Shown one piece after another: positions 1 to 64,000 of a DNA stretch of 64,000 nucleotides; position 1 is the first letter of the stretch, and every line of letters begins with the position of its first letter. Made by a program: the position numbers and the translations under genes. The stretch covers positions 1-64,000 of the forward strand of contig CACZWL010000011.1 in NCBI GenBank assembly GCA_902784865.1, read 5' to 3'. The notes below the pieces were generated by a model that saw nothing but the letters and a program-made list of their open reading frames with translations, ran no database searches and was not told the origin of the DNA. The DNA comes from an uncultured Bacteroidota bacterium. Lineage in GTDB: Bacteria > Bacteroidota > Bacteroidia > Bacteroidales > P3.

Positions 1-1
1 C

Positions 2-85
2 GTCACGGGCCTGGCCAAGGGCGCGTACTTCGTGCGCGTGACCGGCGAGCAGGTGAACGCCATACGCAAGCTCATCGTCAGATAA
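2..85 (+). CDS. C-terminal end of a T9SS-secreted protein (partial)
   Basis: Only the last 27 codons are inside the window. They encode GLAKGAYFVRVTG followed by a basic IRKLIVR ending, which is the pattern of a type A T9SS C-terminal sorting domain: a glycine-rich turn, an aromatic YFVR strand and a short basic last strand. The domain targets proteins through the outer membrane by type IX secretion and is normally cleaved. Nothing can be said about the catalytic part of the protein, which lies upstream. The fragment at 63296-63494 on the other strand has a closely similar ending and the same G/C hairpin after its stop, so the two are probably paralogues. Confidence 0.7.
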   Translation, partial: VTGLAKGAYFVRVTGEQVNAIRKLIVR

Positions 86-102
86 AGCCTCACCCCCCCC
101 GG

Positions 103-131
103 CCCCCCCTCTCCTTTCAAGAGAGGGGGGG
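103..131. terminator. G/C-tract hairpin after the CTD gene
   Basis: An 11-bp stem of C-tract plus CTCTC (103-113) pairs with GAGAG plus a G-tract (121-131) around a 7-base loop. No U-tract follows directly. The same sequence occurs downstream of the CTD fragment near 63240-63290, so it looks like a conserved 3' untranslated hairpin of these paralogous genes. Confidence 0.5.
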
Positions 132-165
132 GGGCGGCCAAAAAGGCCGAAAACACCACAACCGA

Positions 166-200
166 GCTGCGGGCCCCGACGGGGCCCGCAGCTTATTTTT
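166..200 (+). terminator. Intrinsic terminator
   Basis: A perfect 12-bp GC-rich stem (166-177 with 181-192, loop GAC) is followed by TTATTTTT. It ends transcription of the CTD gene at the left edge. Confidence 0.8.
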
Positions 201-260
201 CTAGAAAATCTAGAAATTCTAGAGATTCTAGAAAATCTAGAAAAACTAGAAAATCTAGAA
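200..260. repeat. Tandem TCTAGA array, 9-10 bp period
   Basis: Seven successive units of TCTAGA or CTAGA with three or four A/T-rich spacer bases. The array begins directly after the terminator and ends about 20 bases from the tail of an interspersed repeat copy. CTAG is usually rare in bacterial DNA, so an array of it is conspicuous. It is not coding. Confidence 0.75.
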
Positions 261-278
261 GCCGCCCCTGGCCACCTC

Positions 279-385
279 CTAGGTGTCTGGTAGGTATCTG
301 GTAGGTGAATGCTTCGACTCTTTCCCATTATTTCCCATCGATGGGGAAATGAGGGAACACAACCCGGCACGATTTGACAGGTTGC
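279..385 (-). repeat. Interspersed bipartite repeat, copy A
   Basis: Reads on the minus strand. The palindromic head (about 331-349) differs from the consensus by one extra C, and is followed by GGGAAAGAGTCGAAG and two to three 11-bp ACCTACCAGAY units. Upstream of the head, GCAACCTGTCAAATCGTGCC is shared with copy E at 43046, so these two copies have a longer common 5' part. It lies between convergent genes. Confidence 0.85.
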
Positions 386-402
386 TTGCAAGGAAAATGC
401 TC

Positions 403-435
403 AACGCCCTGCAACACTGATGGTTGCAGGGCGTT
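403..435 (-). terminator. Terminator of the purD-eamA-trpS operon
   Basis: A perfect 13-bp stem (403-415 with 423-435, 7-base loop) lies just past the trpS stop. In the minus direction it is followed by GAGCATTTTCC, a short T-run. Confidence 0.7.
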
Positions 436-462
436 GTGGTCTGGTTGTAAATTTTAGGTGGC

Positions 463-1464
463 TTAACAGGTTCTGTAGCCGATGGCGCGGCGCACCTCGT
501 CGATGGTGCGGCGGGCGCTCTCGCGGGCTTTCTCTTTGCCGTGGTCGATGATGCGGCGCAGGGCGGCATCGTCGGCCTCAATCTCGAGGATACGCTGGCG
601 CAGGGGTTCGACAAAGGCTACCATGTCTTCGGCCAACTGCTTCTTCATGTCGCCATAGCGTATCTGGCAGCTGTTGTAGAGGCTGTCGAAGTGCTCCACC
701 GTTTCCGCCGTCGACACGGCGCGCAGCAGGGCGAAGAGGTTTTCTATTTCCTCGGGTTTCTTTTGGTTGGGTTCGGTGGGGCCGCTGTCGCTCTTGGCTT
801 TCATGACCTTCTTGCGGATGACCTCGGGCTCGTCGGTGAGGAAGATGGTCGAGGCTTCGCCCTCGCTTTTGCCCATCTTGCCGCTGCCGTTGAGGGCGGG
901 TATCTTCACCAGTGCCCCGTTCGAGCCCATGGCTTGCGGCAGGGGGAAAACCTCGGCAGCGTACATGTTGTTGAAGCGCTGTGCGAAGGTGCGTGTCATC
1001 TCGAGGTGCTGTTCCTGGTCCTTGCCCACGGGCACGCGTGTGGCCTTGTGTATCAGTATGTCGGCCGCCATCAGGGTGGGGTAGGTCAGCAGGCCGGCGT
1101 TGACGTTGTTGGGGTTCTGGCGCACCTTGTCCTTGAAAGACGTAACGCGTTCTAGCTCACCTAGGTAGGCGTTCATGTTGAGGAAGAGGTACAGCTCGGC
1201 CGTCTCGGGCAGGTCGCTCTGGAAGTAGAGGGTGCACTTCTCGGGGTCGAGTCCGCAGGCCAGGTATTGCACAAGGATGCGGCGGGCGTCGCCGTAGATG
1301 CTGCCGGGGGTCGGGTGGGTAGTCAGCGAATGGTAGTCGGCGATGAAGAAGAAGCATTGGTGTTCTTCCTGCATCTTCACGAAATTGCGCAGCGCGCCGA
1401 AATAGTTGCCCAGGTGCAAGTTGCCTGTCGGGCGGATGCCGCTGCAAACGATGTCTTGGCTCAT
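463..1464 (-). CDS. trpS: Tryptophan--tRNA ligase
   Basis: Class Ic aminoacyl-tRNA synthetase that charges tRNA-Trp in the cytoplasm. The 333-residue product is of normal length. The HIGH-type ATP signature is GNLHLGNY at residues 14-21 and the KMSKS-type loop is KMGKS at 196-200; the glycine variant is common in this phylum. The start ATG at 1464 overlaps the stop of the upstream transporter gene as ATGA, which fixes the start and implies translational coupling. It is the last gene of a purD-eamA-trpS operon. A much longer open frame extends upstream but only as an antisense-like shadow of the transporter gene. Confidence 0.96.
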   Translation of the reverse strand: MSQDIVCSGIRPTGNLHLGNYFGALRNFVKMQEEHQCFFFIADYHSLTTHPTPGSIYGDARRILVQYLACGLDPEKCTLYFQSDLPETAELYLFLNMNAYLGELERVTSFKDKVRQNPNNVNAGLLTYPTLMAADILIHKATRVPVGKDQEQHLEMTRTFAQRFNNMYAAEVFPLPQAMGSNGALVKIPALNGSGKMGKSEGEASTIFLTDEPEVIRKKVMKAKSDSGPTEPNQKKPEEIENLFALLRAVSTAETVEHFDSLYNSCQIRYGDMKKQLAEDMVAFVEPLRQRILEIEADDAALRRIIDHGKEKARESARRTIDEVRRAIGYRTC

Positions 1465-2405
1465 ATTGTATTGCTTGTTTTTTGGGTTTCTTTTTTGTCG
1501 GAGTGTGTGCCAGCCGCGCGGCTTTGGTTCACCACCCATACGCCCGTAAACACCAGGGCGGCAGCCACCAGTTTGGTGGCTGTCAGGCGGTCCATCCCCG
1601 TCGCAATTGCCACGGCTATGGCTATGATCGGCTGAAGGTAGCCGTACATCGAGACCAGCGTGGGCCGTATGCGCTGTTGCCCGACGGGCACAAGGTAGTA
1701 GGCCACGAAGGTCGAGAAGAATATCATGAAGGCTATCTCCCACCACACTTGCGTCGGCACCGCCGCAAAGTCGGTCTGCGGCAGGTGTGGTATGCTGAAC
1801 GGCAAGGAGATGAGGAACGACACGAGGAACATCCATTTCATCGACGTCACCACCGAGTAGCGCGAAATCAGGTTGCGGCAGGTGCCCAGGTACAGCGCGA
1901 AGACGATATAGTTGGCGAAGCAGTAGACGATGCCTATCGGCTCTGTCTCCGAGGCTCCGTGGCCGCCGAAGGTGCTCTGGAGTATCAGCCAGAGGATTCC
2001 GCCGAAACTCAGCGCCACGCCCAGCACTTTCTTCCATGTGATAGGCTCCTTCAGGAAGACGGCCGCCACCAGCATGGTGAAGATCGGCGTCGTGGTGCTC
2101 ATCACCGACAGGTCTACCGGTGTCGTGTGCGCTATGGCGTGCAGGAACGTCAGCTGCGGCAGGAAGAGGCCTATGATGCCGGCCCCGGCGATGCGCAGCA
2201 GGTCGCCTTTGGGCACATGCTCGCGCGGGGTGAACAGCGACACCAGCCAGAACAGCGCTCCCGCCACCAGCGACCGCATGGTGAACAGCACAATGGGCGA
2301 CACACCACCGTCGGTGGCAATGTCGCGACACACCACCACGTTGATTCCGAAGATGATATATGCTCCGGCGCATGCCAGATGACCTATCGCGACCCTGCGG
2401 TTCAT
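1461..2405 (-). CDS. EamA/DMT-family membrane transporter
   Basis: A 314-residue integral membrane protein with about ten hydrophobic segments in two halves, as in the drug/metabolite transporter (EamA, DUF6) superfamily. The first half has GAYIIFGINVVVCRDIA, typical of the first EamA repeat, and the second half has the STFVAYYLVPVGQQRI region. The substrate cannot be told from sequence; relatives export amino acids or other metabolites. It lies 26 bases after purD and overlaps trpS by four bases. The start MNRRVAIGH was chosen because it directly precedes the first membrane helix. Confidence 0.88.
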   Translation of the reverse strand: MNRRVAIGHLACAGAYIIFGINVVVCRDIATDGGVSPIVLFTMRSLVAGALFWLVSLFTPREHVPKGDLLRIAGAGIIGLFLPQLTFLHAIAHTTPVDLSVMSTTTPIFTMLVAAVFLKEPITWKKVLGVALSFGGILWLILQSTFGGHGASETEPIGIVYCFANYIVFALYLGTCRNLISRYSVVTSMKWMFLVSFLISLPFSIPHLPQTDFAAVPTQVWWEIAFMIFFSTFVAYYLVPVGQQRIRPTLVSMYGYLQPIIAIAVAIATGMDRLTATKLVAAALVFTGVWVVNQSRAAGTHSDKKETQKTSNTI

Positions 2406-2431
2406 GCCTCGTTTCTTCGTGTGGGGATGAT

Positions 2432-3727
2432 TTATTGTTGTTGCATCAGTTTGAGGAGGTCCTGGCCGATGTCGCGGCGCAGGTAGCGGCCCTCCCAGGC
2501 TATGCCGTGGCAGCGGTTGTAGCTTTTCAGCAGTGCCTCGGGCAGCGACGTGGCCAAGGCCGTGGCGCACATCACGCGTCCGCCGTTGGTGAGCAGCCGC
2601 CCCTCGTTGTCGCGGCGTGTGCCGCAGTGGTACAGGGTGACGCCCTCCTGCTCGTTGCCGAGCGTTATGGTGTCGCCTTTGCGGTAGCTCTCGGGATAGC
2701 CTCCGGCCACCATCATCACGCAGGCTGCCGTGCGTGGGTCGACGTCCAGGCGGCAACTCTCGAGGGTGCCGCGGGCGGTGTTCTCGAACAGTTCCACCAC
2801 GTCGCTCTTCAGCCGCGGGAAGACGCTTTCTGTCTCGGGGTCGCCCATGCGCACGTTGTACTCTATCACGTAGGGGTCGCCGCCGCAGTTCATGAGGCCG
2901 ATGAAGATGAAGCCGCGGTAGTCTATCTTCTCGTCGCGCAGGCCGCGTACTGTGGGCTTCACGATGCGGTCCTCGACTTTCTTCATGAACTCCTTGTCGG
3001 CAAACGGCACGGGGCTCACCGAGCCCATGCCGCCTGTGTTGAGGCCGCTGTCGCCCTCGCCGATGCGCTTGTAGTCCTTGGCCGAAGGCAGCAGCAGGTA
3101 GTGGTTGCCGTCGGTGAGCGCGAAGACGCTCAGCTCGATGCCGCTCAGGTACTCCTCAATCACTACGCTGGCGCTAGCCTCGCCGAACTTGCGCTGCTGC
3201 AGCATCTCGCGCAGGTGGCTTTTGGCGGAGGCCAGGTCGGGCTCTATCAGCACGCCTTTGCCGGCTGCCAGGCCGTCGGCCTTGAGCACATAGGGAGCCT
3301 GCAGCCCTTCGAGGAAGCGCTCGCCTTCGGCAAGGGTATCTTCGGTGAACGTGCGGTAGGCTGCCGTCGGTATGCCGTGGCGCTGCATGAAGGCCTTGGC
3401 ATAGTCCTTGCTGCCCTCCAGCATGGCTCCTTGGCGGCTGGGGCCAATCACCATCACGTTGTTCAGCAGCGGGTTCGAGGCGAAGTAGTCGGCGATGCCG
3501 GCCACCAGCGGAGCCTCGGGGCCCACGACCAGCATGTCGATGCGGTTTTTCACCGCGAACTGCCCCACGGCCTCGAAGTCCTCGGGGTTCATTTCCACGT
3601 TCTTGCCCACCTCCGCAGTGCCTGCGTTGCCGGGGGCTATGAAGAGTTGGCTGCAATGCGCGCTCTGCGCAATCTTGTGAGCGATAGCATGTTCGCGTCC
3701 GCCCGAGCCCAATAGTAGGATGTTCAT
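2432..3727 (-). CDS. purD: Phosphoribosylamine--glycine ligase (GARS)
   Basis: ATP-grasp enzyme of de novo purine synthesis that joins glycine to phosphoribosylamine. The 431-residue product starts MNILLLGSGGREHA, the canonical N-terminus, and carries the ATP-grasp region (EEYLSGIELSVFALTDG) and the NTGGMGSVSP segment. The start at 3727 is preceded by AAGAAAG and fits the family better than an in-frame start 21 bases upstream. It is the first gene of its operon and has a full Bacteroidetes promoter at 3761-3791. Confidence 0.96.
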   Translation of the reverse strand: MNILLLGSGGREHAIAHKIAQSAHCSQLFIAPGNAGTAEVGKNVEMNPEDFEAVGQFAVKNRIDMLVVGPEAPLVAGIADYFASNPLLNNVMVIGPSRQGAMLEGSKDYAKAFMQRHGIPTAAYRTFTEDTLAEGERFLEGLQAPYVLKADGLAAGKGVLIEPDLASAKSHLREMLQQRKFGEASASVVIEEYLSGIELSVFALTDGNHYLLLPSAKDYKRIGEGDSGLNTGGMGSVSPVPFADKEFMKKVEDRIVKPTVRGLRDEKIDYRGFIFIGLMNCGGDPYVIEYNVRMGDPETESVFPRLKSDVVELFENTARGTLESCRLDVDPRTAACVMMVAGGYPESYRKGDTITLGNEQEGVTLYHCGTRRDNEGRLLTNGGRVMCATALATSLPEALLKSYNRCHGIAWEGRYLRRDIGQDLLKLMQQQ

Positions 3728-3760
3728 TCTTTCTTTGTTTGGTACCACTTAATGAAAATG

Positions 3761-3791
3761 CAAAAGTACAAAAGTCGCGCGACATGGCAAA
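3761..3791 (-). promoter_or_regulatory. purD promoter (Bacteroidetes type)
   Basis: On the minus strand TTTG (3788-3791) and TACTTTTG (3761-3768) are separated by 19 bases. The -33 box sits in ATTTTGCCATGTCGCG, resembling the dapB and tRNA promoters of this window. Confidence 0.75.
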
Positions 3792-3820
3792 ATTTATTTT
3801 TCCACCTCCCACCATAAAGC

Positions 3821-3858
3821 GGCCGTCGGGCCGGCACAATTGTGCCGGCCCGACGGCC
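3821..3858. terminator. 38-bp perfect palindrome, probable bidirectional terminator
   Basis: Bases 3821-3839 are exactly complementary to 3840-3858 with no spacer. It lies between the end of the small lipoprotein gene and the purD promoter, so it can insulate the two. T-runs are not immediate on either side. Confidence 0.6.
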
Positions 3859-3882
3859 TTGTCTGTCTAGCTTGCGCTCGGA

Positions 3883-4116
3883 TTATTCGGCGGAGAGAAC
3901 CTCTTCGACGGCATCCTGAAGGCCTTCCTGAGCGGCGTCGAGCACGTCCTCGGCACCAGCCTCGACGGTTTCCTTGGCCTCGCAGCAACCTTCGGCGGCA
4001 GCAGCCTCGACGGTCTGCATTGCGCTGTCGACGGTCTCCTCAGCAGCCTTGTTGTTGTTGCATGCGGCCAGGCCAAACATGGCGGCAACGGCCATAGCGA
4101 AAAATACTTTCTTCAT
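3883..4116 (-). CDS. Small acidic lipoprotein
   Basis: A 77-residue protein with a lipoprotein signal: MKKVFFAMAVAAMFGLAAC, with the lipobox LAAC at residues 16-19. The mature part is short, rich in alanine and glutamate (EETVDSAMQTVEAAAAEG, AGAEDVLDAAQEGLQDAVEE) and probably forms an amphipathic helix. It should be anchored to the inner or outer membrane. A TACTTTTG -7 box lies at 4168-4175. No function can be assigned; similar tiny lipoproteins are common in Bacteroidales. Confidence 0.8.
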   Translation of the reverse strand: MKKVFFAMAVAAMFGLAACNNNKAAEETVDSAMQTVEAAAAEGCCEAKETVEAGAEDVLDAAQEGLQDAVEEVLSAE

Positions 4117-4291
4117 TTCTGTTGAATTTTTGATTAATTGTTTGTTTTCTTTTTGGTTTTTTCAGGGTGCAAAAGTACAACTCTTTTTCTGAAATGTTAA
4201 AAAATAAAATGGTAATAATTCTTAAAATCCGCGTAATGCACTGATTGTCATAGCCATAAAATTTAACATATTTGAAGCCTGCGAAAAAAAA

Positions 4292-4323
4292 TTTGGCCAT
4301 TCCAAGAAAAAGTCGTACCTTTG
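4292..4323 (+). promoter_or_regulatory. rnfA promoter
   Basis: TTTG (4292-4295) and TACCTTTG (4316-4323) separated by 20 bases, about 33 bases before the rnfA ATG. Confidence 0.75.
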
Positions 4324-4356
4324 CAATTTGAATTTGACCCTAAAAACAACCAACTT

Positions 4357-4944
4357 ATGACAGTCTCGATATTCGCACTCATCATCGGAGCCATCTTCGT
4401 CAACAACGTCGTGTTGGCCCAATTCCTCGGCATCTGCCCCTTCCTGGGCGTCTCCAAGGATGTGAAAAGCTCCCTCGGCATGGGTGGCGCCGTCCTCTTC
4501 GTCATGCTGCTGGCCACCATGGTGACCTACCTCATCATGCAGTATGTCCTCGTGCCGCTCAACCTCCAGTACCTGCAGACCATTGCCTACATCCTCGTCA
4601 TCGCCGCCCTCGTGCAGATGGTCGAGATTGTGCTCAAAAAAATCGCCCCGGCGCTCTACCAGGCCCTCGGCGTCTTCCTCCCCCTCATCACCACCAACTG
4701 CGCCGTCCTCGGCGTGGCTATCCTCGTGATGCAGAAGAACATGAACTTCCTCGAGAGCGTCGTCTACTCCGCCTCCACCGCCGTCGGATTCACCCTGGCC
4801 CTCGTCATCTTTGCCGGCATCCGCGAGCAGCTCGACCTCACCGGCACCCCCCGCGGCATGAAAGGCGTCCCCATAGCCCTCGTCTCCGCCGGTATCCTCG
4901 CCATGGCCTTCATGGGCTTCGCCAACCTCGTCCCCCTGCCTTAA
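4357..4944 (+). CDS. rnfA: Electron transport complex subunit RnfA
   Basis: Membrane subunit of the Rnf ferredoxin:NAD oxidoreductase that couples electron flow to ion pumping. The 195-residue product matches RnfA in length and in the signatures VNNVVLAQFLGICPFLGVSK and PLITTNCAVLGVAI, whose cysteines are the known paired membrane cysteines. Six helices are visible. It resembles NqrE too, but the details favour RnfA. Normally rnfA is the last gene of rnfBCDGEA; here the upstream gene points the other way and rnfA has its own promoter, so it is separate from the rest of the complex. The start was set at MTVSIFALII because the promoter overlaps the upstream in-frame codons. Confidence 0.93.
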   Translation: MTVSIFALIIGAIFVNNVVLAQFLGICPFLGVSKDVKSSLGMGGAVLFVMLLATMVTYLIMQYVLVPLNLQYLQTIAYILVIAALVQMVEIVLKKIAPALYQALGVFLPLITTNCAVLGVAILVMQKNMNFLESVVYSASTAVGFTLALVIFAGIREQLDLTGTPRGMKGVPIALVSAGILAMAFMGFANLVPLP

Positions 4945-4966
4945 TCGGCTGAAAAACACCACCGCC

Positions 4967-5299
4967 ATGCAAGAATACGACAACGAACGCCGGTACAGCG
5001 ACATGCAGCGTCCCAACGACCTGCTTGTGTGGTCCATCCTCAGCACCGTCCTCTGCTGCATCGCCACGGGCATTGTGGCCATCGTCTACTCCAGCCGCGT
5101 CAACCCCCTTTGGGAGGGCGGCCGCCACGAAGAGGCACGCGAGTCGGCGCGCAAGGCCAAGATATGGCTCCTCGTCGGCGTCGGCCTCGGCATCCTCGTC
5201 GGAGTCCTCTACACCGTCTACGTCTCCCTGATAGCGAGCGCTGTGGCTGCCTCCGGCGGACTCGACAACCTGGCCGACTTCCTCAACCGGCTCGACTAG
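4967..5299 (+). CDS. CD225/dispanin-domain membrane protein
   Basis: A 110-residue protein with the CD225 (interferon-induced transmembrane-like) arrangement: PNDLLVWSILSTVLCCIATG, then IVAIVYSSRVNPLWEGG and a run with alanines and KAKIWLL before the second helix. Two membrane segments lie at about residues 18-40 and 68-95. Function in bacteria is unknown. It follows rnfA after 22 bases and precedes a DUF2752 gene after 10, a pairing that is frequent in Bacteroidota. Confidence 0.85.
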   Translation: MQEYDNERRYSDMQRPNDLLVWSILSTVLCCIATGIVAIVYSSRVNPLWEGGRHEEARESARKAKIWLLVGVGLGILVGVLYTVYVSLIASAVAASGGLDNLADFLNRLD

Positions 5300-5309
5300 C
5301 GTCAGCGCA

Positions 5310-5687
5310 ATGGCTGCCGTCAGAAAATTGCTGCTGCCCATAGGATTGCTCCTCGGGGCAGCGGCCTTTGCGTTGCTCTACTACCGCGTCGACCCCACGC
5401 AGGCCGCCTGGATGCCGCGCTGCCCCTTCCGTCTTCTGACGGGGCTGCAGTGCCCTGCCTGTGGAAACCAGCGCGCACTGCACGCCCTCCTCAACGGCCA
5501 CCTGGCCGACGCTTTCGCTTTCAACCCCTTCTTCCTGCTCTCGCTGCCCTACCTCGCAGCGCTCGTCGTCGCCGCGGTCCTGCGCCGCAGGCATCCCGGA
5601 CCCTACCGCCGCCTGGCCCACCCGCGCGTAGTGATGGCCTACGTCGTCCTCATCTGCCTCTGGTGGGTGCTCCGCAACATTATATAA
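5310..5687 (+). CDS. DUF2752 family membrane protein
   Basis: A 125-residue membrane protein with the DUF2752 signature PRCPFRLLTGLQCPACGNQR followed by ALLNGHLADAFAFNP. Three hydrophobic segments are visible. The conserved cysteines (CPF, CPACG) suggest a metal or redox role but the function is not known. It is the last gene of the rnfA-CD225-DUF2752 run, and a repeat copy follows its stop. Confidence 0.85.
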   Translation: MAAVRKLLLPIGLLLGAAAFALLYYRVDPTQAAWMPRCPFRLLTGLQCPACGNQRALHALLNGHLADAFAFNPFFLLSLPYLAALVVAAVLRRRHPGPYRRLAHPRVVMAYVVLICLWWVLRNII

Positions 5688-5696
5688 TATATGTAT

Positions 5697-5780
5697 CCCG
5701 ATTTTCCCATCGATGGGAAATGATGGGAAAGAGTCGAAGTATTCACCTACCAGATACCTACCAGACACCTACCAGACACC
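5697..5780 (+). repeat. Interspersed bipartite repeat, copy B
   Basis: Consensus head TTTCCCATCGATGGGAAA at 5703-5720, then TGATGGGAAAGAGTCGAAGT and three complete 11-bp tail units before decay into ACCCAGGATCT. It lies downstream of the DUF2752 gene, reading in the same direction. Confidence 0.9.
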
Positions 5781-5939
5781 CAGGATCTCCTGAGCTTCCT
5801 ATCCCCCCCCCTGCCATCCTGCCTCTCTTCTGCAGGAAGCAAAAAAAATATGCGCACTTTAAATAAAAGTTGTATATTTGCATTATCCCCATTTATTGTT
5901 AAATTGGGGTAATATTTTTTCAATCAACACATTAGCACT

Positions 5940-7709
5940 ATGGCAAAAGAGATTAAATTCAGCCTTGTATACCGCGACATGTGGCAGTCGTCGGGCAAAT
6001 ACCAGCCTCGGGTGGACCAGCTGGAGAAGGTTGCGCCTGTCATCGTCGGCATGGGCTGCTTCGACCGCATCGAGACCAACGGCGGCGCCTTCGAGCAGGT
6101 GAACCTCATGTACGGCGAGAACCCCAACCGCGCCGTCCGCGCCTGGACGCGCCCCTTCAACCAGGCCGGCATCCAGACCCACATGCTCGAGCGCGCCCTC
6201 AACGGCCTCCGCATGTATGGAGTCCCCGCCGACGTGCGCCGCCTCATGCCCAAGGTCAAGAAGGCTCAGGGCGTCGACATCATGCGCTCGTTCTGCGGCC
6301 TGAACGACCCCCGCAATCTCGAGCTCAGCGTCACCGCCGCCAAGGAGGCCGGCATGATCAGCCAGGCCGCCCTCTCGATCACCCATTCGCCTGTCCACAC
6401 CGTCGAGTACTACATGAGCCTCGTCGACCAGCTGGTGGGCTTCGGCGCCGACGAGATCTGTCTCAAGGACATGGCCGGCGTGGGCCGCCCCGCCACCCTC
6501 GGCCGCCTGGTGCACGAGATAAAGACCAAATACCCCCACATCGTGGTGCAATACCACGGCCACACAGGCCCCGGCCTCTCCATGGCCTCCACCCTCATGG
6601 TGGCGCAGGCTGGCGCCGACGTCATCGACTGCGCCATGGAACCCCTCTCCTGGGGTATGGTCCACCCCGACGTCATCTCCGTCCAGGCCATGCTCAAGGA
6701 TGCCGGCTTCCTCGTCAAGGACATCAACATGGACGCCTATATGGAGGCCCGGCGCCTCACCCAGGAGTTCATCGACGACTTCCTCGGCCTCTACATCAAC
6801 CCCGGCAACCGCATCAGCAGCTCGCTCCTCGTCGGCTGCGGCCTGCCCGGCGGCATGATGGGCTCGATGATGAGCGACCTCAAGGGTGTGCATGGTGCCA
6901 TCAACATGGCCCTCAAGAAGAGCGGCAAGCCCGAGGTCAGCTTCGAGGAGCTCACCGTCCAACTCTTCCAGGAGGTGGAGCACATCTGGCCCCTGTTGGG
7001 CTACCCCCCGCTGGTGACCCCCTTCAGCCAGTATACCAAGAACATCGCCGTCATGAACCTCCTCTCGATGGCCCAGGGCAAGCCCCGCTTCAGCCAGATC
7101 GACAAGGACTCGTGGAGCATGATTCTGGGCCGCGCCGGCAAGCTGCCCGGACCTTTGGCTCCCGAAATCGTCGAGCTTGCCAAGCAGCAGGGCATGGAGT
7201 TCTACACCGGAGTGCCGCAGGAAGCCTACCCCGACGCCCTGCCCGAGTACATCAAGGAAATGGAGCAGAACGGATGGGAGCGCGGCCAGGATGATGAGGA
7301 ACTCTTCGAGCTGGCCATGCACGACCGCCAGTACCGCGACTATAAGAGCGGCCTCGCCAAGGAGCGCTTCCACAAGGAGGTGGCCCAGCTGCGCGCCGAG
7401 AAGGAGCCTGTGGCCAAGGTCGAGACTGCCGAGAGCCTGGCCCTCAGCTATATCACCCCCAAGCATCCCAATGCCACGCCCATCGTGGCCACCGCTACGG
7501 GTCGGCTGCTGTGGGAGGTCGACTTCGACGACCGCAGCACCGCGCCCGCCCCGGGCACCGAGGTCAAGGAGGGTTCGCCCTTGGCCCACATCGAGGCTTC
7601 CTACGCCCTGATGCCCCTGGTGGCCCTCAAGGGTGGCAAGGTTGTCGACACCTGTGCCCGCCAGGGTCAGCAGGTGAAGAAAGGCGACGTCCTCGGTTGG
7701 GTCGAGTGA
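5940..7709 (+). CDS. Carboxyltransferase subunit (pyruvate carboxylase B / oxaloacetate decarboxylase alpha-like) with a lysine-less biotinyl domain
   Basis: A 589-residue HMGL-like TIM barrel plus PYC_OADA domain plus C-terminal biotinyl-like domain. Metal and catalytic residues look intact: RDMWQSS near residue 12, the ICLKDMAG segment with the lysine that is carbamylated in this family, and YHGHTGPG with the HxH metal ligands. The C-terminal domain (about 510-589) has the fold pattern but reads EASYALM at 552-558 where EAMKM is expected, so the lysine that carries biotin is replaced by tyrosine 555. It may therefore act with biotin on a separate carrier protein. A TATATTTG -7 box is at 5873-5880. 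No gamma or beta subunit is adjacent. Confidence 0.85.
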   Translation: MAKEIKFSLVYRDMWQSSGKYQPRVDQLEKVAPVIVGMGCFDRIETNGGAFEQVNLMYGENPNRAVRAWTRPFNQAGIQTHMLERALNGLRMYGVPADVRRLMPKVKKAQGVDIMRSFCGLNDPRNLELSVTAAKEAGMISQAALSITHSPVHTVEYYMSLVDQLVGFGADEICLKDMAGVGRPATLGRLVHEIKTKYPHIVVQYHGHTGPGLSMASTLMVAQAGADVIDCAMEPLSWGMVHPDVISVQAMLKDAGFLVKDINMDAYMEARRLTQEFIDDFLGLYINPGNRISSSLLVGCGLPGGMMGSMMSDLKGVHGAINMALKKSGKPEVSFEELTVQLFQEVEHIWPLLGYPPLVTPFSQYTKNIAVMNLLSMAQGKPRFSQIDKDSWSMILGRAGKLPGPLAPEIVELAKQQGMEFYTGVPQEAYPDALPEYIKEMEQNGWERGQDDEELFELAMHDRQYRDYKSGLAKERFHKEVAQLRAEKEPVAKVETAESLALSYITPKHPNATPIVATATGRLLWEVDFDDRSTAPAPGTEVKEGSPLAHIEASYALMPLVALKGGKVVDTCARQGQQVKKGDVLGWVE

Positions 7710-7722
7710 CGGGCTGAAGATG

Positions 7723-9297
7723 CTATTTGATAGGAGTCAGGGTCGTGCGGCGGTTCATCGCGCGGCCCTCTTTCGTATTGTTGTCGGCAATGGGGCGCGT
7801 CTCGCCGTAGCCCTTGTAGGTCAGCCGCTCGGCCGCCACGCCGCGCTCCACCAGGTAGTCGTAGACCGCCTTGGCGCGCCGCTCGCTGAGCAGCAGGTTG
7901 TCCTCGTCCTTGCCCACGGCATCGGTGTGGCCGCCCACCTCAAGCTTCAGCCGCGGGTGGCGCTTCAGCGCTTCGGCCAGGCGGTCGAGCCCGGCTTTCG
8001 AGGCTTCGTATAGCTCGGCGCTGGCCGTCAGGAAGTGTATGTTGCGCAGCGTCACTGTGTCGCCCAGGCTCAGCAGGTTCTCGGCCTGCACCACGGGGTC
8101 GATGAAGGTGATGCGCTCGGGCTGCACGGGAGCCGGCATGACGAAGGAGTAGAGGTCGTGCTTGCCGTAGCCCCCGTAGCGGTCGCTGCTGAAGATGGCC
8201 GTGCGGCCGTCGGGTGCCACGATAAGGTTGTTCTCCTCGCCCGAGGTGTTGATGGGGTAGCCCAGGTTCTTCACCTCGCCCCACGTGCTGTCGCTCGTGC
8301 GCTTGGCGCGGAAAAGGTCCATGCCGCCCATGCCCATGTGGCCGTCGGAGGCGAAGTAGAGGGTCTTGTCGTCGAAGTGTATGTAGGGTGCTGTCTCGTT
8401 GCCCGGTGTGTTGATGGCTGGGCCCAGGTTGCGCGGCTCGCTCCAGCGTCCCTCTTCCAGCGTGCAGCACCAGATGTCGGTGCCGCCGTAGCCGCCGGGG
8501 CGGTTGGAGACGAAGTAGAGAGTGTAGCCGTCGATGCTCAGCGAGGGGAACGATTCCCAGTATACCGAGTTGACGGGAGCCCCCAGGTTGCGCGGCTTGC
8601 CCCACCGGTTGCCCTGGCGCACGCTCATGTAGATGTCGCAGCCCGTGGGTTCTTTCGAACGGCCGCAGGCGGTGAATATCACCACCCGCCCGTCGTGCGA
8701 GATGGTCTGCGCCCCCTCGTTGCCGTCGCTGTTCAGCGGCTCGGGCATGCGGTGAGCGGGTCCCCAGTTGAGCTCCATCGTGTCGTACATCGAGTAGTAG
8801 AAGTCCTCCTCCTGCTGCAGGCCGGGCTGTGTGGTGGCGCGGCGCGGCGACCGGCGGGTGAAGACCAGCATCCTGTAGTCGGCCGTCAGTGCCGGCAGGT
8901 ACTCGTCGTCCTCGGTGTTGATGTTGGGGCCCAGGTTGATGGGGCGGAAGGGTACGGGGTGCTCTATGGCCTGCTGGCGGAAGTCGGCGGTGCGTATGCC
9001 GTCCTTGGCTTCGCGCTGCCAGCGTGGGCTTTTGGGGTTGAGGTCGAGGCAGTGCCGGTAGCATTCGCGTGCGTCGGGGTAGCGTTCCAGCGCAAGGTAT
9101 TGGCGCCCAAGCAGCAGCCATGCTTCGGCATACTGCGGGTCGATGTCCAGCGCTTTGTTCAGCAGCTTGATGGCGGCCTCGTGCTGGCCCGCAATGCCTT
9201 TCTCCACCGCCTGTTCGAACAGGGGTTCGCTTTTCTTGGTCTGTCCCAAGGCTGCCAGCGGCAGGAGGAGGGCCAGGAGGAGGGCATGGGCGCGCAT
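7723..9297 (-). CDS. OmpA-family protein with TPR and PD40 propeller (PorE-like)
   Basis: A 524-residue secreted protein. After a signal peptide (to about residue 18) come TPR-like helices (LFEQAVEKGIAGQHEAAIKL, AEAWLLLGRQYLALERYPDA), then WD40-like PD40 blades (DGRVVIFTACGRSKEPTGCD, SIDGYTLYFVSNRPGG, DDKTLYFASDGHMGMGGMDL, DGRTAIFSSDRYGGYGKHDL), and a C-terminal OmpA peptidoglycan-binding domain (GGHTDAVG, LLLSERRAKAVYDYLVERGV). The order matches PorE, a T9SS component linking the secretion machine to peptidoglycan, but the carboxypeptidase-regulatory domain of PorE is not evident, so paralogues are possible. It faces the carboxyltransferase gene with only 13 bases between stops. Confidence 0.85.
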   Translation of the reverse strand: MRAHALLLALLLPLAALGQTKKSEPLFEQAVEKGIAGQHEAAIKLLNKALDIDPQYAEAWLLLGRQYLALERYPDARECYRHCLDLNPKSPRWQREAKDGIRTADFRQQAIEHPVPFRPINLGPNINTEDDEYLPALTADYRMLVFTRRSPRRATTQPGLQQEEDFYYSMYDTMELNWGPAHRMPEPLNSDGNEGAQTISHDGRVVIFTACGRSKEPTGCDIYMSVRQGNRWGKPRNLGAPVNSVYWESFPSLSIDGYTLYFVSNRPGGYGGTDIWCCTLEEGRWSEPRNLGPAINTPGNETAPYIHFDDKTLYFASDGHMGMGGMDLFRAKRTSDSTWGEVKNLGYPINTSGEENNLIVAPDGRTAIFSSDRYGGYGKHDLYSFVMPAPVQPERITFIDPVVQAENLLSLGDTVTLRNIHFLTASAELYEASKAGLDRLAEALKRHPRLKLEVGGHTDAVGKDEDNLLLSERRAKAVYDYLVERGVAAERLTYKGYGETRPIADNNTKEGRAMNRRTTLTPIK

Positions 9298-9313
9298 CGG
9301 GTGGGGTGTGTGG

Positions 9314-10366
9314 TTAGTGCTGGTTGCCTATGTATTGGGCTATGCAGTCGTTCTCGGTGCTGGGCTGGTCGGTCCAGTCGGTGGTGTCGATGGACACTTC
9401 GAGCAGTTTGGCAGGTCCCTCGCAGAATAGCTCTGCCTGGTCGGCCACAGCGGGCACCAGCACGCATTCGCCGGCGTGCATCGGCACCAGGGTGTCCTGG
9501 GCTTTGACGGCGGCGATGCCGTCGACGCAGAGGTATACGACGAACGACTCGACGTCTTCGAGGTTTTTGCGCAGTGGGGCGTCGAGGTTCACCAGGCGGG
9601 TGGTGAAGTAGGGGCAGGCGGCCAGTGTGGTGCTCAGGCCGGGCTGTGTCTGGTAGCGGGTGTTGGCGTGGCCGCGGATGCCGCTGAAGTCGATGGCGTC
9701 CATGGCCTCTTCGGTGTGAAGCTGGCGCAGGTTGCCGTCGGCGTCGCGGCGGTTGTAGTCGTAGATGCGGTAGGTGCAGTCCGACGTCTGCTGTATCTCG
9801 GCCACCAGCAGGCCTTTGCCGAGGGCGTGGACGCGTCCGGCGGGGATGAAGTATACGTCGCCGGCCTGTGGCTGTTCGGCGTGCAGCAGTTCTTCCAGGC
9901 GTCCGGCCTTCAGCGCTGCGGTGTATTCGTCGGGGGTGGTGTCGTGGCGGAAGCCGCTGATGAGGCGCGAGCCCGGCTCGGCTTCGACGATGTACCACAT
10001 CTCGGTCTTGCCGCAGGGCATGCCGCGCCGCTGTGCCAGTTCGTCGTCGGGGTGAACCTGTATGGAGAGGTCCTGCGCCGCGTCGATGAACTTGAAGAGC
10101 AGGGGGAACTGGGTGCCGAAGCGGTTGTAGACTTTGTCGCCCACCAGGTCGCCCATGTAGATTTCGATGGCTTCGTTCAGGGTGTTTTCGGCGAGGAAGC
10201 CGTTGGCTATCACCGATTCGCGTCCTTCGACCGACGAGAGGGCCCACAGTTCGCCGCAGTTGGGCAGGGGGTCGTAGTTGAAGCCGTAGGAGCGCAGGCG
10301 GTTGCCGCCCCAGATGACGTTCTTGTAGAGCGGCAGGAATTTCAGGGGGTAGAGTGCCGAGGTCAT
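9314..10366 (-). CDS. manA: Mannose-6-phosphate isomerase, class I
   Basis: Cupin enzyme that interconverts mannose-6-phosphate and fructose-6-phosphate, feeding GDP-mannose and related sugar nucleotide pathways. The 350-residue product has the zinc site motifs IQVHPDDELA (Gln and His ligands), TEMWYIVEA and IPAGRVHALGKG. The start MTSALYPLKF at 10366 shares one base with the stop of the preceding small lipoprotein gene (TAATG). The downstream gene follows after 16 bases. Confidence 0.92.
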   Translation of the reverse strand: MTSALYPLKFLPLYKNVIWGGNRLRSYGFNYDPLPNCGELWALSSVEGRESVIANGFLAENTLNEAIEIYMGDLVGDKVYNRFGTQFPLLFKFIDAAQDLSIQVHPDDELAQRRGMPCGKTEMWYIVEAEPGSRLISGFRHDTTPDEYTAALKAGRLEELLHAEQPQAGDVYFIPAGRVHALGKGLLVAEIQQTSDCTYRIYDYNRRDADGNLRQLHTEEAMDAIDFSGIRGHANTRYQTQPGLSTTLAACPYFTTRLVNLDAPLRKNLEDVESFVVYLCVDGIAAVKAQDTLVPMHAGECVLVPAVADQAELFCEGPAKLLEVSIDTTDWTDQPSTENDCIAQYIGNQH

Positions 10367-10563
10367 TAGTAGGAGCGTGTTGTGCGGCCGTTGGCCTTGT
10401 TGTTGCCTTTCACTTTGATGTTCGACTTCACTTTGCGGCCCTTGTTGGTCTGCGAGCGCTTGTACATGGTGTCGGAGCTGGAGCACGACACTGCCACGCC
10501 GCTCATGGCCAGCACGCCGGCTATGAGAAGCATCGGGAGGGCTTTCTTGATGATGTTTTTCAT
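10366..10563 (-). CDS. Small basic lipoprotein
   Basis: A 65-residue protein with a lipoprotein signal ending VAVSCSSS (cysteine at about residue 27) and a short, strongly basic tail (YKRSQTNKGRKVKSNIKVKG). It is co-transcribed with manA through a TAATG junction. No family is recognised. The gene at 63689 near the right end has a similar plan: a lipobox followed by a short lysine-rich tail. Confidence 0.75.
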   Translation of the reverse strand: MKNIIKKALPMLLIAGVLAMSGVAVSCSSSDTMYKRSQTNKGRKVKSNIKVKGNNKANGRTTRSY

Positions 10564-10618
10564 GTATTCGTATGATTTATAGGTTCCTATGCGTTCTGTT
10601 CGGGTCTTTCTATGTTTG

Positions 10619-10650
10619 CAAAGTAACACATTTTTCCGCGTTTGTGCAAA
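10619..10650 (-). promoter_or_regulatory. Promoter of the lipoprotein-manA operon
   Basis: TTTG (10647-10650) and a TTACTTTG -7 box (10619-10626) on the minus strand, 20 bases apart. Confidence 0.6.
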
Positions 10651-10722
10651 TTTTTTTTCCTCTTGAGGTGGGGGCGGGTCAAGGTCGCTTCGGGGTCGGT
10701 CGGTCCTCTTTCCAAGAAAAGT

Positions 10723-10803
10723 ATCCCGATTTTCCCATCGATGGGAAATGGTGGGAAAGAGTCGAAGTATTCACCTACCAGATACCTACCAGTCACCTAC
10801 CGG
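10723..10803 (+). repeat. Interspersed bipartite repeat, copy C
   Basis: Head TTTCCCATCGATGGGAAA at 10731-10748, one base change in the following half-site (GGTGGGAAA) and three 11-bp tail units ending CCGGGTGG. It lies just past the nadK stop but in opposite orientation to that gene. Confidence 0.9.
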
Positions 10804-10819
10804 GTGGCGGTCCGTGTGG

Positions 10820-11668
10820 TCACTCCCTGACCTCGGTGCCCCACATCAGCTTGTCGCGTATGGCGGAGAAGAAGTTCTGGGTGTTCATGCGTATGAGGCG
10901 GATTGAGAAGGGTGCGCGTCGCACGTGCAGGTCGGTGGCATCGGCAAGCGGCAGTCGCCGCGAGTCCATGCCGAGGGTGATCTGCTGGCGTGCCGCGGGT
11001 TGGGTGGTGTGGTGGGTTGCGGGTATGGTGGTGAGCCGCAGGTGTGCGCTGTCGGGCACGATGATGGGGCGCAGTGTAAGGGTGTGGGCTCCGATGGGAG
11101 TGATGACGAGGCAGCCGCTGTCGGGCGTCAGGATGGGGCCTCCGCAGCTGAGGGAGTAGGCCGTCGAGCCTGTCGGGGTGGCCACGATGACGCCGTCGCC
11201 GGCATAGGTGGCCACGTACAGCCCGTCGACGAACACCTGCGTCCGCAGCATCGACGACTCTTCGGCCCGGTGCAGGAAGACTTCGTTCAGGGCGTAACTC
11301 GTCATCCCTCGCTCGGCGTTCTCCACCTTCAGCAGGGTGCGTTCCTCGAGCGAGAAGTTGCCCGCCAGCAGGTCGTCGACCATGCCGGCCAGGTTCTCCT
11401 TGCCCACGGTGGTGAGGAAGCCCAGGTGGCCGAAGTTGATGCCCAGGATGGGGGGGAAGGGGTCCTCGCCGGTGGTGTGGACGAATTGCACGCAGCTCAG
11501 CAGTGTGCCGTCGCCGCCGATGGAGAAGAGGTAGTCGCAGGGCTGCAGGGTGTCGCCGTCGCGTACGGTGACGCTCTCGATGCCCCGCGCTGCCAGTATG
11601 TCGACAAGCTGTCCGAAGGCCGGCTGGTCGTCAGGGTCGATATGACGGAAGTAGAGTGCTATCTTCAT
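10820..11668 (-). CDS. nadK: NAD kinase
   Basis: Phosphorylates NAD to NADP. The 282-residue product has the signature GGDGT at residues 51-55, the NFGHLGFLT segment, and GDGVIVATPTGSTAY, which binds the nucleotide. Length is normal. It is the last gene of purB-msbA-CTD protein-nadK, with 12 bases between it and the CTD gene. Confidence 0.95.
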   Translation of the reverse strand: MKIALYFRHIDPDDQPAFGQLVDILAARGIESVTVRDGDTLQPCDYLFSIGGDGTLLSCVQFVHTTGEDPFPPILGINFGHLGFLTTVGKENLAGMVDDLLAGNFSLEERTLLKVENAERGMTSYALNEVFLHRAEESSMLRTQVFVDGLYVATYAGDGVIVATPTGSTAYSLSCGGPILTPDSGCLVITPIGAHTLTLRPIIVPDSAHLRLTTIPATHHTTQPAARQQITLGMDSRRLPLADATDLHVRRAPFSIRLIRMNTQNFFSAIRDKLMWGTEVRE

Positions 11669-11680
11669 GGTTTCACTGTT

Positions 11681-12829
11681 TTACTTGACAAGGAGTATCG
11701 TTCCGCGGAAGGTGCGGATGCGGTTGTTGTTGAAACGGCAGCGCAGCAGGTAGGTGTAGACCCCCTGTGGCATGTCGGCGTCGGGCCTCCAGCCCTCGCC
11801 GGGGTTGTCGCTGTGGAACACCTGGATGCCGGTGCGCGTGTAGATGTACAAGTCGTAGGGTGGCGGCCACAGGCCAGGCAGGGCGGGGCGGAAGATACCG
11901 TTGACGGGGTCGCCCTGCACGAGGGTGTTGGGGAAATAGGCTGCGGGGGCCTCGGGGGTGGGCAGGGCGATGCACGCCTCGGCCGTGAAGGTCTCGTTGC
12001 GCCCGCAGGCGTCGAGCACCGAGAGGCGGTAGCAGCAGCTGGTGTCGCGGGGGGAGAGGTCGCAGTCGCGGTATTCCGCCGGCAGGGGGTCGAGGGTGGC
12101 AAGGGGTTCCCAGTCGAGGGCGTTGCGGCTGCGCCACAAGGTATAGGGGCGTTCCACTCCGGCGGCAAAGCCGAGGGTGTTGCAAAGCGCCGTGCTGTCG
12201 TGGCCGACCGACACTATGGAGGCCAAGCCCGTCGCATCAGGCGGCATGCGTGTGAGGACCACCCGGTTAGACTCCGAGTAGTAGTGCTTCGCCCCCGTGC
12301 CGCTGCCGTGCATCTCTACCAGCAGTGGCAACAGGGTCACCGTGTCGTCGATGCTGAAGGTGAAAGGCGACGCGGTCAGCGGATAGCTCCCGGTGGGAGT
12401 GCGGAGGGTGTAGGAGCAGGTGCCGTCGGGCAACCCGACATAGGGAGTCCACTCCACGGTGACCGTATTGGCGCACGGGTCGAGGCTGCCGGCCAGCACC
12501 ACGGGCCCGAAGGAGGGCGTGAGCGAGCTGACGTTGCGGGCCGAGTCGAAGACGTGGATGCGGTAGGTGTGCTGCTCGGTGGGCAGGTGGTCCTGGCAGA
12601 CGTAGCGGGTGTTTGTGCGGCCGAAGACCGTGTCGTAGTCCAGGCAGGGCATGCCGGAGCAGATGTGGTAGCCTATGGCGGCGGTGTCGGCGCTCGGCTG
12701 CCAGCTGAGGGTGATTTTCTGGGTGGCAGAGTCTACCGAAGCAATCCAGTCGGTGACGGGAGCCACCGGCACTTGTGCCTTCACGCCCAGGGAAAGCAGC
12801 AGGAACAGGGTATGCATGGCGCGCTTCAT
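11681..12829 (-). CDS. Secreted protein with gliding-type (type B) T9SS C-terminal domain
   Basis: A 382-residue protein with a signal peptide (about 1-18), fibronectin-like beta repeats (ITLSWQPSADTAAIGYHICS, VTVEWTPYVGLPDGTCSYTL) and a C-terminal CHU_C/gliding-motility domain: YFPNTLVQGDPVNGIF, then YDLYIYTRTGIQVFHS, then GWRPDADMPQGVYTYLL. Type B domains attach proteins to the surface through T9SS, often with PorP/SprF partners. The usual DGxND signature is degenerate here. The start overlaps the ABC transporter stop as ATGA. An adhesion or surface role is an inference. Confidence 0.85.
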   Translation of the reverse strand: MKRAMHTLFLLLSLGVKAQVPVAPVTDWIASVDSATQKITLSWQPSADTAAIGYHICSGMPCLDYDTVFGRTNTRYVCQDHLPTEQHTYRIHVFDSARNVSSLTPSFGPVVLAGSLDPCANTVTVEWTPYVGLPDGTCSYTLRTPTGSYPLTASPFTFSIDDTVTLLPLLVEMHGSGTGAKHYYSESNRVVLTRMPPDATGLASIVSVGHDSTALCNTLGFAAGVERPYTLWRSRNALDWEPLATLDPLPAEYRDCDLSPRDTSCCYRLSVLDACGRNETFTAEACIALPTPEAPAAYFPNTLVQGDPVNGIFRPALPGLWPPPYDLYIYTRTGIQVFHSDNPGEGWRPDADMPQGVYTYLLRCRFNNNRIRTFRGTILLVK

Positions 12830-14640
12830 CGGTTGAAAGATTGTAGTGCCACCAGTTCGCTGTATCTTCCGCCGCGGGCCATCAGCTCGGTGTGGGTGCC
12901 CTGCTCCACAATGCGGCCTTGCTCCAGCACGATTATATTGTCGGCGCCCACGATGGTGGAGAGGCGGTGGGCGATGACGATGGCGGTACGCCCGCGTAGC
13001 ACCTCGTTGAGGGTGGCCTGCAGGAGGCGCTCGTTCTCGGTGTCGAGTGCCGAGGTAGCCTCGTCGAGTATCAGCACCTCCGGGTTGCGGAGCAGGGTTC
13101 GGGCGATGCTGATGCGCTGACGCTGTCCGCCGGAGAGGAGGCTGCCCCCTTCGCCGAGGGGGGTGTCGTAGCCCTGTGGCATCTGGACGATGAAGTCGTG
13201 AGCCTGTGCCGCCTGTGCCGCTGCCTCGATTTCCTGCCGTGTGGCCTCGGGTCGGCCGAAGGCTATGTTGGCAGCCACGGTGTCGTTGAAGAGCAGCGTG
13301 TCCTGTGCCACGATGCCAATGCGGGCGCGCAACTCGTGGAGGGGCATCGAGCCGATGGGTGTGCCGTCTAGGAGGATGGCGCCGTCGGCCGTGGGGTAGA
13401 AGCGGCAAAGCAGGTCGGCGATGGTGGACTTGCCGCTGCCCGAGCCTCCGACGAGGGCCAGCGTGGTGCCGCGGGGCACCGTGAAGGAGACGTCCTGCAG
13501 CACGGGAGTGCCTTCGTTGTAGGCGAAGTCGAGGTGGCGGAACTCCACCGCAGGGGCGTCCCCGACGTGGGTGGGGGCTGGCGACGAGGTGGTCTGGGGT
13601 TCGGCGGGCTGGTTCAGGAAGTCGGCGAGGCGGTCGGCGCAGGCGCGGCCTTTCTTCATCTGCGAGATGGCGGTGGAGAGGTCCTTGGCGGGCGGTATCA
13701 TAAGGACGAAGAGCATGACGTAGGAGATGAAGAGTTCGGAGGTGAGGCCTTGGTCGCCGCGGAAGACAAGCCATGCACCGAAGAGCAGGATGCCGATGAC
13801 GATGACGTTGCTCAGAAAGTCGCTCACGGGCGATGCGGCGTCGACGCGGCGCCACACGTGGATGCGCTTGCGGGTGTAGGCGCGGTTGTGCTGCCGGAAG
13901 CGCGAGTTGACGAAGTCGATGGCCGTATAGGATTTGATGACCTTGAGGCCGCCGATGGTCTCGTCGGCCATGGCCACGAGGTCGTCGTTCATCTGCTGCA
14001 TGGTGAGCGAGCTGCGCTTGAGTTTGCGCGAGAGGCCCGAGATGACGAAGACGACTATCGGCAGCATGCAGAGTACGAAGAGGGTGAGCTTGACGTTGAT
14101 GTAGAAGAGCATGAATAGGTAGAGCGCCATGCCGACGACGGCCGAGAGGAGCATCTGCAGCGATCCGAGGATGCCGTCGTCGTACTCGGTGACGTCGCTG
14201 GAGAAGCGGGCCATGATGTCGCCTTTGCGGTTGCGGTCGTAGTAGGCCATGGGCAGGTGCATGGCGTGGCGGAAGAGGTGGTTGCGCAGGTCGCGAACGA
14301 TGCGCACGCGGAGCAGCGAGGCGCGGACGGCGGCAAGGTAGCCGAAGATGTTCTTGAGGCTGTAGAGTACGAAGATGATGGCCGAGAAGAGCAGGAGCGC
14401 TTTGAGCTGGCCGAAGGCTATGAGCCAGTGGTAGAGGCTGTCGAGGGCCTGGGCCACGAGGTTGGCCGTAGCCGGGGCGGGGCTGTCGTCGCTGCCGAAG
14501 AGTATTTTCAGAAAGTCGGCCACAGAGAGGGCTGTGGCCATGGTGAAGACGACACTCAGCACGACGAGCAGGCCGTAGGCCAGGCAGTGGCTGCGGTAGG
14601 GTGCCAGTAGGCGGCGTGTGAGTGTGTCGAGGGGTTTCAC
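12826..14640 (-). CDS. ABC exporter, MsbA-like (lipid A flippase family)
   Basis: A 604-residue half-transporter: six membrane helices in the first 320 residues, then an ATPase domain with Walker A GGSGSGKS, signature LLSGGQRQR, Walker B EVLILDEATSALD and the H-loop IVIAHRLSTI. It belongs to the ABCB group that contains MsbA, which flips lipid A across the inner membrane; neighbouring LPS genes in the window suit this, but a drug or lipid exporter is possible. The start is GTG at 14640, overlapping the purB stop as GTGA; there is no better ATG before the first helix. Confidence 0.88.
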   Translation of the reverse strand: MKPLDTLTRRLLAPYRSHCLAYGLLVVLSVVFTMATALSVADFLKILFGSDDSPAPATANLVAQALDSLYHWLIAFGQLKALLLFSAIIFVLYSLKNIFGYLAAVRASLLRVRIVRDLRNHLFRHAMHLPMAYYDRNRKGDIMARFSSDVTEYDDGILGSLQMLLSAVVGMALYLFMLFYINVKLTLFVLCMLPIVVFVISGLSRKLKRSSLTMQQMNDDLVAMADETIGGLKVIKSYTAIDFVNSRFRQHNRAYTRKRIHVWRRVDAASPVSDFLSNVIVIGILLFGAWLVFRGDQGLTSELFISYVMLFVLMIPPAKDLSTAISQMKKGRACADRLADFLNQPAEPQTTSSPAPTHVGDAPAVEFRHLDFAYNEGTPVLQDVSFTVPRGTTLALVGGSGSGKSTIADLLCRFYPTADGAILLDGTPIGSMPLHELRARIGIVAQDTLLFNDTVAANIAFGRPEATRQEIEAAAQAAQAHDFIVQMPQGYDTPLGEGGSLLSGGQRQRISIARTLLRNPEVLILDEATSALDTENERLLQATLNEVLRGRTAIVIAHRLSTIVGADNIIVLEQGRIVEQGTHTELMARGGRYSELVALQSFNR

Positions 14641-15995
14641 AGCGAGTATCCGATGTAGTTGTGCGGGGTGAGGGTCTTGAGGCGTGCCTTGATGTCGTGC
14701 TCCACGTCGAGGGTGTCGACGAAGTCGGCGATGGTCTTGGCGGTGACTTTCTCGTTGGTGCGGGTGAGTTGTTTGAGGGTTTCGTAGGGGTTGGGGTAGC
14801 CGATGGAGCGGAGGATGGTCTGGATGGCTTCGGCTACGACGGCCCAGTTGTCCTCGAGGTCTTGCTCGATGGCTTGTTCGTTGAGGATGAGTTTGCCGAG
14901 GCCTTTCTCTATCGAGGCGTAGGCTATGGCGGAGTGTGCCAGGGGGACACCGATGTTGCGGGTGACGGTGCTGTCGGTGAGGTCGCGCTGCAGGCGGCTG
15001 ACGGGCAGTTTGTGGCTGAGGTGTTCGAAGATGGCGTTGGCGATGCCGAGGTTGCCTTCGGCGTTCTCGAAGTCGATGGGGTTCACTTTGTGGGGCATGG
15101 CCGATGAGCCTACCTCGCCGGCCTTGATGCGCTGCTTGAAGTAGCCCATCGAGATGTAGCTCCAGATGTCGCGGCAGAGGTCGATGAGGATGACGTTGTT
15201 GCGCTTGACGGCGTCGAAGAGCGCGGCCATCATGTCGTAGTTTTCGATCTGGGTGGTGAGCTGCTGGCGCTTGAGGCCGAGGCAGTCGTCGACGAAGTGG
15301 TTGCCGAAGCGGCGCCAGTCGATGTCGGGGAAGGCGGCGAGGTGGGCGTTGAAGTTGCCGGTGGCGCCGCCGAATTTGGCGGTGAAGGGTATGCGGTCGA
15401 TCTCGTCGAACTGCTGCTGCAGGCGGTAGACGAAGACTCCAATCTCTTTGCCCAGGGTGGTGGGCGAGGCGGGCTGGCCGTGGGTGTGGGCCAGCATGGG
15501 GACGTCTTTCCACAGCTCGGCCATCTGGGTCAGAGTGGCCAGGATGCCACTGGCGCCGGCATGCGCGTGGCCGTGCATGTAGTCGCGCAGGCTGAGGGGC
15601 ACGGCGGTGTTGTTGATGTCCTGCGATGTGAGGCCGAAGTGGATGAACTCCTTGACATCGGCGAGGCCCATGTGGTCGAACTGCTCCTTGAGGAAGTATT
15701 CGACGGCCTTGACGTCGTGGTTGGTGGTCTTCTCGATTTCTTTGATGCGCAGGGCGTCGTCGTCGGTGAAACGGCGGTAGAGGTCGCGCAGGGCGTCGGC
15801 CTTGTCGCCGATGGCGGCCAGCTGGGGACGTACGCCGCGCAGGCAGTCGGCCAGGGCGATGATGTACTCCACCTCCACTTGCACACGGTATTTGATGAGG
15901 GCCCCTTCGGAGAAATATTGGGCCAGGGGTTCGCATTTGCTGCGGTAGCGCCCGTCGATGGGCGAGATGGCGTTGAGGCTGTTCATGGATTGCAT
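14637..15995 (-). CDS. purB: Adenylosuccinate lyase
   Basis: Fumarase-superfamily enzyme acting twice in purine synthesis (SAICAR and adenylosuccinate cleavage). The 452-residue product has the signature SSAMPHKVNPIDFENAEGN with the catalytic flexible loop and NAISPIDGRY at the N-terminus, the layout of the E. coli-type enzyme. Two ATG codons nine bases apart are possible starts (15995 and 15986); the longer is given. It is the first gene of a four-gene overlapping run with the exporter. Confidence 0.95.
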   Translation of the reverse strand: MQSMNSLNAISPIDGRYRSKCEPLAQYFSEGALIKYRVQVEVEYIIALADCLRGVRPQLAAIGDKADALRDLYRRFTDDDALRIKEIEKTTNHDVKAVEYFLKEQFDHMGLADVKEFIHFGLTSQDINNTAVPLSLRDYMHGHAHAGASGILATLTQMAELWKDVPMLAHTHGQPASPTTLGKEIGVFVYRLQQQFDEIDRIPFTAKFGGATGNFNAHLAAFPDIDWRRFGNHFVDDCLGLKRQQLTTQIENYDMMAALFDAVKRNNVILIDLCRDIWSYISMGYFKQRIKAGEVGSSAMPHKVNPIDFENAEGNLGIANAIFEHLSHKLPVSRLQRDLTDSTVTRNIGVPLAHSAIAYASIEKGLGKLILNEQAIEQDLEDNWAVVAEAIQTILRSIGYPNPYETLKQLTRTNEKVTAKTIADFVDTLDVEHDIKARLKTLTPHNYIGYSL

Positions 15996-16069
15996 TTTAT
16001 ATTTATTTTCCCCATTTAACGGACAAAAAGGGAAAATAGTATGCGGCGGGGGAAAAAAGGTTCGCGAGG

Positions 16070-16100
16070 GGTAGGCATCTGGTAGGTGAATAGTTCGATT
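16070..16100 (-). repeat. Headless remnant of the interspersed repeat (H)
   Basis: Only two or three tail units remain (TTCACCTACCAGATGCC on the minus strand). The palindromic head is missing and is replaced by the inverted repeat at 16101-16172. Confidence 0.6.
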
Positions 16101-16172
16101 CAGGAGCGATTTGGCACGATTTGAACAACTTGGCGTAGCCGAACCTGCCCATACCGTGCCAAACCGCTCCTG
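16101..16172. repeat. Inverted repeat with 18-bp arms
   Basis: CAGGAGCGATTTGGCACG (16101-16118) and its complement at 16155-16172 match at 17 of 18 positions around a 36-base loop. It may terminate the PHP gene. The stretch GGCACGATTTGA is shared with the 5' extension of repeat copies A and E. Confidence 0.65.
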
Positions 16173-16197
16173 ACGGCACCGGGTTGGAGCGAAAAAG

Positions 16198-17013
16198 TCA
16201 GAGCCTGGCGAGGACGAGGTCGCGGGGGTATCCGATGAGGCGGAGGTACTCGGGGGCGCCCTCGGTGCGTAGCAGATCCTCCGGGGCATGGGCGTCGGTG
16301 CTGACGATAACGGGGATGCGCAGTTGCTTCATCTCCTCGATGAGCCACTTGCCGGGGTAGTAGTCAGGGTGGCGCCCTTTGTAGATGCCGCGGGTGTTGA
16401 TTTCGCAGATGGTGCCGAGCTCTTTGGCCAGGTGGATGGTCTCGAGGGCCAGGGCACGGTACCACGGCTCGTCCTCCGCGAAGTATCGGCCACGGTTGTG
16501 CATGGCTATCTTGTCGGGATGGCCAAGGATGGTGGGGCGGTTGCGCTCAAGCATGGCGTTCTGCTGGTGGAAGTAGGCGCGGACGCCGGCGCGGATGTCG
16601 CCGCCGAAGCAGCGCTGCAGGCCCTCGTCGTAGACTTCCTGCTTCGAGCCGTCGATGAACCAGAGCTCGTCGGAGGTGAAAGGTGAGGGGATGAGGTGGA
16701 TGCTGCCGATGGTGTAGTCCAGCCCACCCAGTTCGACAAGGGGCGCAAAGTCTTCCTGTATGCCGGGTATGTAGTCTATTTCCAGCCCTAGGCTGATGTT
16801 CATGCGGCCCACGTATTCCTGCTGCAGGGCGCGCACCTCACGGCAGTAGTTGAGGTAGCGGTCGGCGGGGATGGCGAAGGTGTTGTCGAAGGGCACAGGT
16901 GCGTGGCCGCTGATGCCGAGGTCGGTGAAGCCGTGCGTGTAGGCGAAGTCCACCATCTCGCGCAGCGGCGCCTTGCCGTCGCAGTAGTTGCTGTGGGTGT
17001 GGTAGTTGGTCAA
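16198..17013 (-). CDS. PHP-domain phosphatase (histidinol-phosphatase-like)
   Basis: A 271-residue PHP metallohydrolase with the four expected motifs: NYHTHSNYCDGK at the N-terminus, GLEIDYIPG, ILGHPDKIAMHN and STDAHAPEDL. Length and order match HisK-type histidinol-phosphate phosphatases. No other his genes are nearby, so the substrate is inferred only from family. The start is MTNYHTHS because PHP proteins begin within a few residues of the first HxH. Confidence 0.85.
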   Translation of the reverse strand: MTNYHTHSNYCDGKAPLREMVDFAYTHGFTDLGISGHAPVPFDNTFAIPADRYLNYCREVRALQQEYVGRMNISLGLEIDYIPGIQEDFAPLVELGGLDYTIGSIHLIPSPFTSDELWFIDGSKQEVYDEGLQRCFGGDIRAGVRAYFHQQNAMLERNRPTILGHPDKIAMHNRGRYFAEDEPWYRALALETIHLAKELGTICEINTRGIYKGRHPDYYPGKWLIEEMKQLRIPVIVSTDAHAPEDLLRTEGAPEYLRLIGYPRDLVLARL

Positions 17014-17014
17014 G

Positions 17015-17052
17015 TGGAAATTGAAAGTTGAGAGTTGAAAATTGAAATTATC
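17015..17052. repeat. AT-rich oligonucleotide array
   Basis: TTGAAAGTTGAGAGTTGAAA and ATTGAAATT form an irregular 7-9 bp TTGAAA-type array just before the PHP start codon. It is visibly unlike the flanking GC-rich DNA. Confidence 0.6.
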
Positions 17053-17078
17053 GTCACAGGCTGTGGGGATTGTCGCTG

Positions 17079-18296
17079 TTAGAAACTATACACCATGCTG
17101 AGTGATAGGCGCAGGTTGCCGGCGGGGTCTTTGTATCCGGCGCAGGTGTATTCCGCCTCGGCGGTGAAGTCCAATCCCTTGAGGGTCTTGTAGGTGAGGC
17201 GGGGCTGCACGCGCCAGAGGTATTCCAGCTCGTGGCCGCGGCCGAAGCAGTGGACGAAGTCGGTGTTGCCGTAGTCGAGGTTCTTGGCATAGCCGAGGAA
17301 GAGGCCTGGGCGCCAATGGCCAGTGCTGCGCTCGATGTCGAGCCACACGGTGTTGAAGTGCCAGTCGGCGAAGGTGCTGTCGGCCAGCATCAGGTAGCCG
17401 CCCAGCGAGCAGCCTTCGTAGAGGCTGTTGTTCAGCAGGGTCTGGGCCTTGACGGTGAAACCAGGGCCGTTGTAGCGGCCAAAGAGGCTCCAAGAAAAGG
17501 ACGAATGGAGTCCGGTGTGTTGCAACGCTGTTGCAACAGACGCGACCTGTGGCTGTATGGTCTTCAGGTTGGCGGCGATGCCGAAGAAGAAGTGCTTGGA
17601 GTGGTAGCGCAACTGCGCGTTCACTTCGGGCGCAAGGCTGTGGCGGGCAAAGAGGGTGCTGCTGGTAGGAATGCCGTTGAGCAGTCCCTGGCTCATGTTG
17701 TCGAGTTGCCAACAGGTCACGGCGACGGCTTCCCAAGGGCCATGGGAATAGGTGTAGCGTATCTGTGGCTGGCGGGCATAGCAGTGGAACGGTGCGCCCA
17801 TGTTCAGCGGGTTGGTCATGGGCATGATTTCGTGGATGACCATTGGATACCAGTACTGTCCCACAAGCAGCATGTGAGGGGTCTCATACAGATTGTCTAC
17901 CACCCAGCGATTCCACCGCAGGACAATATAGGCATGCCGTAGGCGCAGGTCGTTGATGGTGGCGTTGGTGCTGCCGGTGAAGTCGCCCTCGATATAGGCG
18001 CTGGTCCGTGCGCCCAGCATGTCGGGTCCGTTGATGCGGAGGCCTAAGCGGGCGGTGATAGCCAGCATATTGGCCTGCCAGCCGTCGTTGATGTCGTTGC
18101 CGAGGCTGTCGCGCAGGATGGGTTTGGGGTAGAAGAGCATCATGTCCTCGCGCCCGCCTACCACCGAGCGGCTGTCGGCATAGTAGTGGGGATTGACGAA
18201 GCCGTTCCACTCGAGGCTGATAGGCGATTGGGCCCTTGTCTCCCCTAGGATACCTAGGGTTCCTAGGACAACTAGGATAAATAAGGCGCGCTTCAT
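17079..18296 (-). CDS. Outer-membrane beta-barrel protein (porin-like)
   Basis: A 405-residue protein with a signal peptide (about 1-22, ending TRAQ) and a mature part of alternating beta strands ending in a terminal phenylalanine (LRLSLSMVYSF), the signature recognised by the BAM complex. Segments such as WNGFVNPHYYADSRSVVGGR and GLRINGPDMLGARTSAYIEG resemble porin-like barrels. No ligand can be named. Its ATG overlaps the upstream stop as ATGA. The signal peptide is encoded by a CTAGG array, giving the odd VVLGTLGILG sequence. Confidence 0.8.
   Translation of the reverse strand: MKRALFILVVLGTLGILGETRAQSPISLEWNGFVNPHYYADSRSVVGGREDMMLFYPKPILRDSLGNDINDGWQANMLAITARLGLRINGPDMLGARTSAYIEGDFTGSTNATINDLRLRHAYIVLRWNRWVVDNLYETPHMLLVGQYWYPMVIHEIMPMTNPLNMGAPFHCYARQPQIRYTYSHGPWEAVAVTCWQLDNMSQGLLNGIPTSSTLFARHSLAPEVNAQLRYHSKHFFFGIAANLKTIQPQVASVATALQHTGLHSSFSWSLFGRYNGPGFTVKAQTLLNNSLYEGCSLGGYLMLADSTFADWHFNTVWLDIERSTGHWRPGLFLGYAKNLDYGNTDFVHCFGRGHELEYLWRVQPRLTYKTLKGLDFTAEAEYTCAGYKDPAGNLRLSLSMVYSF
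18243..18281. repeat. CCTAGG array inside a signal-peptide coding region
   Basis: Four CCTAGG or ACTAGG units at 9-10 bp spacing lie within codons of the signal peptide of the barrel protein. The same type of array follows repeat copy F at 55135-55195. Confidence 0.65.
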
Positions 18297-18988
18297 TTCT
18301 TCAGGGCAAGAATAAGCCCCAGGGCGACGCCGAGCAGGGCGGCGAAGAGCACCTGCAGGGTGGGGGGCAGGATGAAGGTGATGGTGTGGGCCGGGAACCA
18401 GAAGAGGGGGATGGTCTTCTTGATGACGAAGTTCCACTGCATGTCCCAGTTGACCTTGTTGGCGAAGATGTCGCGCATGTGCATCGGGCGCAGCAGGCCG
18501 CGTACGGTACCGCCGTTGTCGAGGATGTGGATGTCGGTGCACTTGTGGAAGGTCATCATCACCGGGGCGAAGATGCTGTTCATCAGCACGCTGACGGCGA
18601 AGGCTATGCCCAGTTTGCCCCACGAGAACTCCGCCGCGGCGAAGGTCTGCTGCAGGGTGGGAAGGTCGGCGATGCCGGTGGAGGCAAGGAAGTAGGGGGT
18701 GCCGCTCTTGAAGATGGTCATTGCCATGGCGATGCACATGCCGAGGAAGCCCCAGACCATCATGCGGGGCACCACGCCGAAGCCAGGCTCGTTGTAGACG
18801 CCCTTGCGGATGCGGAGAGCCAGCATCTCGCCCAGGGTGGCGAGGATGGCGAACTTGAAGAAGGCCATGATGTAGGGGTGGGCCTTGGTGGTGCTCTCGA
18901 ACCACTCAAAGAAGCCGGTGGCGGGGATGAAGAAGGGCGCTAGCACGATGATGACGCAAGCGATAAGGATCCAGTCTGCTTTTTTCAT
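18293..18988 (-). CDS. Integral membrane protein, possibly Mpv17/PMP22-like
   Basis: A 231-residue protein with four or five hydrophobic segments (residues about 5-25, 45-60, 80-95, 125-145, 200-228). The region NWDMQWNFVIKKTIPLFWFP followed by a helix resembles the C-terminal signature of Mpv17/PMP22 proteins, a weak match. Function unknown. It sits between a small lipoprotein and the barrel protein in an operon starting at cysS. Confidence 0.6.
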   Translation of the reverse strand: MKKADWILIACVIIVLAPFFIPATGFFEWFESTTKAHPYIMAFFKFAILATLGEMLALRIRKGVYNEPGFGVVPRMMVWGFLGMCIAMAMTIFKSGTPYFLASTGIADLPTLQQTFAAAEFSWGKLGIAFAVSVLMNSIFAPVMMTFHKCTDIHILDNGGTVRGLLRPMHMRDIFANKVNWDMQWNFVIKKTIPLFWFPAHTITFILPPTLQVLFAALLGVALGLILALKK

Positions 18989-18995
18989 AAGGGGA

Positions 18996-19460
18996 TTAAT
19001 ACTTGTGAGAGGTGAACGAAACGATGTATTTGCCGTAGGAGTTAGGGTAGTTCTTGATGCGCAGTGAGAGGGCTATGGAGCGCGGGTCGTAGGTGACGGA
19101 GCCGGAGAAGTCGGCCTCGTAGGAGGTGCCGCGGATGGTGACGGGGCCGCTGACGGTGGACAGGTTGCCCACGTAGTTGCCGTCGGAGAGCGACACCCGC
19201 TCGAAGGTGTGGTCGATACCGATACGCGTTGAGGCGATGCGTACGCGGGCAGTGTTGTCGTCGACTTTGGTGATGCTGACACTGCCGTTGCCTTCGTAGT
19301 TGTAGGTGGTGTCGCGCATGGTGCCGTGGGAGTTGTAGCGGGTATTGACGACGACGGCGCAGTCGTAGGAGCCGGCAATGCGGTCGGCCACGGGTTCGTC
19401 GGAGCAGGCCGTGAACGCCAGTGCGGCGACGAGGGCAAGGAGGAGGCGCAGTTTCTTCAT
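18996..19460 (-). CDS. Lipoprotein with beta-rich domain
   Basis: A 154-residue lipoprotein; the lipobox is FTAC at residues 16-19 (ALAFTACSDEPVADRIAGSY). The mature part starts with IAGSYDCAV, a pattern seen in calycin-like or lipocalin-like Bacteroidales lipoproteins, and consists mainly of beta strands. No function is known. It is three bases after cysS and seven before the membrane protein. Confidence 0.75.
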   Translation of the reverse strand: MKKLRLLLALVAALAFTACSDEPVADRIAGSYDCAVVVNTRYNSHGTMRDTTYNYEGNGSVSITKVDDNTARVRIASTRIGIDHTFERVSLSDGNYVGNLSTVSGPVTIRGTSYEADFSGSVTYDPRSIALSLRIKNYPNSYGKYIVSFTSHKY

Positions 19461-19463
19461 GGC

Positions 19464-20966
19464 TCAGAAGGTATAGGTGGCCCCGTCCTTGCCGTCTTTG
19501 ACGGTGACGCCGGCTTCGGCGAGGGCGTCGCGGATACGGTCGGAGGTGGTCCAGTCTTTGTTTTGCTTGGCGGTGGCGCGGATGTCGAGGATGATGTGCA
19601 TCAGGCTGTCGATGAGGCCAGTGTTGGAACCCGAGGCGGCCTCGTCGCGCATGCCGAGGATGCCGAAGAGGAAGGTGTCGAAGACGCCGCGCAGCTCGTC
19701 GATGTCGGCCTGGCAGAGCTTCAGCTTGCCGTCGGCGGCGATGTTGATGATGCGTGCAGCCTCGAAGAGGTGGCTGATGACGGTGGGGGTGGCGAAGTCG
19801 TCGTTCATGGCATCGTAGCACTTCTGGCGCAGGGCGGATATTCCAGACTCACCGGAGCCTCCGGACGTCTCGGGATAGCTGGCGATGCGGTCCAGAGCTT
19901 TGTAGGCCTCCATGAGTTTGGAGAATCCTTTCTCGGCAGCCTGAAGGGCCTCGTTGCTGAAGTCGACGGTGCTGCGGTAGTGGGCCTGGAGGATGAAGAA
20001 GCGGATGGTCATGGGGCTGTAGGGCTGGTCGAGCATTTCCTTGCCGTCCTTGTCCTTGTGGCTGCCAGCGAAGAATTCGTCGAGGGTGATGAAGTTGCCT
20101 AGGCTCTTGCCCATCTTCTGGCCGTTGATGGTGATCATGTTGTTGTGCATCCAGTAGCGGCAGGGGGCGTGGCCGGTGGAGGCGACGCACTGGGCTATCT
20201 CGCTCTCGTGGTGGGGGAAGACGAGGTCCATGCCGCCGCCGTGGATGTCGAAGGGCGAGCCCAAGTACTTGGCGCCCATGGCGGTGCACTCGGCATGCCA
20301 GCCGGGGAAGCCGTCGCTCCAGGGCGAGGGCCAGCGCATGATGTGCTCCGGTGAGGCTTTCTTCCAAAGGGCGAAGTCGCCCGAGAAGTGCTTCTCGTCC
20401 TGGCCGTCGAGCTCGCGGGTGGTGGCCAGCATCTCATCTATCACGCGGCCGCTGAGCTGTCCGTATTTGTGTGTCTGCTCCTGGTATTTGCGCACGTCGA
20501 AGTAGACCGAGCCGTTGCTGACGTAGGCCAGGCCGGCGTCGAGTATCTGCTGCACGAGGGCTATCTGCTCGAGGATGTGACCGCTGGCATGGGGTTCGAT
20601 GCTGGGGGGCAGCACGTTGAGGCGCTCCATGGCGGCATGGTAGCGGTTGGTGTAGTACTGCGCCACCTCCATGGGCTCCAGCTGCTCGAGGCGTGCCTTC
20701 TTGGCTATCTTGTCCTCGCCTTCGTCGGCATCGTGCTCCAGGTGGCCCACGTCGGTGATGTTGCGGACGTAGCGCACCTTGTAGCCGAGGTGCTGGAGGT
20801 AGCGGAAGACGACGTCGAAGGTGATGGCAGGGCGTGCGTGGCCGAGGTGACCGTCGCCGTAGACGGTGGGGCCGCAGACATACATGCCCACGCGACCCTC
20901 GGTCACGGGGCGGAAGAGTTCCTTCTGACGGCTTAAGGTATTGTAAATCAACAATTGCTGTTCCAT
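19464..20966 (-). CDS. cysS: Cysteine--tRNA ligase
   Basis: Class Ia synthetase charging tRNA-Cys. The 500-residue product shows zinc-site cysteine 31 in [15 protein letters not shown] as HLGH at 40-43, the second zinc ligands in ECTAMG and HHESEIAQ, and [10 protein letters not shown] as the KMSKS loop. An in-frame ATG 12 bases upstream exists but would fall almost at the predicted transcription start; [11 protein letters not shown] was preferred. A TAAATTTG -7 box lies at 20988-20995. Confidence 0.95.
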
Positions 20967-21086
20967 AACGGTATGCATATTAGATTGCAAATTTACGAAA
21001 AAAAATTGATTTGCAAGCGTCAGGGGCAAAAAAAGCCATAGTGTGGCCCCCACCACGGCGCAGTGTGCCAGGCAGGCACAGGTGCG

Positions 21087-21338
21087 CTAAAGACTGACCA
21101 CCCAGTGTCCACCCTTGGCACCGCCTTCGCGGACGAGGAGGCCCGCCTGGCGGAGTTGGCGGAGGATTTTCTTCACGCCACTCTCCGACAACCCAGTGAG
21201 TTCTTGCAGTTCGCGGATGGTGACGAATGGGTTCTGCTGGATATAGGTAAGGATTTTCTGGTTACTTTTTTGGTTACTTTCATTCATCTCCCTCAGTGCC
21301 TCCAGCAGGCAGCGAAGCATAAAGGCGATGTCGCTCAC
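21087..21338 (-). CDS. Winged-helix protein, possibly a C-terminal remnant
   Basis: An 83-residue protein: KILTYIQQNPFVTIRELQEL, then TGLSESGVKKILRQLRQAG and a wing ending GGHWVV. This is the DNA-binding C-terminus usually found on larger AlbA_2/AAA_4-type regulators or Fic proteins, whose N-terminal domains are absent. It could be a stand-alone small regulator or the left-over end of a lost gene. It overlaps nothing and sits between the cysS promoter and the SGNH gene. Confidence 0.55.
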   Translation of the reverse strand: MSDIAFMLRCLLEALREMNESNQKSNQKILTYIQQNPFVTIRELQELTGLSESGVKKILRQLRQAGLLVREGGAKGGHWVVSL

Positions 21339-21393
21339 CAGGCGCAGGATTTCTGCGCTGACGCTGAAAGGGGGAGGGGGGCATGGCGAGGGG

Positions 21394-22398
21394 CTAGTGG
21401 TGGGCGATGACGAGCTTGTGGCGGCGGTTGCCGGCCTGGAGGCAGTAGATGCCGGGGGCGAAGCGCGAGAGGTCGAGGAGGCCGGAGGAGGCGTCGAGGC
21501 GGTACGTGTGGCCGAGGCGGTCGACGAGGAGGACCTCGGCGCAGCCGTCGATGCGCAGCAGGCCGGTGGTGGGGTTGGGGTAGGCGCGGAGGCTTTCCTC
21601 GGCGGCAGGCAGCAGGCCCACGGGGTCGTCGACGACGGGTGCGGGGCCCATGAGCCACTCTTCGCGGCGCGGCAGGACGACGCTGTCGGCCACCTGCTGG
21701 AGGTATGCGGCCTGCGCCGAGTCGAGGCCGCCGTGGAAGCGGCAGGTGTCGAGGGGTTCCTCGTAGAGGGTCTGGAAGATGGCGCAGGCCACGAGGTAGG
21801 AGCCTGCCAGGCTGGGGTGTATGTCGTTGAAGGTGGAGTGGAGCATGAGGTCGTGGTGGGTGGCGTAGTGGCGGCGGAAGCATTCGCCCGCGGGAGCGAA
21901 GGGCAAGCCGGCTTGTTGGGCTATGCGCGTTACGGTGTCGAGGATGATTCCCTGGGCCATAAGGTAATAGCTGTAGTCGCCGTTGCCGTTGCCCGGGGGT
22001 ATGCCGTAGCCGATTTCGTAGAGGTAGACTTTGGCCTCGGGGCTTGTGGCGTGCAGCATGTCGACAAACCGGCCGATAATCTGCGCTGTGGCAGCAGAGG
22101 TGAGCGACTGGCCGACCGACTCGCTGGTGCCGGGCTGCAGCACCACCTTGTCCCACCGCTCGTCGCGAACCATGCGGGTCAGCGCTTCCGACGGCAGCAG
22201 TGTGGCGAGGCCCGCGCCGCCGACGGTGTAGGCTTCGACGGCGACCTCGTGGCCTTTCTCGCGGGCTATGCCCTTGAAGAGCTGGGGCATGTCGTTGTAG
22301 AAGGTGAGGCTGTTGCCGACAAAGAGCACGCGCTCCTGGGCCACGGCGGGCAGCAGGGCCAGGACGAGGGCGAGCGCGAGGAGGGTTTTCTTCTTCAT
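21394..22398 (-). CDS. SGNH/GDSL hydrolase with T9SS C-terminal domain
   Basis: A 334-residue secreted esterase-type protein. Signal peptide about 1-20 (ALLPAVAQ). Block I is LFVGNSLTFYNDMP with the nucleophilic serine; the catalytic Asp/His pair is in NDIHPSLAGSYL. A type A T9SS domain begins at about residue 265 (AYPNPTTGLLRIDG) and ends FAPGIYCLQAGNRRHKLVIA. It is probably exported to the surface and may deacylate glycans or lipids; the substrate is unknown. A TATCTTTG -7 box is at 22463-22470. Confidence 0.87.
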   Translation of the reverse strand: MKKKTLLALALVLALLPAVAQERVLFVGNSLTFYNDMPQLFKGIAREKGHEVAVEAYTVGGAGLATLLPSEALTRMVRDERWDKVVLQPGTSESVGQSLTSAATAQIIGRFVDMLHATSPEAKVYLYEIGYGIPPGNGNGDYSYYLMAQGIILDTVTRIAQQAGLPFAPAGECFRRHYATHHDLMLHSTFNDIHPSLAGSYLVACAIFQTLYEEPLDTCRFHGGLDSAQAAYLQQVADSVVLPRREEWLMGPAPVVDDPVGLLPAAEESLRAYPNPTTGLLRIDGCAEVLLVDRLGHTYRLDASSGLLDLSRFAPGIYCLQAGNRRHKLVIAHH

Positions 22399-22823
22399 GG
22401 ATGTTGATATTTCGTTCGTATGCGTTGTTCTTTGCGAGCCCGATTTCGGGAATTCGGAGGTGCAAAGATACGAAAAAAATCCAGATTGTGGGGCGGTGGC
22501 GGTCAAATTTTGTGTATCATGCTGATGTACAGACAGATGAGTTCCATGCGGAAAGCTCGCCATTTTTTTGAAAATTTTCTGAAAAAAGGGCCAAAAACGG
22601 CCATTTGTAACAGTCTGATTGTCAGTGCGTAATAAGTTATAGGTTTTGCCTAGGTTTTGACATGGTAGGTCTATGGTAGGGCAAGGGTAGGGGAGGGGGT
22701 GTTTCCGGGCGGGTTTTCGGGAAAAAGAGAACGGGGGCCGCGGCAGTTGCCGCGGCCCCCGTCGGGGTACATCTCCACGACGAGCAGCCGCCATGGATCT
22801 TTTATGCAATAGCAGTAGGCAGA
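22399..22823. other. Intergenic region with promoter, terminator and degenerate GGTAG/CCTAGG pieces
   Basis: Holds the SGNH promoter (22463-22470), a stretch at about 22640-22690 with scattered CCTAGG, GGTAGGTC and GGTAGGG pieces that look like decayed repeat tail, and the terminator at 22731-22762. No coding sequence is seen. Confidence 0.6.
22731..22762 (-). terminator. Terminator of the 22824-23549 lipoprotein gene
   Basis: A perfect 15-bp stem ACGGGGGCCGCGGCA (22731-22745) with its complement (22748-22762). In the minus direction it is followed by TCTCTTTTTCCC. Confidence 0.8.
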
Positions 22824-23549
22824 CTATTCTTCCTTGACAAGGCGGAAGAAAGCGGAAATTTCTTCTTGGTCGAGCACCATACGGACATCGAACTCTTTTT
22901 CCTGTGGCATATAACCTTCCTTCTCGCAGCGCAGGATGATGCGGACGTTGCTCGCCGTCTGGTAGGTCAGGCCCTTGATGTCCAGTGCTTTGGTGGCCTC
23001 GTAGGGTGTTGTCATCAGGTATTTGTTGTTGGTACTTTTGACCTCAGGGGTTTTTGAAACCACACGCCAGAAGATGTCGGCTCCTTGCGGACGAGACTGG
23101 ACGTCCCAGCGTACGATCATCTGTTCAAGTACGGTTGTACCCATGCCTTCAACTTTTTCCGTAGGCTCGTTTTTGGCATGCCGTGGGCGCATGTTTATCA
23201 CATACGATGATTGGGTGGGTTTGGTTACGGCACCTGTTGCGACGTCAACCACATATCCAGGGATTCCTCCGAGTATTATGTTTCCCAGGCTTGTCGGGTT
23301 GAATCCTTTTTCAACGTCAACCTCGCCACGGGAGTGGTCGTTCTCGGCGGTAATGGTCGACTTGTTGAATCCGCGTTTGACCTTGACTTCAGTAGGTCCG
23401 TTGATGTAATAGGTTTCTCCATCTACGTTTGCACGGGCGTATTCGCCAGTTGATGTGGACACTGTGACTTTTGCTGTAGTGCCGGACAATATGGTAGCAC
23501 ATGAGGTGAACAAAGGGAGTATTGCTAATAAAGCAAGCGATTTCTTCAT
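22824..23549 (-). CDS. Lipoprotein with glycine-rich hydrophobic segment
   Basis: A 241-residue lipoprotein; lipobox LFTSC at residues 13-17, followed by ATILSGTTAKVTVSTSTGEY. Residues about 85-107 form a hydrophobic glycine-rich stretch (SLGNIILGGIPGYVVDVATG), as found in other Bacteroidetes envelope lipoproteins with PEGA-like N-termini. The C-terminal half is predicted beta-rich. Function unknown. Codon use is less GC-biased than in neighbours. No clear promoter is seen between it and the structured RNA, so it could be read through from upstream. Confidence 0.75.
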   Translation of the reverse strand: MKKSLALLAILPLFTSCATILSGTTAKVTVSTSTGEYARANVDGETYYINGPTEVKVKRGFNKSTITAENDHSRGEVDVEKGFNPTSLGNIILGGIPGYVVDVATGAVTKPTQSSYVINMRPRHAKNEPTEKVEGMGTTVLEQMIVRWDVQSRPQGADIFWRVVSKTPEVKSTNNKYLMTTPYEATKALDIKGLTYQTASNVRIILRCEKEGYMPQEKEFDVRMVLDQEEISAFFRLVKEE

Positions 23550-23632
23550 ATTTTCTTGCCGGTTTTATACCGTTGGCGCGTCGGTTTTGATTTAATAACA
23601 TGTTATATTGCTGTTCCGACGAGGTATGCACA

Positions 23633-23892
23633 TAAAAAGAGCGTGGAACTTGTAGGTCTTCATTGGTTCTCCTGAGGTCTTGGACTACCTATTTTCCCCA
23701 ATTACAACGTAAAAGTCCACGCATAAACGTGACCACGCTGTCGCCAAAGCTGGGGAAAATCTCTGAAAGTGTCCAAGTTTCAGGAGAACCAGTTCTGCTA
23801 ACTTCGCTATTTTCTATTCTATGATGTGCATATTGATTCTATGCGATATGCTTCATTGGCAATATATTTCGTTAATATTCCGGTTGTAAATC
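23633..23892 (-). ncRNA. Structured small RNA 1 (promoter to U-tract)
   Basis: About 260 bases from a full promoter to TCTTTTTAT. A long interrupted hairpin pairs 23780-23790 with 23665-23675, 23771-23776 with 23680-23685, and 23751-23760 with 23691-23700. Its apical loop contains GCGTGG twice (complement at 23717-23722 and 23733-23738), and CCACGC occurs again immediately before the U-tract (23641-23646), so the 3' end can pair with the loop. The RNA at 49853-50065 has the same plan. Possible identities are a Bacteroidales-1 or 6S-like RNA; I cannot confirm either. Confidence 0.7.
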
Positions 23893-23897
23893 GACTG

Positions 23898-23928
23898 CAA
23901 AAGTACGACAATTATTTCATACGGCAAA
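23898..23928 (-). promoter_or_regulatory. Promoter of structured RNA 1
   Basis: TTTG (23925-23928) and TACTTTTG (23898-23905) on the minus strand, 19 bases apart, with ATTTTGCCGTAT around the -33 box. Confidence 0.75.
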
Positions 23929-23957
23929 ATTTATTTTATATGGCCCGAAATCCGGAA

Positions 23958-25802
23958 TCAGAACTGGAAGTAGATGAAGGGCTGGAGGTCGGCGGTGACG
24001 AACTGGTAGAGCGTCAGGGCCATGAGGACGACGGCCAGCGCCATGAGCCACAGCGGCATGGCGGCGAACCAGAGGCGGTAGCGGCGCTTCAGGCGCTCTG
24101 GCAGCCAGTGGATTAGCATGCCGAGGGCGAAGAGGAGGAAGACCTGCCAGTAGGAGGTGACGATGGTAGGCACCTGCTGTAGGTTCCAGTGCGAGCCTAT
24201 CTGAGCCACCATCTGAGAGGCGGTCTCCCATGCCACCTCGTTGGCTTCGGCAGGGTCGAGGTTGGAGCCGCTGCGGAAGAAGAGCCGCGTGAAGCTGATG
24301 AAGACGAAGGTGATGAGTACGCTCCAGGCGGTGGCTACGTTGGATTTCTGATTGTGGATTTCTGATTTTTTAGTTATCAGGCTGCATACATATATAATAA
24401 TGTATCCGCCGAGGAGGACTTGTGCGCAGAAGGCCAGGAGGTTGAGCAGTGGGCTCTCGACCGGAAGCGAGGCGGCGGTGAGCGCTGCGGCCGCGAGCGT
24501 CAGCGTCAGCAGGCGCGCACCCCATCGGCGGCCGCGCCACCATTTGTAGACCAGGATGCCGAGGCCGTTCAAGCCGCCCCAGGTGATGAAGTTGAACGAC
24601 GCGCCGTGCCACAGGCCGCCCAGCAGCATGGTGTCCATGTTGTTGACGTTGGTGCCGAGGGTTTGGCGGTGGGACGGGCGGAAGATGTAGAGCGCCAGGA
24701 TGATGACTGCCACGGCGACGGCGGCCGCCGTGAACCAGAGGTTCTGGAGACGGAAGGCCGCGATGGCGAGGATAAGGAAGAGGAGGAAGTAGGAGAGGAA
24801 GCCCGCCGAGCGGTTGCCGCCGAGGGGTATGTAGAGGTAGTCGCGTAGCCAGCGCGAGAGCGACATGTGCCAGCGGCGCCAGAAGTCGGTGGGGTTCTGC
24901 GCTTTATAGGGCGAGTTGAAGTTCACCGGCAGGTAGAATCCCATGAGCATGGCCACGCCGATGGCGATGTCGGTGTAGCCCGAGAAGTCGGCGTAGACCT
25001 GCAGCGAGTAGAGCATCAGTGCGGAGAAGTTCTCGAAGGGGGTGTAGAGGAGGGGGTTCTCGAAGACGCGGTCGACGAAGCTGACGGCGAGGTAGTCGCT
25101 GAGTATAATCTTCTTTATCAGTCCGTTGCAAATCCAGAAGACGGCGATACCGAACTGGCGTCGGCCAAGGAAGAAGGGGCGGTAGAGCTGCGGGACGAAC
25201 TGGTCGGCGCGCAGGATGGGCCCTGCGACGAGCTGGGGGAAGAAGGCGGTGTAGAAGCCGAAGTCGAGAATGTTGCCGACATGGGGTATCTTGCGGCGAT
25301 AGACGTCGACTATGTAGCTGATATTCTGGAAGGTGAAGAACGATATGCCCACCGGCAGCAGTATCTTGACGGCGATGCTGTACTCGGTGTGGAAGGTGGC
25401 GTTGAAGATGTCGAGGAAGAAGTAGGCATACTTGAAGAAGCAGAGCACGGCGAGGTTGAGGACTACGCCAGTGGCACAGAGGATTTTGCGGCCTCGGCGT
25501 AGGCCGTCCATTCCGATGCCGAGGAGCCACCCGACGAGGGTGGAGCCGACGAGGAGCAGGACGAAGAGGCCCGAGGTCTTGTAGTAGAAAAGCAGGCTGA
25601 AGGCGAAGAGGTATCCGTTGCGGAGTATGCGGCGTGTGGGGTCGAGGCTGCCGTCGGGCTGGCGGCGCTGGCGCGCGACGATGAGTCCGAAGACTATATA
25701 TATAATAAGGAATAGGACCCAGAAGTGGATTTGGGTGAACAGCAGGGGGTGGTCGCTGTTGAAGGAGAAGAGGCTGAGTATGTAGTGTCCGAGGGCGCTC
25801 AT
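23958..25802 (-). CDS. MBOAT family O-acyltransferase
   Basis: A 614-residue polytopic membrane protein with a dozen or so helices. MBOAT signatures are present: FFPQLVAGPILRADQFVPQL, DFWRRWHMSLSRWLRDYLYI and LLGGLWHGASFNF with the catalytic histidine. Relatives (AlgI, PatA, DltB) move acyl groups across the membrane onto extracellular glycans. It directly abuts two SGNH-hydrolase genes, the usual partners that complete the transfer, so the trio is likely an O-acetylation unit acting on LPS, capsule or peptidoglycan. A loop near residue 480 (KKSEIHNQKSN) is encoded by a short AT-rich direct repeat. Confidence 0.92.
   Translation of the reverse strand: MSALGHYILSLFSFNSDHPLLFTQIHFWVLFLIIYIVFGLIVARQRRQPDGSLDPTRRILRNGYLFAFSLLFYYKTSGLFVLLLVGSTLVGWLLGIGMDGLRRGRKILCATGVVLNLAVLCFFKYAYFFLDIFNATFHTEYSIAVKILLPVGISFFTFQNISYIVDVYRRKIPHVGNILDFGFYTAFFPQLVAGPILRADQFVPQLYRPFFLGRRQFGIAVFWICNGLIKKIILSDYLAVSFVDRVFENPLLYTPFENFSALMLYSLQVYADFSGYTDIAIGVAMLMGFYLPVNFNSPYKAQNPTDFWRRWHMSLSRWLRDYLYIPLGGNRSAGFLSYFLLFLILAIAAFRLQNLWFTAAAVAVAVIILALYIFRPSHRQTLGTNVNNMDTMLLGGLWHGASFNFITWGGLNGLGILVYKWWRGRRWGARLLTLTLAAAALTAASLPVESPLLNLLAFCAQVLLGGYIIIYVCSLITKKSEIHNQKSNVATAWSVLITFVFISFTRLFFRSGSNLDPAEANEVAWETASQMVAQIGSHWNLQQVPTIVTSYWQVFLLFALGMLIHWLPERLKRRYRLWFAAMPLWLMALAVVLMALTLYQFVTADLQPFIYFQF
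24340..24373. repeat. Direct repeat GGATTTCTGATT inside the MBOAT gene
   Basis: Two copies of TGGATTTCTGATT separated by one base encode a loop between membrane segments. The AT-rich array is unlike the surrounding coding sequence and resembles the arrays in clpP and trmD. Confidence 0.6.
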
Positions 25803-27014
25803 CTATCTGTGCTTGTGTTTGCGGTAGGCCTCGGCGAGTGCTTCGTAGAAGAGGTCGCCGAGGAGAAGGTAGCCAGCGCGAGTGAAGTGTACGCGGTCGG
25901 CCTGAGCGAGTTTGGCGCGTTGCCAGCGTTCCATAGAGGAGAGGCCGCCCATGATGTGGAACTGGTCCCATAGCGCGCCGTCGGTGTCGAGGGCCAGTCG
26001 GCGGAAGACGTCGTGGGCGAGAAGGCCGTTGCGGTTGACCTGGTACTTGCGGCGGCCGAGTTTGCGGAAGCTGTCGTTGTTGGAGATGAAGATGAAGGCG
26101 CAGTCGGGGTTGACGGAGCGGATGGAGTCGACGAGGGCGAGGTAGTTGTGGCGGAACTCGGCGGTGTCGAAGTCAGACTTGCTGGCGTCGTTGATGCCGA
26201 TGCCGAAGACGACGAGGTCGGGATGGAGCAGACGCAGGTCGCGCGTGAAGTGCTGGCAGCGCAGGAAGTCGGGCACGGCGGCGCCATTGACGCCGATGGA
26301 GTGGAAAGAGAAGCCCGGGCGGCGGTTGGCCAGGTAGATGCCGGTGAGAGCAAACTGCTGCCCTTGGCGGCAGGGAAGGACGACGGTGAAGGAGTCGGTG
26401 GGGCGTACGAGGTTGAAGATGAAGCGGTCGGTGCGTGGGTCGATATAGGAGGGGAAGACTGTGCGCGGGCCGATGAGGAGGTGGGGGATGACGTTCTGGT
26501 CGGAGTGGCCGAGGACGACGATGGAAGAGGTGGCATAGTCGATGGTGGAGTCGCGGAGCGCGATGGCTACCTCGGTGGTGGAGTCGGCGGCGGTGACGCT
26601 GATGCCGCAGAGGCCGAGGGGGTTAGGATATTCTTTGTAGACGTTACGCGTGAGCGACACCTTCTGCGGGCAGCGTACGCGATAGTCGGCGGGGTTGTTG
26701 CAGCGTGCGGCGGCGGAGTAGGGGAAGAGCATGCCGCGGTCGGCGACAAGGGTGGGGTTGTCGTGGAGCAGGCGCTGGCGTATGGCGTTGCTGAGGGTGC
26801 CGGCCTGGACGTGCGAGCCGCCGATGTGGACGATGTTGATGTTGCCTTGGCCAGTGGCGACCATGCGCTGCCAGCGCTCGAAGAAACGGTCCAGCGAGGC
26901 AGAGCGGTCGGCATAGTCGAGCCGGTTGTCGTGGTAGCGGATAAAAGAGTGCTGCTGTGCGCAGAGAGGGACAAAGGACAAGACCAGCAGGAGGAAGAAG
27001 AGTATGCGTTTCAT
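25803..27014 (-). CDS. SGNH hydrolase-like protein, MBOAT partner 1
   Basis: A 403-residue secreted protein, signal peptide about 1-19 (VLSFVPLCAQ). SGNH features: NIVHIGGSHVQAG as block I (serine in GGSH), VVFGIGINDASKSDF as block III and ADRVHFTRAGYLLLGDLF with the Asp-x-x-His pair. It ends exactly where the MBOAT start codon begins (TAGATG). By analogy with PatB/AlgX-type partners it may receive the acyl group and transfer it to a glycan; this is inference from context. Confidence 0.85.
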   Translation of the reverse strand: MKRILFFLLLVLSFVPLCAQQHSFIRYHDNRLDYADRSASLDRFFERWQRMVATGQGNINIVHIGGSHVQAGTLSNAIRQRLLHDNPTLVADRGMLFPYSAAARCNNPADYRVRCPQKVSLTRNVYKEYPNPLGLCGISVTAADSTTEVAIALRDSTIDYATSSIVVLGHSDQNVIPHLLIGPRTVFPSYIDPRTDRFIFNLVRPTDSFTVVLPCRQGQQFALTGIYLANRRPGFSFHSIGVNGAAVPDFLRCQHFTRDLRLLHPDLVVFGIGINDASKSDFDTAEFRHNYLALVDSIRSVNPDCAFIFISNNDSFRKLGRRKYQVNRNGLLAHDVFRRLALDTDGALWDQFHIMGGLSSMERWQRAKLAQADRVHFTRAGYLLLGDLFYEALAEAYRKHKHR

Positions 27015-27022
27015 AGTGCGGT

Positions 27023-28504
27023 TCAGTTATTTGAGGGTTCGTGGAAGGCGAGTTTGCGGCGGAGGGAGTAGCGGCGGTAGGACTCGGCGAGGGCTTGTGA
27101 GAGGCGGTCGCCCATGAGGTCGGCGCCGCGGGTGGTAAAGTGGACGTAGTCTTCGCCAGCCAGGCCGTCGCGTTTCCATTGCAGCATGGAATTGTGGCCA
27201 CCCATGGCGTGGTAGATGCTCCAGTAGGCTGCGCCGTGACGCAGGGCGGTGGCGGCGAGGCTGTCGACGACAACAGGCAGCTGAGGGTAGGTCTGTAGCT
27301 GTCCGCGGACGCGGGTGCTCATGTCGGAGGGCCCGATGAAGAGCACTTTGGCCTTGGGGCAGGTGCGGCGGACGTGGTCAATCTGGCGGCCGATAGAGGT
27401 GCAGTACTTGACGATGGCTTTTTCGTCGCGGAGGTAAGGCATGGAGTTGCCGCCGAACTGCAGGATGATGAGGCCGACGTCGAACTGGGCATAGGCTTGC
27501 GCCAAGCGGTCGGCCGGGACGAGGGTGAACTGCTGGCCGGAGCATCCGCGCATGGGGATGTTGTCGACGGCTACGCCGGGGCCGTTGTCGAGGGTGAGGG
27601 CGTAGAGTTCGGCGTTGCCGGAGACGCTGACGACCAGATGCGCGGAGGTGGTGTCGAGGTGCCAGCGGAGGCGGCCGATGCCGGTGCTGTCGGCCTGCTG
27701 AGGCAGGAACCGCTTGTTGGTGCGGTCGGCGAGGGTGGCACTGAGGGTGGCGCCGCGGTTGTTGTAGACGAGGCTGATGTCGGAGAAGCGCTTGACGCGG
27801 TCGTCGACGCCTTTCTTGGAGGCCTCGCGGAGAGTGACGTTGGCACTGCCGCTGAGGCGGAAGCACTGCATCATGGGGCCGTAGTTACCCGGCGAGCGGG
27901 TGACGGTGCTGTCGCCGAAGGAGGAGAGGTGGGTGAGGGCGCCGCTGCCATACTGGCGGACGGCATAGGTGGGTATGATGGTGCGGAAGGGCAGCATGCC
28001 GGGGCCGCCGCCGCCGAAGGTGCGTTGCATGTAGGTGCGCAGGCGGCAGGAGATGCGGTCCATCTCTATCTGTGAGTCGCCATAGTGCATGATGCGTACT
28101 ATGCGGTCGTGGCTGCGTGCCTGCTCGGCAGCAGCCCAGAAAGAGTCGAAGAAGGTGCTGTCGGGCAGCCAGAAACGGGCACCGCCGGTGTCGGTGACGT
28201 AGCAGTCGGCCGGAGAGATGCCGTCGGGGAGGGGTAGGCTGAGCAGCAGGGTGTCGGATGCGCTGCTGGGCAGGTCAGGCTGGTCGGGTGTGATAGCCAA
28301 GGCGTGGTCCGCTGGCTCTTCGACTGCCACGGTGGGGGTGAAGAGCGGTGCAGGCTGTGCCTCGCCGGTCGAAGAGGGGGGCACTCCCGGCAGGTAGAAC
28401 TCGTGCCCGGCGACGGTGATGCCGTCGCGCGGGAAGAGGGCGCAGGCGATGGCCAGCGCAGCGATGACAGCGGCGAAGAACAGTGCGATACGACCGGGTT
28501 TCAT
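27023..28504 (-). CDS. SGNH hydrolase-like protein, MBOAT partner 2
   Basis: A 493-residue protein with an N-terminal membrane anchor (about 6-24) rather than a clear cleavable signal. SGNH features: [30 protein letters not shown] and [20 protein letters not shown] low-complexity linker (about 40-90) separates the anchor from the catalytic domain. It lies eight bases before the first SGNH gene and overlaps lpxD as ATGA. Two unequal SGNH partners beside one MBOAT suggest division of labour, perhaps transfer and deacetylation. Confidence 0.83.
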
Positions 28505-29517
28505 TGCTTCTTCTCAAGCTTGGCGATGCGGTCGGCCAGGCGTTCGATATTACGTACAAGCACTTCGACTTTGCGGCGCTTGGAGGCTTCCATGGCGGGG
28601 CTGCCGAAGATGGTCTGGTTGGAGGCTACGGAGTTGGTGACGCCGCTTTGGGCGCCGATGGTGACGTGGTCGCCCACGGTGATGTGGCCCACGATGCCGG
28701 CCTGGCCTGCGATGATGCAGCCTTCGCCGACCTTAGCACTGCCGGCGATGCCAACCTGCGAGGCCATGGCGGTACCGGCGCCAACGACGACATTGTGAGC
28801 CAGTTGGCAGAGGTTGTCGACCTTGACGTTGGCATGCAGGATGGTGGAACCCATGGTGGCGCGGTCGATGCAGGTGTTGGCTCCCACCTCGACGTTGTCC
28901 TCGAGGATGACGTTGCCTATCTGGTCAATCTTGTCCCATCCGCCGTTGCCGTCGGGGGCGAAGCCGAAGCCGTCGGCGCCGATGACGCAGCCGGCATGGA
29001 GGATGCAGTTGCGGCCAATCTCGACGCCTTCGTATATTTTGGCACCGGAGTAGACGACGGTGCCGTCGCCGATGACGACGTTGTCGCCGATGGTGGCATT
29101 GGGGTAAATCTTGACGTTGTTGCCGATGCGGCAGTGGCGGCCGACGACGGCATAGGGACCCATATAGCAGCCTTTGCCAATCTTGGAGCCGCGGCCTACG
29201 CTGCTACGCCAGGAGCGCCCTTTGGGGGGCTTGCTGCGCTGGTTGAAGACGTGGAGCAGCTTGGCCACAGCGAGGTAGGGGTTATCGACACGTATGAGGG
29301 TGGATCCCACGGGTTGCTCAGGCTGGAAGTCGTTGCGAACGATGACGATAGAGGCCTGTTTCTCGTAGATGTAGTGGGTGTATTTGGGGTTGCCGAGGAA
29401 GGTGATGCCGCCTTCGCAGCCTTCTTCAATCTTGCAAGGCTGCCACACGCGGGTGTTCTCGTCGCCCTCGACAGAGCCTTTGACCAGTTGGGCTAATTCT
29501 TTGGCTGTAAATTGCAT
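28501..29517 (-). CDS. lpxD: UDP-3-O-acylglucosamine N-acyltransferase
   Basis: Third step of lipid A synthesis, adding the N-linked acyl chain. The 338-residue product has an N-terminal uridine-binding domain ([20 protein letters not shown]) and a left-handed beta helix of hexapeptide repeats ([20 protein letters not shown] and following), with [11 protein letters not shown] and the catalytic-histidine region [11 protein letters not shown]. It is two bases after the lptC stop, which itself follows envelope genes, consistent with an LPS operon. Confidence 0.95.
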
Positions 29518-29519
29518 GG

Positions 29520-30089
29520 TTATTCTTGGAATTCAATGGTGCCGCGTTGCCGTGTGACGCGGAGGTTGGTGAACTTGGCGTTGCTGACGAAGCCGTCGCC
29601 GAAAGTGACGCGCGAGCCGTTGACGGCGCGGACGGGGCGGTTGGAGTAGATAACGTCCTCGCTGGACTTCCATGTGATGTCCTCGAGGTAGATGGTGTCG
29701 CCGGTGGCGTAGTCGATGATGACGACGCTGTCGCGGGCGTATAGGATATCGCGTTCGTCGTAGGAGGTGGCTTTGTTGGCGCGGATGGAGGTTTTAAGGT
29801 TGAGGTCGTTGTCGTAGAAGCGCAGGTTGACCCCGTCGGGGTAGTGGGTGCGGGTGTCGGGGTTGCGGTATTGAACGATGGAGGGGGCTTCGAGCTCGAG
29901 TTGCAGGCGGCCATACTCGCTGCGCCAGATGCGGGCGTCCTTGAGGGTCTGGTCGGGAGGGGTCTTGCGGTCGAAGCGGCTGATGTCCTTCATGTCGTTG
30001 GAGCAGGCTGCCATCAGGAGCAAAACGGCACATAGAGACGTGGTAATCCACGTCTCTATGCTCCTGTGTGTATTGTGTCTAAGGTTCAA
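29520..30089 (-). CDS. lptC: LPS export protein LptC (lipoprotein form)
   Basis: Periplasmic subunit that passes LPS from the LptBFG transporter to LptA. The mature part shows the OstA/LptC-like beta jelly roll ([60 protein letters not shown]). It has a lipobox LMAAC, usual for Bacteroidetes LptC. The start is uncertain: no ATG lies between the upstream stop and the signal peptide. TTG at 30089 gives a normal lipoprotein signal of about 25 residues; an ATG at 30131 would overlap the upstream gene by 37 bases. A hairpin falls within the signal region. Confidence 0.8.
30031..30060. other. Hairpin in the lptC signal-peptide region
   Basis: CATAGAGACGTGG and its exact complement flank a 4-base loop (30031-30060). 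It covers the beginning of the lptC coding sequence, close to an unclear start codon. Confidence 0.6.
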
Positions 30090-30094
30090 GCCGT

Positions 30095-31444
30095 TTAACG
30101 GGTTCTGACGGTGGTCGACTCGCTGACCCATCCGGGCACCGTGAAGCGGTTGCCGTTCTCGAGGCCTGCCATGAAGGCGTCGGCCTGTTTGGGGAAGTGG
30201 GCGCTGTAGCGGCTGATCATGGTGTTGCAGGCGTTGACGTTCTCCTCGGAGGAGTCGACGCTCTTGGACTTCTGCAGTTTGTCGACGGCAGCCCAGTAGA
30301 CGCTGCGGCCGTTGATGTTGTCCTCGGTGGCGCTGGAAGCGCTGGCGGCGTAGAGCTGAGCTATGAAGCGGTAGGGTTCACCCTTGGTGCGGTCGGCTTC
30401 GGCAGCGTTGTTGTAGGCGTTGCGGGCGGCGGAGAAGCTCTTGAGGCCGTTGTAGGCGTGGCCGAGGTAGAGGTAGGCTTTGTATTTGTCCTTCTGGGTG
30501 GTGACGCCCTTCACAGCATCGCCCAGGTACTCGACGGCCTTGCTGTACTCTTTCTTCTGTAGGCACATCTGGCCCATGTTGAGGGCGGTGGAGGGGGTGG
30601 GCTCTAGGCGGTAGAGGTTCTCGGTGGCGGAGAAGAAGAGGGGCTGGTCGGTGCAGCCTTTCTTCGACATGATGTTGGTGATTTTCTTCAGCAGGTCAAT
30701 GTTTTCGGGGTCGGCCTCGAATTTCTTGCTGTAGATTTCGACGAGCTGGTCGCAGGTGGCGTAGGGAGAGAAGGCGCCTTCGACGCCTGCTATGTAGCCG
30801 CGGATGGTGGCGGCTTTGACGCTGTCGTCGACGTTCTTCTGGAGTTCATCTTCGAGTTTCTCGCTGGCGATGTCGTAGTTGTCGACCACCAGGGTGGGCT
30901 CGGCCTTGCCGGCGCGGACGTAGTTGATGGTGGCTTCCATGTATTTGACCAGGTAGGCGGCCTCGAGGTCGCCTTCCATCTTGACGGCTTGGTCGTAGAG
31001 CGCGTAGTAGCGGTCGAGGCCTTCGGCTTTGAGCAGGAGCTCGATGTCCATGGCCTTCATGGCGGTGACTTTGGCGGCTTCGCCGTAGTTGGCGATGCGG
31101 GTGTCGTACATGCGCATCAGCTCATCGATGTAGGCGTCGCGCTCCTCGGTGGTCTTGGCGCTGGTGATTTTCACCTTCATGATGTTGGCACCGTTGGTGT
31201 AGAGGTTCTTGCTCTGCTTGGGGCAGTTGGCCACAATCTGTGTCCAGAAGGGGTAGGCCTCTTCGAGGTAGCGCACGTCCTTGGAGGAGCGGTACTGCTT
31301 GATGTTTTCCTGGTAGAGGGATACGGGTTCGAGCATTTGCTGCTGTGTGGCTTCGTCGCAGCCCCAGTTGCCGATTTGTGCCATGGCGGGCATGGCGGCG
31401 GCGGTCAGGAAGATTCCAATTGTCAGTTTCTTGATAGTTTTCAT
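30095..31444 (-). CDS. Secreted tetratricopeptide-repeat protein
   Basis: A 449-residue protein with a cleavable signal peptide (about 1-22, AMPAMAQ) followed by helical repeats. TPR-type units are clearest in the C-terminal half: STALNMGQMCLQKKEYSKAV, AYLYLGHAYNGLKSFSAARN, PYRFIAQLYAASASS. The region before it has longer helices. It lies between an outer-membrane protein gene and lptC, an order that recurs in Bacteroidales, and probably works in the periplasm. Function unknown. Confidence 0.82.
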   Translation of the reverse strand: MKTIKKLTIGIFLTAAAMPAMAQIGNWGCDEATQQQMLEPVSLYQENIKQYRSSKDVRYLEEAYPFWTQIVANCPKQSKNLYTNGANIMKVKITSAKTTEERDAYIDELMRMYDTRIANYGEAAKVTAMKAMDIELLLKAEGLDRYYALYDQAVKMEGDLEAAYLVKYMEATINYVRAGKAEPTLVVDNYDIASEKLEDELQKNVDDSVKAATIRGYIAGVEGAFSPYATCDQLVEIYSKKFEADPENIDLLKKITNIMSKKGCTDQPLFFSATENLYRLEPTPSTALNMGQMCLQKKEYSKAVEYLGDAVKGVTTQKDKYKAYLYLGHAYNGLKSFSAARNAYNNAAEADRTKGEPYRFIAQLYAASASSATEDNINGRSVYWAAVDKLQKSKSVDSSEENVNACNTMISRYSAHFPKQADAFMAGLENGNRFTVPGWVSESTTVRTR

Positions 31445-31517
31445 CTTTTATACTGTTTTATTGTTATCTTGTTATTAGGTTCCCCTAGGGGGGTATTTCT
31501 TGCAATATGGGTGAAGG

Positions 31518-32846
31518 TTAGTTGTATTTGCGTTTGACGAACCAGCGCTCGCAGCTGCTGATGGCGATGCCGACGGTGAAGCAGTCGCGCTGGAGTAGGT
31601 CTTTGTTGCCGAGGCTGGAGTAGCCGAGGCTGATGGTGAGGAGCGAGCGTCCCTTGCGCATGGGCAGTGCGGCGCCGAGGCCGAAGCCCCATTCGTTGAC
31701 GACCTGCTCTTGGCCGTCGAGGAAGAGGCGCATGGCGCCCTGTTCGGTGTGGAGGCCTGCGCTCCAGCTTATGCGGCCCCAGTAGGTGGAGGCGTCCATG
31801 GTGCCTATCTTCTCGAAGCCCAAGGCGTAGCGGCTCCAGGGGCCGGTGCGCAGGGCGTCGGTGCCGAAGATGGGGGTGGTGCCGCCTTCTTCGTAGGCTA
31901 GGCCGCTCCATCCGGCGAAGGAGGCGTCGGCGGCGACGAGCCATTTCTTGTTGCGCTCGAGGCTGAGGCCTATGCCGAAGGTGTGGTCTTGCTTGGCGGT
32001 GCTGGTGAACTCGGGCGAGTCGCCGGCGAGGGGGAAGACGGTGTCGATGGGGCTTTGGTCGGAGGGACGGTAGGTGTAGATGAGGGCTTTGTCGTCGACG
32101 CTCATGTTGCGGGCGGGCTTGTAGGTGAGGCCGACGCCGAGGGTGTAGCGTTCGCCGAGGGGGTGCCAGTACTGCAGGCCGAGGTCGAAGAGGAAGTTGC
32201 CGGCCGAGGTCTCCCTGAGGCGGCGCGAGTGCATGAAGTGGGTGGTGTCGGTGCCTTGGAAGGAGTAGGAGATGGCGCGCTGGATGCGTCCGGTGAGGTA
32301 TCCGACATTGAAGCCGGCCTGTAGGCGGTGGCCTTCGGGGTTGTTGAGTATGTTGAAGGCTGCGCCGAGGAAGACGAGGCTGGTGCCGCCGGTGCCGCCG
32401 TAGATGTTCTTGACGGTGCCGTAGGAGGGGTCGCTGGCGGTGTAGGTGGACTGGTAGTCGGTCGAGGTGTAGGGCATGAGGCCGCCGGCGACTTTCATCC
32501 AGCGGGTGACGGGTAGGCCGACCATGAGGTAGCCGATGTTGCCGTCGATGTCGCGGGCGGAGGTGCCGTTGTTGGCGAGGGTGGTGAACTGGATGTTGGC
32601 CCCCATGTCGAAGACGAAGCTTTCCATGCCGATAGAGGCGTAGGAGGCCGGGTTGAAGGGGTTGATGAAGTTGTCGCCCGAACGGGTGAGGACGACCCCG
32701 CCCGTGCGTGTGGCCGTGGGCAGGTTGTAGGGCATGTCGCTGGTGCCGAGGCCGAACTGCGAGTATGGCATGTTGAGGCCTTCCTGCGCGCTGGCGCTGG
32801 CGGCCATGGTGGCGATGAGGGCCAGGGTTGCTATCAGTCTGTTCAT
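31518..32846 (-). CDS. Outer-membrane beta-barrel protein (FadL/OmpP1-like)
   Basis: A 442-residue protein with a signal peptide (about 1-20, AASASAQ). The mature start SQFGLGTSDMPYNLPTATRT and the later RSGDNFINPFNPASYASIGM, rich in NP motifs, fit Bacteroidetes OmpP1/FadL-type proteins. Alternating strands continue to the end (FTVGIAISSCERWFVKRKYN). The start overlaps coaX by ATGA. Hydrophobic compound uptake is the family role; the true substrate is unknown. Confidence 0.8.
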   Translation of the reverse strand: MNRLIATLALIATMAASASAQEGLNMPYSQFGLGTSDMPYNLPTATRTGGVVLTRSGDNFINPFNPASYASIGMESFVFDMGANIQFTTLANNGTSARDIDGNIGYLMVGLPVTRWMKVAGGLMPYTSTDYQSTYTASDPSYGTVKNIYGGTGGTSLVFLGAAFNILNNPEGHRLQAGFNVGYLTGRIQRAISYSFQGTDTTHFMHSRRLRETSAGNFLFDLGLQYWHPLGERYTLGVGLTYKPARNMSVDDKALIYTYRPSDQSPIDTVFPLAGDSPEFTSTAKQDHTFGIGLSLERNKKWLVAADASFAGWSGLAYEEGGTTPIFGTDALRTGPWSRYALGFEKIGTMDASTYWGRISWSAGLHTEQGAMRLFLDGQEQVVNEWGFGLGAALPMRKGRSLLTISLGYSSLGNKDLLQRDCFTVGIAISSCERWFVKRKYN

Positions 32847-33523
32847 TGGTTGTGTATCATTATTTCGTTGAGGCCGATGAGCGACAGGCCCGGCACGTGC
32901 TGGCGGCCCGGGGCTCCCGGCGGTATGATGCGTTGTGCGTCGCCGCCGGTGACGACGACCTGGAGGTCGGGGGCGGCGGAGTGGTAGGAGGCGACGAAGC
33001 TGGCCAGGGCCATCTGTGCGGCGCCGAGGGTGCCGGCGAGGATGCACTCGTCGGTGGAACGTCCGAGCAGGGGCGCCTTGTCGACGCTCTCGCTGTCGAG
33101 CAGGGGCAGCTTCTCGGTGAAGGCGTTCAGGGCCCGGAGGCTCATGGCCAGGCCGGGCATGATGGCGCCGCCGTGGTAGGTGCCGTCGGCGCTGACGAAC
33201 TCGAGGGTGATGCAGGTGCCGCAGTCGATGACGAGCGAGGGCTTGCCGGGATGCAGGCTCCAGGCGCCGCAGGCGTCGGCTATGCGGTCGGGACCCAGCG
33301 TGGCGGGCGTCTTGTAGTCGAGGCCGAGGGGCAGGGGAGTGTCGGCAGTCAGACGCGGCACGTCGTCGAGGGCCTGGGGCACCTTGCCGCTGGCGCAGGC
33401 CATGATGCTGTCGGCCTTGGCCATGAGGTCGGCCGGGAGGCCGTGGCCGTGGTCGGTCATGGTGCGTCCGTCGAAGGTGGCCCATTTGACGGCGGTATTG
33501 CCTATGTCGAGCGCGAGGTTCAT
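32843..33523 (-). CDS. coaX: Type III pantothenate kinase
   Basis: First step of coenzyme A synthesis. The 226-residue product has the ASKHA motifs LALDIGNTAVKW (P-loop), GPDRIADACGAW and LVIDCGTCITLEFV. It overlaps pth and the barrel gene by four bases on each side. Confidence 0.94.
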   Translation of the reverse strand: MNLALDIGNTAVKWATFDGRTMTDHGHGLPADLMAKADSIMACASGKVPQALDDVPRLTADTPLPLGLDYKTPATLGPDRIADACGAWSLHPGKPSLVIDCGTCITLEFVSADGTYHGGAIMPGLAMSLRALNAFTEKLPLLDSESVDKAPLLGRSTDECILAGTLGAAQMALASFVASYHSAAPDLQVVVTGGDAQRIIPPGAPGRQHVPGLSLIGLNEIMIHNQ

Positions 33524-34179
33524 GCTTGCGGAGTCTCTTTTCGTGCGTTGCCTTTGCTGTTGTAGAGGTTCATAGTGCGGTCGATGCCCTGGGTGGCGAA
33601 GCACCGTATGGCATCGCCGGCGAGGGCGACAGAGGCCTCGACGTCCGGCAGCTCGTCGGGCTTGAAAGCGCCGAGGACGTAGTCAATCTGGTGGCCGCGG
33701 CCGAAATTGCCGCCGATGCCTATGCGCAGGCGGTTGTAGGCCTGGGTGCCGAGGAGCGCCTCGATGTCGGCGAGGCCGTTGTGGCCGCCGGCGGCACCCT
33801 GCTTCTTGATGCGTATGATGCCGGGGTCGAGGGCAATGTCGTCGACAACGACCATCAGGTTCGGCAGCTCCACCTTCTCGGCCTGGAGCCAATACTTGAC
33901 GGCCTTGCCGCTGAGGTTCATGAAAGTGGTGGGCTTGATGAGGACCAGCTGGCGGCCTTTGTGGCGCACCTCGGTGCGGTAGGCATGGCGCTCGAGGCTC
34001 CAGCGGGCGTCGGCCGCCTTGGCAAGGGCGTCGACGACCATGAAGCCGGCATTGTGGCGGGTCCCCTCGTACTCGGAACCCACGTTGCCCAGTCCCACTA
34101 TGAGATATTTAGCCACTGCGTCGTTATTGTCGTATTCGTTTCGTTTACAGAATGATAAAATCCTATCCAGCAGTTTCAT
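33520..34179 (-). CDS. pth: Peptidyl-tRNA hydrolase
   Basis: Releases peptides from stalled peptidyl-tRNA. The conserved core begins YLIVGLGNVGSEYEGTRHNA (His in the active site) and contains KPTTFMNLSGKAV, VVVDDIALDPG and KKQGAAGGHNGL. The predicted protein (219 residues) has about 31 extra residues before YLIVGLGN, because no start codon occurs nearer; this is longer than usual. It is the first gene of a nine-gene envelope operon. The promoter and start codon lie in a 53-bp tandem duplication. Confidence 0.93.
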   Translation of the reverse strand: MKLLDRILSFCKRNEYDNNDAVAKYLIVGLGNVGSEYEGTRHNAGFMVVDALAKAADARWSLERHAYRTEVRHKGRQLVLIKPTTFMNLSGKAVKYWLQAEKVELPNLMVVVDDIALDPGIIRIKKQGAAGGHNGLADIEALLGTQAYNRLRIGIGGNFGRGHQIDYVLGAFKPDELPDVEASVALAGDAIRCFATQGIDRTMNLYNSKGNARKETPQA

Positions 34180-34278
34180 CGTTCCGGAATTAAAGTGCAA
34201 AGATACGATTTTTTTTATATATACGGTTTCATCGTTCCGGAATTAAAGTGCAAAGATACGATTTTTTTTATATATACG
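34173..34278. repeat. 53-bp perfect tandem duplication carrying the pth promoter
   Basis: Bases 34173-34225 and 34226-34278 are identical. Each unit has a TATCTTTG -7 box (34198-34205 and 34251-34258, minus strand) and an ATG AAA C. The inner copy is the real pth start; the outer copy reads ATG AAA CCG TAT ATA TAA, a five-codon leader ORF. Confidence 0.9.
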
Positions 34279-34324
34279 AAGAGTCAATGTATAAAAAAAG
34301 AAAAAACATGCCCCCGAAGCGCCG

Positions 34325-34423
34325 GGCGACTGGCAGGCGACCGGTAGGTGTCTGGTAGGTGTCTGGTAGGTGAATACTTCGACTCTTTCCCATCATTTCC
34401 CACCGATGGGAAAATCGGGGAAC
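34325..34423 (-). repeat. Interspersed bipartite repeat, copy D
   Basis: Minus-strand copy directly after the recQ stop: TTTCCCATCGGTGGGAAA head (about 34396-34413, one mismatch in the palindrome), TGATGGGAAAGAGTCGAAGT, then five 11-bp tail units that become less exact with distance (…CCTGCCAGTC, GCCCGGCGC). Confidence 0.9.
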
Positions 34424-34425
34424 TT

Positions 34426-36630
34426 CTAGTGTCCGAAGTGGGCCATGAACTTGATGCGCATGAGGCGGATTTCCTCCTCGGTGTAGTCGGGGTCGTCGGC
34501 GAACTCTTCGTAGGCATCCTCGAGGGAGTCGGTCTCGGAGTTGCGCCAGTAGTCGAGCAGTTCGTCCTGATGCTCAGGCTCGATGACTTCGTTGATGTAG
34601 TAGTCGATGTTGAGCTTGGCGCCGCTTGAGATGATGTGTTCCATCTCGGTGAGGAGTTCGTCCATGCTGAGGCCTTTGCCCTCGGCGATGTCCTCGAGGC
34701 TCTTCTGGCGGTCGATGGCCTGGATGATGTAGACTTTGAGGCCCGACTTGTTGACGGCGCTTTTGACGACGATGTCCTGCGGGCGCTCGATGTCGTTGTC
34801 CTCGACATACTGGCGGATGAGATCGATGAAGGGCTGTCCGTATTTCTGCGCCTTGTTGATGCCGACGCCTGCGCAGTGGCTGAGTTCTTCGACGTTGCAG
34901 GGGTACTGCAGGGTCATGTCCTTGAGCGAGGTCTCGTCGAAGATGACGTAGGCTGGCAGTTTTTCGCGCGAGGCGATGCTTTTGCGGAGGCTCTTGAGCT
35001 GGACGTAGAGAGCCTCGTCGCCTGCTGCCGAGCCGCCACCGCTGGCTGCCATCATCTCGTCGTCGTCGTCGGAGCCGTCGCCGGAGTAGTCGTGGTCGCA
35101 GGTGACGCTGATGCTGTAGGGCGACTTGATGAATTTGTGGCCTGCGGGGGTGAGGCGGAGCACGCCGTATTGCTCTATCTCCTTCTGCAGCAGGCCTTCG
35201 AACTGTGCCTGACGGAGGACGGCTTTCCAGAAGAGGTCGTCGCGTTCGGTGCCGCTGCCGAAGGCCTCGAGCTGGTCGAGGTGGTAGGTTTTGGTGTTGC
35301 TGTTCTTGCGGCCCATGAGGACGTCGACGATATCCTTGGGTTTGAAGGCCTGCTTCATGGCGAGGACGGCCTCGAGGGCCATGGCCATTTCCTCCTTGGC
35401 CTCGACTTGGGGCTTGGGGTGGATGCAGTTGTCGCAGTTGCCGCAATAGGGTTCGTTGTAGGCTTCGCCGAAGTACTTGAGTATGTTGAGTCTGCGGCAG
35501 GCCGAGCTTTCGGCATAGGAGACCATCTCCTGGACGAGTTGCTTGGCCATTTCCTGCTCGGTGACGTTCTTGTCGGTGAAGAACTTATAGAGTTTTTCGA
35601 CATCCTGCTCGCTGTAGAAGGCTATGCAGCGGCCCTCGCCGCCGTCGCGGCCGGCGCGGCCGGTCTCCTGGTAGTAGCCCTCGATGCTCTTGGGGATGTC
35701 GTAGTGGATGACGAAACGGACGTCGGGTTTGTCGATACCCATGCCGAAAGCGATGGTGGCGACGATGACATCGACCTCTTCCATGAGGAACTTGTCCTGA
35801 TTCTCGGCGCGCACCTTATTGTCGAGGCCGGCATGGTAGGGCAAGGCCTTTATGTCATTGATTACCAGCAGTTCGGCCACTTCTTCCACGCGCTTGCGTG
35901 TGAGGCAATATATAATGCCGCTCTTGCCGGGGTTCTCTTTGATGAAGCGGATGATTTCCTTGTGGAGCATCATAGGCTCGGTCGGCTTGGGGCGCACCTC
36001 GTAGTAGAGGTTGGGGCGGTTGAAGCTGGAGATGAAGGTCTTGGCATTGCCCATGCCGAGGTTCTTGATGATGTCCTGCTGCACCTTGGGGGTGGCCGAG
36101 GCGGTGAGGGTGAGGATGGGCACGCCGGGGTTGATGGCCTTGATGGCATCGCGCAGGCGTCGGTATTCGGGGCGGAAGTCGTGCCCCCACTCCGAGATGC
36201 AGTGCGCCTCGTCGATGGCGAAGAACGATATCTTGATTTGCTTCAGGAACTCGACCGTTTCCTCCTTCGAGAGGGTCTCCGGGGCCACGTAGAGCAGCTT
36301 GGTGTCGCCCTTGAGGAGGTCCTCCTTCACCTCGGCCACCTGCGCCCGCGAGAGCGAGGAGTTGAGGAAGTGGGCAACGCAGTGGTTGCCAGAGGTATAG
36401 CGAACGGCATCGACCTGATTCTTCATCAGTGCGATGAGTGGCGAGACGACAATGGCTATGCCTTCGCACATCATGGCCGGCAACTGGTAGCAGAGGCTTT
36501 TGCCGCCGCCGGTGGGCATGATGACGAAGGTGTCGTGCCCCTCGAGGAGGCTGCGGATGATGGCTTCCTGGTCGCCTTTGAACTGGTCAAAGCCGAATAT
36601 TTCCTTCAAATATTTATGCAAATCAACCAT
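34426..36630 (-). CDS. recQ: ATP-dependent DNA helicase RecQ
   Basis: 3'-5' helicase for replication-fork repair and recombination. The 734-residue product has Walker A MPTGGGKS (39-45), DEAH in FAIDEAHCISEWGHDFRP, motif VI QETGRAGRDG, a zinc-binding domain with CRR and CGNCDNC cysteines, RQC winged helix, and an HRDC domain near residues 535-610. A further C-terminal region (SLEDIAEGKGLSMDELLTEM) extends beyond HRDC, as in other Bacteroidetes RecQ. Its promoter is divergent from kdsD. Confidence 0.95.
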   Translation of the reverse strand: MVDLHKYLKEIFGFDQFKGDQEAIIRSLLEGHDTFVIMPTGGGKSLCYQLPAMMCEGIAIVVSPLIALMKNQVDAVRYTSGNHCVAHFLNSSLSRAQVAEVKEDLLKGDTKLLYVAPETLSKEETVEFLKQIKISFFAIDEAHCISEWGHDFRPEYRRLRDAIKAINPGVPILTLTASATPKVQQDIIKNLGMGNAKTFISSFNRPNLYYEVRPKPTEPMMLHKEIIRFIKENPGKSGIIYCLTRKRVEEVAELLVINDIKALPYHAGLDNKVRAENQDKFLMEEVDVIVATIAFGMGIDKPDVRFVIHYDIPKSIEGYYQETGRAGRDGGEGRCIAFYSEQDVEKLYKFFTDKNVTEQEMAKQLVQEMVSYAESSACRRLNILKYFGEAYNEPYCGNCDNCIHPKPQVEAKEEMAMALEAVLAMKQAFKPKDIVDVLMGRKNSNTKTYHLDQLEAFGSGTERDDLFWKAVLRQAQFEGLLQKEIEQYGVLRLTPAGHKFIKSPYSISVTCDHDYSGDGSDDDDEMMAASGGGSAAGDEALYVQLKSLRKSIASREKLPAYVIFDETSLKDMTLQYPCNVEELSHCAGVGINKAQKYGQPFIDLIRQYVEDNDIERPQDIVVKSAVNKSGLKVYIIQAIDRQKSLEDIAEGKGLSMDELLTEMEHIISSGAKLNIDYYINEVIEPEHQDELLDYWRNSETDSLEDAYEEFADDPDYTEEEIRLMRIKFMAHFGH

Positions 36631-36677
36631 GTTTCACAATATTTTTTGCAAAGGAACGTTATCCTAATTCAGTTTTA

Positions 36678-36708
36678 CAAAGATAGTCAAAAAAATTGAA
36701 CTAACAAA
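36678..36708 (-). promoter_or_regulatory. recQ promoter
   Basis: TTTG (36705-36708) and TATCTTTG (36678-36685) on the minus strand, 19 bases apart. Confidence 0.72.
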
Positions 36709-36720
36709 ATATTTTTCTCA

Positions 36721-37679
36721 GTGAAGAGCCGTGAAGAGATAAAACATATTGCATATCAGGTGATTGCGGACGAAAAAAAAGCTATCGAAAATCTGCATTC
36801 ACGCATCGGAGATGCCTTTGCCGAGGCTGTTGAAATCCTTTTTTCGACCTCCGGACGCGTCGTTGTGACGGGTATCGGGAAGAGCGCCAACATCGCCACG
36901 AAGATTGTCTCGACCCTCAACTCGACGGGCACCCCTGCCCTCTTCATGCACGCCGCCGATGCCATCCACGGCGACCTCGGCATGGTGCGCCCCGGCGACG
37001 TGGTCATCTGCATCTCCAAGAGCGGCAACACGCCTGAGGTCAAGGTACTTGTGCCGCTGATCAAGAACTTCGGCAACAAGCTGATAGCCATCGTCGGCAA
37101 CACCGACTCGTATCTGGCCCACGAGGCCGACATCGTGCTCGACACCACGGTCGACCACGAGGCCTGCCCCAACAACCTGGCGCCCACAAGCAGCACCACG
37201 GCTCAGCTCGTCATGGGCGACGCCCTGGCCGTGGCCCTCATCGAGTGCCGCAACTTCTCGGCGCGCGACTTTGCCCGCTTCCACCCCGGCGGCGCCCTCG
37301 GCAAGCAGCTCTACCTCCGCGTCAGCGACCTCTACCTGCAGAACGAGCGCCCCCTCGTCGGCCCCGACACCCCCATCCAGGAAACCATCCTCGAGATGAC
37401 CTCCAAGCGCCTCGGCTGCACCGTCGTCGCCGACCACGACCGCATCCTCGGCATCATCACCGACGGCGACCTGCGCCGCATGATGCAGACCTTCCACGCT
37501 CCGCTGACGGCCTCCGACATCATGAACCACAACCCCAAGACCATACGCGACACCGAGTACGCCGTCAGCGCCCTGCAGATGATGCGCGCCAACGCCATCA
37601 CCCAGCTCATCGTCGTCGACGCCGACGACCGCTACCTCGGCATCGTACACATTCACGACATACTCAGAGAAGGCATCCT

Positions 37680-37683
<4 letters not shown>
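36721..37683 (+). CDS. kdsD: Arabinose-5-phosphate isomerase (KpsF/GutQ family)
   Basis: Makes arabinose-5-phosphate for Kdo synthesis. The 320-residue product has a SIS domain ([31 protein letters not shown]) and two C-terminal CBS domains (about 205-320). The start is GTG at 36721. The stop overlaps the lptB start as ATGA, tying Kdo synthesis to LPS export. Confidence 0.92.
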
Positions 37684-38525
<842 letters not shown>

Positions 38526-38563
38526 CCTCGGCCCAATCCGCCCTGCGCACCGCACAAAAAGAA

Positions 38564-38606
38564 TCCACGCAGACCGTTGCAACTGGTCTGCGTGGACTCG
38601 TTTTTC
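38564..38606 (+). terminator. Terminator of kdsD-lptB
   Basis: TCCACGCAGACC (38564-38575) pairs perfectly with 38585-38596 and is followed by CTCGTTTTTCT. Confidence 0.85.
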
Positions 38607-38628
38607 TCGCTGGATCACAGCGGATTGC

Positions 38629-38829
38629 CTAGTTCAAGGAGAGCTTCATCTGCATCCCCCCAGCCTCGACATGCTGGTAGCAGCGGGCAAAACCCATAAT
38701 GTTCTGGAGTATCTGCTCCGAGGGTTGTATGGTTGTGCTTGCAGAGGTCGGAAATGTGTCCGCCGGGATGAATTCGTATTCCTGCATCATACGCGCCTTT
38801 AATTGGTTGAACATTAATTTTAACACCAT
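38629..38829 (-). CDS. Small hypothetical protein
   Basis: A 66-residue protein with a natural-looking composition: MFNQLKARMMQEYEFIPAD, then PTSASTTIQPSEQILQNIMG and FARCYQHVEAGGMQMKLSLN. The SEQILQNIMGFARCYQ helix resembles short conserved Bacteroidales proteins of unknown function, from memory only. Start is ATG at 38829, with MFNQ an alternative. It stands alone between convergent terminator and the dapB promoter. Other frames in this stretch look non-coding. Confidence 0.5.
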   Translation of the reverse strand: MVLKLMFNQLKARMMQEYEFIPADTFPTSASTTIQPSEQILQNIMGFARCYQHVEAGGMQMKLSLN

Positions 38830-39027
38830 AATAACTACCCACGAAGAAAAATATTGTGCCGAGATGAAAATTTAACATTTCACCCCCCGGGCCGGCCCCG
38901 GCCAGGGCAATAGCAAGGCAAACTTTAAGCAAACTTTGATACCTCTAAGATGCTGACAATCAGCGGTCGGAAAAAGTGACTTTTTGGTCCCTTTTCCGAT
39001 TTTCGGAACCGTTTTTTCAAAATAAAT
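38830..39027. other. Intergenic region before dapB
   Basis: Contains a GC-rich GGCCGGCCCCGGCC stretch near 38890 and an inverted TCGGAAAA...TTTTCCGA pair (about 38967-39000). No further gene is visible. Confidence 0.5.
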
Positions 39028-39058
39028 TTTGCCATATCGGACAACCTTCGTATCTTTG
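39028..39058 (+). promoter_or_regulatory. dapB promoter
   Basis: TTTG (39028-39031) and TATCTTTG (39051-39058), 19 bases apart. The segment TTTTGCCATATCGGA is identical to that in the tRNA promoter at 53082-53112. Confidence 0.8.
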
Positions 39059-39077
39059 CAGCCCAATTCAGAAACCT

Positions 39078-39761
39078 ATGAACATAGCACTAATAGGATA
39101 CGGCCGCATGGGCCACGCCATCGAGGGCCTCGCCGCCGGGCGCGGCCACACCGTCGTTTGCACCGTCGACAACGAGGCCGAGTGGGGCGCCAAAGCCGAG
39201 GCCCTCGGCAGCGCCGACGTCGCCATCGAGTTCACCACCCCCGCCACCGCCGTGGCCAACATACGGCGCTGCTTCGGCCTCGGCCTCCCCGTTGTCTGCG
39301 GCACCACTGGCTGGGATGCCGACCTCGACGCCGTCGCCGCGCAGTGCCGCGCCGGAGGCCACGCCCTCTTCACCGCCTCCAACTTCAGCCTCGGCATGAA
39401 CATCATGTTCGAACTCAACGAGCGGCTGGCCACCCTCATGCGCGGACGCGACAGCTACCGCGTCGACATCGTCGAGACCCACCACATCCACAAGCTCGAC
39501 GCCCCCAGCGGCACCGCCCTCACCCTGGCCCGCCAGATTGCCGCGGCCACAGACCGTCCTCTCGACGCCATACCCATCGAGTCGGTCCGCCAAGGCGAAG
39601 TGCCCGGCACCCACACCGTGACCTACCGCAGCGACATCGACACCCTCAGCCTCACCCACGAAGCCCACAGCCGCCAGGGCCTGGCCCTCGGCGCGCTCCT
39701 CGCCGCCGAGTTCCTCGTCGGCCGCCAAGGGCACTTCACCATGAAAGACCTCCTGCATTGA
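39078..39761 (+). CDS. dapB: 4-hydroxy-tetrahydrodipicolinate reductase
   Basis: Lysine and diaminopimelate synthesis, giving the peptidoglycan cross-link precursor. The 227-residue product has the dinucleotide site ALIGYGRMGHAIE and the catalytic HHIHKLDAPSGTALTLA. It is shorter than E. coli DapB (273) but has both domains. Start at 39078 lies 19 bases after the -7 box. The stop overlaps the permease start as TTGA. Confidence 0.93.
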   Translation: MNIALIGYGRMGHAIEGLAAGRGHTVVCTVDNEAEWGAKAEALGSADVAIEFTTPATAVANIRRCFGLGLPVVCGTTGWDADLDAVAAQCRAGGHALFTASNFSLGMNIMFELNERLATLMRGRDSYRVDIVETHHIHKLDAPSGTALTLARQIAAATDRPLDAIPIESVRQGEVPGTHTVTYRSDIDTLSLTHEAHSRQGLALGALLAAEFLVGRQGHFTMKDLLH

Positions 39762-40732
39762 AACCCGCCGCCACACACCGCGCCAACCCCTGGGTCCTTG
39801 CCGGGCTCTCGCTGCTGCTTCTGGCCGCCATCGCCGTCTGCTGCCTCTTCGGTGCCGTCGACTTTGCCTGGGCCGACCTCTGGCGCTCGCCCATCTTCCT
39901 CCAGCTGCGCCTGCCGCGCGTGCTCATGAGCGCCCTCGTCGGCGCCGTCCTCTCGGTCTGCGGCGCAGCCTACCAGAGCATATTCCGCAACCCCCTGACC
40001 GACCCCTACGTCCTCGGCGTCAGCAGCGGAGCCTCGCTCGGTGCCGCCGTGGCCATCCTCCTGGGCCTCGAGGCCTTCTTCTGGGGTGTCGGCGGCTTCG
40101 CGCTTGCCTCGGCGCTGGCCACCGTGCTGCTCATCTACAAGATAGCCTCCATCGGCAACCGCATGCACACCACCACGCTGCTCCTCACCGGCGTGTGCCT
40201 CACGCTGCTCATCTCCGCCCTCATCTCCTTCCTCATGGTCCTCAACCAAGAGAAGATGGACGCCATCATCTTCTGGACCATGGGCTCCTTCGGCTCCTCG
40301 TCGTGGACCGACGTGGCCATCATGGCCCCTGTGGCGCTGGTCGGCATGGGCATCGTCCTTTTCTACAGCCGCGACCTCAACCTGCTCCTTGCCGGCAGCG
40401 AGGCCGCCCGCAGCATGGGCGTCGAGGTTGAGCGCGTCAAGCGCACTCTGCTGCTGACCACGACACTCATGGTCGCCTTCGCCGTCAGTTCCTGCGGCGT
40501 CATCGGCTTCGTCGGCCTCATCGTGCCCCACGCCGTGCGCCTCGTCGCCGGGCCCGACAACCGCCGCGTCGTCCCCTACTCCATCCTCTGCGGTGCCATC
40601 TTCGTACTCCTCTCCGACACCCTGGCACGCACCCTCCTCCGCCCCAGCGAGCTGCCCGTCGGAAGCCTCACCTCCATAGTCGGCGCCCCGCTCTTCATCT
40701 ACCTCCTCTATAAGAACAAGAAGTCCTTCTGA
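39758..40732 (+). CDS. FecCD-family ABC permease (iron-siderophore/cobalamin type)
   Basis: A 324-residue membrane protein with about ten helices. Signatures of the BtuC/FecCD family: LRLPRVLMSALVGAVLSVCG, NPLTDPYVLGVSSGASLGA, and GFVGLIVPHAVRLVAGPDNR. It is the membrane half of an importer for cobalamin, haem or ferric siderophore. The start is TTG at 39758, overlapping the dapB stop; no ATG precedes the first helix. The binding protein is not next to it. Confidence 0.88.
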   Translation: MKPAATHRANPWVLAGLSLLLLAAIAVCCLFGAVDFAWADLWRSPIFLQLRLPRVLMSALVGAVLSVCGAAYQSIFRNPLTDPYVLGVSSGASLGAAVAILLGLEAFFWGVGGFALASALATVLLIYKIASIGNRMHTTTLLLTGVCLTLLISALISFLMVLNQEKMDAIIFWTMGSFGSSSWTDVAIMAPVALVGMGIVLFYSRDLNLLLAGSEAARSMGVEVERVKRTLLLTTTLMVAFAVSSCGVIGFVGLIVPHAVRLVAGPDNRRVVPYSILCGAIFVLLSDTLARTLLRPSELPVGSLTSIVGAPLFIYLLYKNKKSF

Positions 40733-40735
40733 CCC

Positions 40736-41479
40736 ATGATACAGCTCAGCCACCTCAGCCTCAACTTCGCCGACCGCACCGTGCTGCGCGACATCGACTG
40801 CACGCTGCAGCCCGGCCGCATCACCGCCCTCATGGGCCCCAACGGCTGCGGCAAGACCACCCTCTTGCGCTGCATAGGCGGCCTGCTGACGCCTGACGGC
40901 GGACAGGTGCTCATCGACGGCCTGCCCGTGCGCGACTATCCCGCACGCCTCCTGGCACAAAAGGTGGCCTTCGTGCGCCAGCATGCGCAGACCGACTTCG
41001 ACTTCTCCGCTTTCGAGACCGTCCTCATGGGACGCAACCCCTACCAGCGACGCCTGCAGAACGAGAGCCAGGCCGACTGGGACATCGTCGAGCAATGCAT
41101 GCGGCAGACCGCCACCTGGCACCTCCGCTTCGCCAAGCCCGCACAGATGAGCGGCGGCGAGCTGCAGCGCGTCATGATTGCACGCGCCCTGGCTCAGCAG
41201 ACGCCCGTCCTGCTGCTCGACGAGCCTGTCTCCAACCTCGATATCGCCCATCAGCTCGAAATCATGCGCCTCCTCAGGCAGGCCTCCGACAAGACCATCC
41301 TCATCGTTATCCACGACCTCAACCTCGCCCTGCAGTTCTGCGACGACCTGCTCCTCGTCCACGACGGGCACCTGCTCTTCCACGGCCCCATAGCCCAAGG
41401 CCTCACGCCGGAAAACATACGCAGCGTCTACGGCGTCGAGTCGCACACCGCCGAAGGCCGCATACTCTTCGATTACTGA
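40736..41479 (+). CDS. ABC importer ATP-binding protein (FecE/BtuD type)
   Basis: A 247-residue ATPase with Walker A GPNGCGKT, Q-loop VRQHAQT, signature MSGGELQR and Walker B VLLLDEPVSNLD. It is the partner of the FecCD permease three bases upstream. The ligand is unknown because no periplasmic binding protein or TonB receptor is in the window. Confidence 0.9.
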   Translation: MIQLSHLSLNFADRTVLRDIDCTLQPGRITALMGPNGCGKTTLLRCIGGLLTPDGGQVLIDGLPVRDYPARLLAQKVAFVRQHAQTDFDFSAFETVLMGRNPYQRRLQNESQADWDIVEQCMRQTATWHLRFAKPAQMSGGELQRVMIARALAQQTPVLLLDEPVSNLDIAHQLEIMRLLRQASDKTILIVIHDLNLALQFCDDLLLVHDGHLLFHGPIAQGLTPENIRSVYGVESHTAEGRILFDY

Positions 41480-41489
41480 CCCCGCTGAC

Positions 41490-43037
41490 ATGAACCCACG
41501 ACGCATACTGCTCACGCTGCTTCTGGCGCTCCTCGCCGCGCCGCTGGCCGCACAAAGTTCGCCGCCGTTGCGCGACGACATCTCTGCCGACTCGCTCCTG
41601 GCCGAGGCCAACAGGCACATCGGCGTGCCCTACCACTACAGCGGCAAGACCCCCAAAGGCTTCGACTGCGCAGGCTTCGTCCGCTACGTCTACGGCCGCT
41701 TCGGCGTCTCGCTGCCGGCCTCCTCGCGCGACCAGTACCCGCAGGGCCAGCCTGTCAAGGTCGACGAACTACTGCCCGGCGACCTCGTCTTCTTCGGCGG
41801 GCGCATGCGCACCCACACCATAGGCCACGTCGGCATAGTCACCGCCGCCGCCAGCAACGGCTACAGCTTCATCCACGCCGCCAGCACCGGCGTGCGCATA
41901 TCGCTCTCGTCCGAGGACTACTACGCCAAGCGCTACCTCGGCGCCTGCCGCATCCTGGCCCCGTCGGCCCCCTCCCCGCCTCCGGCACCGGCTCCGCAAC
42001 CCGCCGGACAGCCGCAGCCGCCACCCGAACCCCTGCCGCCGCCAGACACCGTCTTCTCCATCGCCATGGTGGGCGACATCATGCTCGGCACCGACTTCCC
42101 CAAACCCATGCTGCCCCTCCACGGCGGCCGACAGCTCTTCTCCGACGCCGCCCCCATCCTCAGCGCCGCCGACATAGCCATCGGCAACCTCGAGGGGGTC
42201 TTCTGCGACACCATTCCGCAATGCCGAAAAAAGGAGGGCCAGTACTCCTATGCCTTCCGCACTCCGCCCGAATACGCACAGCTCCTGCAGCAGGCCGGCT
42301 TCGACTTCCTCTCGCTGGCCAACAACCACAGCTACGACTTCGGCCTTGCCGGCACTCGCCAGACCATGGTGCGCCTCGACAGCCTCGGCATACGCTACGC
42401 CGGCATCCGCGACATCTGCGACATCGCCCTCCTCCGCATCGACAGCACCACCTTCGGCTTCGCCTCGTTCGGCCACAACAGCCACACCCCGCGCCTCACC
42501 GACTCCGCCGCCGTCCGCCGCATACTGGAACCCCTACGCTACGCTTGCGACATCCTCGTCGTCTCCTTCCACGGCGGCGGCGAAGGGCACGCCTTCCGGC
42601 ACCTGCCCGACAGCACCGAGAGGTACCTCGACGAGAACCGCGGCCACCTGCGGCGCTTCGCCCACCTCTGCGTCGACCTCGGCGCCGACATCGTCCACGG
42701 CCACGGGCCACACGTCTGCCGCGCCATGGAGGTCTACCGCGGACGCCTCATAGCCTACAGCCTGGGCAACTTCTGCACCCCGGTGGGCATCAACCTCCAG
42801 GGCTATGCCGCCCACGCCCCCATCGTCACGGCACGCATCGGACGCAGCGGCACGCTCATCGACGGCCGCATCCACTCCTTCCTCCAGCCCTACCGCAAAG
42901 GGCCGCGCCCCGACCCCGAGAACACCGCAGCAAAAAACATCCGCTCGCTCACCTTCGACGACTTCGACGACCCACACATCGCCATCGACGACGACGGCTT
43001 TTTTCGCCCCACGGACGAGACTGTTGAAAACCAGTAG
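41490..43037 (+). CDS. NlpC/P60 endopeptidase fused to a CapA domain
   Basis: A 515-residue secreted protein. Signal peptide about 1-21. The NlpC/P60 domain (35-155) has catalytic Cys60 in FDCAGFVRY, His113 in IGHVGIVT and His129 in FIHAAS, the triad of enzymes that cut gamma-D-Glu-diamino acid bonds. A proline-rich linker (155-187) leads to a CapA/PgsA domain (about 188-480): MVGDIMLGTD, AIGNLEG, SLANNHSYDFG, SFHGGGEG and VHGHGPHVCRA. CapA belongs to calcineurin-like metallohydrolases linked to poly-gamma-glutamate. The fusion joins two activities on gamma-glutamyl bonds; a wall-turnover role is inferred. Confidence 0.88.
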   Translation: MNPRRILLTLLLALLAAPLAAQSSPPLRDDISADSLLAEANRHIGVPYHYSGKTPKGFDCAGFVRYVYGRFGVSLPASSRDQYPQGQPVKVDELLPGDLVFFGGRMRTHTIGHVGIVTAAASNGYSFIHAASTGVRISLSSEDYYAKRYLGACRILAPSAPSPPPAPAPQPAGQPQPPPEPLPPPDTVFSIAMVGDIMLGTDFPKPMLPLHGGRQLFSDAAPILSAADIAIGNLEGVFCDTIPQCRKKEGQYSYAFRTPPEYAQLLQQAGFDFLSLANNHSYDFGLAGTRQTMVRLDSLGIRYAGIRDICDIALLRIDSTTFGFASFGHNSHTPRLTDSAAVRRILEPLRYACDILVVSFHGGGEGHAFRHLPDSTERYLDENRGHLRRFAHLCVDLGADIVHGHGPHVCRAMEVYRGRLIAYSLGNFCTPVGINLQGYAAHAPIVTARIGRSGTLIDGRIHSFLQPYRKGPRPDPENTAAKNIRSLTFDDFDDPHIAIDDDGFFRPTDETVENQ

Positions 43038-43045
43038 TTTGCGGA

Positions 43046-43160
43046 GCAACCTGTTCAAATCGTGCCGGGTTGTGTTCCCTCATTTTCCCATCGATGGGAA
43101 ATAATGGGAAAGAGTCGAAGTATTCACCTACCAGATACCTACCAGACACCTACCAGAAGC
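43046..43160 (+). repeat. Interspersed bipartite repeat, copy E (longest)
   Basis: GCAACCTGTTCAAATCGTGC precedes the head, as in copy A. Then TTTCCCATCGATGGGAAA (43084-43101), AATGGGAAAGAGTCGAAGT and three 11-bp tail units before decay. It follows the NlpC/P60-CapA gene in the same direction. Confidence 0.9.
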
Positions 43161-43213
43161 CTGCAGCCGACCCACCCCTCAGACCCCATTTTTGATTTTT
43201 TAAGATTATTCCG

Positions 43214-43245
43214 TTTGGCCAGTTGCAACTTTTTGCGTACTTTTG
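43214..43245 (+). promoter_or_regulatory. Promoter of the M23 peptidase-trmD unit
   Basis: TTTG (43214-43217) and TACTTTTG (43238-43245), 20 bases apart, 35 bases before the ATG. Confidence 0.75.
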
Positions 43246-43279
43246 CATCACTTTTTATATCCATACTGAACCCTACGCA

Positions 43280-44512
43280 ATGAAATATATCGCACGTATC
43301 TTATTGTTATTGGCAACGTTGGCCCCCGCAGCCATCGCCCATGCACAGACCGACGACCCGCACAAGAAAAGCGACAAATCCGAAATAAAAGTCAACAAAC
43401 TCGACGTCATCTACGAAGACGAAGAGTTCAAAGGCGTCGTCATCGACAACCGCAACGACCGCGAGACAGAGCACTACCTCTACCAGGCCCCCTTCATCGT
43501 CGACCCCGCCGAGGAGGACGACGACGACGAGGACGAGCTGCCCGGCTCCTACAACCTCAGCGACGAGGGCGCCGCCAGCGAGGACGAGATACTCCTCGAA
43601 GGCTTCGACACCGCGGCCATACACCTCGAGAAGTCCGACGTCAGCCACCTCGCCTCGCCCGTCACCATACGCCTCCGCGACAATGCCCGCGGCGAACGCT
43701 TCCACTGGCCCACGCCGACCTCGGCGCGCCCCTCCTCGCACTTCGGCCCGCGGTGGCGGCGCTTCCACTACGGCCTCGACCTCGCGCTGCCCACCGGCGA
43801 ACCCATCTACGCCGCCTTCGACGGCATCGTCCGCATATCCAAATACAACCGCTCCTACGGCAACCTCGTCATCATACACCACCACGACGGCCTCGAGACC
43901 TACTACGCCCACATGTCGAAGCGCCACGTCCAGGCCGGCGACCACGTCAAAGCGGGCGACATCATCGGCCTCTGCGGCAACACCGGACGCTCCTTCGGCT
44001 CGCACCTCCACTTCGAGATACGCTACAAAGGCAACGCCATCAACCCAGAGACCGTCATCGACTGCAACACCCACGACCTCATCTCCGACCACCTCACCCT
44101 CAACTCCAGCTCCTTCCGCAAGATAGCCTCCTCGCGCAGCTCGCGTGGCGGCAACAGCGGCGGCAGCAGCGGATGGTACCGCGTCCGCAACGGCGACACC
44201 CTGGCCAAGATAGCCCGCCGCAACGGCACCACCATCAAGAAACTCTGCCAACTCAACGGCATCAGCCAGAACAAAGTCCTCCATCCGGGCGACCTGCTAC
44301 GCGTCAGCGGCTCGGCCTCCTCCAACCCGCCAAAGTCCAGCACCGCCGCCAGCAGCGGCAAGGGCTCCTCGAAGACCTACACCGTCCGCCGCGGCGACAC
44401 CCTCGGCAAGATAGCCCAGCGCCACGGCATGAGCCTCAAAGAACTCTGCCGCCTCAACGGCATCAGCCAGAACAAACCCATCCGCGAAGGCCAAAAACTC
44501 AAAGTAAAATGA
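43280..44512 (+). CDS. M23 metallopeptidase with two LysM domains
   Basis: A 410-residue secreted peptidoglycan hydrolase or activator. Signal peptide about 1-22. An acidic region ([15 protein letters not shown]) follows. The M23/LytM domain (about 150-250) has [12 protein letters not shown] (His and Asp) and SHLHFEIRY (HxH), so the zinc site is complete and it should be active. Two LysM domains ([20 protein letters not shown] and [20 protein letters not shown]) follow a serine/glycine linker and bind peptidoglycan. The stop overlaps trmD. Confidence 0.92.
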
Positions 44513-45213
44513 TGCGCCTCGACATACTCACCCTCTTCCCCTCCATGATGCAGATGTTCTTCCAGGAGAGCATCATCAGCCGCGCACAGAAGAAAGGCCT
44601 CGTCGAAGTCGTCTTCCACGACCTCCACGACTACTCCCTCAACCGCTACGGCTCCGTCGACGACTACCCCTACGGCGGCGCCGCAGGCATGGTCATGTGT
44701 GTCGAACCCATCGCCAACTGCATCGAAGGCCTCCAGGCACAACGCACCTACGACGACATCATCTACACCGCCCCCGACGGCGAGATGTTCAGCCAGCCCA
44801 TGGCCAACCAGTTGTCGTTGGCACAGAACTTGATGGTGCTCTGCGGCCACTACAAAGGCGTCGACGAGCGCATCCGCGAACACTTCATCACCCGCGAAAT
44901 CTCCATCGGCGACTACGTCCTGACCGGCGGCGAGCTGGCCGCGGCCGTCATCGCCGACGCCGTCATACGCCTCCTCCCCGGCGCCATCGGCGACGAACAA
45001 TCAGCACTCGCCGACTCGTTCCAAGACGGCCTCGTGGCGCCGCCCGAATACACGCGCCCGCCGGAGTTCCGCGGCTGGCGCGTCCCCGACGTCCTCCTCT
45101 CCGGAAACCACGCCAAGATAGACCAGTGGCGCATGGACCAGGCCCTCGCCCGCACCAAAGAGCGCCGCCCCGAACTCCTCAAACAATCAAGCAATCAAAC
45201 AATCAAGCAATAA
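44509..45213 (+). CDS. trmD: tRNA (guanine-N1)-methyltransferase
   Basis: Methylates G37 of tRNAs reading CNN codons. The 234-residue product has the trefoil-knot SAM site [16 protein letters not shown] and [16 protein letters not shown]. Two adjacent ATG codons (44509, 44512) are possible starts; the first overlaps the preceding stop. The last ten residues ([10 protein letters not shown]) come from an AATCAA repeat array and extend the usual C-terminus. Confidence 0.94.
45181..45213. repeat. AATCAA-type array at the 3' end of trmD
   Basis: Four units of AATCAAGC or AATCAAAC (8-bp period) encode the final residues of TrmD and abut the clpP ribosome-binding region. AT-rich in a GC-rich setting. 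Confidence 0.7.
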
Positions 45214-45217
45214 CAAT

Positions 45218-45913
45218 ATGACAGAATTTGAAAAATACGCCACCCGTCACCGTGGCATCAGCAGCACCACCTTCGCCAAGTACACCTCGGCCATGAACAG
45301 GACAATTCAGAATTCAGGACTCAGAATTCAGAATTCCCTCACCCCCTACATCGTCGAAGAGCGCCAGCTCAACGTCGCCCAGATGGACGTCTTCAGCCGC
45401 CTCATGATGGACCGCATCATCTTCCTCGGCACCGCCATCGACGACTACACCGCCAACGTCATCCAGGCGCAGCTCCTCTTCCTCGAGAACATGGACCCCG
45501 ACCGCGAGATCACCATCTACCTCAACTCCCCCGGCGGCTCCGTCTATGCCGGCCTCGGCATCTACGACACCATGCAGTTCATCCAGCCCAAGGTGGCCAC
45601 CATCTGCACCGGCCTCGCCGCCTCCATGGCCTCCGTCCTCCTCTGCGCCGGCGAGAAAGGCCGCCGCTCCGCGCTCCCCCACTCCCGCGTCATGATACAC
45701 CAGCCCATGGGCGGCGCCGACGGACAGGCCACCGACATGGAAATCACCGTCCGCGAGATCCTGAAACTCAAGAAAGAGCTCTACGAGATTATCGCCCACC
45801 ACAGCGGCCAGCCCTTCGAGCAGGTAGAGAAAGACTCCGACCGCGACCACTGGTTCACCGCCGAGGAGGCCCTCCAGTACGGCATGATCGACGAGGTGCT
45901 GACCAAGAAGTAA
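45218..45913 (+). CDS. clpP: ATP-dependent Clp protease proteolytic subunit
   Basis: Serine peptidase barrel of ClpXP. Catalytic serine in GLAASMASVLL, histidine in SRVMIHQPMGG, aspartate further on in the EQVEKDSDRD region. The 231-residue product has the Bacteroidetes N-terminus (FEKYATRHRGISSTTFAKY) and core (YIVEERQLNVAQMDVFSRLM). Between the two lies RTIQNSGLRIQNSL, encoded by a GAATTC array, at the position of the propeptide/mature boundary. It lies four bases after trmD. Confidence 0.93.
   Translation: MTEFEKYATRHRGISSTTFAKYTSAMNRTIQNSGLRIQNSLTPYIVEERQLNVAQMDVFSRLMMDRIIFLGTAIDDYTANVIQAQLLFLENMDPDREITIYLNSPGGSVYAGLGIYDTMQFIQPKVATICTGLAASMASVLLCAGEKGRRSALPHSRVMIHQPMGGADGQATDMEITVREILKLKKELYEIIAHHSGQPFEQVEKDSDRDHWFTAEEALQYGMIDEVLTKK
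45303..45338. repeat. GAATTC array inside clpP
   Basis: Four TCAGAATTC or CAATTC units at 8-16 bp spacing form an in-frame AT-rich insert. Confidence 0.75.
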
Positions 45914-45924
45914 GCATCCCCCCA

Positions 45925-46935
45925 ATGGTTCCTGTGGACAACAACTCCTTCGTCAGCGACATCAAACAGCTCATCGAGCATAGTCGCCGCGCGGCATACG
46001 CTGCCGTCAACTCCATCATGATTGACACCTACTGGCATATCGGCCAGCGCATTGTGGAGCAAGAGCAGCAGGGCGAGAAGCGCGCCGAGTACGGCAAGCA
46101 GATAATCAAGATGCTGTCGAAGGAGTTGACACAAGAATATGGAGAAGGGTGGAGTGAACGGAATTTGCGGAATTTCCGTTCGTTCTACCTTACCTTCAAC
46201 GATTTGGAGATTTGGCACACGCGTGTGCCAAATCTTACTTGGTCGCATATCCGTACTACCCTCCGCGTTGACGACCCTGTCGCGGCGCGGTGGTATCTGC
46301 AGACCGCCTCGCAGGAGATGTGGAGCGTCCGCACCCTCGACCGCAACATCAGCACACAGTATTTCGAGCGGCACTTCAAACAGCCGCAGTTGGTTGAAGA
46401 CAGTCGCAAGAACCCACCTGCCGACAAGCTGGAAGTGCTCAAAAGCCCTGTCGTAGCCGAATTCCTCGGATTCAACCCTGGCACCGACTACACGGAGAGT
46501 GACCTGGAGAAAGGGCTCATCTCACACCTGCAGGAGTTCCTCGTCGAGATGGGACGGGGATTTGCCTTTGTCGCACGACAGAAACATATCTTCACCGATG
46601 CCGGCGACTTCTACATCGACCTGGTCTTCTACAACTACATCCTGAAATGTTTTGTCCTCATCGACCTGAAGAAAGGCCAGATAACCCATCAGGACATCGG
46701 ACAGATGGATATGTATGTGCGCATGTACGATGACTTGCAGCGCACCGAGGGCGACAACCCCACGATAGGCATTGTGCTCTGCAGCGAGACCAGCAAGGAC
46801 ATCGCCCGCTATTCAATCCTGCACGACAACGACCACCTCTTCGCAGCCAAATACATGGCCCTTATGCCCACCGAAGAGGAGCTCCGCCGCGAGATTGAAC
46901 AGCAAAAAGAACTCTACAATCTGCAAAATTCCTAA
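45925..46935 (+). CDS. DUF1016 (YhcG) family PDDEXK nuclease-like protein
   Basis: A 336-residue protein with the YhcG N-terminal helical domain (TYWHIGQRIVEQEQQGEKRA, GWSERNLRNFRSFYLTF) and a C-terminal PDDEXK-type nuclease domain (FYIDLVFYNYILKCFVLIDL, KKGQITHQDIGQMDMYV). Relatives occur near restriction-modification loci and mobile elements; no such partner is seen here. It is 11 bases after clpP but has lower GC and looks like an added gene. A 26-bp palindrome lies within it. Confidence 0.88.
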   Translation: MVPVDNNSFVSDIKQLIEHSRRAAYAAVNSIMIDTYWHIGQRIVEQEQQGEKRAEYGKQIIKMLSKELTQEYGEGWSERNLRNFRSFYLTFNDLEIWHTRVPNLTWSHIRTTLRVDDPVAARWYLQTASQEMWSVRTLDRNISTQYFERHFKQPQLVEDSRKNPPADKLEVLKSPVVAEFLGFNPGTDYTESDLEKGLISHLQEFLVEMGRGFAFVARQKHIFTDAGDFYIDLVFYNYILKCFVLIDLKKGQITHQDIGQMDMYVRMYDDLQRTEGDNPTIGIVLCSETSKDIARYSILHDNDHLFAAKYMALMPTEEELRREIEQQKELYNLQNS

Positions 46936-46954
46936 ATTTAAAAGCCTTGCAAAA

Positions 46955-46993
46955 AATCATGCTCATGATTGGGGTATAATCATGAGCATGATT
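46955..46993. terminator. Inverted repeat AATCATGCTCATGATT, possible terminator
   Basis: Two 16-bp arms, perfectly complementary and each itself nearly palindromic (ATCATG-NN-CATGAT), flank 7 bases. It follows the DUF1016 gene; TTTC comes next. It could instead be a protein-binding site. Confidence 0.55.
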
Positions 46994-47024
46994 TCAATAC
47001 GTCATGCGCTTGAGAATCTGGGGG

Positions 47025-47095
47025 CTACTTTATCACCACCACCTTGCGAGCGGGGTGCATTGCCAATACTTACAATATAGACACCAGCAGCGCCT
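47025..47095 (-). pseudogene. Remnant of a T9SS C-terminal domain (frameshifted)
   Basis: On the minus strand GAAGVYIVSIGNA is followed, after a shift of frame, by ARKVVVIK and a stop, which is the end of a type A T9SS domain. A stop codon precedes the first part in frame. No complete gene is present, so this is a decayed 3' end. Confidence 0.5.
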
Positions 47096-47146
47096 CAGGA
47101 AGGGCAGCTCAAGGAGGGGGCGGGGGGTATCCTCGATTTATACATT

Positions 47147-48211
47147 TCATATCCGAATGCCACAGTCATATTTCATAAGAATAGTGTTACTGATAGAATC
47201 AGGGAGCAAAGTAAGTTGCACCAGTGAGTTGTGCGGGACAATACGGTAGGATGAGCTCCACTTCACCAATCCTTTCCACTGATTGAAGTAGATGCAAACG
47301 ATAGTAACAATATCGCCCTTGATGCTGACCTGCGGCGTGTAATCAATGTCTGGCAGATTTGCGATAGCTTGATACCGAATGGCAGAGTCTATGTCTGCTG
47401 TCGAGAAAATGACTGATCGAGTGAGGTACGCTCCGTGGTCGAACTTCGGCAGAAAATACTCGATATTGTCAAGCAAAAACAGTTGCCAGAATGCTTCATT
47501 CTTGTTTGGGAGCAGAATGTGTTGCGATGGTTTGGGTATATGCTTGGAAATGCGGCGGTCAACCACATTATTTATCAAGTATTCGGGCGAGTAATAAAGC
47601 GAGATTGAAACCGAGCCTTCCTCGTATGGTTGTTTGGCCACACCCAACCGCTGCGCCAGCGTGGGCTTTATGGGTGTAATAATAGGCTCGAATGCCCTGT
47701 CGGCATTGTGGTTGTGAATGTAAGGCGAGGCAATAAACGAGCGGTCGACAATATCGTCTTGGCGGCGATATAGACCAAGCGTCTTGCCTGGCTCAATGGT
47801 CAAGTCTGGCAATGCTTCGAAAAGAAACATTGCATCGAACATATCGTAATCGTAAAGCGTCTCAATATTGTAGTTCGCCTTAATGCTGGCAAGCAAGCCA
47901 CGATAGAAACTTTCGTATGTGGCCGTTGCATCCGATGACCGTGCTTGCTGTTTGGTGTGATCGGCGAGAAGAATGCATGGCATCGGACGTCCGCCTTCAG
48001 ACGATACCCTAGCAAAGCAGAAATCGTCCATATCACACTTCTTGTTGCGGAGAATACGTTCTGCCACCTGTGGCGAAACCAGTCCGCGCACCGTACCACA
48101 GGCAAAAACATATTCGCTGACGCGCATGTCTTCCGCAATACTCAGTTCACTGCCCTGCTCTATGATATATTGCCGCAGCGGCTTATACTCGTGAAATACA
48201 ATGTCGTCCAT
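47147..48211 (-). CDS. Hypothetical protein, island gene 6 (shares domain with gene 5)
   Basis: A 354-residue protein of unknown family. Its first 85 residues (YKPLRQYIIEQGSELSIAED, VFACGTVRGLVSPQVAERIL, PMPCILLADH) align with the whole of the next gene upstream. The remainder has no recognised motifs and no signal peptide. The start MDDIVFHEYKP at 48211 follows the preceding stop by ten bases; an ATG at 48241 would overlap it. Base composition is markedly AT-richer than the flanks. Confidence 0.75.
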   Translation of the reverse strand: MDDIVFHEYKPLRQYIIEQGSELSIAEDMRVSEYVFACGTVRGLVSPQVAERILRNKKCDMDDFCFARVSSEGGRPMPCILLADHTKQQARSSDATATYESFYRGLLASIKANYNIETLYDYDMFDAMFLFEALPDLTIEPGKTLGLYRRQDDIVDRSFIASPYIHNHNADRAFEPIITPIKPTLAQRLGVAKQPYEEGSVSISLYYSPEYLINNVVDRRISKHIPKPSQHILLPNKNEAFWQLFLLDNIEYFLPKFDHGAYLTRSVIFSTADIDSAIRYQAIANLPDIDYTPQVSIKGDIVTIVCIYFNQWKGLVKWSSSYRIVPHNSLVQLTLLPDSISNTILMKYDCGIRI

Positions 48212-48221
48212 ATAGTATGTT

Positions 48222-48557
48222 TTAGAATGGCAAGTCGTCATCGTCTGCTATGGGTGACCTAAAAGCGACAGCTTCAGAGTAAGTGAATGTCCATAGCAGC
48301 CTGTATGGTTCATGTTTCGCGAGTATAAGGCATGGGATGGATGCCCCATCGCTGCCTTCAACCATACCTATATTAAAGTCTCCAACTTGGCATTCTTCCT
48401 CCGCAAGCCGCTCTACCGCCTTCGAGCCGATATAGCCCTTCACGTTGCCACACTGGAAAAATGACTTGCCTGTCTGTGGATTTTTCCAATGCTGTAGCTC
48501 TGCATTCTGCTCCAGTATTACTTGACGTAAAGGTTTTGTACTTTGTATCTTTGTCAT
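48222..48557 (-). CDS. Hypothetical protein, island gene 5
   Basis: A 111-residue soluble protein: TKPLRQVILEQNAELQHWKN, GKSFFQCGNVKGYIGSKAVE, and ASIPCLILAKHEPYRL. It is a stand-alone version of the N-terminal domain of the 354-residue neighbour, sharing KPLRQ-I-EQ, CGxVxG, AVER/AER and IPC-L-A-H. Cys and His conservation may point to metal binding. No function is known. Confidence 0.7.
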   Translation of the reverse strand: MTKIQSTKPLRQVILEQNAELQHWKNPQTGKSFFQCGNVKGYIGSKAVERLAEEECQVGDFNIGMVEGSDGASIPCLILAKHEPYRLLWTFTYSEAVAFRSPIADDDDLPF

Positions 48558-48562
48558 TCCTG

Positions 48563-49009
48563 CTATTTTATTATGGTGAAAAAACTGGCGATAAGATTCA
48601 CTGGCAACAGCAGCAAGGCTGCCATACAACCGCTTCCTTGCTGAACTCCATTGTCTGGCAACATTCCGCCTCTCGTTCTGACACACTTCTGACATATTTG
48701 ATAATGGAAGTTGTGGTTAAAACCATCAGTAAAGCGACCAGGATTACCATAGATAGGATTTCCACATTGCAAACACCTTCCGTTATTCACCAGACCTATC
48801 TCTTTTAAATAATCCAACCCATCTTCGTCCAATTCAAGGGAAAAATAAGCAGGATCACTCAAATCGGCCTTATAATAGCCCGTTCGTACCCACTTTCTCC
48901 CGTCAAACTCCTTTGCTTTATAACCTGCGGCATTGAGTTCTTTTGCCATCAATTCGTTCCACTCATGCCAAGACAGGCTGTTGATTTGTTGTGATGTGTA
49001 CTTTTTCAT
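48563..49009 (-). CDS. Hypothetical protein with zinc-ribbon cysteines, island gene 4
   Basis: A 148-residue protein. Two CxxC-type pairs (GRCLQCGNPIYGNPG and YQICQKCVRTRGG) suggest a zinc ribbon around residues 79-112. The last 20 residues are hydrophobic (AALLLLPVNLIASFFTI) and may anchor it in the membrane. The N-terminus (LSWHEWNELMAKELNAAGYK) is helical. Low GC. Unknown function. Confidence 0.7.
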   Translation of the reverse strand: MKKYTSQQINSLSWHEWNELMAKELNAAGYKAKEFDGRKWVRTGYYKADLSDPAYFSLELDEDGLDYLKEIGLVNNGRCLQCGNPIYGNPGRFTDGFNHNFHYQICQKCVRTRGGMLPDNGVQQGSGCMAALLLLPVNLIASFFTIIK

Positions 49010-49033
49010 CTTGTTTTTTTATTTGCATTTTTA

Positions 49034-49432
49034 TCAATCTATGTAAACTTTCTTTTCCTCGTATGAAAATTTACGGTCTATCATGACAAATGCTTGTCCT
49101 CTGTCCAATATAGACTCGATAAGTTTTCTTGAATCCAGATCCATGTTCTCAATGCAATCTGAAATCTTGCCATAAGTTAACAGATTTGCCTGTAGCCATG
49201 TAATTCTTGTCAGCTTTCCATTGATGTTTGAGAAACAGATATATGCTGGGTTGTATCCACTTTTCTCAAACGTATCAAGAACAGCTATGCGAGTTATGTA
49301 CGCAGCAAAAATCAGATGGTTAAAGTCCCCATCCCGTTCATACTCGTCCAAGAAATGTAGAACAGTTGAAACACCATTTGCTATGTGTTCATTGTCTTTT
49401 GTTCCACTTGCAAATTTGTCAAAAAGGCTCAT
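49034..49432 (-). CDS. Hypothetical protein, island gene 3
   Basis: A 132-residue soluble protein (MSLFDKFASGTKDNEHIANG; ending MIDRKFSYEEKKVYID). It looks helical and has no known motif. Its start overlaps the end of the previous gene by 14 bases, as is usual in this cluster. Confidence 0.65.
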   Translation of the reverse strand: MSLFDKFASGTKDNEHIANGVSTVLHFLDEYERDGDFNHLIFAAYITRIAVLDTFEKSGYNPAYICFSNINGKLTRITWLQANLLTYGKISDCIENMDLDSRKLIESILDRGQAFVMIDRKFSYEEKKVYID

Positions 49433-49601
49433 CGTTTTTGTTGTTTTTAGCAGTTAAATATTTTTCTTTGTATATCTTTCTCAACATTTGCTCATGATTC
49501 ATGTATTCCGGTAGTGTCCATTCAAGATTAACATTGCCTACTATTGGGCTATTCCTAATCACTTCATTACATACGTTTTTTGCATTATTCGTCCTTGCCA
49601 A
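49419..49601 (-). CDS. Hypothetical small protein, island gene 2
   Basis: A 60-residue protein (MARTNNAKNVCNEVIRNSPI; ending YLTAKNNKNDEPF). It overlaps the genes on both sides by 14-17 bases. No motif is seen; coding status rests mainly on the tight overlaps. Confidence 0.5.
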   Translation of the reverse strand: MARTNNAKNVCNEVIRNSPIVGNVNLEWTLPEYMNHEQMLRKIYKEKYLTAKNNKNDEPF

Positions 49602-49785
49602 AGGCTACAACTATCACATCTTTCAGATTGATGACCCAGAAAACAATAAGAACCCATTTTACAATGTTAGAAAATGTGTTCCACTCGCTGATATGGAAGT
49701 TCCAACTAAACAGGCTGCATAGTAGATAGCCTACAACGGGTATTGTTACAAGCCACAAGATACCTCCCGACAAGTTTTTCTTCAT
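49585..49785 (-). CDS. Hypothetical small membrane protein, island gene 1
   Basis: A 66-residue protein with two hydrophobic segments (GILWLVTIPVVGYLLCSLF and IVKWVLIVFWVINLKDVIVV). It is the first gene of the AT-rich minus-strand cluster. A 12-bp palindrome CACTAATTAGTG lies about ten bases before its ATG and may be an operator. Confidence 0.6.
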   Translation of the reverse strand: MKKNLSGGILWLVTIPVVGYLLCSLFSWNFHISEWNTFSNIVKWVLIVFWVINLKDVIVVAFGKDE

Positions 49786-49795
49786 AACTTTATAG

Positions 49796-49807
49796 CACTA
49801 ATTAGTG
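49796..49807. promoter_or_regulatory. 12-bp palindrome upstream of the island operon
   Basis: CACTAATTAGTG, a perfect palindrome, positioned just before the first gene of the AT-rich cluster. Operator function is a guess. Confidence 0.35.
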
Positions 49808-49852
49808 TCGTGCGCAACCTCCATACTGGCCAGCCCAACTCCAGTGATTTTA

Positions 49853-50065
49853 CATAAAAGAAGCGTGGGCCTGCATGTCTCACATTGTACTTGAAGGTCG
49901 TAGCAAAAACCTGTATCACTAATGTAAAGGGACAGCCCACGCTTGCGCGCGAAGCCGTCACACCGCCCTTGTGATACTTTGAAAATTTGCTACGTTCTCA
50001 AGTACAAGGAAGCATAACGCTTCTAATCATTAACTTTCGGCCTTGAGGTTATACCCTCAAAAACC
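49853..50065 (-). ncRNA. Structured small RNA 2 (same architecture as 23633-23892)
   Basis: About 213 bases from a full promoter to CTTCTTTTAT. Long interrupted hairpin: 49998-50005 pairs with 49887-49894, 49986-49994 with 49899-49907, and 49971-49977 with 49913-49919. The apical loop holds GCGTGGGC (complement at 49935-49942), and GCCCACGC recurs just before the U-tract (49863-49870). The 5' end has its own small hairpin (TTGAGG/CCTCAA). Arms share little primary sequence with RNA 1 but the plan is the same. Confidence 0.7.
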
Positions 50066-50070
50066 GACTG

Positions 50071-50101
50071 CAAAAATACGAACAATATTCCATTCTGCAA
50101 A
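50071..50101 (-). promoter_or_regulatory. Promoter of structured RNA 2
   Basis: TTTG (50098-50101) and TATTTTTG (50071-50078), 19 bases apart, divergent from dut. Confidence 0.75.
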
Positions 50102-50164
50102 AAATATTTTACTCATGTCGTGGAAAATGTGTAATTTTGCAGGCGAATTTAAAGCGTGACAACT

Positions 50165-50602
<438 letters not shown>

Positions 50603-50625
50603 ACGCGAATTATCATGAATTGACC

Positions 50626-51774
50626 ATGAATTTCTGCAAGCATTTATTTATCCTGTTGGCTCTGGCAGCATGCAGTGCATGCCATGCCCAAAGCAATGAG
50701 GATTTCGGGTATGAACCCCTTTCGCCAGATTCCGCTTTTGCCACAGGTGCCGAGAACCTGTGGGGCCATGAGGTGTTCCCCTCTATGTTCTTGTTCCGCG
50801 AGGGCGGCTATAAGGGTCGCACTGCGGTGGTGGCAAACCAGACCTCGGTGGTGGGGGCAACACACCTTGTGGATACCTTGCTCCGCGCGGGTGTGAACGT
50901 CACCAAGATATTCTGTCCTGAACATGGCTTCCGCGGCATTGCGGCGGCGGGCGCCAAGGTGGACAACAGCACTGACCCCAAGACGGGCCTTCCCATCATA
51001 TCCCTTTATGGCAAGAACAAGAAACCCACCCCGCAGCAGATGGCCACCGTCGACGCCGTGGTGTTCGACCTGCAGGATGTGGGCTGCCGCTTCTATACAT
51101 ATATAAGTACGCTGCACTACGTGATGGAGGCCTGCGCCGAGCGGGGCATACCCCTGGTGGTGCTCGACCGCCCCAACCCCAACGGGCACTATGTGGACGG
51201 CCCGGTGCTGGACACCGCCGCCTGCCGCTCCTTCGTGGGCATGCATCCCGTGCCGGTGGTCTACGGCATGACGATAGGGGAATACGCGCAGATGATCAAC
51301 GGCGAGCGCTGGCTCAAGGGCGGCGTGCAGTGCGCCCTCACCGTGGTGCCCCTGCAGGGCTACCGGCGCGACTCGATGGGCTACTGCCTGCCCGTCGCCC
51401 CATCGCCCAACCTGCGCAACGCCCATGCTGTGGCCCTCTATCCGAGCCTCTGCCTCTTCGAGGGAACCCACTGCGGCGTGGGGCGAGGCACCGACTATCC
51501 CTTTGAGTGGGTCACCTTCGGCACCGACACCCTCGACCTGCGACAGGAGGCGGCTCCGGCGCGGTTCAGCCTCAAATATCTGATGGCGATGCACCGCCGT
51601 GTGCCGCAGGGCAAGTTCTTCATCCAAAACAACTTCTTCGAGAAGCTGGCCGGCACCACCGACCTGCGCCGCCAGCTGGAGCAGGGCCTGAGCGAGGAGG
51701 CGATCCGCGCCACATGGCAACCCGGGCTCGACCGTTTCAAAGAGATCCGCAAAAAATATTTAATCTATCAATAA
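50626..51774 (+). CDS. namZ: NamZ-type exo-N-acetylmuramidase (DUF1343)
   Basis: A 382-residue secreted protein of the DUF1343 family, whose studied member in Tannerella releases terminal N-acetylmuramic acid from peptidoglycan fragments. Family features are VVANQTSVVGATHLVDTLL, KIFCPEHGFRGIAAAGAKVD, FDLQDVGCRFYTYISTLHYV and LDRPNPNGHYVDGP. The N-terminus (FILLALAACSACHAQ) can be read as a lipobox (LAAC) or a signal-peptidase I site. It lies 23 bases after dut. Confidence 0.9.
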   Translation: MNFCKHLFILLALAACSACHAQSNEDFGYEPLSPDSAFATGAENLWGHEVFPSMFLFREGGYKGRTAVVANQTSVVGATHLVDTLLRAGVNVTKIFCPEHGFRGIAAAGAKVDNSTDPKTGLPIISLYGKNKKPTPQQMATVDAVVFDLQDVGCRFYTYISTLHYVMEACAERGIPLVVLDRPNPNGHYVDGPVLDTAACRSFVGMHPVPVVYGMTIGEYAQMINGERWLKGGVQCALTVVPLQGYRRDSMGYCLPVAPSPNLRNAHAVALYPSLCLFEGTHCGVGRGTDYPFEWVTFGTDTLDLRQEAAPARFSLKYLMAMHRRVPQGKFFIQNNFFEKLAGTTDLRRQLEQGLSEEAIRATWQPGLDRFKEIRKKYLIYQ

Positions 51775-51775
51775 A

Positions 51776-52417
51776 ATGAAAAGAACCCTTATCCTGATGG
51801 CAGCCGCCGCCATGCTGTGCGGCGCCTGCTGCACCAAGCAAGAAACCGCCCCCCAGGCCGACCCGGCCGAGGTGGTGATGCAGAACATCCTGGCCCGCAA
51901 GAGCGTCCGCTCCTACAACGGCGACACCATCCCCGCCGCGGTGATGGAGAACATCCTGCGCGCCGCCATGGCCGCCCCCAGCGGCCGCGACTGGCGCCCC
52001 TGGAGCTTCGTCGTGCTCACCGACAAGAGCCAGTACGACAGCATCTTTGAAGGCAACTTCAACATGCAGAAGTTCAAGGAGAGCGGAGCCGTGGTGGTCA
52101 TCTGCGCCGACACCATCCACATGGGACCCACGCGCGACAACCCCGACGGCCCGGCCGTGGCGCAGTACAACCCCCTGTGGCGCGACGACATGGGAGCCGT
52201 CACCGAGAACCTCCTCCTGGCGGTGGAAGCCTACGGCCTCGGTGCCTGCTGGACCGCCTGTTACCCCTATCCGCAGACCATGGCCCCGGTGAAGCGCACC
52301 CTCGGCCTGCCCGCCTCGGTGGTGCCCTACGCCGTGGTGCCCATCGGCTACCCCAACGGCGACACCCAGCCCAAGGACAAGTGGGAGCCCGCTCGCGTTC
52401 ACTACAACCGCTGGTAG
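51776..52417 (+). CDS. Nitroreductase-family lipoprotein
   Basis: A 213-residue protein with lipobox LCGAC followed by a nitroreductase fold: ILARKSVRSYNGDTIPAAVM, AMAAPSGRDWRPWSFVVL, and GLGACWTACYPY. An FMN-dependent reductase anchored in the envelope is unusual but common in Bacteroidales, where such genes carry lipoprotein signals. The substrate is unknown. It starts one base after namZ. Confidence 0.87.
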   Translation: MKRTLILMAAAAMLCGACCTKQETAPQADPAEVVMQNILARKSVRSYNGDTIPAAVMENILRAAMAAPSGRDWRPWSFVVLTDKSQYDSIFEGNFNMQKFKESGAVVVICADTIHMGPTRDNPDGPAVAQYNPLWRDDMGAVTENLLLAVEAYGLGACWTACYPYPQTMAPVKRTLGLPASVVPYAVVPIGYPNGDTQPKDKWEPARVHYNRW

Positions 52418-52420
52418 CCT

Positions 52421-52801
52421 ATGCTTAGCGTTGGAATCAAAGGCCACCTTGAGCAGGTGGTCACCCCCGACCTCTCCGCCGCCCGCATCGGCAGCGGACT
52501 GGTCGAGGTCTTCGCCACACCGATGATGATAGCCCTCATGGAGCGCACCTGCAACGAGAGCGTCGTGCCCCACCTCGACGAGGGGCAGGGCACTGTGGGC
52601 ACACTGGTCAACGTCAGCCACACCGCCGCCACGCCCGTGGGCATGCGCGTCTGGTGCGAGAGCGAACTGCTGGAGGTGGACCGCCGCCGCCTGGTGTTCC
52701 GCGTGCAGGCCTTCGACGAGCGCGGCCCTATCGGCGAAGGCACCCACGAGCGCTTCGTCATCGACACCGCCAAGTTCCAGGCCAAGGCCCTCGGAAAATA
52801 A
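52421..52801 (+). CDS. Hot-dog thioesterase (FlK-like)
   Basis: A 126-residue hot-dog protein. SGLVEVFATPMMIALMERTC, LVNVSHTAATPVGMRVWCES and RVQAFDERGPIGEGTHERFV match the fluoroacetyl-CoA thioesterase-like group. The cellular substrate is probably an acyl-CoA or damaged thioester; fluoroacetate resistance is not implied. It follows the nitroreductase after three bases. Confidence 0.85.
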   Translation: MLSVGIKGHLEQVVTPDLSAARIGSGLVEVFATPMMIALMERTCNESVVPHLDEGQGTVGTLVNVSHTAATPVGMRVWCESELLEVDRRRLVFRVQAFDERGPIGEGTHERFVIDTAKFQAKALGK

Positions 52802-52820
52802 CCTTCACTAAAACATACAC

Positions 52821-52852
52821 AAGAAAGAGGATGCCTTGGCATCCTCTTTCTT
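52821..52852. terminator. Terminator between thioesterase and tRNA genes
   Basis: AAGAAAGAGGATGCC (52821-52835) and its exact complement (52838-52852) form a 15-bp stem. A-rich and T-rich ends let it serve both converging transcripts. Confidence 0.8.
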
Positions 52853-52853
52853 G

Positions 52854-52926
52854 TGGAGTAGATGGGACTCGAACCCACTACCTTTTGATTGCGAACCAAA
52901 TGCTCTACCAGATGAGCTACTACCCC
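52854..52926 (-). tRNA. tRNA-Ala (anticodon CGC)
   Basis: A full cloverleaf folds on the minus strand: acceptor GGGGTAG/CTACTCC, D stem GCTC/GAGC, anticodon stem TTTGG/TCAAA with loop TTCGCAA, T arm GTGGG/CCCAT. The anticodon reads CGC and the acceptor has the G3-U70 pair that marks alanine. CCA is not encoded. The last anticodon pair is G-U. Confidence 0.8.
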
Positions 52927-52972
52927 TTTCTCTATCAAAAAAGGGCCGTTCACGCTGCGACCCTTTCCTTGG

Positions 52973-53046
<74 letters not shown>

Positions 53047-53081
53047 ATGTTGCATTTCGTTTTTTCTCTCGAAATCGGGTG

Positions 53082-53112
53082 CAAAAGTACAACTATTTTC
53101 CGATATGGCAAA
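53082..53112 (-). promoter_or_regulatory. Promoter of the tRNA-Ala pair
   Basis: TTTG (53109-53112) and TACTTTTG (53082-53089), 19 bases apart, in a TTTTGCCATATCGGA context identical to dapB. Confidence 0.8.
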
Positions 53113-53244
53113 ATATTTTTTGCACTTTTTTCTTAATTGTCTATAATACAGCACATAGCGATTGTAAATAAAACAATCTTCGCTCCTTTTTTCCACCCTG
53201 AGTGGACGCTCCGGCAGGTCGTTTTTGCTACTTTCGGCAGGGTC

Positions 53245-53994
53245 CTACACCTTCCACGTGAAGCCCTCGAAGGGGTTCTGCCGGTCGCAGTCCTGCTCCT
53301 GCGAACGCTCCTGCATGCGCTTGATGCGCCGCAGGCCCCAGCGCCACATCGTGACGTCGAAGACTATGAACACTATCATCAGGACTCCGCTTACCAGCAT
53401 GCCTAACCCGCTGTCGCCAAGGCCGTCGCTCACCATGAGGAGGGCGTCGTAGGTGCCGTGCAGCAGCATCGGGAAGAGCAGCGCGCAGGCCAGGTGGCGG
53501 CGGCGCCCCGCGGGGTCGAACTTGGCCAGCGACACGTAGTAGCCCATCGTCACTGCAAACAGGAAATGCGCCGGCACCGCCAGCAGGCCGCGCATCAGCG
53601 CCACCTGCATCATGTCGTCGCCACTGGTCACATACATCACGTTCTCCACGCAGGCAAAGCCCAACGAGAGGAACACCGCGTAGACGATGCCGTCGAAGTA
53701 TTCGTCGAAATGCGGGCTGCGCCATATCACCAGCAGCAGCAACAGCAGCTTGCACAGCTCCTCGCTGAAGCCCGCCACGGCGAAGCCGTTGTACAGGCCG
53801 CCAAGCACCGGGGTGCCGGGGTTGAAGGCGCCCATCACCATCTCCATGACTATTGCGGGCACCACGCTCAGGCACCCCACGAAGAACGTCAGCAGCAGGC
53901 GCCCCACGGGTTCGGGGTTCTGCTTGTCTTTCCGATAGATGAACCACAGCAGCAGCAACACTGGCAACACTGCCGAAATCAATGCGATATTCAT
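53245..53994 (-). CDS. PrsW-family intramembrane glutamic protease
   Basis: A 249-residue membrane protein with about eight helices. PrsW motifs: GFSEELCK (the Glu-Glu pair), GFACVENVMYV, PAHFLFAVTMGY and MLLHGTYDALL. In Bacillus the homologue starts anti-sigma factor cleavage; the target here is unknown. Start MNIALISAV overlaps the radical SAM stop as ATGA. Confidence 0.88.
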   Translation of the reverse strand: MNIALISAVLPVLLLLWFIYRKDKQNPEPVGRLLLTFFVGCLSVVPAIVMEMVMGAFNPGTPVLGGLYNGFAVAGFSEELCKLLLLLLVIWRSPHFDEYFDGIVYAVFLSLGFACVENVMYVTSGDDMMQVALMRGLLAVPAHFLFAVTMGYYVSLAKFDPAGRRRHLACALLFPMLLHGTYDALLMVSDGLGDSGLGMLVSGVLMIVFIVFDVTMWRWGLRRIKRMQERSQEQDCDRQNPFEGFTWKV

Positions 53995-54974
53995 AATACG
54001 GTCTCCTTGTTTTTCTCTTGAGATACAGATGCTTCCACCCGGCATCCCTGGCGTGTGCCGCGGCGGCGCAGCTCGGCCTCGACCAAGGCGGGCATCTCCT
54101 CGTTGCGCAGCAGGCGGCCGTCCTGTCGGCGGAAGCTTCGCTCGGGGCAGGCCTGGTAGCGCGGCGGCACCTCGCCGGCCAGGCGCTCGATAACCAGGTC
54201 GTCGCGCAGCCGCTCCAGCAGGTCGCACACCAGCCCCACATACTCCTCCAGTCCCCACTGCGGCAGGGTGCGCCTGAAGGCCTCGTCGGCGTATTGCCGT
54301 TCCATCTCCGTGCCGCGCAGCACCTGCAGCTGGTGCAGCTTGAGGCTCGTCAGCGGCAGGGCGTTGAGCAGCGGCGCCTCGGCCAGCACCTCGTCGCGCC
54401 CTTCGCCGGGCAGCCCCAGGATGAGGTGTCCGCCCACCGGCAGGCCGCGCTCGGCCGTCAGCCGCACCGCGCGTTCCGTGCAGGCGAAATCGTGCCCGCG
54501 ACGTATGGCACGCAGCGTGCTGTCGTGGCAGCTCTCGATGCCGTATTCCACCGCCACATAGTGCTCGCGCCCAAGCGTTTCCAGCAGGTCGAGCACCTCG
54601 TCGTCCACGCAGTCGGGCCGCGTTCCTATCACCAGCCCCACCACGCCCGGCTGACGCAGTGCCTCGCCGTAGCGCTCGCGCAGCACGCCGACCGGCGCAT
54701 AGGTGTTGCTATACGACTGGAAATAAGCCAGATACTTTGCTGTCGAGCGGTAGCGGCGGCGGTGGAACCCGATGCCCTCGGCCACCTGCTCGGCGATGCT
54801 GCCCGCGCGGCGGCAGTACGACGGGCTGAAGGCCTCGCCCTGGCAGAATGTGCAACCGCCCGTGCCCAGCCGCCCGTCGCGGTTCGGACAGGTGAAGCCC
54901 GCATCAATCGACAGTTTCTGCACCCGCGTGCCGAAGCGTTGGCGGAAATAGGCGCTCTGTGTTCGGTAAAACAT
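53991..54974 (-). CDS. Radical SAM protein, TIGR01212 (YhcC) family
   Basis: A 327-residue radical SAM enzyme. The cluster-binding cysteines occur in FTCPNRDGRLGTGGCTFCQG, the family's own spacing. GLVIGTRPDCVDDEVLDLLE and VAVEYGIESCHDSTLRAIRR follow. Its substrate is unknown. MFYRTQSAYFRQRFG aligns with family N-termini, so the start is well supported; the promoter -7 box ends only four bases before this ATG, which predicts a leaderless transcript. Confidence 0.9.
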   Translation of the reverse strand: MFYRTQSAYFRQRFGTRVQKLSIDAGFTCPNRDGRLGTGGCTFCQGEAFSPSYCRRAGSIAEQVAEGIGFHRRRYRSTAKYLAYFQSYSNTYAPVGVLRERYGEALRQPGVVGLVIGTRPDCVDDEVLDLLETLGREHYVAVEYGIESCHDSTLRAIRRGHDFACTERAVRLTAERGLPVGGHLILGLPGEGRDEVLAEAPLLNALPLTSLKLHQLQVLRGTEMERQYADEAFRRTLPQWGLEEYVGLVCDLLERLRDDLVIERLAGEVPPRYQACPERSFRRQDGRLLRNEEMPALVEAELRRRGTRQGCRVEASVSQEKNKETVL

Positions 54975-54978
54975 TTTG

Positions 54979-55009
54979 CAAATATACGCATTTTTTTCCA
55001 ACCGACAAA
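54979..55009 (-). promoter_or_regulatory. Promoter of the radical SAM gene, abutting the start codon
   Basis: TTTG (55006-55009) and TATATTTG (54979-54986), 19 bases apart; CAAA and then ATG follow the -7 box. Confidence 0.78.
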
Positions 55010-55047
55010 AAAAAAGTTGCCCCGACCGCCCTTTTCCGCCTCCTTGT

Positions 55048-55134
55048 TCCCCGATTTTCCCATCGATGGGAAATGATGGGAAAGAGTCGAAGTATTCACC
55101 TACCAGATACCTACCAGACACCTACCGGATGCCT
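55048..55134 (+). repeat. Interspersed bipartite repeat, copy F
   Basis: Consensus head (about 55055-55072), TGATGGGAAAGAGTCGAAGT, and three good 11-bp tail units. The tail continues without a break into the CCTAGG/CCTGGG array at 55130-55195. It lies between divergent genes. Confidence 0.9.
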
Positions 55135-55195
55135 GCCTAGGACTCCCTGGGACCTCCTAGGACTTCCTAGGATTTCCCAGGATTTCCTGGGAGGA
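55130..55195. repeat. CCTAGG/CCTGGG array, about 10-bp period
   Basis: Six or so units of CCTAGGA or CCTGGGA with two to four spacer bases, continuing from the tail of repeat copy F. Non-coding. Confidence 0.7.
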
Positions 55196-55284
55196 ATACT
55201 CTGCTGAACCACAGCGCATTGCGCAGATGCAGAATCTTTTTTTATTTTTTTAACAATAAATACACCCTTGCGCCGTTATTGCAG

Positions 55285-55893
55285 ATGTATATGTACAAAA
55301 AGGCCCTCATACTGCTAGCGCTCGTGCTGCCGTTCGCGGCGGCCACCGCCCAGCGTTCCGGCGCCCCGGCCGACACTTCGCGGTGGGACTACCACCTCTC
55401 GGTGGGCACCACCGTGGTCAACGCTTGCGGCCGCACCGACGCCCTCGGCTGGGTCGCCCCCTCGGCGCGCTACCAGGCCACCGACCGCCTCACCCTCGGC
55501 GGCGGCTTCGTGGCCGTCGGCTCGCTGCTGTCGTCCTACGAGCTCCACGGCTACCACAACCGCAGCCTCGCCCCGCGGCGCCGCGGCACACGCCTCGCCG
55601 CGCTGCACCTCGAAGCCGAATACCGCATCAACGACCGCCTCGATGTCTGGGCCTCCGTCGCCCGCATCTCAGGCTTCGCACAGCCCCTCTGGCTCGACGG
55701 CGCCCGGCCCGTCGAGGCCACCGTCCTCTCCGGCGGCCTGGCCTACCACCCCAACGACGCCACACTCCTCGAGCTGCACTTCCACATCGTCCACGACCAC
55801 TACGGCAACGCCGCCCTCGGCCTCTTCGGGCACCCCTGGTACGGCCACGCCACCCCCAACCTCGACCTCTATGGCGGCCTCTGGCCTTTCTAA
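55285..55893 (+). CDS. Outer-membrane beta-barrel protein
   Basis: A 202-residue protein with a signal peptide (about 1-25, AAATAQ) and repeated beta strands (WDYHLSVGTTVVNACGRTDA, LTLGGGFVAVGSLLSSYELH, AALHLEAEYRINDRLDVWAS). It ends in YGGLWPF, a barrel-type C-terminal phenylalanine. ATG at 55285 or 55291 can start it. Function unknown; next gene follows after ten bases. Confidence 0.75.
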   Translation: MYMYKKALILLALVLPFAAATAQRSGAPADTSRWDYHLSVGTTVVNACGRTDALGWVAPSARYQATDRLTLGGGFVAVGSLLSSYELHGYHNRSLAPRRRGTRLAALHLEAEYRINDRLDVWASVARISGFAQPLWLDGARPVEATVLSGGLAYHPNDATLLELHFHIVHDHYGNAALGLFGHPWYGHATPNLDLYGGLWPF

Positions 55894-55903
55894 ACACACA
55901 ACC

Positions 55904-56521
55904 ATGGAATACAACACACAACGCGAACACCTCGACATCACCGACTACGGACGCAACGTCTACAAACTGATAGACTACGCCAAGACCCTCGCCGACCGCG
56001 ACCAGCGCAACACGATGGCCAACACCATTATCAACACCATGGCCCTCGTCAACCCCAAAATCAAGGACCGCGCCGACTACCGCCGCATCCTCTGGGACCA
56101 CCTCATGCTCATGGCCGACTACCAGCTCGACGTCGACTGTCCCTACCCCGTCAGCCGCGACGAAAGCGCCGCACATAAACCCCACCGTCTGCAATATGCC
56201 GACAACGCCATCACCTTCCGCCACTACGGCCGCGCCCTCGAAGACATGATCCACGCCGTCGCCGACATGCCCGACACCCCCGAACGCATGCAGCTCACCG
56301 AGCAGATTGCCCACACCATGAAGCGGCAATACCTGCAGTGGAACCGCGACTCTGTCGACGACGACCTCATCCGCGAACAGCTCGAACAGCTCTCCGGCGG
56401 CCGCCTCTCCCTCGGCCCGGAATTCCAGTTCCGCGACTCGAAGATATACCTCGACGCCATGGCCGCAGCCATGGCAAAGAAAGAGAACAGCAGCAAGAAA
56501 AAGAAAAAGAAAAAGAAATGA
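55904..56521 (+). CDS. DUF4290 family protein
   Basis: A 205-residue cytoplasmic protein with the DUF4290 pattern: REHLDITDYGRNVYKLIDYA, TIINTMALVNPKIKDRADYR, LWDHLMLMADYQLDVDCPYP. The gene sits directly before murA in many Bacteroidales. The last residues are a lysine run (SSKKKKKKKK) coded by AAGAAA hexamers, just ahead of the ATGA overlap with murA. Role unknown; a link with cell-wall synthesis is inferred from position. Confidence 0.87.
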   Translation: MEYNTQREHLDITDYGRNVYKLIDYAKTLADRDQRNTMANTIINTMALVNPKIKDRADYRRILWDHLMLMADYQLDVDCPYPVSRDESAAHKPHRLQYADNAITFRHYGRALEDMIHAVADMPDTPERMQLTEQIAHTMKRQYLQWNRDSVDDDLIREQLEQLSGGRLSLGPEFQFRDSKIYLDAMAAAMAKKENSSKKKKKKKK

Positions 56522-57840
56522 GCAGCTTCGAAATCACCGGTGGCCACAGACTCTGCGGCGAGATAACACCCCAAGGCGCAAAGAACGAAGCCCTGCAGGT
56601 GCTCTGCGCCGTGCTCCTCACCTCCGACAAGGTGCGCATCGAGCACGTGCCCGACATTCGCGACGTCAACAAGCTCATTGAACTGCTCAAACTCCTCGGC
56701 GTCAGCGTCCACGAGGACACCGCCTCCGCCTGCGAAAGCGGACGCACCTTCGAATTCCAGGCCGACCAGGTGAACCTCGACGCCCTCCACAGCCCCGAGT
56801 TCCGCCAGCAGGCCGGCGCCCTCCGCGGCAGCATCATGCTCGTCGGGCCGCTCCTCACACGCTTCGGACAGGCCATAGTCCCGCAACCCGGCGGCGACAA
56901 GATAGGCCGACGCCGCCTCGACACCCACTTCATCGGCATGGAACGCCTCGGCGCCGAAGTCGAATACAAACGCGGCGCCTACTACGTCAACGCCAAACGC
57001 CTCAAAGGCACCTACATGCTCCTCGACGAGGCCTCCGTCACCGGCACCGCCAACATCGTCATGGCCGCCGTCATGGCCCGCGGCACCACCACCATCATGA
57101 ACGCCGCCTGCGAACCCTACGTCTACCAACTCTGCAACATGCTCAACACCATGGGCGCCAAGATATCGGGCGTAGGCTCCAACCTCCTCACCATCCGCGG
57201 CGTCAAAGAACTCCACGGATGCACACACCGCCTCCTGCCCGACATGATCGAGGTAGGCTCCTTCATCGGCATGGCCGCCATGACCCAAGGCGACATCACC
57301 ATCAAAAACGCCCAGGTGCAACACCTCGGCCTCATCCCCCAGGTCTTCCGCCGCCTCGGCATCGAAGTGTGGCAACGCGGCGACGACCTCTACGTCCCCG
57401 CCCAAGAGCACTACGAAATAGAGCGCTTCATGGACGGCTCCATCATGACCGTCGCCGACGCCCCCTGGCCCGGCTTCACCCCCGACCTCATCTCCATCGC
57501 CCTCGTCGTCGCCACACAGGCCAAAGGCAGCGTCCTCATCCACCAGAAGATGTTCGAAAGCCGCCTCTTCTTCGTCGACAAACTCATCGACATGGGCGCC
57601 CAGATCATCCTCTGCGACCCCCACCGCGCCACCGTCATCGGCCTCGACCGCGAACACAAACTGCGCGGCGTACGCATGGCCTCGCCAGACATACGCGCCG
57701 GCGTCGCACTGCTCATCGCCGCACTCTCCGCCGACGGCACCAGCCGTATCGACAACATAGAGCAAATCGACCGTGGCTACCAGCGCATCGACGAGCGTCT
57801 GGCACGCCTCGGCGCTCAAATCAGACGTCTTGACTTATAA
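56518..57840 (+). CDS. murA: UDP-N-acetylglucosamine 1-carboxyvinyltransferase (Asp type)
   Basis: First committed step of peptidoglycan synthesis. The 440-residue EPSP-synthase-fold product has NEALQVLCAVLL near the N-terminus (the catalytic Asn/Lys region reads GAKNEA) and PQPGGDKIGRRRLDTHF in the active-site loop. The loop cysteine that binds fosfomycin in most MurA proteins is aspartate 127 here, a natural variant found in some phyla that makes the enzyme insensitive to the drug. The start overlaps the DUF4290 stop. Confidence 0.94.
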   Translation: MSSFEITGGHRLCGEITPQGAKNEALQVLCAVLLTSDKVRIEHVPDIRDVNKLIELLKLLGVSVHEDTASACESGRTFEFQADQVNLDALHSPEFRQQAGALRGSIMLVGPLLTRFGQAIVPQPGGDKIGRRRLDTHFIGMERLGAEVEYKRGAYYVNAKRLKGTYMLLDEASVTGTANIVMAAVMARGTTTIMNAACEPYVYQLCNMLNTMGAKISGVGSNLLTIRGVKELHGCTHRLLPDMIEVGSFIGMAAMTQGDITIKNAQVQHLGLIPQVFRRLGIEVWQRGDDLYVPAQEHYEIERFMDGSIMTVADAPWPGFTPDLISIALVVATQAKGSVLIHQKMFESRLFFVDKLIDMGAQIILCDPHRATVIGLDREHKLRGVRMASPDIRAGVALLIAALSADGTSRIDNIEQIDRGYQRIDERLARLGAQIRRLDL

Positions 57841-57853
57841 CCACTTTTGAGAT

Positions 57854-58594
57854 ATGTTCCTCAACCTATTCAAGAAAAATCGCGAACCCCGCCCCATCTT
57901 CGAAGCCCTCGGCACCGACATGCACTGTCACCTCATCCCTCGGGTCGACGACGGGTCGAAATGCATCGAAGAGACTGTCGAATGTCTGCAGACCCTCCGT
58001 ACCCTGGGCTACAGCAAAGTCTACATCACCCCGCACTTCCAGACCCCCAGGTTCGAAAACGACGAAGACGACATCACCCGCCGCTTCATGGAGGTCAAAA
58101 CCAAGGTGGCCGACGCTGGCGTCGACATCGAACTGGCCGGCATTGGCGGCGAATACCGCATCGACAGCGGCTTCTACAACCGCCTCAAAAGCCCCCGCTT
58201 CCTTAGGGTCGCAAAAAAATATGTCCTGGTCGAGTTCTCGCTCCACCAACAGATGATGGGCTGCGACGAGATGATCTTCGAAATGCAGATGAACGGCCAC
58301 GAAGTCATCCTCGCCCACCCCGAACGCTACCCCTACCTCAACGTCCGCGGCTCGCGCATGGAGCAACTGAAAAACCAAGGCGTGTACTTCCAGGTCAACG
58401 TCCTCTCCCTCGGCGGCTTCTACGGCGACGACGCCAAGCGCCGTGCCTTCGAGATGCTCGACCTCGGATGGGTCGAATTCCTGGGCACCGACACCCACAA
58501 CACCATGTACGCCCAAGCCCTCACCGACTTGAGCCACGACCGCAAGGTGGCCAAAGTGCTGGAGACCCACGAATTCTTAAACAAGACACTGTAA
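57854..58594 (+). CDS. CpsB/YwqE-type PHP tyrosine phosphatase
   Basis: A 246-residue PHP metallohydrolase: DMHCHLIPRVDDGSK, YITPHFQTPRF, GIGGEYRID, ILAHPERYPYL and FLGTDTHN. These are the motifs of CpsB/CapC phosphatases that act on bacterial tyrosine kinases controlling capsule or exopolysaccharide synthesis. No kinase gene is adjacent. It starts 13 bases after murA. Confidence 0.88.
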   Translation: MFLNLFKKNREPRPIFEALGTDMHCHLIPRVDDGSKCIEETVECLQTLRTLGYSKVYITPHFQTPRFENDEDDITRRFMEVKTKVADAGVDIELAGIGGEYRIDSGFYNRLKSPRFLRVAKKYVLVEFSLHQQMMGCDEMIFEMQMNGHEVILAHPERYPYLNVRGSRMEQLKNQGVYFQVNVLSLGGFYGDDAKRRAFEMLDLGWVEFLGTDTHNTMYAQALTDLSHDRKVAKVLETHEFLNKTL

Positions 58595-58613
58595 ACCTGC
58601 CGGTTCGGCCTCT

Positions 58614-59825
58614 TCAGATGCGCGCCCGGCGCACCGTGAGGGCCACCGACAGGCTGCTGATGGCCATCACCAGCACAAACGTCATCAGGAAGTCCACACC
58701 CCGCATCGCCACGGGAAACGCGCGGACCACGAAGTTACCGTCGCCCATGCCAATCAGGCCAAACTGCTGCTGCAACAGGCAGACGACAAATCCCAACACC
58801 AGACCTGTCGCCACCGCCACGGCACAGATGAGCAGCCCCTCGAGGGCAAACGCCCGCCGGATACGGCGACGCTCCATGCCCATGCTCTGCAGCATGAAGA
58901 TATCGCCACGCTTGCCGATTATCAGCAGCGACAGCGATGCCACCAGACTCAAGGTCGAGATTAGCACTATCAGCGACAAAATCAGGTAGATACCCAATCT
59001 TTCCGTACGAAATATCTTGAAATAGAGCGGCTGCTGCTCGTAGCGGTCTTTTACCGTCAGCGGCAGCTGGCGCGAGGCTATAGCCTCCTTGACGCCGGCC
59101 TTCACCCTGCTCACCCGCGCACCCTTGGCCACCTTCAGGGCCACCGCGCTGCACTCGTCGGGCGCATAGCCCATCAGTCGCCGGACAAAGCCTATGTCGG
59201 CCACCACATATTTCTTGTCGATATCGTTCTGTATAAAGAAATTGCCCACCGGATAGGCATAGCCGATATTAAACGCCTCGTCCATGGTGAAGCCCATCGC
59301 CGTGGTGCCGCGCTTGGGGATGTGCACCGCGGCCGGTACCGCCGAGGGTATGCGCATGCCCAGCTGGTAGAAGATTTCGCCGCCGACCACCAGCGTCGCC
59401 AGCCCCTCCTGCTCAGGCTTGAGCAGGTACTCGCCTTCTGCCATCAGGGTGTCGAGGCCCGTTAGGGCGACATAGTTCTCGTCGACCCCTCGCAACGTGA
59501 CGATGGCCTGGTTCTCGCCATAGGTCACCCACGCCGTCTCCGTCACCATTGGCGACACCGTGGCCACACCCTCCACTTGCCCCAGCCCACTGTCCGTCAG
59601 CCTGAAAGTCTTGCCCTCGGCAGGCTCGACGAGCAGCTCAGGGTCGAAGGTGCTGAAAAGTTCTTTGGTGAGGTTGCCGATACCATTGTAGACCGACAGC
59701 ACGATAATCAGCGCCATTGTACTGACCATCAGCCCGATGAGAGATATCCACGAGATTATGTTCACCACCGACCGCTGCCGGCGGGCGAAAAGATAGCGTA
59801 CCGCGATGAGCGATTCCAGCCTCAT
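58614..59825 (-). CDS. FtsX-like ABC permease (LolC/LolE type)
   Basis: A 403-residue protein with one N-terminal helix (NIISWISLIGLMVSTMALII), a large periplasmic MacB-PCD domain (about 50-270) and three C-terminal helices (LGIYLILSLIVLISTLSLVA, ICAVAVATGLVLGFVVCLLQ). This is the LolC/E layout for lipoprotein release. The cognate ATPase (LolD) is not adjacent. Start overlaps the rbfA stop as ATGA. Confidence 0.86.
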   Translation of the reverse strand: MRLESLIAVRYLFARRQRSVVNIISWISLIGLMVSTMALIIVLSVYNGIGNLTKELFSTFDPELLVEPAEGKTFRLTDSGLGQVEGVATVSPMVTETAWVTYGENQAIVTLRGVDENYVALTGLDTLMAEGEYLLKPEQEGLATLVVGGEIFYQLGMRIPSAVPAAVHIPKRGTTAMGFTMDEAFNIGYAYPVGNFFIQNDIDKKYVVADIGFVRRLMGYAPDECSAVALKVAKGARVSRVKAGVKEAIASRQLPLTVKDRYEQQPLYFKIFRTERLGIYLILSLIVLISTLSLVASLSLLIIGKRGDIFMLQSMGMERRRIRRAFALEGLLICAVAVATGLVLGFVVCLLQQQFGLIGMGDGNFVVRAFPVAMRGVDFLMTFVLVMAISSLSVALTVRRARI

Positions 59826-60166
59826 TGTTTAAGCAGGCGCTCGATGTTCTCTATGTAATCCAGCGAGTCGTCCAGATAGAACTCCAACTGGGGTATGATG
59901 CGCAGCTGCTTGCCTTCGCGCAGCCCCAGGCGGCGTCGCAGGTCGGCGGTGTTCTCGCGTATCAGCGCCATAAGCCCATCCTGGCTTCCACCACCTATCA
60001 CCATGATGGAGAGGTAGATGCGGGCAATCGAGAGGTCGGGGGTGACGCGCACCCGCGTCACCGTGATAAGCGACGGCCCCAGCAGCGGCTTCATCTCCCG
60101 CAGGAAGATGTCGCCCATGTCCTGCTGTATCAGGCGGCAGATCTTGTTTTGTCGTGTGCTCTGCAT
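59822..60166 (-). CDS. rbfA: 30S ribosome-binding factor A
   Basis: Assists 16S rRNA maturation. The 114-residue KH-type product has the family pattern: INKICRLIQQDMGDIFL-like start, PDLSIARIYLSIM, and LRIIPQLEFYLDDSLDYIEN. It is four bases after the barrel protein gene. Confidence 0.9.
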   Translation of the reverse strand: MQSTRQNKICRLIQQDMGDIFLREMKPLLGPSLITVTRVRVTPDLSIARIYLSIMVIGGGSQDGLMALIRENTADLRRRLGLREGKQLRIIPQLEFYLDDSLDYIENIERLLKQ

Positions 60167-60170
60167 AGTC

Positions 60171-60794
60171 CTACCACCTCCAGCCTAAACGTATCGGGAG
60201 AAACACCGTCTGCTGCATGTAGGCCACGCCCAGCGTCACGTAGAAGCTGTGCCAGTTGCGGCTCATGTTGCGCATTCCGTTCAGGTGGTACCAGTAGTAC
60301 CAGTTCAGGCCGCCATAGACTTCCACCAGCGGCGTGAGGGTGGTGCCATAGGTGTCGCTCGGACCCAGCAGCATGCTGCCTCCCACGCGGGCACCCACCT
60401 CGGGGGCCCACTTGATGGAGGTCGGCTGGTAGTCGAGCCCCATGATGGCTTTCCATATCGGGCGGAAGTCGAAGTCGACAAACACCTGGGCGCCAAGCAT
60501 CGACTCGGCCTGCTCGTGGCTGCTGAAGTAGTAGCCCACGCCGGCTCCGCCGCCGAGGAACCAGTCCTGGCTTATGTTCATGCCTACCATCACGTTGACG
60601 TCGGCCCCGTGGTGGTGTTTGTTCAGGTAGTGGCCGTAGTCGCCGGCCTCGCCGATGTTGCCTATGTACGGCAGGTATCCGGCCTCCACCTTCATCATGA
60701 ACTCGTTCTTCTTGCCCAGCTGCGAATATTGGGCGGCGGCAGGCATGGCCATGCCTATTAACAGCGTCGCTATGAGTGCTTTTACCTTATTCAT
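60171..60794 (-). CDS. Outer-membrane beta-barrel protein
   Basis: A 207-residue protein with a signal peptide (about 1-21, AMPAAAQ). Aromatic and glycine-rich strands (FMMKVEAGYLPYIGNIGEAG, WFLGGGAGVGYYFSSHEQAE, SFYVTLGVAYMQQTVFLPIR) end in GWRW. Function unknown. It overlaps the M1 peptidase stop as ATGA but also has its own promoter inside that gene. Confidence 0.78.
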   Translation of the reverse strand: MNKVKALIATLLIGMAMPAAAQYSQLGKKNEFMMKVEAGYLPYIGNIGEAGDYGHYLNKHHHGADVNVMVGMNISQDWFLGGGAGVGYYFSSHEQAESMLGAQVFVDFDFRPIWKAIMGLDYQPTSIKWAPEVGARVGGSMLLGPSDTYGTTLTPLVEVYGGLNWYYWYHLNGMRNMSRNWHSFYVTLGVAYMQQTVFLPIRLGWRW

Positions 60795-63082
60795 AGTTGT
60801 ATCAATTTCGACTGCAAAGATATGAATTTATTTTCAATTCTCACAAAATATGTTCCTTTTCCAAGTGCCGGCCTCAGTTTTTCGCCGTCGCGGACACCCT
60901 TTTTCGCCCACACCTGACGCCCTTCGGCATCGAAAATCGCCACCTCGTAGGGTGCCGCCTGGCCCGTTGTCACCGACAAGACCTCGCCCCGCTTCAGGGG
61001 GTTGGGGAACAGGTTGGCCTCGGCAGCGCGTGGCGCCGTTATGCCGACGGCCGAGGTGTCGATGATGGCCAGCGTGTATTCGCCTGGCAGCAGGCTGTCG
61101 GCCACCACGAAACCTTCGTTGGCGGTGCCCGTCAGCCGGTACGGCAGCACCTGCCACTCGCCGCGCTCCGGGCGGTAGAGCAATACTATAGAATCGCGCG
61201 AGGCCGACTGCGCGTAGAAGCCGTTGTCAAGGTTGGGATAGTTCGAGCTGGAATAGCCCCGGCGCACGTAGCGGAAGCGGCCTTCGACGGCGGCCTCGCG
61301 GTCCCACGCGCCACGCAGCGCCCAGTAGCGCCGCGCCGTGCGCACCGTGCCCTCGGGCAGCGTGCCCCACGGGCGGCCCCAGTGGTGCTCCACATAGATG
61401 TCTGTCGCCGCCTGCGAGCGGAACGCCGCATGCGCCGTCGGCACCGACACCAGCGATCCGCCTTGCGTGTGGGCCTCGCCGACGGTGGCGGCGTCAGACA
61501 GCTCCTTGTCGTAGTCGAGCACAAAGTGCGTCGCCACAAACGGCAGGCTGAACACCACGTCGAGGGCGGTATCGTTTGTCGTGAACCACATCTTGGCCGT
61601 GTCGCCGTTGGCCGAGAAGAAGGTGATGGGCACTTTGATGCTGCGCATCACGCTGTCGGTGCCCACGCCCTGCTGGCTGATCATCACGTTCAGCGAGTGG
61701 GGGTTGCAGCCCGCCAGCCCGAGGGTCGAGGTCACGTGGTAGTCCACAAAGCCTTTGCCGAAGACGTGGAAGTCGAAGAAGTCGGTCAGGTCGGTGCCGC
61801 TGTACAGGCTCAGCGAGTCGCGCAGCCCGTAGGCGTCGATGTTGCCGAAGGCGCAGCTCGCCATCAGCCGGTTCAGCGCGTTGTAGAACACCTCCTCGCC
61901 GAGGTAGCCGCGCAGCGAGTGCCACACCATCCACCCCTTCTCGTAGGTCGTTGAGCCGTAGGTGTAGTCGTGCGGCATGCCGTGCAGCGGACGGTAGCCG
62001 TGGTCGGTCAGGTGCGTCGTGCGCAGCACCGACTCCAGGTTGCGCTGGTAGTAGTCGTCGCTCGCCGCGCGTCCCTGCACCGACTCCATCGCCACCTCGC
62101 TGCAGAACGAGGCGCCGCCTTCGTTGATCCACATGTCGCCCGACGTGGCGCACGTCACCAGGTTGCCGAACCAGGCATGCCCCAGTTCGTGCGCTATCGT
62201 GCTCTGCGCACGCTCCGACATCGACGCCACAAGCGAGGCGTCGAGCGCTATGTTGTTCACATGCTCCATGCTGCCTTTGGCTGTCGCTATGTAGCCTATA
62301 CGCCCCCAACGGTAGGGGCCGAAACAGCGCTCGAACATCGGCACCACCGAGTCCAGCTCGGCAAAGGCATTGCGCACATTGGTCTCCGAACGCCCCTGGT
62401 GGCCTATGCTCAGCGGGTAGGTGCCATACTGCGACACCACGCTGTCCTCTATCTTGTCCCATGCCGCCTGGCTCACCGACACCAGATAGGTCGGCACCTC
62501 CTGGCCGATGCGCCACACCGAGCTCTCCGTCCCGTCGGCATTGGCCGTCCGGCTCTGCAGCATGCCGCCGCACTCCGCCGTCCACCCGGCCTTCGTCTTC
62601 ACCCGCAGCGTGTAGGTGGCTTTGTCTGTGAAATTGTCGCGGCACGGGAACACCGACCGCCCCATCGAATGGGGGTCGGCCTCGAAGCCCACGCCCAGGT
62701 TGTAGTGGCAGTTGGCATCGAACCAGAAGCCGCCCCAGCCGCCCGACTCGGCATTCTGCCGGCCGGTGTACCACACCCGCACCGTGAAGTCGCTCCCGGC
62801 GGCAATCCCCGCCGTCGGCAGCGCCGTCAGGTCGGGATTGCTCACCCGCACGCCGGCCACCTCGACCGAGTCCACCGTCCCCACCAGCTCCAGCCCTATG
62901 CTGGCGCACGGCCGCAGCAGCGACAGGGTCAGCGTGGCATCGCCCTTGAACGGCGACCCGGCGCTCAAATCCAACGCAATGTCATAGTCCTTCACGTCGA
63001 CAGAGTCTGTAGTCTGACCCCACACCGCACTGGTAACCAGCACCATGCAGAGCCCTGTGAATATTTGCTTCAAGGTCTTCAT
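60791..63082 (-). CDS. M1-family aminopeptidase with T9SS C-terminal domain
   Basis: A 763-residue secreted metallopeptidase. Signal peptide about 1-22. The zinc site is HELGHAWFG with His298, Glu299 and His302, and Glu321 in WINEGGASF. The substrate N-terminus motif, usually GAMEN, is GSMEHVNN here. The STTYEKGWMVWHSL region has the tyrosine of M1 enzymes. A type A T9SS domain starts near residue 690 (ANLFPNPLKRGEVLSV) and ends KGTYFVRIENKFISLQSKLI. It should act outside the cell on peptides. A TATTTTTG -7 box lies at 63100-63107. Confidence 0.9.
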   Translation of the reverse strand: MKTLKQIFTGLCMVLVTSAVWGQTTDSVDVKDYDIALDLSAGSPFKGDATLTLSLLRPCASIGLELVGTVDSVEVAGVRVSNPDLTALPTAGIAAGSDFTVRVWYTGRQNAESGGWGGFWFDANCHYNLGVGFEADPHSMGRSVFPCRDNFTDKATYTLRVKTKAGWTAECGGMLQSRTANADGTESSVWRIGQEVPTYLVSVSQAAWDKIEDSVVSQYGTYPLSIGHQGRSETNVRNAFAELDSVVPMFERCFGPYRWGRIGYIATAKGSMEHVNNIALDASLVASMSERAQSTIAHELGHAWFGNLVTCATSGDMWINEGGASFCSEVAMESVQGRAASDDYYQRNLESVLRTTHLTDHGYRPLHGMPHDYTYGSTTYEKGWMVWHSLRGYLGEEVFYNALNRLMASCAFGNIDAYGLRDSLSLYSGTDLTDFFDFHVFGKGFVDYHVTSTLGLAGCNPHSLNVMISQQGVGTDSVMRSIKVPITFFSANGDTAKMWFTTNDTALDVVFSLPFVATHFVLDYDKELSDAATVGEAHTQGGSLVSVPTAHAAFRSQAATDIYVEHHWGRPWGTLPEGTVRTARRYWALRGAWDREAAVEGRFRYVRRGYSSSNYPNLDNGFYAQSASRDSIVLLYRPERGEWQVLPYRLTGTANEGFVVADSLLPGEYTLAIIDTSAVGITAPRAAEANLFPNPLKRGEVLSVTTGQAAPYEVAIFDAEGRQVWAKKGVRDGEKLRPALGKGTYFVRIENKFISLQSKLIQL
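60815..60847 (-). promoter_or_regulatory. Promoter inside the 3' end of the M1 peptidase gene
   Basis: TTTG (60844-60847) and TATCTTTG (60815-60822), 21 bases apart. The boxes overlap codons for the last residues of the T9SS domain. Confidence 0.65.
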
Positions 63083-63205
63083 AAACTGATTTTAAAATGC
63101 AAAAATACGAAAAAAAACTCACCTGCCAACCATTTTGTTCCCCCAACTAGCTGCAGAAATCGCAAAATGCTACCCCTCAGCAACTTACAACCCAACCACT
63201 CCAGA

Positions 63206-63233
63206 GTCTACCAGACACCCACCAAATACCTAG
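63206..63233. repeat. Headless, decayed tail of the interspersed repeat
   Basis: GTCTACCAGAC, ACCCACCAAAT and ACCTAGGGGGG keep the 11-bp period but no head is present. Confidence 0.5.
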
Positions 63234-63245
63234 GGGGGGCAGTCA

Positions 63246-63275
63246 CCCCCCTCTCTTGAAAGGAGAGGGGGGGGC
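63246..63275. terminator. G/C-tract hairpin, second copy
   Basis: C-tract plus CTCTC pairs with GAGAG plus a G-tract. Together with flanking CCTCACCCCCC it repeats the hairpin at 103-131 and lies after the stop of the CTD fragment on the minus strand. Confidence 0.5.
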
Positions 63276-63295
63276 GGGGGGGGTGAGGCCTCCCC

Positions 63296-63494
63296 TCACT
63301 CCACCAGGAGTTTGCGGATGCTGCTGGCCTGGCCACTGGTCAGGCGCAGGGTGTAGACGCCCTTGGCCAGGCCGCCGAGCGGCATGCGCGTAGCGCCGGC
63401 GGCGTTGCGCACCGTCCGCACGGCGCGGCCCTGCGCGTCGTACAGCGTCAGCTCGTAGCCGCCGATCTGTGCGGCACGCACCGTCCTGTGCGAA
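63296..63494 (-). pseudogene. Truncated T9SS C-terminal domain
   Basis: Only the end of a T9SS protein remains: TVRAAQIGGYELTLYDAQG, RAVRTVRNAAGATRMPLGG, LAKGVYTLRLTSGQASSIRK. Its 5' side ends at repeat copy G, with no signal peptide or catalytic part upstream. The conserved G/C hairpin follows the stop. It is probably what is left after a deletion or rearrangement at the repeat. Confidence 0.7.
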
Positions 63495-63500
63495 CAAAAA

Positions 63501-63620
63501 GTTCCCCGATTTTCCCATCGGTGGGAAATGATGGGAAAGAGTCGAAGTATTCACCTACCAGATACCTACCAGACACCTACCAGGCGCTTACCAGACGCCT
63601 GTCGGTTGCCTGCCGGTCGC
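63501..63620 (+). repeat. Interspersed bipartite repeat, copy G
   Basis: Head TTTCCCATCGGTGGGAAA (63511-63528, one mismatch), TGATGGGAAAGAGTCGAAGT, three exact tail units, then GCGCTTACCAG, ACGCCTGTCGG and TTGCCTGCCGG, showing stepwise decay at constant 11-bp period. Confidence 0.9.
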
Positions 63621-63688
63621 ACGGCGCTTCGGGGCAAAAAATCGACCCCTCGGCACAATATTTCCGTCCGGGTGCCGTTACCCTAGGC

Positions 63689-63820
63689 ATGAACAGACAC
63701 CTCAAACGCGCACTGCGCATTGCCCTGTTGCTGCTGCTCGTGGCCGGCACCGCCGCCTGCGGCGGTAGCGCCAATATGCACAAACACAAAAAGAGCGACT
63801 GCAATTGTCCGACGTTCTGA
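63689..63820 (+). CDS. Very small lipoprotein
   Basis: A 43-residue protein: signal sequence with lipobox GTAAC (residues 20-24) and a short tail GGSANMHKHKKSDCNCPTF. Similar in plan to the small lipoprotein before manA. It overlaps the next gene by 16 bases. Function unknown. Confidence 0.65.
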   Translation: MNRHLKRALRIALLLLLVAGTAACGGSANMHKHKKSDCNCPTF

Positions 63821-64000
63821 CACCGCAGCAGCGCTACCGGCGTATCCTTGAGCGCCACCTGCCGCCCGACAGGGTTGCGGAGCTTGCCGACGGGTCGCGC
63901 GTGGCGGCGTCGGCTGTCGGCTGGGTCTACGATTTCCTCGAGCGGCACCGCGTCCATTTCCACATCACCCGCGAGCGCCGTTCGAAGCTTGGCGACTACC
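63805..64000 (+). CDS. SprT-like domain protein (partial, 5' end)
   Basis: The first 65 codons of a gene running out of the window: LERHLPPDRVAELADGSR, WVYDFLERHRVHFHITRERR, SKLGDY. The ITRERRSKLGDY segment matches the start of SprT-like metalloprotease-fold proteins of Bacteroidetes; the HExxH site would lie beyond the edge. The start is probably TTG at 63805, since no ATG is available. Confidence 0.65.
   Translation, partial: MSDVLTPQQRYRRILERHLPPDRVAELADGSRVAASAVGWVYDFLERHRVHFHITRERRSKLGDY

Follow-up and report, generated by a model that had tools for sequence, protein, structure and literature searches.

An attenuator-like, multi-class family of candidate leader RNAs upstream of unrelated genes in Bacteroidales

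Comparison of copies identifies a multi-class conserved structured element that lies upstream of genes and holds alternative pairings beside a U-tract. Two loci in the window (the whole stretch of 64,000 nucleotides that was analysed) are, judged by sequence, members of one RNA superfamily. Position and sequence provide a 5' leader site, a helix with a U-tract, and mutually exclusive pairings, as found in attenuators. On these comparative grounds we consider it somewhat probable that the elements are cis-acting 5' leader RNAs of one multi-class family and work as transcription attenuators. In kind, the element is a leader RNA resembling attenuators, unusual in design and outside every Rfam family. 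The multi-copy, gene-preceding character of the elements was missed by an earlier, sequence-only reading of this DNA.

Layout of the window loci

All features of locus 1 (promoter, hairpin, 3' arm and U-tract) are carried by the minus strand, with an MBOAT gene (23958-25802) on one side and a lipoprotein-like gene (22824-23549) on the other. The sequence-only reading had described a promoter and a U-tract on either side of about 260 non-coding bases that contain a long interrupted hairpin. We find these on the minus strand, where the hairpin-bearing stretch of about 260 bases lies 3' of the promoter and the RNA strand has a fold z-score of -4.6. The features are as follows.

23898..23927, minus strand: promoter TTG-N19-TACTTTTG, as read from the sequence; it has the form TTG-N19-TAnnTTTG, which we take to be the Bacteroidetes-type promoter consensus
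23550..23893, minus strand: presumed 5' leader of the lipoprotein mRNA (putative start and extent), comprising the class 1 RNA and a downstream spacer, promoter to ATG on one strand
23824..23832, minus strand: P1a 5' strand TATGCACAT, complementary to 23633-23625
23805..23808, minus strand: P1b 5' strand AGCG, whose partner is CGCT at the U-tract or, alternatively, a local strand in hairpin H1
23781..23790, minus strand: P2 left arm GGTTCTCCTG (helix 2; double changes in 10/10 pairs)
23771..23777, minus strand: P3 left arm CTTGGAC (helix 3; double changes in 7/7 pairs, 99.7% paired)
23750..23760, minus strand: P4 left arm ATTTTCCCCAG (helix 5; double changes in 10/10 pairs)
23713..23722, minus strand: apical strand GCGTGGACTT, with a local partner (P5b) or the 3' arm
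23691..23701, minus strand: P4 right arm TTGGGGAAAAT (99-copy alignment)
23679..23685, minus strand: P3 right arm GTCCAAG (99-copy alignment)
23665..23674, minus strand: P2 right arm CAGGAGAACC (99-copy alignment)
23641..23651, minus strand: 3' arm AAGTTCCACGC, complementary to the apical strand and directly before the U-tract
23634..23640, minus strand: U-tract TCTTTTT
23625..23633, minus strand: P1a 3' strand ATGTGCATA, past the U-tract and conserved in class 1 alignments
22824..23549, minus strand: lipoprotein-like gene (241 aa), downstream of the leader

The motif GCGTGG occurs twice in the apical part, as had been noted, but only the second copy (23722-23717) is the conserved family element. 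CCACGC followed by TCTTTTT is present at the 3' side. The RNA had been proposed to end there; the order of the two motifs stands, but conserved sequence runs on past the U-tract. Given this conservation and the leader position of the element, the RNA does not simply stop at the U-tract. A match to the class 1 covariance model spans 23640-23808, within the presumed leader. The locus 1 element should lie in the probable 5' leader of the lipoprotein-like gene. The 241-aa product has no Pfam match; a 92% identical protein sits behind the same leader type at another locus (L014).

Locus 2 has the same layout as locus 1, with different arm sequences and a fold z-score of -5.85.

50071..50100, minus strand: promoter TTG-N19-TATTTTTG
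49852..50066, minus strand: class 2 leader RNA (class 2 model match at 49859-50023)
50009..50023, minus strand: H1 hairpin GAAGC-GTTAT-GCTTC, of which the 5' arm can alternatively pair with CGCTTC at the 3' end
49932..49942, minus strand: apical strand GCGTGGGCTGT
49863..49873, minus strand: 3' arm CAGGCCCACGC
49856..49862, minus strand: U-tract TTCTTTT
49585..49785, minus strand: small ORF (66 aa, hydrophobic) following the class 2 leader, with no Pfam match

Against the class 1 model locus 2 scores 51 bits (E 2.3e-9), and we thus conclude that the two loci are relatives rather than a chance likeness. The common plan of the loci, pointed out by the sequence-only reading, is therefore borne out. 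Its use of locus 2 as covariation-like evidence for structure also held, as the hairpin covaries across the order.

Distribution and classes

All genome tallies include the genome from which the window derives (own genome). With locus 1 as blastn query, 5 copies were identified in the own genome. Among 59 sampled genomes of the genus, 32 have a match to locus 1 and 25 to locus 2. A search of species genomes with an exact 21-base pattern gave 106 stretches, which contain 108 copies. The taxa among the 80 matches listed are Bacteroidales, Bacteroidia, Bacteroidetes, Paludibacteraceae, Prevotella, two Candidatus genera and one 'bacterium P3', and these matches come largely from rumen or gut.

Covariance models were made for class 1 (R1; 46 sequences, 45 pairs) and class 2 (R2). 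R1 matched 108 of 149 sampled family genomes at E up to 1e-3, a threshold at which the own genome has at least 8 matches and one family genome at least 18. In the order, R1 was found in 52 of 295 sampled genomes (E up to 1e-5). The phylum sample yielded 4 of 296, namely the own genome and three genomes that share a genus, from a different family of the same class. R2 was present in 58 of 198 sampled order genomes; in the own genome it matched 12 places at E up to 0.01, four of them class 1 copies. These presences and copy numbers are lower bounds, because only the best 18 (family, R1), 9 (order, R1), 9 (phylum, R1) or 14 (order, R2) candidates per genome were scored and the filters were strict. 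Four fragmented genomes of 5.7-6.7 Mb (G182, G213, G236 and G339) have at least 10 to at least 14 R2 matches each, many at low contig coordinates, and their copy number is probably underestimated.

Two more classes were found via R1 and R2: class 3 (L244, L253) and class 3b (L254, L255). Using one copy per class as blastn query, we identified class 3 in 83 and class 3b in 86 of 119 genus genomes, some of these matches spanning only the 5' part of the query. The search for further genome copies that had been proposed earlier thus yields at least 15 distinct places in the own genome: five of class 1, five of class 2, three of class 3 (on contigs C5, C2 and C1) and two of class 3b, with two of the 15 counted without sequence inspection.

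Visual inspection also identified two leaders of a fourth type in the own genome (L245 at C8:27558 and L246 at C9:87201). They have the P2/P3 motif, lack GCGTGG and are followed by lipoprotein-like genes, suggesting that there are still more classes. We had considered Module A as a marker exclusive to the GCGTGG RNA, and rejected it as it led to these two leaders.

Some copies are incomplete. The class 3b 5' stretch (about 50-60 bases) occurs with no hairpin behind it at L289, at L290 and in short class 3b blastn matches; these stretches are either remnants or a separate element. One class 1 copy of the own genome (L003/L252, C16:7159-7382) has upstream sequence that does not align to the other copies' promoter region, and an apparent terminator follows this copy. 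It is perhaps a decayed copy.

The hairpin and its covariation

The 99 model-aligned copies comprise both classes and distant relatives. Within the hairpin, 96.3% of cells pair, compared with 72.7% after shuffling and 37-46% with slid partners, although the alignment was fitted to the structure tested and is biased in its favour. Changes on both sides occur at 36 of 45 pairs (31 in shuffles), and there are 933 double-change cells versus 257 in shuffles. All seven pairs of P3 covary. The P1b helix (helix 1 of the alignment) is 98.7% paired and nearly invariant. On this alignment-based evidence, a long P2-P3-P4 hairpin is strongly supported. Three copies gave matches on the opposite strand, all far weaker (32 versus 170.8 bits for L079); the stricter limit used for the 99-copy set dropped these, along with the weakest true copy (L165).

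Pairing of the apical strand with the 3' arm

The pairs between the apical strand and the 3' arm lie outside the covariance model. The GCGUGG-CCACGC core pairs in 98.8% of cells, barely above the 98.4% of shuffles because the core is nearly invariant in classes 1 and 2. It has three double-change cells where 0.2 are expected, and 7 of 593 cells are unpaired (e.g., in L213, L217, L225 and L048). One pair further out, 51 of the 81 scorable copies have U-A and 20 have G-C (18 of 99 could not be scored); the remaining copies have G-U (2), U-G (2), U-C (2) or U-U (4). With class 2 excluded, the U/G by A/C table for this pair is 51, 2, 0, 4 (Fisher p 3.8e-5, uncorrected for descent and omitting 8 cells with other letters).

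The classes differ by compensatory change. GCGUGG and CCACGC of classes 1 and 2 correspond to CCGUGA and UCACGG in class 3, where L253 pairs the two, so that both sides have changed.

Swapping arms among copies gives a second line of evidence, uncorrected for common descent throughout. For 107 copies, the duplex of apical strand and 3' arm averages -17.6 kcal/mol with own partners and -15.9 with swapped ones, the lowest of 50 swaps being -16.3. The window copy's 3' arm is singly unremarkable, as 76 of 106 swapped arms are equally good. In class 3b a 12-15 bp duplex of varying sequence is present in 17 of 17 distinct copies (from the 28 of 32 loci that were parsed). Own pairs of this class average -15.8 kcal/mol versus -12.9 swapped, and 0 of 2000 permutations were as good. 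The same test is uninformative for class 3, which is too invariant: 277 of 2000 permutations were as good, with two tails (L304, L306) mis-parsed. Compared with shuffled arms, those of L253, L254, L255 and L246 are clearly better (0 or 1 of 200 shuffles as good), and those of L244 and L245 are no better (44 and 48 of 200).

The sequence-only reading had raised this pairing as a pseudoknot or as a terminator with its left arm in the hairpin loop. By sequence comparison, the pairing itself is supported, through the compensatory change between classes and the class 3b swap test.

Competing folds, U-tract and promoter

The apical strand also pairs locally, in P5b, with 96.2% of cells paired. Freeing it costs a median of 13.1 kcal/mol and pairing with the 3' arm returns -13.7. 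The net change has a median of -0.85 kcal/mol and is below 0 in 60 of 94 copies, with the pseudoknot penalty excluded. As the cost of release is close to the gain from pairing, the two states are about equally stable.

A second choice involves a 5' strand (AAAAGCG and similar) located 5' of the hairpin, whose possible partners are the CGC plus U-tract (P1) and a local strand (H1). The P1 duplex averages -14.6 kcal/mol with own partners and -12.3 when swapped (lowest of 60 swaps -12.8). H1 is weak, with class means of -3.2 to -4.2 kcal/mol and -1.2 in the window copy. P5b and the 3' arm pairing share strands, as do P1 and the 3' arm pairing, and the partners are thus mutually exclusive. Past the U-tract, a perfect six-base complement of the 3' arm is present in 30 of 138 copies, which is above swaps (mean 9.3, maximum 18) yet a minority of copies.

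The U-tract follows the 3' arm directly: in 95 of 99 copies, the 8 nt after CGCT include five or more T. Upstream, TAnnTTTG lies within 220 nt in 64 of 96 copies (9.4 after shuffling), and TTG-N18-23-TAnnTTTG is present in 33 of 96 (0.8 after shuffling). GCCnATG is missing from 23 of 135 copies examined.

An upstream short ORF (MKHSA and others) was weighed as a sign of a leader-peptide attenuator, which would call for a conserved translated short ORF, and was not accepted as proof. All 83 distinct copies have a stop within 7 codons in its frame (38 when shuffled), but the other frames stop nearly as often (76 and 61 of 83). The pattern may derive from the P1a strand.

Downstream genes

A co-directional ORF (at least 60 aa, or 40 aa where a contig end truncates it) lies downstream of 155 of the 166 copies examined, at a median distance of 68 nt, and 145 of the 166 have an ATG within 150 nt. 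Of the 11 misses, 10 have 168 nt or less of sequence left and one (L134) is without a normal 3' end. As a rough control, an ORF lies within 150 nt in 91 of 99 cases downstream versus 51 of 102 on the divergent side. From their position, the elements look like 5' leaders of the genes that follow.

By a simple rule, signal-like N-termini are predicted for 87 of 99 class 1, 22 of 28 distant and 14 of 27 class 2 downstream ORFs (the last omitting one ORF more than 300 nt away), and for 20 of 51 window ORFs. Class 2 is therefore not clearly enriched. Pfam assigned 39 families over 102 downstream proteins, none in more than three. Judged by these sequence-based predictions, the downstream genes are unrelated and mostly encode exported proteins. 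They share no evident pathway, and thus suggest no ligand.

RNAs that are 92-96% alike stand before unrelated ORFs in three pairs of loci (L017/L018, L023/L024 and L021/L026; ORFs chosen mechanically), suggesting evolutionary exchange of leader and gene. L018 and L024 have the same gene upstream and differ in the cargo genes behind the leader; this site is possibly one of exchange for leader-cargo cassettes. The proteins downstream of L014 and L015 are 84% identical over 119 aa and have different N-termini, as if by domain exchange, behind leaders that are 96.5% identical.

Function and alternative explanations

As transcription attenuators, the leaders would work as follows. The apical strand, 3' arm and U-tract would form an intrinsic terminator that stops transcription before the gene. 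In a competing fold, P1 would sequester CGC and the U-tract and let RNA polymerase through. The balance would be set by H1 versus P1 and by P5b versus the 3' arm, and a ligand, a protein or the translation state would tip it. Here we infer attenuation, signal and transcription itself. The alternative folds, together with a position before many unrelated genes, suggest a shared, built-in on/off gene switch.

Action after transcription is the strongest alternative, although we regard it as unlikely. A stable pseudoknot would control translation or stability of the mRNA, and the U-tract would be structural, either unpaired or paired in P1. The conserved sequence past the U-tract in class 1 (ATGTGCATA), partly complementary to the 3' arm, fits such folding at least equally well. 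A DUF805b-type RNA between leader and gene in five copies, one above the gathering score, also speaks for it. However, 95 of 99 copies have a GC-rich arm immediately followed by a U-tract, and in class 3b a U-tract adjoins the duplexes of 12-15 bp; intrinsic terminators are built in this way.

JUMPstart/ops, EAR and put are cis signals for processive antitermination and, like the present RNA, are single leader elements before varied surface-related genes. A signal of this type, by which a protein or RNA would modify RNA polymerase over varied surface-protein genes, would account for one leader type before unrelated, mostly exported genes. We consider it improbable, because this leader, unlike those elements, has its own terminator-like 3' arm and U-tract.

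Still less probable is that the element is an independent regulatory RNA (6S-like or trans-acting) and lies upstream of genes by chance. Such an RNA would be in keeping with an own promoter, a U-tract and a high copy number, but not with the co-directional ORF just downstream of 155 of 166 copies, nor with the failure of Rfam 6S and Bacteroidales-1 to match at E up to 5.

The least probable is a small mobile repeat (a MITE-like palindrome) with no regulatory role, which would fit the multiple copies, the complementary class 1 ends and the similar RNAs before unrelated ORFs, but is opposed by covariation across the order, by the much better score of one strand, by the leader position and by the lack of any blastn match of the window copy in phage or plasmid collections. 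Viral contigs contain no match to one exact 21-base pattern.

Returning to attenuation, we see a nearly even chance for a wider proposal: a Bacteroidales-wide RNA switch superfamily with several classes per genome, providing exported accessory proteins with an interchangeable expression module. Unrelated genes would acquire a promoter-plus-switch leader, one common signal or RNA-binding regulator may govern all, and the terminator would be a pseudoknot with its left arm in the apical loop. If true, many members of a major gut order share an RNA switch before unrelated exported or lipoprotein genes, a regulon invisible to protein annotation. It would then offer a route to the signal these bacteria use for deploying exported proteins, a test case for transcription termination by an apical-loop pseudoknot, and a compact module for controlling genes in gut bacteria.

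Relation to known RNA families

A cmscan of Rfam 15 gave no match over either window locus at E up to 5. This includes Bacteroidales-1 (RF01693) and 6S / 6S-flavo (RF01685), families that the sequence-only reading had suggested for a search and which are likewise structured RNAs of the phylum. 6S RNA is also a long interrupted hairpin. Riboswitch and leader-type attenuators are alike in having a 5' leader position, exclusive pairings and an arm beside a U-tract before the gene start. The present RNA differs in that the left arm of its terminator would lie in the apical loop of a preceding long hairpin, in its unrelated, mostly exported genes, and in at least 18 model matches in one genome.

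By comparison with Rfam and the literature, the RNA family is apparently undescribed. The element is not described in the available portions of PMC9723704, PMC8040213, PMC2864571 and PMC7366714, where it may stand as a nameless entry in a candidate list; PMC8040213 has 3161 candidates, possibly including such an entry.

For 20 distant loci, Rfam at E up to 1 gave three matches (DUF805, DUF805b and patAB), all outside the element RNA. DUF805 (RF03081) and DUF805b (RF02914) are cis-regulatory candidates found in some of the same leaders. They differ in being much shorter (68 and 35 model positions) and in occupying other places in the leader. A DUF805b-type match lies just downstream of the element RNA at L223 (from the 20 distant loci) and at L089, L091, L071 and L084 (from 8 loci chosen partly for carrying such a module), and at the loci examined it never lies over the hairpin element itself. 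L089 alone is above the gathering score. At L223 the DUF805b-type match (1696-1732) is followed further on by a DUF805 RNA above the gathering score (1789-1854). Other start-proximal modules (ACCGACGTGCCGATGGTATATAAC and similar) may be of the same kind as the DUF805b-type RNA.
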